From a virus, in the IMG/VR virus record IMGVR_UViG_3300046513_000093, positions 1-23,821 of that record: a stretch of DNA of 23,821 nt; one strand, 5' to 3'. The notes beneath the pieces were generated by a model. The model did no database searches, was not told where the DNA came from, and saw nothing but the letters and a program-made list of their open reading frames with translations. Below, piece by piece: positions 1-23,821 of the stretch. Within the stretch, counting starts at the first letter, position 1; each line of letters begins with the position of its first letter. Made by a program: the position numbers and the translations under genes.

Positions 1-860
1 AACTGGACGCCATCGCGCAGAACGGCCAAGGCACCTCGGAAATCAGCTACTGGCAGGATCTGGACGCTGACGAAGAGCCGAACATCTCGAACGACAACCC
101 GGACGACCTGGGCGAAGTCGGCAAGGCAGAGCAGGGCACCATGCGCGCCCGTACGCTCTACCTCAACAAAGGCTATGGCGTTGCTGACCTGACGTCCGAG
201 CTGGCCAACACCGAGCCGATGCAGCATATCCGCAACCGCTTCGGCACCTACTGGACTCGCCGCTGGCAGCGTTACCTGCTCGGCGCGGCCCGTGGCGTGA
301 TTGCCTCGAACATCGCGAACGATGCTGGTGACATGGTGGTGGACGCTGGCGCAACCATCAGCGCCGGCGCCTTTCAGGATGCCGCTTTCACCTCCGGCGA
401 TGCTGCTGACGTGTTCTCCGCGATCGGCGTGCACTCCGTGGTGATGAACCAGATGGTCAAGCAGGACCTCATCGAGTACCTGCGTGATTCTGACGGCCGC
501 ATCATCCTGGCCACCTATCTGGGCAAACCGGTGTTCATGGACGACAGCCTCGTCTACGGCGCCGGCCGCTACCTGTCGGTGTTCTTCGGCCAGGGCGCGT
601 TCGGCTACGGCGAAGGCACCCCAGCCGTTCCGGTCGAACTGGAGCGCAAGCCAGGCGGCGGTAACGGTGGCGGTGCTGAAGTCCTGTGGGAGCGTAAGAC
701 GTTCATCCTGCAGCCTGCCGGTTTCAGCTGGAAAGGCAGCAACAACCAGAACCTCAGCCCGACCGCCACTCAGTACGCTGCTGCTGCGAACTGGGAGCGC
801 GTGTTTGATCGCAAGCAGGTTCCGTTCGCCGCCGTGATCAGCGGTACCACCACCCCGTAA
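1..860 (+). CDS. Major capsid protein, 5' end cut by window
   Basis: The frame is open from base 3 to the TAA at 858-860, giving 285 visible residues; the true start lies left of the window. An internal ATG at 141 is not the start, because well-formed coding sequence (a tryptophan- and acid-rich stretch) continues upstream of it in frame. The product fits a phage major capsid (coat) protein that forms the icosahedral shell. The visible part has the RTLYLNKGYGV and FGTYWTRRWQRYLL segments, a middle region on the theme of 'SVVMNQMVKQDLIEYLRDSDG', and a C-terminal beta-rich part with a glycine-rich linker (GGGNGGG). Position agrees: first in the window and followed by head-completion and tail genes in lambda order. 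The family call rests on general resemblance and context; the exact fold family is not certain. Confidence 0.8.
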   Translation, partial: LDAIAQNGQGTSEISYWQDLDADEEPNISNDNPDDLGEVGKAEQGTMRARTLYLNKGYGVADLTSELANTEPMQHIRNRFGTYWTRRWQRYLLGAARGVIASNIANDAGDMVVDAGATISAGAFQDAAFTSGDAADVFSAIGVHSVVMNQMVKQDLIEYLRDSDGRIILATYLGKPVFMDDSLVYGAGRYLSVFFGQGAFGYGEGTPAVPVELERKPGGGNGGGAEVLWERKTFILQPAGFSWKGSNNQNLSPTATQYAAAANWERVFDRKQVPFAAVISGTTTP

Positions 861-870
861 TCCAACTGCG

Positions 871-894
871 ACGGGGCGTCTTCGGGCGCTCCGT
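871..894 (+). terminator. UUCG-tetraloop hairpin after capsid gene
   Basis: ACGGGGCGTC, then TTCG, then GGCGCTCCGT form a 10-bp stem with two G-U wobbles, closed by the very stable C(UUCG)G tetraloop. There is no U tract, so it is not a classical terminator. It may stabilise the 3' end of abundant capsid mRNA or act as an attenuator. The ribosome binding site and start of the next gene follow within 17 bases. Confidence 0.5.
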
Positions 895-910
895 TGCAAG
901 GGAGCGAATC

Positions 911-1360
911 ATGAAAGTGATCTACACCGACAAACCGGGCAATGAGCCCGGTGTGTGCTATCGACTGCTCAGTGAGTTCTTCGGGGTAATCAGCGCTGCG
1001 ACCGATGTTTTCGTGCAGGGCGACAACCCCAACATCATCGAGGCCTACAAGCGAGCAGGCATCAAGGTCACCGGCGCCGACGAAAACGGACTGCGTACTG
1101 ACGGCCCGACCGTTGCCGAGTATGTTGACGCCGGCTATCAGGCAGGCAGCTACCCACCGACTGGCTACGCCTCGCGCAGCACTGCCGAAGAGATCGAAGC
1201 AGCGATTGCCGCTCAGAAGCCGAAGGCTGACACCAACACTGAAACCGACCCGCTGAAAATGAAGGTCGACGACCTCAAGGCCTGGCTGACCGCGAAAAAC
1301 ATCACGTTCGACGCCTCGGCCAAAAAAGAAGACCTGCAGGCCCTGGTGCCAGCGGAATAA
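911..1360 (+). CDS. Small head-region protein with C-terminal HeH/LEM-like domain
   Basis: A 149-residue protein encoded directly after the capsid gene. AAGGGAG at 898-904 precedes the ATG by a normal distance. The N-terminal part starts MKVIYTDKPGN and has no motif I can name. A charged, alanine- and lysine-rich linker runs roughly from residue 95 to 114. The last 35 residues (KMKVDDLKAWLTAKNITF, then ASAKKEDLQALV) look like a HeH/LEM or SAP-type helix-extended-loop-helix, a small domain common in phage head-region proteins. Lambda places FI, a DNA-packaging accessory, at this position, so a head or packaging accessory role is plausible but inferred from position only. The gene is 10 bases from the next start and clearly part of the same operon. 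Confidence 0.7.
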   Translation: MKVIYTDKPGNEPGVCYRLLSEFFGVISAATDVFVQGDNPNIIEAYKRAGIKVTGADENGLRTDGPTVAEYVDAGYQAGSYPPTGYASRSTAEEIEAAIAAQKPKADTNTETDPLKMKVDDLKAWLTAKNITFDASAKKEDLQALVPAE

Positions 1361-1370
1361 GGACAAGCAC

Positions 1371-1748
1371 ATGACCGACTTCATCACCGTGGCCGATGTC
1401 GATGCTCAGTTGGGTCCTGGCTGGGCGGGCACCGGTGATGCGGTCCTTGCTGTGGCGATGGCGAATGCCTGGCTCACGGCCAAGATTAATAGACCCGTTG
1501 CAGATCCGACCCCTGACGCCATCAAGCTTGCAGGCGCTCAGGTTGCGAAGGAAGCGGCAACGGGCAACCTGTACAGAGCGACCCAGAAAGAAGTTCTGAG
1601 CAAGACGGTATCGGCTCAGTCGGGCACTTCCGTCAACAAGACCTACGCGGAAGGCTCGACTGACCTTTCCGCCAGCGAGAACTTCGCCCTCGCGCTTTTG
1701 GCGCCGTGGGTCAAGCGCTCGGGCACGATCATGCTCAAACGGGTGTAG
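1371..1748 (+). CDS. Head-tail connector-like protein (DnaT-like family)
   Basis: 125 residues. AAGGA at about 1359-1363 gives a normal spacing to the ATG. The protein is largely alpha-helical (AVAMANAWLTAKI, IKLAGAQVAKEAATGNLY) and ends in a hydrophobic helix plus basic tail (LALLAPWVKRS, LKRV). This pattern resembles the small helical phage proteins often labelled 'DnaT-like ssDNA-binding' in siphophages, whose position between capsid and tail genes suggests head-completion or connector function, as for lambda FII/HK97 gp6. I see no real primosomal context here, so the connector reading is preferred. It ends two bases before the next start codon, consistent with coupled translation. Confidence 0.6.
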   Translation: MTDFITVADVDAQLGPGWAGTGDAVLAVAMANAWLTAKINRPVADPTPDAIKLAGAQVAKEAATGNLYRATQKEVLSKTVSAQSGTSVNKTYAEGSTDLSASENFALALLAPWVKRSGTIMLKRV

Positions 1749-1750
1749 CC

Positions 1751-2140
1751 ATGGGAATGCGCGAAGAGATTCAGGCCGAACTGGCCGAAGCGTTTGACGA
1801 TCCGGACGGCCTGGCCGACGCGGTGAAGCCCGTGGAAGGCTCGCGCAAGTCGACCCCGGTCTATGACCCGTCTACGGGCACTACCACTGGTGGAACCATT
1901 ACCTACACCGGGCGTGGGACCTTCGGCAGCTATCTCGCCAAGGAGATCGATGGCTCGCTGATTCAGACCACCGACGAAAAGCTGCTGATCCTCCAGAACG
2001 AACTGTTCATCTCTGCTGCTGGCTTGCCTACGACGACACCAGCCGAGCCAAAGATCGGCGACATCATCGCGGCGAAGCGGGTGCTGAACGTGAGTCAAGA
2101 TCCAGCTGGCGCCACCTGGACCGTTCAACTGAGGAAGTGA
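1751..2140 (+). CDS. Putative head-tail adaptor/neck protein
   Basis: 129 residues from the ATG at 1751, three bases after the previous stop. An upstream GTG at 1706 lies inside the preceding gene and would add 15 unneeded residues. The N-terminus is acidic and helical (MREEIQAELAEAFDDPDG); the rest is beta-rich, with a TGTTTGGTITYTGRG segment and a late GDIIAAKRVLNVSQDP stretch followed by a W-containing strand, as in small beta-barrel head-tail stopper proteins. I do not recognise a named family with certainty. The position, after a connector-like gene and before an HK97 gp10-like gene, makes a stopper/adaptor role at the neck the best guess. Confidence 0.6.
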   Translation: MGMREEIQAELAEAFDDPDGLADAVKPVEGSRKSTPVYDPSTGTTTGGTITYTGRGTFGSYLAKEIDGSLIQTTDEKLLILQNELFISAAGLPTTTPAEPKIGDIIAAKRVLNVSQDPAGATWTVQLRK

Positions 2141-2141
2141 C

Positions 2142-2798
2142 ATGGCTTCCAAATATTCAGGACTGAGCGGCGGTTTTGCTGCACAGATCCAGGCCTTTGC
2201 CGATCAGGCTCAGCAGGCTATCGACGCGACATTGCGCGAGATAGTCATCGAACTGGGCAGCAGCGTGATTCGCATGTCGCCCGTGGGCAATCCGGAAATC
2301 TGGGCAGCCAACGTCACGCACCGCGAGAAGAACACCCGAGAAGCCGACGACTACGACTTCAAGGTTGCAGCTCGTAACACAGTCATCAACCTGACCGAAT
2401 CGAATTTCACCAAGTCCGGGAAGCTCAAGAAGGGCGTCAAGTACGCCAAACCGTTGACTAAAGCCGAACGGGTCCAGAACTTCAACGTGAACGGTCTGGT
2501 TTCCGGCAAGGATTACGTCGGCGGGCGATTCCGTGGCAACTGGATGTTCAGCATCGGTACGCCGGACAACACGACGACCGATGAAGTTGACCCGAGCGGG
2601 CGCAAATCCACCGCGCGCATCGTCGACGGCGCGATCGAGTTCAAGGCGGGTGACACGGCGTACATCACCAACTCATTGCCATATGCCATCCCGCTTGAGT
2701 TCGGTCACTCCCAGCAGGCCCCCGGCGGCATGGTCCGCATCACTGTCGCGCGCTTCCAGCAGATCGTGCTGGAGGCCATCAGGAACAACCAGGTATGA
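2142..2798 (+). CDS. HK97 gp10-like tail completion protein (lambda Z-like position)
   Basis: 218 residues. GAGGAAG sits just ahead of the ATG, one base after the previous stop. The HK97 gp10 family acts at the head-proximal tail end to complete or join the tail. Its hallmarks are visible: an N-terminal helix rich in Q and A (residues 10-40), a central FRGNW motif (GGRFRGNWMFSIG), and the C-terminal YAIPLEFGHSQQAPGGMV motif followed by a helix. The region between residues 60 and 110 (a lysine-rich KNTREADDYDFKVAAR and onward) is longer than in the compact family members and may be an inserted loop. The stop codon overlaps the next gene's ATG (ATGA), so the two are translationally coupled. Confidence 0.82.
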   Translation: MASKYSGLSGGFAAQIQAFADQAQQAIDATLREIVIELGSSVIRMSPVGNPEIWAANVTHREKNTREADDYDFKVAARNTVINLTESNFTKSGKLKKGVKYAKPLTKAERVQNFNVNGLVSGKDYVGGRFRGNWMFSIGTPDNTTTDEVDPSGRKSTARIVDGAIEFKAGDTAYITNSLPYAIPLEFGHSQQAPGGMVRITVARFQQIVLEAIRNNQV

Positions 2799-3205
2799 GC
2801 CATCAGATCATCCGTCGCATCTACGAGCAGCAGCTTGCGGCTTGGGCGGCGCCACGAGGCTTGCGGATCGCTTATCAGGGCGTGGCATTCGAACCTGGTG
2901 ACGACGAGACCTATCTGCGCGCCTTCACGTTGCCCGCTGGTACCGACACCCAGACGCTGGAAGGCACGGACCGGGTCTACACCGGCGTGTTTCAGATCAG
3001 CGTCGTGGCTCCGGCTGGCAACGGGACAGGTGATGCGGAGGGTCTGGTAGATGACCTCGACGACCTGTTCCCAACCTTCTTGCGACTCCAGCAAGGCGAC
3101 TTCGAGGTGATGGTGCTGACGCCCGTTGAACCCGGGCCCGCCATCGTCGACGACACCACGCTTACCGTATCGGCTTCGTTTCAGTACCGGGCCGACCGAG
3201 CTTAA
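2795..3205 (+). CDS. Tail terminator protein (lambda U-like, DUF4128 type)
   Basis: 136 residues, starting in a 4-base ATGA overlap with the preceding gene. The order helix-strand-strand-helix-strand fits the small alpha/beta tail terminator fold: an N-terminal helix (IRRIYEQQLAAWAA), a first strand with VAFEPGDDETYL, a second with YTGVFQISVVAPAGNG, a helix with GLVDDLDDLFPTF, and a last strand TVSASFQYRADRA. Such proteins cap the polymerised tail tube at the length set by the tape measure and form the joining face with the head. Placement between a gp10-like gene and the tail tube gene matches lambda Z-U-V. The family name rests on pattern and context. Confidence 0.75.
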   Translation: MSHQIIRRIYEQQLAAWAAPRGLRIAYQGVAFEPGDDETYLRAFTLPAGTDTQTLEGTDRVYTGVFQISVVAPAGNGTGDAEGLVDDLDDLFPTFLRLQQGDFEVMVLTPVEPGPAIVDDTTLTVSASFQYRADRA

Positions 3206-3226
3206 CCCGCCCATTGGGCAAACCCT

Positions 3227-3249
3227 GAACCCCGCCAAGTGCGGGGTTC
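3227..3249 (+). terminator. Hairpin before tail tube gene (weak terminator)
   Basis: GAACCCCGC, loop CAAGT, GCGGGGTTC: a perfect 9-bp GC-rich stem with a 5-nt loop in the 71-base gap. Only a weak T content follows, so termination would be partial. The core CCCGCCAAGTGCGGG recurs exactly at 18843-18857. Confidence 0.55.
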
Positions 3250-3276
3250 GTCATTTCTGCGAAGAGGAAAAATCCC

Positions 3277-3939
3277 ATGGGCTACAAATTGCCGAACGGC
3301 GCAACAATTCAACATGCGGCGACCTACGACACCATCCTGCCGTTTACGGAACTGTCCAACGCCACCGAGGCGGTTGCCAAGGTGACAGGGGCCACACTCG
3401 CAGCTGGTGACATCGTCCTGGTCACGTCGGCATGGTCGCGCCTCAACAATCGCGTCGTGCGGGTCAAGGCCGCAACGGCGACCGCGATTACCCTGGAAGC
3501 CATCGACACCACCGACCTGCAACTCTTCCCGGCCGGCAGCGGCGCGGGCACCTTGAAGAAGGTGCTCACCTGGGTTGCAGTTCCACAAGTTGTGGACGTG
3601 GTGTACTCCGGTGGCGACCAGAACTACACGGACGTCGTCTTTCTGGAAGACGATCAGGGCCGGCAGATCCCGACCGACAAGGCTGCTTCGAGCATGGCGC
3701 TGACCATCGCTGACGACCCTGCGCTCCCGCACAACGCGGTGCTGTCGAAGGCTGACGCCAAGAAGCAGATTGAGGCTGCTCGCATGAACCTACCCGGCAA
3801 CGACACTATCTTTTACGGCACCTACACCTCGTTCTCCAAACAGCCAACCATCACTCGCAACAACGTGATGGCCCGCACGGTGAACCTGGCGCTGCAGGCC
3901 GAGCCGACCCGGTACATCACCGCAGCGGGCGGGGCGTAA
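3277..3939 (+). CDS. Major tail tube protein (lambda V-like)
   Basis: 220 residues, with GAAGAGGAAA upstream of the ATG. The protein is beta-rich with few charged helices, fitting the tail tube protein that stacks as hexamers to form the tail tube. Typical features are the N-terminal YKLPNGATIQHAATYDT segment, the central VYSGGDQNYTDVVFLEDDQGR, a linker helix (SKADAKKQIEAARMNLPGND) and the C-terminal IFYGTYTSFSKQPTITRNN segment. The region around residues 25-90 (TEAVAKVTGATLAAGDIVLV and onward) resembles a small inserted beta domain. It is a good match in length and position for a Phage_tail_3-type tube protein. Expression needs are high, which fits its having its own clear ribosome binding site in a longer-than-usual gap behind a hairpin. 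Confidence 0.85.
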   Translation: MGYKLPNGATIQHAATYDTILPFTELSNATEAVAKVTGATLAAGDIVLVTSAWSRLNNRVVRVKAATATAITLEAIDTTDLQLFPAGSGAGTLKKVLTWVAVPQVVDVVYSGGDQNYTDVVFLEDDQGRQIPTDKAASSMALTIADDPALPHNAVLSKADAKKQIEAARMNLPGNDTIFYGTYTSFSKQPTITRNNVMARTVNLALQAEPTRYITAAGGA

Positions 3940-3942
3940 TCC

Positions 3943-4332
3943 ATGGCGAGGTTCAAGATTGCGCAAAACCCGACCTTCAAGGCGGATGTTGACATTCCTC
4001 GCGTTGGCGGGACGGTGCAGGCTGTTCCGTTCGAGTTCAAGTACCGCGACCGCGAGGAACTCGCGGAATTGTTCGCGAACTGGAATAAGGCGGCCAGGGA
4101 TGATCAGGAACGGCTGAAGGATCTCGGTGATGACATCACCATTGTGGATGTGACCTTGGCTGACATCGACCGCCAGGTAAAGCAAGTCAGCGAACTGGTC
4201 GTGGGCTGGGGCTTCGATGACAAGCTGTCGCCGGAGACCATCCGTGCTCTGGTCAACACATCGGCCGGCGCGGCTGATGCAATCGTCAAGGCATATCAGA
4301 ACGCTTTTGCTGTGGCTCGCCTGGGAAACTGA
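3943..4332 (+). CDS. G: Tail assembly chaperone, short form (lambda G-like)
   Basis: 129 residues, starting four bases after the tube gene. The product is a small acidic protein with an N-terminal beta part (FKADVDIPRVGG, VPFEFKYRDREEL) and a helical C-terminal half (ELVVGWGFDDKLSPETIRALV), as in siphophage tail assembly chaperones that coat the tape measure protein before tube polymerisation. The last codons are GGA AAC TGA preceded by G, creating the slippery heptamer GGGAAAC exactly on the stop. Most ribosomes should end here and make the short form; a minority should shift -1 and continue into the T-like frame, giving a fusion of about 232 residues. The lambda equivalent slips at GGGAAAG. 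Confidence 0.85.
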   Translation: MARFKIAQNPTFKADVDIPRVGGTVQAVPFEFKYRDREELAELFANWNKAARDDQERLKDLGDDITIVDVTLADIDRQVKQVSELVVGWGFDDKLSPETIRALVNTSAGAADAIVKAYQNAFAVARLGN

Positions 4333-4369
4333 AGGAGGTATCGCAGGCGCTGCACCAGCCTGCGATGCC
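4323..4369 (+). promoter_or_regulatory. Programmed -1 frameshift signal (slippery site plus hairpin)
   Basis: GGGAAAC at 4323-4329 is an X XXY YYZ heptamer in the right phase (codons GGA AAC before TGA). Seven bases later, GGTATCGCAGGC (4337-4348) pairs with GCCTGCGATGCC (4358-4369) in a 12-bp stem with one T-G wobble and a 9-nt loop. The -1 frame has no stop codon from 4329 to the T-like ORF. The spacing and stem strength are those expected of a stimulatory structure. The stem also covers the ATG at 4365, arguing against independent initiation there. Confidence 0.85.
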
Positions 4370-4640
4370 GCAAGATCAGATGGCGCTATTTGGCGTCACC
4401 GCTGCTGACTTCGACGACGTTGTCGAGGTTCTTCCTGATAACTGGCCAGCGTTCGTCGTCATGGAGGCCATGGGTACTCAGTGGCGCACGGGCGTGGCTG
4501 GGGCTACTGGTCTGGACTATGCCGTCGTTCCTGCCGTCATGTCTCTTGTTGATATTCCCAAGAAACGAAAAAAACAGGTGTTCCACGACCTACGGGTAAT
4601 GGAGGCCGAGGCGTTGCTCATCATGAGCGAATCGAAATAG
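4329..4640 (+). CDS. T: T-like domain of frameshifted tail assembly chaperone GT
   Basis: This is the -1 frame downstream of the G slippery site, adding 103 residues to G. Counted from the internal ATG at 4365 it would be a 91-residue protein, but that ATG lies inside the hairpin stem and the purine-rich AAGGAGG at 4332-4338 is about 26 bases away, so separate initiation is unlikely. The sequence has MALFGVTAADFDDVVEVLPDN, a GTQWRTG motif and a long hydrophobic/helical end with a basic KKRKKQV patch. This resembles the DUF1799-type second frames found at this place in lambda-like Pseudomonas phages. In lambda the T domain of GT links the tape measure-chaperone complex to the tube protein. The gene ends 10 bases before the tape measure start. 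Confidence 0.8.
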   Translation: MKEVSQALHQPAMPQDQMALFGVTAADFDDVVEVLPDNWPAFVVMEAMGTQWRTGVAGATGLDYAVVPAVMSLVDIPKKRKKQVFHDLRVMEAEALLIMSESK

Positions 4641-4650
4641 CGGAGCACTC

Positions 4651-7600
4651 ATGTCGGGCACAATCGCGGAACTTGGGCTGGCGGTTGATTCGGGCGATGC
4701 GGTCCAGGCCGCTACCGATCTGGATAAACTCACGGAGGCAGGCACCAAGGCGGAGAAAGCCGCGGAAGGCGTCACCACCGGCTTCAAGAAGACCGCCGAT
4801 GCAGCTGACAAGCTAGCGGAGGCCGAGGCCCGGGCGGCGCAGGCAACTGCGGATGCAAAGGCACGCCTGCTGGAAACTGCGCAAACGTCGCTGAAAAACA
4901 GCGAGTTCTACCAGCGTCTGACTACCAGCGTGACCAGTACTGCCGGTGCGATGGACGTTAATCGGGATTCAACGGCGAGCTTGCTCGTGCTTCAGAGGCG
5001 GATGCAGGCCGAGTCTGATGCCCTGGTCGGCACGACGCAAGTCAGCGCCAAGGCGGCCAAGGATGCGGCGGCGGCCACGGGTGTTCAGGCCGAGGGGCTG
5101 GATAAGCTCCTAAACAAGCTCAACCCAGCCAGGAAGGCGCAGGCTGATCTGAATGACGATCTCAAGACGCTCAGCGCAGGATTCAAGGCCGGAAAGATCG
5201 ACCTTGAGCGGTACACAGCAGAAGTTGGGAAGGTCAATGCCAAGATCCAAACGCTAAACGGTAACGGATCAGCCTTCGACAAGCTGAATCTTGGAACCCG
5301 TCAGGCTCAGGAAAATGTCAGTCAGCTTTTCAACGCGGTATCGACCGGTGACTTCAACAGCGGTGCTCGCGCGATCGCTCAGATAGGTGCGGGTGCAGGA
5401 GCCTCCGCCATCCAGCTTGGCAAAATGCTTCTGCCTGCCGCCGCCCTGGTCGCCGTACTTGGGTCGATCGCTTACGCATTTATTGATGCTGAGAAGGAGT
5501 CATCAGCGTTCAATAAGGCGATTTTTGCCGGTGGCAACATCGCTGGAGTTTCATCGGAGCAGCTGCAACAGATCGCCAAGCAGGCTGGAGACGTCACGCA
5601 CAACTTCGCTGGAGCGAAGGATGCGGCGCTTGCTCTGGCCAGCAGCGGGAAGGTGACGCAGAGCCAACTGCTGAACCTGACAGAGGCCGCAGCCGCAATT
5701 TCGACGCTGACTGGCAAAGGTGCTGACGACGTCGCAACCTCCCTTGCTGGTCTTGGCTCGTCTGCATCTGAAGCTGCTGTGAAAATCAGCGAGCAATACG
5801 GTTTGATCACCTCAGATCAGTACCTGGCGATTAAGGCCATCGAGGATAACGGCGACGCCCAAAAAGCCTTGGACACCCTCAGTGAGGACCTCGCCCGGAA
5901 TGCCCAAGAGCGGCTGAAGCAATACCGAGCCTCACTCTCTGACATTGAGCTTGGTTGGGACGACATCAAAAACAGCATCACCCGAGCATACGCGGCGGTG
6001 AAGTCTGAGGTGTTTCCTGATCTGGCCAAGCAGATCGAGATCGTCCAACGCGTCCTCGATACTCGCAAGGCTGGTGGCGTAACCGGCGCGATCTCGAATG
6101 GTTTGAGCAATCTCAACAGCCTACTCGGGCTAGATGACGGCGAGAACGACGATTCAACTGCGGCGCTGGAAAAGAAGCTTGCCAGCCTGAAGGCCCGGCA
6201 GAAGGCCAGCCAAGATGTAGCTGCTGCCGCCGGCGAAGAAAACGCTGCCAACAAAGAGTTGATCGCCGTCCAGAGGGATCTGGATCGTCAGCTTGATAAC
6301 GTGAATCCGCTCGCGAAGCGCGAAGCCGCGATCAAGAAGCTCAACGATCAGTTCACGCAGCTATATCAGGACGCTGCGAAGACCGGCCAAAAGTCTCCGC
6401 TTCTTTCTGGTGTGGACTTCGACGGGAAAGCTTTCTCTGGAGGCGCTTACGACAAGCTTCTCTCAGGCATCAACACCAAAAACAAGGATGCAAAGGGCCC
6501 GGCCAACCAGCTGAACCTCACCGGCTTCAACGACGCCCAGAACAGTCTCAAGTCGATTACCGGCTACTACCAGAACCTCGAAAAGGAACTGGATTCGGCG
6601 CAAAAGGCCGGACTGGTGTCGGCTGAGTCGTACAGCAGCCAACGTATCGCAATCGTCGAGCAGGAAAAGAGCGATCTCACCGCAGCCTACGAGGCTGAGA
6701 TCGCTGCCTTGCAGGCGGTGCGTGACAAGTCGTCTACCACCGGCGAGCAGCGCATCCAGCTGGACCAGAAGATTGCCGATGCCAAGGCCAGCATGGTCAA
6801 GGCGCAGAAGGATGCTGATAGCCAGTTGGAGGTGCTGGCCAACAACGAAAAGGGCCGGATCGACAAACAAACCCGCTCTATCGCCCAGTACGTGCAGGCG
6901 CTGGATCAGCAGCAGAAGGCGCTGGAATTGGCCGGGCAGCGCGCGGTGCTGGGTGTTGGTCGTGGCGATCGGCAGAACGCGCTCGATGCTCAGCTGAACA
7001 GCCAGCAGGATCGGTTTGCGCAGCAGTCGCTGGACCTGGCGAATCAGAAGTCTGATCCGTCGCGCAACATGTCCGAAGAGGAGTTCGCCAAGAAGTCACA
7101 GGCTCTTGCCGACGCCAATAAGAAGGCAACCGACCAGATCCGGCAGAACTACGCGGACGTGCAGACCGCTCAGGGCGACTGGAGCAACGGCGCGACCGCC
7201 GCTTGGGAAAACTACCTTGACAGCGCCAAGGACGTTGCGGGGCAAACGAAGAGCCTGTTCGGCAACGCCTTGAGCTCCATGGAAGACGCCGTGACGAACT
7301 TCGCCCTGACCGGGAAGCTGTCGTTCTCAGATTTCACGAAGTCTGTGATTTCTGATCTGGCACGGATTGCGGCGCGAAAGGCCACGGCGGGCATCTTCAG
7401 CTCAGCCTTTGGATTGGTGTCATCCGCCGCTGGCTCGTATTTCGGCGGCAGTGGCACCGCAGGATCATCCCAATCCGACTACACCGGATCGGACTTTCAG
7501 GATTATGTAGCTGGACAGCGCGCTACCGGCGGTGATGTAGCGCCGAACTCGCTGTACCAGGTGAACGAGCTGGGTCCTGAACTCTTCAGTCAAGGGGGAA

Positions 7601-7875
7601 AATCCTACCTTATGACCGGAGCGGACGGCGGTAGCGTCACTCCGCTGGGCTCTGGTGCGGCATCGGTTTCTGCTGGTGTGGGCGGATCTTCCCCGATTGC
7701 GGTCTCGATCCAAATCAGCGGCGATGGCACGTCTCAGGTAAGCAGCAATACCTCGGGCATGGAGCAGTTCGGCGCCGAGATCGGGCGGTTCGTCGAGGCT
7801 CGCTACAAGCAGCTGGAAGCGAAGTCGCTTGGGCCGCAAGGGAATATCCGTAAAGCCATCAATGGGAGGGCGTAA
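4651..7875 (+). CDS. H: Tail tape measure protein (lambda H-like)
   Basis: 1074 residues, far longer than its neighbours and directly after the G/GT pair, the standard position for the tape measure protein, which spans the tail lumen and fixes tail length. The N-terminal third is alanine- and lysine-rich and strongly helical (VDSGDAVQAATDLDKLTEAG at residues 12-31). A hydrophobic stretch near residues 255-280 (LLPAAALVAVLGSIAYAFID) is typical of the membrane-inserting segment of tape measures. A coiled-coil, Q-rich middle follows from about 500 to 850. The C-terminal part contains the lambda-family signature region (FGNALSSMEDAVTNFALTGK, then LSFSDFTKSVISDLARI) and a glycine/serine-rich end. 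At roughly 1.5 angstrom per residue it would specify a tail near 160 nm; this is an estimate only. Its stop overlaps the M-like start (TAATG). Confidence 0.93.
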   Translation: MSGTIAELGLAVDSGDAVQAATDLDKLTEAGTKAEKAAEGVTTGFKKTADAADKLAEAEARAAQATADAKARLLETAQTSLKNSEFYQRLTTSVTSTAGAMDVNRDSTASLLVLQRRMQAESDALVGTTQVSAKAAKDAAAATGVQAEGLDKLLNKLNPARKAQADLNDDLKTLSAGFKAGKIDLERYTAEVGKVNAKIQTLNGNGSAFDKLNLGTRQAQENVSQLFNAVSTGDFNSGARAIAQIGAGAGASAIQLGKMLLPAAALVAVLGSIAYAFIDAEKESSAFNKAIFAGGNIAGVSSEQLQQIAKQAGDVTHNFAGAKDAALALASSGKVTQSQLLNLTEAAAAISTLTGKGADDVATSLAGLGSSASEAAVKISEQYGLITSDQYLAIKAIEDNGDAQKALDTLSEDLARNAQERLKQYRASLSDIELGWDDIKNSITRAYAAVKSEVFPDLAKQIEIVQRVLDTRKAGGVTGAISNGLSNLNSLLGLDDGENDDSTAALEKKLASLKARQKASQDVAAAAGEENAANKELIAVQRDLDRQLDNVNPLAKREAAIKKLNDQFTQLYQDAAKTGQKSPLLSGVDFDGKAFSGGAYDKLLSGINTKNKDAKGPANQLNLTGFNDAQNSLKSITGYYQNLEKELDSAQKAGLVSAESYSSQRIAIVEQEKSDLTAAYEAEIAALQAVRDKSSTTGEQRIQLDQKIADAKASMVKAQKDADSQLEVLANNEKGRIDKQTRSIAQYVQALDQQQKALELAGQRAVLGVGRGDRQNALDAQLNSQQDRFAQQSLDLANQKSDPSRNMSEEEFAKKSQALADANKKATDQIRQNYADVQTAQGDWSNGATAAWENYLDSAKDVAGQTKSLFGNALSSMEDAVTNFALTGKLSFSDFTKSVISDLARIAARKATAGIFSSAFGLVSSAAGSYFGGSGTAGSSQSDYTGSDFQDYVAGQRATGGDVAPNSLYQVNELGPELFSQGGKSYLMTGADGGSVTPLGSGAASVSAGVGGSSPIAVSIQISGDGTSQVSSNTSGMEQFGAEIGRFVEARYKQLEAKSLGPQGNIRKAINGRA

Positions 7876-8213
7876 TGGCTGACACATTCACCTGGCGCCC
7901 TGATAAGTCGGCGCCGGGCACATTCACGGAGCGCATTCGTTCCGCCCAGTTCGGTCAAGGCTACAAGCAGCGCGCGGCGGACGGGATCAATAACGAAACC
8001 CAGTCATGGAACTTGACGTTTACCGGCGAGAAGGCGCGGATCGCCGCGATTCTGACGTTCCTCCGAGCGCTGAAGGGGTACAAGTCCTTCATCTGGGCAA
8101 CGCCGTTCGACGGCCCCCTTTTTTTCACATGTGACACCTTTTCCCCTACGGATCTGGGCGGCAAGGTGTGGTCACTGACTGCCACGTTCGAACAGACCTA
8201 CCAGGTGACCTGA
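7875..8213 (+). CDS. M: Minor tail protein M
   Basis: 112 residues, starting in a TAATG overlap with the tape measure gene; GGGAGGG precedes the ATG. The protein matches the lambda gpM/phage minor tail family in length and pattern: an N-terminal FTWRPDKSAPGTF segment, a central RSAQFGQGYKQRAADGIN motif, then SWNLTFTG, a helix (AAILTFLRALKGYKSFIW) and a final beta strand ending EQTYQVT. In lambda this protein is part of the tail tip and acts late in tip assembly. The neighbouring L, K, I and J homologues in the lambda order support the call. The stop codon overlaps the L start by one base (TGATG). Confidence 0.9.
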   Translation: MADTFTWRPDKSAPGTFTERIRSAQFGQGYKQRAADGINNETQSWNLTFTGEKARIAAILTFLRALKGYKSFIWATPFDGPLFFTCDTFSPTDLGGKVWSLTATFEQTYQVT

Positions 8214-8911
8214 TGGCTGAGAGCATTTACGAAGATGTCCAGAAGCTTGAGGCAGGTCAGTATGTTGAACTGTTTGAGCTGGACCTGAGCGCGATCGCCG
8301 GCGACATCTACTACTTCCACGGTTACACGAAGCTTGGCGGTATCACTTGGCAGGGCGTTGAGTACTCGCCCTGGCCGATAAAGGTCGACGGCATGGGCAT
8401 GACCGGGGAAGGGCAGCAGAGCAACCCGACACTGGCCGTAGGCAACGTCACCGGATTCATCACCGCTCTGTGTGCGACGTATCAGGATCTGGTCGACGCG
8501 AAGGTTGTTCGCCACCGGACGCTGGGACGTTACCTCGATGCCGTCAACTTCACAGAGGGAAACCCTGAAGCGAATCCGGACGAGCATTTCACGGATGACG
8601 TCTACACCATCGATCAGAAGCAAGCGGCAGACGCGTCGAACGCCACCTTCGTTCTCAAGTCTCCGCTGATTGCGACCGATCGCAAGCTGCCGGGACGCCA
8701 AATTGTTGCCAACTGCTGTCAGTGGTTGGTGATCGGCGGGTACCGGGGGGCCTACTGCGGCTACACCGGTTCGGCCTACTTCACCGACAAGGACGTTCCG
8801 ACTGACGACCCTGCCAAAGACATCTGCTCCGGCACTCTCCTTGGCTGCAAGCTGCGCTTTGGCGCGAACAACCCGCTCCGCTACGGCTCATATCCGAGCG
8901 CAGGGTACTGA
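8213..8911 (+). CDS. L: Minor tail protein L, Fe-S-type cysteine set
   Basis: 232 residues from the ATG at 8213, which overlaps the M stop by one base. An upstream GTG at 8168 lies within M and is rejected. Lambda gpL is a tail-tip protein whose C-terminal domain binds a 4Fe-4S cluster. Here the C-terminal third has NCCQW (Cys168, Cys169), GAYCGYTG (Cys182), DICSG (Cys205) and LLGCKLRFG (Cys212), so four ligands can be supplied in the expected order. The N-terminal part has the usual ELFELDLSAI and WQGVEYSPWPIKVDG strands. The protein ends with the conserved FGANNPLRYG segment and a short SYPSAGY tail. It is one of the surest calls in the window. Confidence 0.92.
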   Translation: MAESIYEDVQKLEAGQYVELFELDLSAIAGDIYYFHGYTKLGGITWQGVEYSPWPIKVDGMGMTGEGQQSNPTLAVGNVTGFITALCATYQDLVDAKVVRHRTLGRYLDAVNFTEGNPEANPDEHFTDDVYTIDQKQAADASNATFVLKSPLIATDRKLPGRQIVANCCQWLVIGGYRGAYCGYTGSAYFTDKDVPTDDPAKDICSGTLLGCKLRFGANNPLRYGSYPSAGY

Positions 8912-8919
8912 GGTGTTGG

Positions 8920-9684
8920 ATGAGGCTTTCGAAGGACACCATCAAAGCGATCTATGACCACGCCCGGGCTTCGTTTCCCCAAGAGTCCTGCGGATTAATC
9001 ATTCGCTCCGGTAGGGCGAACAAATATGTCCCGACCCCAAACTTCGCCGAGAAGCCGGAAGACGATTTCAAAATCAGTGCTGAATCATGGGCGCTTGCCG
9101 AAGACCAGGGCGAGATCATCGCCATCGTGCACAGCCATCCCGGACAGTCAGCGCGGCTCAGCCATGCAGATCGAGTATCGATGGAGGGAACTGGACTGCC
9201 TTGGCTGATCGTTGAAGTGCGTGAGGGTGAACCGGTCAGCCATCTGATACATGAGCCGAGTGGCTATCAGGCGCCATTGATAGGGCGCCCGTTCAGGCAT
9301 GGGGTTCTCGACTGCTACTCACTGGTGCGCGATTACTACCAGCGCGAGCTCAACATCACGCTACCGGAATACGACCGCGAAGATGGATGGTGGAACGAGG
9401 GGAAGGACCTTTACACCGACAATTTCGAGGGAGCCGGCTTCGTCAAAATTGGACAGGCAGATCTCCAGCAGGGCGATCTGATTCTGATGCAAGTGCGGTC
9501 ACCGGTCCCTAATCATGCAGGCATCTACCTTGCGGATGGCATGCTCAAGACCGAGCCTGATCACCATCCGGTGCCGGGTTCGATCCTGCATCACCTGTAC
9601 GGCCGTGACTCGAAGCGTGATGTGTACGGCGGGTACTGGACCGAAGCCACACGTCTGGTCCTCAGGCACAGGGAGTCAAGGTAA
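8920..9684 (+). CDS. K: Tail tip protein K: JAMM peptidase plus NlpC/P60 hydrolase
   Basis: 254 residues. The N-terminal half is a JAMM/MPN metal-binding domain: Glu22 (PQESCG), His71-x-His73-Pro, Ser81 and Asp84 form the zinc-site pattern. The C-terminal half is an NlpC/P60 cysteine peptidase: Cys132 in HGVLDCYSLVRDYY and His199 in PNHAGIYLADG are the catalytic pair, with a further His near 224-225 (ILHHLYGRD). Lambda gpK is a tail protein of this two-domain type, needed for tip assembly and probably for peptidoglycan passage. All key residues of both domains are present, so both may be active. It begins eight bases after the L stop. In lambda K overlaps I, whereas here two extra genes follow. 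Confidence 0.92.
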   Translation: MRLSKDTIKAIYDHARASFPQESCGLIIRSGRANKYVPTPNFAEKPEDDFKISAESWALAEDQGEIIAIVHSHPGQSARLSHADRVSMEGTGLPWLIVEVREGEPVSHLIHEPSGYQAPLIGRPFRHGVLDCYSLVRDYYQRELNITLPEYDREDGWWNEGKDLYTDNFEGAGFVKIGQADLQQGDLILMQVRSPVPNHAGIYLADGMLKTEPDHHPVPGSILHHLYGRDSKRDVYGGYWTEATRLVLRHRESR

Positions 9685-9699
9685 CGGCGGAAGGGGAAA

Positions 9700-9727
9700 T
9701 TTTGTGATGCTTCCGATTGGTGATAAC
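9700..9727 (+). promoter_or_regulatory. Possible promoter for the K-I cassette
   Basis: In the 69-base gap after K, TTTTGT (9700-9705) and GATAAC (9722-9727) are 16 bases apart, and TTGTGA with TAACTT is an alternative pairing. Both are weak matches to sigma-70 boxes, but the gap is more AT-rich than its surroundings and a terminator closes the cassette. This is a candidate only. Confidence 0.25.
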
Positions 9728-9753
9728 TTTTCACGATCAACAGGGAGTTATCC

Positions 9754-10089
9754 ATGCACAACGAATCACTTTCCTTCGGGGCGATCCTTCTCCTAGCCGT
9801 CGCTTTCGTTATCTATTTTGTGCCTACCATCGTTTCGCAGTGGAGGCTACATCATAACGCCACGGCAATTTTCATCTTAAACCTCGTCCTCGGATGGACC
9901 TTTCTGGGTTGGGTGGTAGCGTTGATCTGGTCGTTTTCAGCTGTGGCGAAGCCGGTTGCAGCGAAGCCCGCCGGACCTGTCAAGGATGACAAATACTCAG
10001 CACTTGAACGCCTCGGCAGTCTGAAAGATAAAGGGCTCATCAGCGACCAGGAATTCGACCAAGAGAAGGCGAAAATCCTTCAATCATGA
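9754..10089 (+). CDS. Superinfection immunity membrane protein with SHOCT tail
   Basis: 111 residues; AGGGAG precedes the ATG by a normal distance. The first two thirds have two membrane segments (about residues 8-29 and 37-61), with the Imm_superinfect-type signature between and in the second: RLHHNATAIFILNLVLGWT followed by GWVVALIW. T4 Imm, the named member of this idea, blocks DNA injection by a second phage. After an alanine/proline/lysine linker (residues 64-78) comes a SHOCT-like helix pair (ALERLGSLKDKGLISDQEF, residues 83-101), a short domain found at the ends of many bacterial and phage proteins. The gene lies between K and I, where lambda has none, and has its own spacing and ribosome site, so it is read as a moron. 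The exclusion function here is inferred from the family. Confidence 0.8.
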   Translation: MHNESLSFGAILLLAVAFVIYFVPTIVSQWRLHHNATAIFILNLVLGWTFLGWVVALIWSFSAVAKPVAAKPAGPVKDDKYSALERLGSLKDKGLISDQEFDQEKAKILQS

Positions 10090-10099
10090 GGAGGTATTG

Positions 10100-10450
10100 A
10101 TGCGAATTTTAATAGGGGCGCTTGCGGTTGCCCTGCTGGCGGGGTGCGTGTCCCCGACGATCAGCCAAATGCGAGACAAGGGCCCGGCAGCAACTTATAC
10201 GTCGGCGAAGTCAGAAGGCGATTTGTCTAAATGCGTGCTCTTTGCCTGGCAGGACACCAGCCTTGCTGGGAGTGCGCCGGCGGTGAGCATTCAGCCTGGC
10301 CGGGATGGCGGGACTACAGTGAGCACAGGAGGCAACGAGTATTTCGTTGACCTGAAAAGTGCCGGTTCAAAAACCTCAGCTCGGTATTACGAGGTCGGCG
10401 ACACATGGATATCAAGAAAGCTTCAGCCCGAGTTAAAGAGTTGCTTGTGA
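10100..10450 (+). CDS. Small phage lipoprotein, possible exclusion partner
   Basis: 116 residues from ATG 10100; GAGGAGG lies just upstream (a TTG at 10097 is one codon earlier and less likely). The N-terminus is a lipoprotein signal: basic Arg2, hydrophobic core, lipobox Leu-Ala-Gly-Cys with Cys16 as the acylated residue. Residue +2 is Val, not Asp, so sorting to the outer membrane is expected. The mature part is small, with two further cysteines (SKCVLFAW and the C-terminal SCL), which may form a disulfide in the periplasm. I do not recognise the family. It begins 10 bases after the superinfection immunity gene, and phage lipoproteins such as Cor act by blocking receptors, so a joint exclusion role is a reasonable inference. 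Confidence 0.75.
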   Translation: MRILIGALAVALLAGCVSPTISQMRDKGPAATYTSAKSEGDLSKCVLFAWQDTSLAGSAPAVSIQPGRDGGTTVSTGGNEYFVDLKSAGSKTSARYYEVGDTWISRKLQPELKSCL

Positions 10451-10470
10451 GAAGCTGACCAACAAACACA

Positions 10471-10493
10471 AACCCGCTACGGCGGGTTTTTTT
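10471..10493 (+). terminator. Intrinsic terminator closing the K-I cassette
   Basis: AACCCGC, loop TACG, GCGGGTT followed by a seven-T run (10487-10493): a perfect 7-bp stem extended by one A-T pair. This is the clearest intrinsic terminator in the late region, yet it stands between lipoprotein and I, upstream of essential tail genes, so late transcription must read through it. Confidence 0.85.
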
Positions 10494-10506
10494 ACGGGTG
10501 GGGAAA

Positions 10507-11133
10507 ATGGCTGAACGACTTCGGACCGTTAGGCTTTACGGAAAACTTGGCGCCAGATTCGGCCGCGTACACCACATCGCCGTTAGTTCAGCAGCAGAGG
10601 CTGTTCGCGCACTTGGCGTTCTACACAAAGGATTCAACGAATTCTTGTTAACGTCCAAAGATATGGGTCTGGATTTCGCAGTTTTCTATGGCCGCCGAAA
10701 CCTCAGTCAAGGCGAACTGCGAGATCCTCCCAGCCACAACGACATCCGTATAGCTCCGGTAGTGCAAGGGAGCAAGAGCGGCGGAGGGCTGCAAACTGTA
10801 ATCGGCGTCGTATTGATCGCTGTAGCAAGTTATTTCTCGGGTGGCTTGGCTGCAGGAGGTGCCACCTTGTACGGCTCTGCGGCGGGGGCTGCGGCTTGGA
10901 CGGTAGTGGGCGCGGTCGGCTTTTCTCTCGCCATCGGCGGCATTGCTCAGATGATTACGGGCACCCAAACAGGCATCGACAGCAGCGAAGCCGCGGACAA
11001 CCAGCCGAGTTACAACTTCTCAGGCATCAAGAACACCGTCACCCAAGGCAACCCGGTACCGCTGTGCTACGGCGAGATGACCGTGGGTTCCGCCATGATT
11101 TCACTGGGCATCGTCGCCGAAGACGAACAGTAA
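10507..11133 (+). CDS. I: Tail assembly protein I
   Basis: 208 residues from ATG 10507. A GTG at 10498 would add three residues, but GGTGGGG just ahead of 10507 reads better as the ribosome site. Lambda gpI is a tail-tip assembly protein with a small ubiquitin-like N-terminal domain and a glycine-rich hydrophobic middle. The same pattern is seen: RTVRLYGKLGARFGR at residues 6-20, a SHNDIRIAPVVQGSKSGGG junction near 75-95, then long hydrophobic Gly/Ala segments (VIGVVLIAVASYFSGGLAAG and beyond) and the C-terminal IKNTVTQGNPVPLCYGE and GSAMISLGI motifs shared by this family. J follows ten bases later. Assigned by pattern and by order K-I-J. Confidence 0.9.
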   Translation: MAERLRTVRLYGKLGARFGRVHHIAVSSAAEAVRALGVLHKGFNEFLLTSKDMGLDFAVFYGRRNLSQGELRDPPSHNDIRIAPVVQGSKSGGGLQTVIGVVLIAVASYFSGGLAAGGATLYGSAAGAAAWTVVGAVGFSLAIGGIAQMITGTQTGIDSSEAADNQPSYNFSGIKNTVTQGNPVPLCYGEMTVGSAMISLGIVAEDEQ

Positions 11134-11143
11134 GGGCTTTCCA

Positions 11144-14100
11144 ATGACCGACACCATCGTTCGCGGCTCCAAAGGCAGCGAAAGCAGCCACACGCCTGTA
11201 GAAAGCCCGGACAGCCTGATCAACACCAGTTACGCGAACATTCTGGACGCCATCAGCGAGGGGCCAATCGTCGGCCTGGTCAACGGCGCTCGGTCCATTT
11301 ATCTGGACGAGACACCGATTCAAGGCACCGATGGGTCCATGAATTTCACCGGCGTTACCTGGGAGCAGCGGTTCGGCGAGCACGATCAGGATTACATCAC
11401 CGGCTTTCCGTCTGTAGAGACCGAACACGCGGTCGGCGTTGAGCTGAAAGCGTCGCAGCCATGGACCCAGAGCCTGAGCAACCTGCAGTTGTCTGGCGCT
11501 CGTCTGCGCCTTGGGGCGTCGGCCCTGTATCAGCAGAACAGCGACGGCGATACCACCGGTTTCACGGTGAACTATGTCGTCGAGCTTTCCACGGACGGCT
11601 CGGACTATGTGCCGATCATCACCACTGCGTTCAACGGCAAGACCACCACCGGCTATCAGCGCTCGCACCGAATCGATCTTCCAGCGGCTGAAGAAGGTTG
11701 GTCTATCCGCGTCCGCCGCACGACGCCTGACTACACCGATGCCAAGATCGGCGACACCACGACGGTGGTCAGCTACACCGAAGTCATCGACGCCAAGCTG
11801 CAATATCCCTACACCGCTTTGGTTGGGATCAAGATCGATGCGAGCCAGTTTTCGAACATTCCTGAGCGCGCTTTCCGCATCAAAGGCCGCATCATCCAAG
11901 TGCCGAGCAACTACACCCCAGAGTCGCGCACCTATTCGGGCACTTGGGATGGCACGTTCAAACTGGCTTGGACCGACAACCCCGCGTGGATCTACCGCGA
12001 CATCATCATCAATGATCGCTACGGTCTGGGCCGCTTCATCAGCAGCGACAACGTCGACAAGTGGGAGCTCTACCAGATCGCGCAGTACTGCGATGCGATG
12101 GTCTCGGACGGTAAGGGCGGGCAGGAGCCTCGTTTCACCTGCAACCTGTACTTGCAGTCGCGCGCCGATGCGCTCCAGGTACTGCAAGATCTGGCCAGTA
12201 TCTTTCGCGGCATGGCCTATTACGCTGGGAGTGAAGTAGTCGCGTCCGCTGATATGCCAAACGACCCGGTGTACACCTACACCAATGCCAACGTCATCGA
12301 AGGCTATTTCAGCCGCCCAGGCTCGTCCGGATCCACTCGTTTCAGCGTTGCGAAAGTCAGCTGGACCGATCGCGACGACTTCGGCGCACAGAAAGTCGAG
12401 TATGTGCCGAACACAAAGGCCATCGCTCGCTACGGCATTCGCGAGACTGAAATCACGGCGTTCGGCTGCGTGTCGCAAGGCCAGGCCCAGCGTCTCGGTC
12501 ATTACACGCTGCTGACCAACCAGTTGGAAACCGGCACCATTCAGTTCAGTGTCGGGCTGGATGGAGTGCTCGCGCGCCCAGGCCAGATCATCCGTGTTGC
12601 AGACCAGCACTACGCGGGCAAGCCCATCGGCGGCCGAGTCAAGGCTTCGACCACGAACAGCGTCACTGTTGACGATGACCTCACCGTCGCCGCCGGCGGT
12701 ACTCTGGTTGTCATCCAGCCGAACGGTACGGCTCAGACTCGCGTCATCAAAACCGTTGCGGGCCGCGTGATCACGGTCACCGAAAATTTCAGCGCTGCTC
12801 CAGTCACCGAGTCGGTCTACGCGATCGAGACCGCAGAGGTCGTGCCTGAAACCTATCGCATCCTGACCATCACCGAGAACTTCGGGGACGACAAGCTTCA
12901 ATACGACGTGGTCGCGGTTCAGCACAACGCGAGCAAATTTGCCGCCATCGACAGCGGTGCGCAGATCGTCACGCCTCCAACCACCACGCTTCCGGGCGCG
13001 GTGCAGGCAATGCCTACCAATATCCAGCTCTCGACCTATGAGGCCGTGAAGCAGGGCCTGACGATCGCAACCATGCGCATTACGTGGGAGCCTGCACGCA
13101 GCGCACAGAGCTATCAGGTCTGGTGGAAGAAAGATTCGGGCGACTGGGTCTATGCCGGTATCACTTACACGTCATCGATTGAGGTGTCGGGCATTTACTC
13201 CGGCACCTACACGGCTCGGGTTTCGGCTGTTGGCGTGAATGGCAACTCGTCCCTGTGGGCGTATTCCGAACCTACTCTGCTGAACGGCAAGGAAGGTCTG
13301 CCGCCTGCGATCACATCGCTGACCACCGAGAGTCTTATTTTCGGCATCGGTCTGAAATGGACCTTTCCGCCTGACGCGGAAGACACCCAGCGTACAGAGC
13401 TGTGGTACAGCCAGGCGCCTGATCTGGCGACGGCTATTAAGCTTGCCGATCTGGCTTACCCGCAATCCGACTACACCATGCAGGGCCTGCGCGCGGGTCA
13501 GTCGTTCTTTTTCTGGGCGCGCCTCGTCGACCGCACCGGCAACCTCGGTCCGTGGTTCCCGCAAGCACCCACTGTCGTGAACGGCCAGGCCAGCGCCGAT
13601 GCCGATGACATCCTCGACTACCTCACCGGCGAGATCACCGAAAGCCAGCTGGGTCAGGAACTGCTGGGGGAAATTGGCAAGATCGGCGGCGACGGGCCGG
13701 GCTCGGTTAATGAACGCCTCGACCAGGTGAAAACCGATCTCGGAGACCAGATCACCGACGTCAACAACACCGTGACCGAGGTGCAGACTGAGCTGCAAGC
13801 GCAGATCGATCAGATCGCGGATCTGGCTGACTCGATGCCGTACAAGCCAGACGACACTTACACCACCGGGCAATCCACCCTTGGCGAAGACGGGTTTTTG
13901 TATCAGGCGACACAGAACGTACCGAAAAACACGCCACCGCCGAACACTGCCTACTGGCTCAATGTCGGTCAGGCGGTGCAGACAGCAAACGGCCTGGCCG
14001 CGCGCGTCACCACCGCTGAAACCAAGATCACCAACATCGAGGGCGTCACCACCGCGCAGGCGAACCAGATTACGGGCCTGCAAACGAGCTTGACCACCAC

Positions 14101-17100
14101 CAACGGCAATGTCACTGCGGCGCAAAACGCAGCGAATGCGGCGAACACTTTGGCAGGCGGAAAGGGCAAGGTCATGGTGCAGTCGGCAACGCCTGCCGCT
14201 GCCGATCAGTTGGCTCAAAATCTGTGGATCGACACGACCAATAATGCGAACACGCCCAAGCGCTGGACGGGCAGCGCATGGCAGGCCGTAACAGATAAGG
14301 CCGCTACCGATGCCGCTACCGCCGCCGCGAACGCCCTGGCATTGGCCCAGACCAAAGCGGACGCCTCGGCGGTGCAGAGTCTCACTACCCGCGTAACAGC
14401 GGCCGAGGGCTCGATCAGCAGCCAAGGTACGGCAATCACCGGCCTGAACAACAGCCTGACGACCACCAATCAGAACGTTACCGCTGCGCAGAACGCAGCA
14501 AATGCGGCAAACACGCTGGCGGGCGGGAAGGGCAAGGTTATCGTTCAGTCGGCGGCGCCGGCGGCTGCCGATCAGTTGGCCCAGAACCTCTGGATCGACA
14601 TCACCAACAACGCGAACACCCCAAAACGCTGGACCGGGAGCAAGTGGGACGCGGTTACAGACAAGGCGGCGACGGATGCTGCTGCGGCTGCTGCAAGCGC
14701 TCTGGCGCAGGTGGCGACCAAGGCTGAAGCCTCGACTGTTCAGGCGCTCCAGAACACTGTCACGCAGCAAGGCACCGACCTGACGGCGGCAGGCAGCGCG
14801 ATCATCGCGATCAATGCCAATATTGCGACCGCTGGCGCTCAGAACCTTTTGTATAACCCGTCATTCGACCGCGATGCCGTAAATGGATTCCCTGACGGGT
14901 GGGGAGGGAATACTGCAGGCGGCGCAGCTCGAACCTACAGCAAGGTGCCTTCGACTATTGATCCGTCTGGAACCGCCTTGCGCTACGACATGACGGGCCT
15001 GACATCTTCTGCCGCCAACTATTGCGGGCTGTACCTGATCGCCGCGAAACAGCCAGCTTTTTCGCCGTCTCAGTCGGCGGCTGGCTCCGTATACGTCAAA
15101 GCTACGGCAGGCCTGCGCTTGAGCCTTGCGCTTGAGTTTTGGGATGCGGGAACTGTCGACCTTCTGTTGCGCACCGCTTTTGTTACCATCGTGGCTACTG
15201 GCGATTGGCAGCGGATTACTTGTATCTCCCCATCTCCAGCCGGCACGGCATCGGCGCAGATGCTTATGCGTTTTCAAGGGACTGCCGCGCTCGCAAGCGG
15301 GTTCGTAGAGGTGGACAGAGCACAGCTGCAAAACTCCACGGTCGTGACCGGATGGCAAGATAACGGACAGCTTTCCGCTCTTGACATAGCCGCACAAGCC
15401 GCAGCAACCACCGCCCTGACCGCGCGAGTAACCCAGACCGAAACCGGACTGACGAGCGTGAGCGGTCAGATCACTCAGCTGACCAACTCTATAGGTGGTA
15501 ACGGAACAAACCTCATCCCTGCTGAGTACTCGTCGTTCACAAAAAATGTTCCGGTTATGGCAAAAGCAGCGCAGCTGACTCTGACAGCTGAGGCCGACGC
15601 CGCCGCCTATACCGGATATTTGCTGCGCGCAAGCAACAACCCGTCATCGACAGGGTATTTGTACCTCGGGAGCACCATCACCGACTACAACTTGCGGCTG
15701 GACCCAAGCGGCAAGTACATCGCCTCTTTTTGGGCAAAAGGGAGCGTGGCGCACCCGGTGGCTGTTCGACTCAAGTATCTCAACTCCGCAGGGGCATCGG
15801 CTGAATTAGAGGTTGGAGTGGTCAACGTCACTACCACGCTTATTCGCTACAGCGTGGCATTCACTGTTCCTGCGGCTGTGGTCGGACGATCTGTGCTTTT
15901 GCTTTTTACGCAGAATGTCGCAGCGGTGGGGGATACGTGGTTTGACGGCTTCATGATGGAAGGGCAGGTGGGGGCGTCAACTTCCCCTAGCGCTTATGTG
16001 CCCGGGTCATCTTCGAGGCAGGCGGCTGCAACCTCTGAGGCAATTGACGCTTTGTCCTCAACTGTCACCCAGCAAGGAACCACTCTTACCAGCGTCGGAA
16101 CGCGGACCACTACCCTGGAAAACGCTGTCAACAGCACGACCAGCGGGCTGGCGACGAAGGCAAGTGCTTCGTCCGTTGATACGCTTACTAACCGTGTGAC
16201 CGCTGCCGAGGGCAACATCACCAGCACGTCTGGCGCTGTAACCCAGCTGCAAAATAGCATTAACGCTATTGGTGGTTCCGGCTCCAATATCCTGCCGGTT
16301 GAGTTCACGACATTCGGCGCGACTCTTCCAGCGATGGCGTCAGGTAGTGGTGCGGTACTGAGCGCGGTAGCGCTGGCAACCTCAACAGGCGGGTACTTGC
16401 TGAAAGCAGGCGTAGCAAGCTCGGCGACTGGGTACCTGTACCTCGGAACCTCAACCACTGACTACAACCTGAGATTGAAAACGAACGGGAAATATATCCT
16501 GTCGTTCTGGGCGTATGGATCTGTCGCGCACAGCGTTGGACTACGCCTGAAGTACGTGACAGCGGCTGGCGGAACCACTGAGGTTGAAGTGGGCCAGCAA
16601 GCCATTACCACGACATTGACGCGATACAGCGTGGCGTTCACTGCGCCTGCCGCCTTGGTTGACCGCTGCGTGATCGTGATCTTCCCCAACCGCACTGCGG
16701 CTGTGGCAGACACGTTCTTTGACGGTTTCATGTTGGAAACCCAGATCGGCAACGCGACCGCTGCTAGTGACTTTGTACCAGGACAGGCTGCTCGCCAGCT
16801 CTCGGCGCAATCGACGGCGTTGAGTTCGCTCAGCTCCACCGTTACCCAGATCGGCAATACGCAAACTGCTCAGGCGCAGTCGCTAACCCAGTTGCAAAGC
16901 ACAGTGGGCGGCCACACCTCGCAGATTTCGCAACTGGCCACAACTACAGCGGACTCAGCGGGCAAGATCGCGGCCACTTACTCGCTGAAGCTGGCGCTGG
17001 CGCAGAACGGCTTGCAGTACGTCGCAGGCTTCGGGGTCAGCCTGGATAACAGTTCGGGAGTTGTTCAGTCGCAATTCGTGGTCGCGGCTGACCGGTTTGC

Positions 17101-17389
17101 TGTCATCCGTGACGTCGCGGGGAACGTGACTTCGCCGTTCATCATCGAGAACGGTCAGATATTCATGTCTGATGCGGTGATCAAGCAGGCGACAATTGCA
17201 AACGCTGTGGTTGGTCAATATCTGCGGTCTGCGGCGAAGTCCACGAACGGTCAGGACATCATGACTTTAGACATGGTGGCCGGTCAGGTACTCACCCGAA
17301 ATAACTCCGGCACGAATTATTGCCAGATGAACAACGAGGGCATATTCGGCGTTTCGAATGGAGTCGTGTTGTTTGAGCTGAGGATGTGA
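11144..17389 (+). CDS. J: Tail tip/host specificity protein J
   Basis: 2081 residues, about twice lambda J. AAGGG precedes the ATG. The N-terminal 600 residues are the conserved tail-hub part (SLINTSYANILDAISEGPIVG near the start; a region around 360-490 with RDDFGAQKVEYVPN). Two fibronectin type III-like domains lie at about 620-715 and 722-815. A small CBM5/12-like module with YLYQATQ-type and AYWLNVG pattern lies near 895-950. Two 122-residue repeats follow at about 983-1226. Beta-sandwich, carbohydrate-binding-like modules lie at about 1230-1410, 1450-1630 and 1709-1890, separated by Thr/Gln-rich heptad-like linkers (ARVTQTETGLTSVSGQITQL). A DUF1983-like domain near 1935-2035 closes it. 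In lambda the J C-terminus binds the host receptor; the added modules suggest binding to surface sugars (inference). Confidence 0.93.
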   Translation: MTDTIVRGSKGSESSHTPVESPDSLINTSYANILDAISEGPIVGLVNGARSIYLDETPIQGTDGSMNFTGVTWEQRFGEHDQDYITGFPSVETEHAVGVELKASQPWTQSLSNLQLSGARLRLGASALYQQNSDGDTTGFTVNYVVELSTDGSDYVPIITTAFNGKTTTGYQRSHRIDLPAAEEGWSIRVRRTTPDYTDAKIGDTTTVVSYTEVIDAKLQYPYTALVGIKIDASQFSNIPERAFRIKGRIIQVPSNYTPESRTYSGTWDGTFKLAWTDNPAWIYRDIIINDRYGLGRFISSDNVDKWELYQIAQYCDAMVSDGKGGQEPRFTCNLYLQSRADALQVLQDLASIFRGMAYYAGSEVVASADMPNDPVYTYTNANVIEGYFSRPGSSGSTRFSVAKVSWTDRDDFGAQKVEYVPNTKAIARYGIRETEITAFGCVSQGQAQRLGHYTLLTNQLETGTIQFSVGLDGVLARPGQIIRVADQHYAGKPIGGRVKASTTNSVTVDDDLTVAAGGTLVVIQPNGTAQTRVIKTVAGRVITVTENFSAAPVTESVYAIETAEVVPETYRILTITENFGDDKLQYDVVAVQHNASKFAAIDSGAQIVTPPTTTLPGAVQAMPTNIQLSTYEAVKQGLTIATMRITWEPARSAQSYQVWWKKDSGDWVYAGITYTSSIEVSGIYSGTYTARVSAVGVNGNSSLWAYSEPTLLNGKEGLPPAITSLTTESLIFGIGLKWTFPPDAEDTQRTELWYSQAPDLATAIKLADLAYPQSDYTMQGLRAGQSFFFWARLVDRTGNLGPWFPQAPTVVNGQASADADDILDYLTGEITESQLGQELLGEIGKIGGDGPGSVNERLDQVKTDLGDQITDVNNTVTEVQTELQAQIDQIADLADSMPYKPDDTYTTGQSTLGEDGFLYQATQNVPKNTPPPNTAYWLNVGQAVQTANGLAARVTTAETKITNIEGVTTAQANQITGLQTSLTTTNGNVTAAQNAANAANTLAGGKGKVMVQSATPAAADQLAQNLWIDTTNNANTPKRWTGSAWQAVTDKAATDAATAAANALALAQTKADASAVQSLTTRVTAAEGSISSQGTAITGLNNSLTTTNQNVTAAQNAANAANTLAGGKGKVIVQSAAPAAADQLAQNLWIDITNNANTPKRWTGSKWDAVTDKAATDAAAAAASALAQVATKAEASTVQALQNTVTQQGTDLTAAGSAIIAINANIATAGAQNLLYNPSFDRDAVNGFPDGWGGNTAGGAARTYSKVPSTIDPSGTALRYDMTGLTSSAANYCGLYLIAAKQPAFSPSQSAAGSVYVKATAGLRLSLALEFWDAGTVDLLLRTAFVTIVATGDWQRITCISPSPAGTASAQMLMRFQGTAALASGFVEVDRAQLQNSTVVTGWQDNGQLSALDIAAQAAATTALTARVTQTETGLTSVSGQITQLTNSIGGNGTNLIPAEYSSFTKNVPVMAKAAQLTLTAEADAAAYTGYLLRASNNPSSTGYLYLGSTITDYNLRLDPSGKYIASFWAKGSVAHPVAVRLKYLNSAGASAELEVGVVNVTTTLIRYSVAFTVPAAVVGRSVLLLFTQNVAAVGDTWFDGFMMEGQVGASTSPSAYVPGSSSRQAAATSEAIDALSSTVTQQGTTLTSVGTRTTTLENAVNSTTSGLATKASASSVDTLTNRVTAAEGNITSTSGAVTQLQNSINAIGGSGSNILPVEFTTFGATLPAMASGSGAVLSAVALATSTGGYLLKAGVASSATGYLYLGTSTTDYNLRLKTNGKYILSFWAYGSVAHSVGLRLKYVTAAGGTTEVEVGQQAITTTLTRYSVAFTAPAALVDRCVIVIFPNRTAAVADTFFDGFMLETQIGNATAASDFVPGQAARQLSAQSTALSSLSSTVTQIGNTQTAQAQSLTQLQSTVGGHTSQISQLATTTADSAGKIAATYSLKLALAQNGLQYVAGFGVSLDNSSGVVQSQFVVAADRFAVIRDVAGNVTSPFIIENGQIFMSDAVIKQATIANAVVGQYLRSAAKSTNGQDIMTLDMVAGQVLTRNNSGTNYCQMNNEGIFGVSNGVVLFELRM
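14090..14821 (+). repeat. Tandem 366-bp duplication inside J
   Basis: Two direct copies with a 366-bp (122-codon) period: 14090-14455 and 14456-14821. Each encodes TAAQNAANAANTLAGGKGKV, then AAADQLAQNLWID and ANTPKRWTGS, followed by a KAATDAA helix and a heptad-like linker. The DNA has diverged at many third positions while the protein remains very similar. Confidence 0.85.
15491..16795 (+). repeat. 777-bp-spaced module duplication inside J
   Basis: Copy 1 (15491-16018) and copy 2 (16268-16795) lie 777 bp (259 codons) apart in phase and encode related beta-sandwich-like modules. Shared segments include TGYLYLG, TDYNLRL, FWA-GSVAH, LKY, TLTRYSVAFT (copy 2) against TLIRYSVAFT (copy 1), DGFM, and a VPG end. 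The linkers between them are Thr/Ser/Gln-rich coiled-coil-like segments. A more distant third relative seems to start near 14840. Confidence 0.85.
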
Positions 17390-17390
17390 A

Positions 17391-17693
17391 ATGGCTGGCT
17401 TGATTCTAAGGAATACCGCTGGCCAGGAAATCCTCAACATGACGATGAGGATCAGCCAGAACATGGGATGGGTTGATACCAATGGGGCCAATGGCAGTGC
17501 AACGCTGCCGTCGCCCCCAGCTGGCAAGCAGCTCTACTACGTCGTGGTGCCGCTTGTTGATCTCCAACGGGAGAAGGGGAAGAGGCCGGCGGTAGCTCTC
17601 AGCGGCACAAGTTTGAGCTGGGTCTATTCCTACAACACGAACGGCTGGGGGTACTTCTCAGCCAATTGCCGGATCTTTTATGGATCATATTGA
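17391..17693 (+). CDS. Small protein after J, possible tail-fibre accessory
   Basis: 100 residues; the ATG is two bases after the J stop, so translation is likely coupled to J. I do not recognise the family. The product is beta-rich with many aromatic residues (QLYYVVVPLVDLQ, SLSWVYSYNTNGWGYF) and ends in an aromatic YGSY. It starts AGLILRNTAGQEIL, which resembles the ASLIVRKPDGSVLF start of the next gene (A-LI-R-x-x-G spacing), suggesting a shared N-terminal docking motif. Immediate placement after J makes a J-bound tip decoration or accessory fibre the most likely role; this is inference only. Confidence 0.6.
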   Translation: MAGLILRNTAGQEILNMTMRISQNMGWVDTNGANGSATLPSPPAGKQLYYVVVPLVDLQREKGKRPAVALSGTSLSWVYSYNTNGWGYFSANCRIFYGSY

Positions 17694-18559
17694 TGGCGAG
17701 TTTAATAGTCAGAAAGCCTGACGGAAGCGTTCTATTCGATACCCAATACATTACCCATGGATTGGTAAAAAGCGGGTATTTGCAGGCCGATGAGACATGG
17801 CCGAGGAAATACCTGCGAAGCATCAACCTGGATCCCAACGCGGGATCAAGCTACGACGATTCATTTCGTGCTGGCGACCAGATGTTCTCGATCACGGTAA
17901 GTAATGCCGTAAATCCGATCTGCTTCATTGTTGGCAAGGGCTGCCTGCAGGGAACAGCAAGAACCGGCAACACCGTGAAGTTCTTCTACAGCGGCGGTGA
18001 CACCAACACCAAGGCCTATGTTTTCGACCTGATGAATAACAACGTTGCAGGCAACCCACCCTGGCTTAAGTGTCGTCGCGCTGACGGAACCGTTTCGTTC
18101 AACTCCCTTCAGGTTCCCCTGAATGTCCTGTACACCATCCAGGCGCCTGCACCAGCAGCGCTTGATCAATATGGCAGATACACCGGACCGTATTCCGGAG
18201 GCGCGTGGCAAACCGTCAGGTTCCAAACCGCCTCGGTCGACCCGCAGGCGCATTACGTCGTCGATGTAGGGCTTCCGGGGGGAGTGGAATACGCAGCGTT
18301 CCTCAACTTCTCAAGAGGCTGTACTGGGTACTGGTCAGGCAGCCTGACAGGCGTTAACCCACAAACGGTGGACATGTCGGAGGGCGCCTATGGCCGAGTC
18401 GGCGGCATGAGCTTTATGTTCGGCCCAGCAGGCGCGGGTATCGACGCCGCTTTCGGCGGAATCATGTCTGTGCCTGGATCGGTGGGCGCTCTGATCACCG
18501 ACCGCTATCCAATTGCACTTGTCATCGCAACAACCGTCCTTCCTTTCCCCTACGGGTGA
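17693..18559 (+). CDS. Putative tail tip/fibre protein after J
   Basis: 288 residues from ATG 17693, which overlaps the previous stop (TGATG). A TTG at 17666 would add nine residues and overlap the preceding gene more, and is rejected. No known family recognised. The sequence is beta-rich, glycine- and aromatic-rich (TGPYSGGAWQTVRFQ, GCTGYWSGSLTGV, YGRVGGMSFMFGPAGAG), like phage distal tail or fibre proteins. It begins with ASLIVRKPDGSVLFD, similar in layout to the start of the gene before it. Four cysteines are scattered. Together with the 100-residue gene it forms a coupled pair unique to the end of this J operon. A receptor-binding accessory role is suggested by position only. Confidence 0.65.
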   Translation: MASLIVRKPDGSVLFDTQYITHGLVKSGYLQADETWPRKYLRSINLDPNAGSSYDDSFRAGDQMFSITVSNAVNPICFIVGKGCLQGTARTGNTVKFFYSGGDTNTKAYVFDLMNNNVAGNPPWLKCRRADGTVSFNSLQVPLNVLYTIQAPAPAALDQYGRYTGPYSGGAWQTVRFQTASVDPQAHYVVDVGLPGGVEYAAFLNFSRGCTGYWSGSLTGVNPQTVDMSEGAYGRVGGMSFMFGPAGAGIDAAFGGIMSVPGSVGALITDRYPIALVIATTVLPFPYG

Positions 18560-18611
18560 GGCGCGGCTTTCTGCTTCACCACTCACACCAAACCAAATGA
18601 TGGAGATTCAT

Positions 18612-18824
18612 ATGCCTTTTATCGTGATCAATGGCAGCAACTCGTTCGACCCGAACAACCAGGTTGAGTACGCATCCGAAGCCGAGGCTGATGCCAAAGC
18701 GCGCGAGATCCTCGGCGCCTTCCCTCAGTCCCTGATCCGCACTGCACAACTGGTGAAGACCTACCGCGCGCAGGTGACCATCACCGCCGAGGACGTTCCG
18801 GAGCAGGATCAGCCGGCCGAGTAA
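18612..18824 (+). CDS. 70-residue hypothetical protein before lysis genes
   Basis: 70 residues from ATG 18612 with GGAG at 18602-18605; upstream in-frame ATGs at 18513 and 18597 lack a ribosome site and the first lies inside the preceding gene. The protein has a beta start (PFIVINGSNSFD), a helix (ASEAEADAKAREILGAF), then a basic strand (RTAQLVKTYRAQVTITAE) and an acidic tail. It has no membrane segment, so it is not a holin. I do not recognise a function. It sits between the tail-tip genes and a strong terminator, as the last gene of the tail block. Confidence 0.6.
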   Translation: MPFIVINGSNSFDPNNQVEYASEAEADAKAREILGAFPQSLIRTAQLVKTYRAQVTITAEDVPEQDQPAE

Positions 18825-18841
18825 TGCCCCGCCGACCCAAT

Positions 18842-18865
18842 GCCCGCCAAGTGCGGGCTTTTTTT
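18842..18865 (+). terminator. Intrinsic terminator before endolysin
   Basis: GCCCGC, loop CAAGT, GCGGGC, then seven T (18859-18865). The 6-bp GC stem with a U tract is a good intrinsic terminator. Its CCCGCCAAGTGCGGG core is identical to the hairpin at 3231-3245. The endolysin start follows 17 bases after the T run. Confidence 0.8.
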
Positions 18866-18882
18866 CGTCTGGAGAAAAGTGA

Positions 18883-19323
18883 ATGCGCACATCGCAGAAG
18901 GGCATCGGCCTGATCAAGTCATCTGAAGGGCTCCGTCTCGATGCCTATCCTGATCCGGGGACGGGCGCGGAACCGTGGACGATTGGCTATGGCTCGACCC
19001 GGGGCGTCGTAAAGGGCATGAAGATCACAGAGGAGCAGGCCGAGCGGATGCTCATGAATGACGTTGCCAGCTTCGAGCCGGAGCTCGATCGACTGGTGAA
19101 GGTTTCGCTTACCCAGAACCAATGGGATGCGCTGATGAGCTTCGTCTACAACCTCGGATCGGCCAATCTTGCATCGTCGACGCTGCTGAAGATGCTGAAC
19201 GCTGGCGACTATGCCCGCGCCGCAGATCAGTTCCCGCGCTGGAACAAGGCGGCAGGCAGGGAAATGCCCGGACTGACCAAGCGCCGCGCCGCGGAACAAG
19301 CATTGTTCCTGAGTAAAGCATGA
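18883..19323 (+). CDS. Endolysin, phage lysozyme (GH24)
   Basis: 146 residues; TGGAG precedes the ATG. The glycoside hydrolase 24 catalytic set is visible: Glu15 (SSEGLRLDAYPD), Asp24 and Thr33 (PWTIGYGST), with the family's later NQWDALMSFVYNLG helix and GLTKRRAAEQALF C-terminal segment. It hydrolyses the glycan beta-1,4 bonds of peptidoglycan at lysis. There is no signal peptide or SAR anchor: the N-terminus (MRTSQKGIGLIK) is polar, so it needs a holin for release. The last four bases overlap the Rz start (ATGA). Confidence 0.93.
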   Translation: MRTSQKGIGLIKSSEGLRLDAYPDPGTGAEPWTIGYGSTRGVVKGMKITEEQAERMLMNDVASFEPELDRLVKVSLTQNQWDALMSFVYNLGSANLASSTLLKMLNAGDYARAADQFPRWNKAAGREMPGLTKRRAAEQALFLSKA

Positions 19324-19844
19324 TTGCCGCCCTGAAGCTGGTCCCGGCGTGGGCGTGGGGAGTAGTGGTGCTGGTCATCGCGCTGTGCGTCGGATCATTC
19401 TCCGCGGCCTGGTTCTGGCAGGCCAATTCCTACGGCAAGGTCATCGCCACCAATGAAGCCAACCGCCAGGCCGATATCGCGCTGATCGCCAACGCCGGGG
19501 CAGATCAGGCGCGCAAAGCGCTCGCCAAACAGCAGGACGCAGAGCAGAAACTTGCCGCCCTGGACAAATACGCAACAGAACAGAAGGAAAAGGCCAATGC
19601 TGAAAACGAATCTCTGCGCCGCGCTGTTGCTGACGGCACTCGCAGGCTGCGCATCGCGGGAAGTTGTAGTGCCGGTGGCGGGAACGTGTCCAGTACCGCC
19701 AGAGCCGCCGGCCTGGCTGATGCAGGCTCCGTCGAACTCTCTGCAGCAGCTGGACGATCTGTTCTCGATATCCGCGCCGGGATCATTGCCGACCAAGCGG
19801 CCTTGAGAGCCGCCCAGTCCTATATCAATAGCGTTTGTCGCTAG
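19320..19844 (+). CDS. Rz: i-spanin Rz
   Basis: 174 residues, starting in a 4-base overlap with the endolysin gene. One N-terminal transmembrane segment (about residues 11-33) precedes a periplasmic, alanine-rich coiled coil (residues 45-105, with DQARKALAKQQDAEQKLAAL), as in Rz i-spanins. The C-terminus has a cysteine-containing Gly/Ser segment (GSCSAGGG) and a final helical part ending SVCR. The i-spanin spans the periplasm and, with Rz1, fuses inner and outer membranes in the last step of lysis. The nested lipoprotein frame confirms the identification. Family could also be described as DUF2514-like. Confidence 0.85.
   Translation: MIAALKLVPAWAWGVVVLVIALCVGSFSAAWFWQANSYGKVIATNEANRQADIALIANAGADQARKALAKQQDAEQKLAALDKYATEQKEKANAENESLRRAVADGTRRLRIAGSCSAGGGNVSSTARAAGLADAGSVELSAAAGRSVLDIRAGIIADQAALRAAQSYINSVCR
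19597..19806 (+). CDS. Rz1: o-spanin Rz1, nested in Rz
   Basis: 69 residues in the +1 frame wholly inside Rz. AAGGA at 19584-19588 sits eight bases before ATG 19597; a longer in-frame start at 19552 lacks a leader and is rejected. The protein has a lipoprotein signal (MLKTNLCAALLLTALAGC, lipobox LAGC with Cys18) and a short proline-rich mature part (CPVPPEPPAW, then SNSLQQLDDLF), both typical of Rz1. As an outer-membrane lipoprotein it pairs with the Rz C-terminus. Complete embedding is like lambda Rz1. Confidence 0.88.
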   Translation: MLKTNLCAALLLTALAGCASREVVVPVAGTCPVPPEPPAWLMQAPSNSLQQLDDLFSISAPGSLPTKRP

Positions 19845-19865
19845 AAAGTATCTGAGGGGGCAAAT

Positions 19866-20204
19866 CTATTCAGCCTGGATCCTATCCCACTCGTTTTTGT
19901 ACTGTTCGGTCTCATTGACGCAGTTCTCACACAATACGCCATCGTAATACGCTTCGGTGGTCAATGCCTCTGCGAGAGCTTCCCCTTCCAGAATTACGGA
20001 GCACTCGTTGTGATGGCCGCCAGGGTTTTCAACGCCATCACAGGCGCGCGTGAGGAAGGGTTCAAGTACCTTTTGCTGAAGCGGCGACAAGCTTTCATAG
20101 CCTTTGTCTGCAGCTAGCTGAGCAATCCCCTTGATTTTCTGGTCTTCGTTATCAAGGCTTCCGTTCTCCAACAACTTTTCTACAACTTTTTGTTCTTCGC
20201 TCAT
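19866..20204 (-). CDS. Small cysteine-rich acidic protein, possible zinc site
   Basis: 112 residues from ATG at 20204 (minus); GGGAGA lies six bases ahead. A longer start at 20234 has no ribosome site. The protein is strongly acidic. An N-terminal helical half (VVEKLLENGS, IKGIAQLAADKGYESLSPLQQ) precedes a C-terminal region with Cys55 (TRACDG), His64-His65 and Cys68 (GGHHNEC), and Cys92-x-x-Cys95 (LCENCVNE). These can form a zinc-binding knuckle pair; metal binding is inferred. Family and function not recognised. It is convergent with Rz (21-base gap) and divergent from the SOS-controlled gene, and lies on the strand opposite the late genes, so it is probably expressed in the lysogen as a moron. 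Confidence 0.65.
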   Translation of the reverse strand: MSEEQKVVEKLLENGSLDNEDQKIKGIAQLAADKGYESLSPLQQKVLEPFLTRACDGVENPGGHHNECSVILEGEALAEALTTEAYYDGVLCENCVNETEQYKNEWDRIQAE

Positions 20205-20306
20205 GCGTGTCTCCCAGAATAGTGTTGACGGCACTGCTCGTCGCTGCGGACGATACCACGCAGCTAGGCTGCTGACGTCATCTGTCGGCGGTCATCCCAT
20301 ACAGTA

Positions 20307-20336
20307 TTGACCCATCCCCCGCGAGTCTCGTTAACT
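20307..20336 (+). promoter_or_regulatory. Possible promoter of the UmuD'-like gene
   Basis: TTGACC (20307-20312) is a good -35. A weak -10 (GTTAAC or TTAACT, 20330-20336) follows at 17-18 bases and abuts the LexA box. RNA starting here would have a leader of only about 10-15 bases. Confidence 0.4.
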
Positions 20337-20350
20337 GTACGCATGTACAG
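20335..20350 (+). promoter_or_regulatory. LexA (SOS) operator
   Basis: CTGTACGCATGTACAG fits the CTGT-N8-ACAG LexA box of gammaproteobacteria. The wider AACTGTACGCATGTACAGTT is palindromic except for its two central base pairs. It ends two bases before the ATG of the UmuD'-like gene, so LexA bound here would block transcription until DNA damage. Confidence 0.9.
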
Positions 20351-20352
20351 TT

Positions 20353-20703
20353 ATGAGCTTTGCCATGCTTTTCGATCAACAGAAAATCTCTCTTGACCAG
20401 CTACTCAACATCCGCGCGCCTGGCACCTACCTAATAAAGGTGGAAGGGGACAGCATGCAGGGTGCAGGAATCTTTTCCGGTGACATCCTGATTGTGGATA
20501 AGGGAATAGAGCCTGCCGCCGGCAGAGTCGTGATTGCGCTGGTCAACCGCGATCCGCTGGTGAAATACCTGTCGTTCGTGGACGGAATGCCGGTGCTCAC
20601 ATCAGCGAATTCCAAATACCCGGCGCGCTACATACTTGAGAACGATGAATTCGAGGTGTGGGGCGTGGTTACCTACAGTATCCGGGACCACGACAGGAAT
20701 TGA
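20353..20703 (+). CDS. UmuD'-like S24 peptidase-fold protein (HumD-like)
   Basis: 116 residues. The sequence follows the C-terminal part of UmuD nearly end to end: LDQLLNIRAPGTYLIKVEG, catalytic-type Ser34 (EGDSM), DILIVD, and Lys71 (PLVKYL), 37 residues apart as Ser60-Lys97 in E. coli UmuD. Met1 aligns near UmuD residue 27, after the Cys24-Gly25 cleavage site, so the protein has no self-cleavage arm and is made directly in the UmuD' form. Phage P1 HumD is a known protein of this design. UmuD' pairs with UmuC in translesion synthesis (DNA polymerase V); no umuC lies beside it here, so host UmuC or RulB would be needed. No Shine-Dalgarno is seen; the LexA box occupies the leader. Confidence 0.85.
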   Translation: MSFAMLFDQQKISLDQLLNIRAPGTYLIKVEGDSMQGAGIFSGDILIVDKGIEPAAGRVVIALVNRDPLVKYLSFVDGMPVLTSANSKYPARYILENDEFEVWGVVTYSIRDHDRN

Positions 20704-20737
20704 GCATGAAGGTGAAGGTGGTCTGCATTACGCAAGC

Positions 20738-21925
20738 TCACACCTTACCCTTGGCGGCCTTCGTGATAATGTCCGCCCATTCCTGCATCATGTCCCGTCG
20801 CTGCTCAAGGTACGTGGCATGGTTGTAGACATCGCGGATGATGCTGGTGTCTGCGTGCGCCAGTTGTCGCTCGATCCAATCCCGGTTGTAACCCTTGTGG
20901 TTCATCTCGGTTGAGAACAAATGTCTGAATCCGTGCGGCGACTGTATGCCAGTCAACCCGCACTGCTCGATCACCCCGTTCGCATAATTGGTGCCGATCG
21001 GCCGCTTGTTGTCGGTCCGGTTCACAAACACGTACTGCAGATGCCCGGTGAGGGGAAGCATGATTTTCAGTAGCTCAACCGCCTGCGTCGGGAGGGGCAC
21101 GGCATGGTTACGGCGCATCTTCATTTTGCTTGCCGGTATGGTCCAGGTGGCCGAATCCAGATCGATTTCCGACCATTCGGCGTGACGAACCTCGCCCGGG
21201 CGAGCCGCCGAATAAAGCATTAGCATGAAGGCCGACTTGATCTGCTGGCCAACATTCGCGGCGTTGATCGTCGCCAGCGTCTTCGGCAACTCGCTGATGG
21301 GCAGAAACGGGTGGGGCTGGTGCTGTCCGATCTTCTCCGTGACTGCGTGCATTTCTGCTGTGGGGTTGACTGTGATAACTCCGGTTGCGATCGCGTACCG
21401 GAAAACCTGACCCATCAGCTGCCGTGTCTTCACTGCGGTCGCGACGGATCCTCGCCTCTCTATCCGGCGGACGATACTCACGATGTCCGAACGGGTTATC
21501 GAGCTGATCTGCCGGCTACCGAAGACCGGCAGCCAGTCCAGTTCCATGGCGTTGCTGATCACCCGCAAGGTGCCCGGCGTCAGCTTTCCTTTGCGGAAGG
21601 CGAACCACTCCTCATACACGCGGCGGAACGTGTAGCCGCTCTCCTCAAGGGCCTGAACCCTTTTCTCCTTTCTCGATTCGCGCGGGTCAACTCCCTGCGC
21701 TACCTCTTCGCGGGCTTCATCACGCCGCGCCCGTGCCTCTTTCAAACCAATCTCTGGGTATGTGCCCAACGATATTCGGACCTGTTTGCCCAGCCAGGTG
21801 AAACGAAAGTGCCAGCTCTTCACGCCACCTGGTGCGATGTACATCGTCAATCCAAGCGAGTCGGCGAGCGTATAGGGTTTGTCCTTGGGTTTTGCCTGTC
21901 GAAGTGCGGTATCAGTGAGGGCCAC
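20738..21925 (-). CDS. int: Prophage tyrosine integrase, P4 type
   Basis: 395 residues from GTG at 21925 (minus), with AGGGA upstream. An ATG at 22060 would add 45 residues of Ser/Thr-rich sequence with no ribosome site, crossing repeat motifs that look regulatory, so GTG is preferred but unproven. An N-terminal DUF4102-type arm-binding domain (ALTDTALRQAKPKDKPYTLA, then GLTMYIAPGG and RFTWLGKQ) precedes a core-binding helical domain and the catalytic domain: Arg242 (AARPGEVR), Lys267 or Lys269 (ASKMKMRRNH), His331 and Arg334 (SPHGFRHLF), His357 (QLAHAD) and nucleophile Tyr367 (VYNHATYLEQR). All catalytic residues are present. It integrates and excises the prophage at the attachment site, which for this type usually lies just upstream of int. 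It is convergent with the UmuD'-like gene, 34 bases apart. Confidence 0.92.
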   Translation of the reverse strand: MALTDTALRQAKPKDKPYTLADSLGLTMYIAPGGVKSWHFRFTWLGKQVRISLGTYPEIGLKEARARRDEAREEVAQGVDPRESRKEKRVQALEESGYTFRRVYEEWFAFRKGKLTPGTLRVISNAMELDWLPVFGSRQISSITRSDIVSIVRRIERRGSVATAVKTRQLMGQVFRYAIATGVITVNPTAEMHAVTEKIGQHQPHPFLPISELPKTLATINAANVGQQIKSAFMLMLYSAARPGEVRHAEWSEIDLDSATWTIPASKMKMRRNHAVPLPTQAVELLKIMLPLTGHLQYVFVNRTDNKRPIGTNYANGVIEQCGLTGIQSPHGFRHLFSTEMNHKGYNRDWIERQLAHADTSIIRDVYNHATYLEQRRDMMQEWADIITKAAKGKV

Positions 21926-22214
21926 CAGTACATTCCCTGTGGGGTTATCGGTCAATGTACTGGATGATGTACTAACTGTCGTGTCTTGGGAAGGTTTGGG
22001 ATGGTACTCGGCGGTACGCCAAATCAGCGCCTTTGCGGGCTGAGGCTGTATTTCTGACATGTGCCGGTTTGGGATGGGAAATCAGAGTGGAAACCTTGAA
22101 GATTTCCACGGTATTGAGAGCCTTGAAAGGTGGCGATCGCCTGGGCGAAAAAATGCAGGCAGCGAGTTTACCAGCAATGGTTTGCCCAAGCACAGCCAGA
22201 ACCTGACTCGATGG
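21926..22214. other. Repeat-rich region upstream of int; probable prophage-host junction
   Basis: About 290 bases without a convincing gene. It contains ATGTACT at 21955-21961 and 21967-21973 plus its inverse AGTACAT at 21927-21933; a 12-base direct repeat GGTTTGGGATGG at 21993-22004 and 22066-22077; an inverted repeat GTGGAAA/TTTCCAC (22087-22093, 22103-22109); and the 10-bp palindrome GGCGATCGCC at 22132-22141. These could be integrase arm sites, the att core, or the int operator. No tRNA or tmRNA gene end is recognised, so the exact junction cannot be fixed. Confidence 0.5.
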
Positions 22215-23297
22215 TTAAGCCAAAGGTATCAGTCGCTCGGCCAGGCGGCCCGTATCTACCAGCTCGATGAACTCATCGCCAAGCCGCCGGCTGTTTTCCA
22301 TCGCCTTGCGCCAGTAGGTTTGACGCTCTTTGTCTTTGCCCACGAAACGCTTGAAATCGCTGCGGTCCGGCAGCTTGCCGAACGGCAGCGTCGACAGGTA
22401 TTCCCGCGACGGCGCGAGCAGCAAAACGTCCTGCAGCCGGCCAGGCTCGCCGCGCCGCCAGGGCAGAGTCTTGTCGAACCAGCCGGGGATGATTTTGTCG
22501 GTGAAATGCGGGTAAATCACGATATCGCTGCCGCTGTAGGGCAGGTCCAAGTGGTAATCCAGCAAGCCGCCGTCGCGGAAGGTACCCGGCCCGACGCCTG
22601 GAATGTCCATCACGCCCTGCATCACCATCGGGATCGAACCGGACGCCAGCAAGGCCTGGCGTAGATTGGAGGTGTCGAGGTGCAGGCAGCGGGAAGGAAA
22701 GTCCGTGAGAGCCGAAAGAGGCGGGGCCAGCCGGGCGTCGTGCATGATCAGCCGTTCGAAATGCCGCGACAGCCGGGCACGCCCGATCAGGTTGTTGGCA
22801 ATCACCGATCCAAGGCCCAGACCCAAGCCGCCACGATGATCCAGCGCAAGCAGGCCATGGCTTTTGACGATCAAGATATTCAGTCGGTAATGCGGGTTGT
22901 TCAACACGCTCGCATCGCGGCCCTGAAGCAGGTCGTCAAGCATCTTCACGCAACTGCGGCTGACTTCGGCCATGGTCACGCCCTTGGCGAAGCTCTGCTC
23001 GTTGTACAGCTTGCCGAGCAGTTCAAGGCCCTCTACCGGATTGGGCAGGCAGGCACTGGCGAAGCGCCAGGAGCCGATGGACGCACCGATCAACGAGCGT
23101 TCACGTTCGGCGCGGGGCAGCCATTCGCCGAACAGCGCCAAGTCCAACCCCTGAATGCCCAATGCCTTGGGACCACCCGCCGCGCCGGGGATGATGCCAA
23201 CGTCAGCCGGCGCCAGGCCTCGCTCGCGAATCCGCGTCATGGCTCGGACGCCAGCCTTGATCGTCAGGACCGGGGAGTTGATGTGAATGGCACTCAT
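22215..23297 (-). CDS. Patatin-like phospholipase (host gene)
   Basis: 360 residues from ATG at 23297 (minus), with AGGAG six bases ahead. Patatin-family lipid acyl hydrolases use a Ser-Asp dyad. Here the glycine-rich oxyanion segment GAAGGPKAL (residues 38-46), nucleophile Ser73 in GASIGSW, and Asp242 in FRDGGLLDYH are all present, and the central LLASGSIPMVMQG segment (217-229) is also typical. No signal peptide is visible, so the protein is probably cytoplasmic or membrane-associated. The substrate is unknown. It looks complete (TAA at 22215-22217) and is not disrupted by the prophage, whose junction lies just past its 3' end. Divergent from the PepSY gene across 166 bases. Confidence 0.88.
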   Translation of the reverse strand: MSAIHINSPVLTIKAGVRAMTRIRERGLAPADVGIIPGAAGGPKALGIQGLDLALFGEWLPRAERERSLIGASIGSWRFASACLPNPVEGLELLGKLYNEQSFAKGVTMAEVSRSCVKMLDDLLQGRDASVLNNPHYRLNILIVKSHGLLALDHRGGLGLGLGSVIANNLIGRARLSRHFERLIMHDARLAPPLSALTDFPSRCLHLDTSNLRQALLASGSIPMVMQGVMDIPGVGPGTFRDGGLLDYHLDLPYSGSDIVIYPHFTDKIIPGWFDKTLPWRRGEPGRLQDVLLLAPSREYLSTLPFGKLPDRSDFKRFVGKDKERQTYWRKAMENSRRLGDEFIELVDTGRLAERLIPLA

Positions 23298-23463
23298 GGC
23301 GACTCCTGAGGTGAACAGCGGCGAATTATATCCGCTGTAGAGCGTTCAGGAGGTGTGCGAAATTTCCTACATGGTGGCATCTAGCCAGAAAAATTCAGCT
23401 TCAATTAAGTTCGGCTGTTTATTGTGAGCTCCGTAAACATGATCACTACAACGGAGACTTACC

Positions 23464-23772
23464 ATGAACACTTTCACTGCTTTTTTCGCCGCTTCTGCCC
23501 TGGCAGTCACCGCAGGTTACGTACAGGCCAAAGATCTGGGCCCGGACGAGGCACTCAAACTGCGCGATGCGGGTACTATTCAGTCTTTCGAAAAATTGAA
23601 CGCGGCGGCGCTGGCCAAACACCCGAATGCGACCATCACCGACACCGAGCTGGAACAGGAATATGGCAAATACGTTTATCAAGTCGAACTGCGTGATGCC
23701 AAGGGCGTCGAGTGGGACGTCGAGCTCGACGCAGTCAGCGGCCAGGTACTCAAAGACCACCAGGACACCTGA
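23464..23772 (+). CDS. Secreted PepSY-domain protein (host gene)
   Basis: 102 residues; ACGGAG precedes the ATG. An N-terminal signal peptide (hydrophobic residues 4-20, cleavage probably after VQA at residue 22) gives a periplasmic product. The mature part is one PepSY-like domain: a helical SFEKLNAAALAKHPNATI segment followed by strands YVYQVELRDAKGVEWDVEL and a DAVSGQVL end. Small PepSY proteins are thought to inhibit or modulate proteases or to sit beside two-component systems. None is visible here because the window ends 49 bases later. Function is inferred from the domain. Confidence 0.85.
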   Translation: MNTFTAFFAASALAVTAGYVQAKDLGPDEALKLRDAGTIQSFEKLNAAALAKHPNATITDTELEQEYGKYVYQVELRDAKGVEWDVELDAVSGQVLKDHQDT

Positions 23773-23779
23773 TGACCGC

Positions 23780-23818
23780 CAGTAAACGTCCCCATCAATG
23801 TTTCGTTTACTGTTTACT
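23780..23818. repeat. AGTAAAC repeat cluster after the PepSY gene
   Basis: CAGTAAACG at 23780-23788 and CGTTTACTG at 23804-23812 form a perfect 9-bp inverted repeat with a 15-nt spacer. A further GTTTACT copy at 23812-23818 abuts the second arm. This may be an operator or a hairpin, or the start of a reading frame opening at 23772 that runs off the window. Confidence 0.4.
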
Positions 23819-23821
23819 TGC

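Follow-up and report, generated by a model that had tools for sequence, protein, structure and literature searches.

The window analysed here is the whole 23,821-base stretch of an IMG/VR viral record with a lambda-like tail operon. Two genes, referred to below as IMM and LIP, lie between the tail genes K and I, and gene L also flanks this cassette, as the original prediction described. All bacterial-genome relatives of the window's LIP were found in Pseudomonas (19/19 loci), and the prophage carrying the cassette is a Pseudomonas prophage. Elsewhere in the window, a UmuD/HumD-like gene (20353-20703) stands next to an integrase-like gene on the minus strand (20738-22060); these two genes are consistent with a temperate phage. 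Rfam gave no match in 8500-11500, and PADLOC gave none for IMM or LIP. The features of the region are as follows.

8920-9684, plus strand: tail tip gene K, with JAB and NlpC/P60 domains; left border of a variable slot, with the K stop at 9684
9702-9729, plus strand: putative promoter, with TTGTGA at 9702-9707, a 16-nt spacer and an extended -10 element, TGATAACTT, at 9721-9729, 33 nt before the IMM start
9754-10089, plus strand: IMM, a putative membrane protein with PF14373 (residues 20-61) and a SHOCT tail (residues 83-109); T4 Imm family
10100-10450, plus strand: LIP, a 116-aa lipoprotein of the phrog_914 class
10100-10147, plus strand: LIP signal-peptide sequence, MRILIGALAVALLAGC; exact point at which similarity to other phages resumes
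10470-10493, plus strand: intrinsic terminator, 3' of LIP
10507-11133, plus strand: tail assembly gene I (Lambda_tail_I); right border; an in-frame upstream GTG start at 10498 is also possible

The original prediction placed an Imm_superinfect-like protein with a SHOCT tail and a lipoprotein between K and I, and both identifications are borne out by matches to PF14373 and SHOCT and by the lipobox and phrog_914 match. The moron layout that it proposed likewise agrees with a promoter-like motif, two closely spaced genes and a terminator. The split between K and I is confirmed as well, with one correction: a moron-filled K-I gap is not unusual, given that HK022 has an annotated moron there and that many Pseudomonas prophages carry LIP in this gap.

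LIP and the variable slot between K and I

As a sample in which LIP did not determine the choice, 30 I loci were picked from 119 Pseudomonas genomes. LIP lies directly upstream of I in 16 of them, and in 11 the K and I genes are adjacent or almost adjacent. Among the 80 viral loci found with LIP, the gene directly precedes I in nearly all and sits between I and J in a few. LIP is the gene that usually fills this gap in lambda-like prophages of Pseudomonas. Compared with its nearest relatives, the window loses DNA similarity 14 nt short of the K stop, around 9668-9670, and regains it exactly at the LIP ATG (10100). In several relatives, the similarity covers just the 47-48 nt of signal-peptide sequence and is then lost once more. 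With break points near 9670 and at 10100 and with K and I adjoining or nearly so in 11/30 loci, the cassette shows the insertion between otherwise adjacent genes that defines a moron.

The interval between K and LIP is 27-49 bp long in 12 loci; in all others it spans 0.4-4.9 kb. It is either empty or holds unrelated genes, often of toxin or abortive type, and its mechanically called ORFs fall into about 150 clusters on both strands. When ten of the cargo proteins were submitted to Pfam, eight were matched (zeta toxin, YhaV toxin, SocA/Panacea antitoxin, HEPN AbiU2, NYN-LOTUS, IrrE-like peptidase, BRO, GNAT). The slot thus looks like a cargo hot spot in Pseudomonas prophages. Toxin-, antitoxin-, abortive- and regulator-type cargo was observed before LIP in loci L075, L117, L131, L127, L103, L092, L133 and L111. 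In addition, a short GCGGC-N-GCCGC AGGAG element occurs right after the K stop in many cargo-bearing loci (L066, L067, L081 and others), followed by a small plus-strand ORF and often by a small minus-strand ORF too.

LIP is usually preceded by a motif of its own. Of 82 distinct loci, 58 have the extended -10 motif TGNTANNNT at 25-45 nt ahead of LIP, almost always at -33 to -36, compared with a mean of 1.5 and a maximum of 6 in shuffles and with 1 and 0 in neighbouring windows. As the motif was noticed in these same data before it was counted and the related sequences are not independent, these counts are read as conservation and not as strict probabilities. The window's LIP has no such motif. 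Instead, TGATAACTT at 9721-9729, ahead of IMM, is the motif that relatives conserve in front of their LIP and IMM genes; its TAACTT is preceded by TTGTGA at a distance of 16 nt. The window's own -35 and -10 matches (TTGTGA, TAACTT) are weak, and a generic sigma-70 scan found no promoter before IMM. The possible weak promoter anticipated before the cassette has its candidate in this conserved promoter-like element. A terminator after the cassette was also anticipated and is confirmed at 10470-10493, where a stem AAACCCGC-TACG-GCGGGTTT is followed by TTTT; 72 of 76 distinct related loci have a terminator at the same place after LIP, and equal-length controls started inside LIP have none. From the conserved motif and terminator, the cassette also appears to have the transcription signals expected of a moron.

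LIP contains the lipobox LLAGC and matches phrog_914 at 1.1e-17 over profile positions 1-118, that is, full length. Three cysteines, the lipid-bearing C16 together with C45 and C115, are invariant across an alignment of 41 class A members. The predicted structure is a small alpha/beta domain after the lipid anchor, modelled with good confidence (pLDDT 89). Searches of the PDB gave no useful match by sequence and no structural match at E<=0.001; because the structural matches, with the lipoproteins Flpp3 and BamC N-domain among them, are only middling, we draw no conclusion on function from the fold. The same signal peptide precedes two unrelated mature domains, that of class A (phrog_914) and that of class B (phrog_890); the viral LIP set was partly found via the signal-peptide pattern, and the set based on I, too, has one signal peptide, MRILIAAVAVAMLAGC, ahead of both class A and class B domains.

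The position of LIP directly before I in the tail operon of many phages would also suit a tail assembly or virion component of the late operon. We regard this as very improbable indeed: LIP has a lipoprotein signal, its own promoter motif and a terminator, it is missing from the 11/30 loci in which K and I are neighbours, and unrelated domains can be found in place of its mature part.

A role outside phage exclusion deserves more weight. LIP divergence follows that of the neighbouring I (partial r 0.34) and shows no correlation with the J tip, taken as the last 250 residues (partial Mantel r 0.006, p 0.4). Matching of LIP to a receptor through the J tip was rejected on this value, which is weak evidence since the last 250 J residues may not be the receptor-binding part. 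Profile matches to phrog_914 occur in 98 of 119 Pseudomonas genomes, mostly 2-6 each, and several lie away from recognised phage genes. For example, phrog_914-like lipoproteins were seen at L377, L379 and L380 on Pseudomonas chromosomes, where the surrounding sequence that was read contained no recognisable phage gene. As relatives are chromosomal in many Pseudomonas genomes, the role of LIP may not be exclusion. LIP, and perhaps IMM, could instead serve lysogenic conversion by changing the envelope (stress, transport, surface contacts). The independence from the J tip, the chromosomal relatives and the many kinds of cargo in the K-LIP slot favour this explanation, but IMM belongs to the T4 Imm family and is often found at the HK97 gp15 exclusion site, and we consider this explanation rather unlikely.

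IMM and its genomic sites

IMM (111 aa) matches PF14373 (Imm_superinfect) at 56.3 bits, above the curated cut-off of 27.9, a family whose function rests on T4 Imm. It also matches SHOCT (PF09851) at 36.1 bits (cut-off 27). Homology to T4 Imm is found by BLASTP (2e-10) and HHalign (97%), and T4 Imm itself hits PF14373 at 58 bits. AlphaFold predicts two long N-terminal helices (2-28 and 36-64), both hydrophobic, and two C-terminal helices, with modest confidence (pLDDT 75, pTM 0.37). The dN/dS values are 0.07-0.34 for IMM pairs and about 0.1 for close LIP pairs; with such values in close pairs, both genes are maintained as proteins. Given its homology to T4 Imm, the likeliest role of IMM would be an inner-membrane block of DNA entry.

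PF14373 was found in 24 of 399 Pseudomonas genomes, directly before the tape measure gene in 8 of the 24 and directly before LIP and I in 4. Among 171 viral-contig IMM loci, 57 are followed by the tape measure gene and 9 by LIP and I, and many members are outside tail sites (104 in other surroundings). The commonest tail site of IMM is just before the tape measure gene, which is the site of the HK97 gp15 exclusion moron, and most tail-linked IMM genes stand there alone. These units have the same signals as LIP: the TGNTANNNT motif is present in 35 of 43 (shuffles: mean 1.3, maximum 6), and 42 of 43 have a terminator. The window's IMM does not have the pre-tape-measure location of gp15, but most of its tail-linked relatives do. 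Together with the T4 Imm homology, the gp15-site position of these relatives lends support to exclusion as the predicted activity of IMM.

Pairing of IMM and LIP

About 13 distinct loci, the window included, have the order IMM-LIP-I; they are a minority of the related phages. In 11 of them, IMM is of the Zn-ribbon subtype and there is a 4-nt overlap between its stop and the LIP start; LIP, which belongs to class A or class B, has no motif of its own in these loci. Overall, two IMM subtypes, Zn-ribbon and SHOCT, and the two LIP classes occur in this arrangement. Locus L286 has a SHOCT IMM like the window's, and its LIP keeps its own motif. The nearest comparison, L148 (Pseudomonas sp. LS-2), is a near-identical phage (LIP 97%, I 99%), and its roughly 108-bp K-LIP interval holds the LIP motif and no IMM. 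At 4402-4510 of L088, upstream of IMM, the promoter motif, RBS and ATGCGTATTTTGATAGGAGCGC of a former LIP start are left over, suggesting that the cargo of this locus was inserted inside an earlier LIP gene.

The original prediction suggested a two-layer exclusion system and proposed a search for co-occurrence of its two genes. The pair does recur, in tightly overlapping form at 11 loci, but most LIP genes occur without IMM, as do most tail-linked IMM genes without LIP. The pair is consequently not one fixed unit, as the presence of LIP only in L148 also illustrates. Two readings were discarded: an obligate two-gene unit is ruled out by the usual occurrence of LIP without IMM and vice versa, and a pair nearly unique to the window, shared only with L088, is ruled out by the approximately 13 distinct loci from the genome and viral searches. 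No description of the IMM-LIP pair as a unit was found in the literature searches made.

These data bear on whether the proteins have evolved to cooperate, LIP in the outer membrane and IMM in the inner membrane, with the operon existing because both are needed. The approximately 13 loci, the 4-nt overlap without a separate LIP motif in 11 of them and the occurrence of two IMM subtypes in the same slot speak for such a co-evolved unit. Set against this are the many LIP and IMM genes that occur without each other, and the fact that the same IMM subtype precedes either class A LIP (several subtypes) or the unrelated class B LIP, so that no specific protein match is kept. We judge co-evolution of the two layers to be quite unlikely. 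Equally doubtful in our estimation is a form of cooperation in which a recurrent exclusion operon couples a generic inner-membrane blocker of DNA entry (IMM) with outer-membrane lipoproteins that can be exchanged and that determine the range of phages blocked. Cooperation between IMM and LIP stays under consideration because 11 loci couple the two genes so tightly.

Proposed explanation and comparison with known exclusion genes

The cassette is probably a composite moron of two independently mobile genes, in which IMM joined a resident LIP and both are read as one unit in the prophage. We prefer this reading because of the homologies, gene order, break points, conserved motif and terminator, and the recurrence of the arrangement. 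IMM, with its own promoter motif, occupies the position where the LIP promoter would be. Both genes are probably carried on one short mRNA (approximately 9735-10493) from an otherwise silent prophage, and in the lytic cycle late transcription would simply continue across the cassette. By its homology, IMM would most likely be in the inner membrane and stop the entry of superinfecting-phage DNA, as T4 Imm does. LIP would most likely be anchored in the outer membrane facing the periplasm, where it may alter the lysogen envelope and perhaps also act as an exclusion factor. The parts are of known kinds in a new combination, which recurs but is not fixed; it is not a new kind of system.

Known exclusion genes resemble the two components to different degrees. 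T4 Imm (PF14373, phrog_1039) has a domain homologous to that of IMM, putatively a two-helix membrane domain. The window's IMM differs in having a SHOCT tail and in being a temperate-phage moron, whereas T4 imm is a lytic-phage gene. HK97 gp15 and HK022 gp20 (YebO, phrog_5031) are likewise short tail-region morons, and they use the same two sites as IMM. These two are of one family: gp15 (HK97, NC_002167; L221:704-892) lies before the tape measure gene and gp20 (HK022, NC_002166; L147:4749-4973) between K and I. In contrast to the cassette, they are single-gene morons and are not homologous to IMM: both match YebO/phrog_5031, and IMM does not. HK97 gp15 is reported to block DNA injection, and escape from it to map to the tail tube/tape measure genes (PMC10883804).

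For LIP, the closest parallels are Cor (N15/phi80), Llp (T5) and Rtp45 (Rtp), which, like LIP, are small phage lipoproteins and are known for exclusion. Of these, Llp and Rtp45 reportedly work on an outer-membrane receptor from its periplasmic side (PMC12685063). No homology of LIP to Cor was found, as LIP matches phrog_914 and N15 Cor matches phrog_1119, a different family. LIP further differs from Cor, Llp and Rtp45 in its 100-residue mature domain, in having no known receptor and in not tracking the J tip. Since its divergence does not follow J and phrog_914 has chromosomal relatives, assigning LIP to exclusion is guesswork that relies on the analogy to these three proteins.

The comparison has implications beyond this window. 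Coliphages have YebO-type membrane-protein morons and Pseudomonas phages have unrelated Imm-type ones, and both families are placed at one shared pair of positions in the tail operon, ahead of the tape measure gene and in the K-I gap. This placement gives a simple positional rule by which exclusion genes so far unrecognised can be sought. Should the two proteins of the cassette cooperate, a two-membrane block could readily be tested on the coupled form of the pair.
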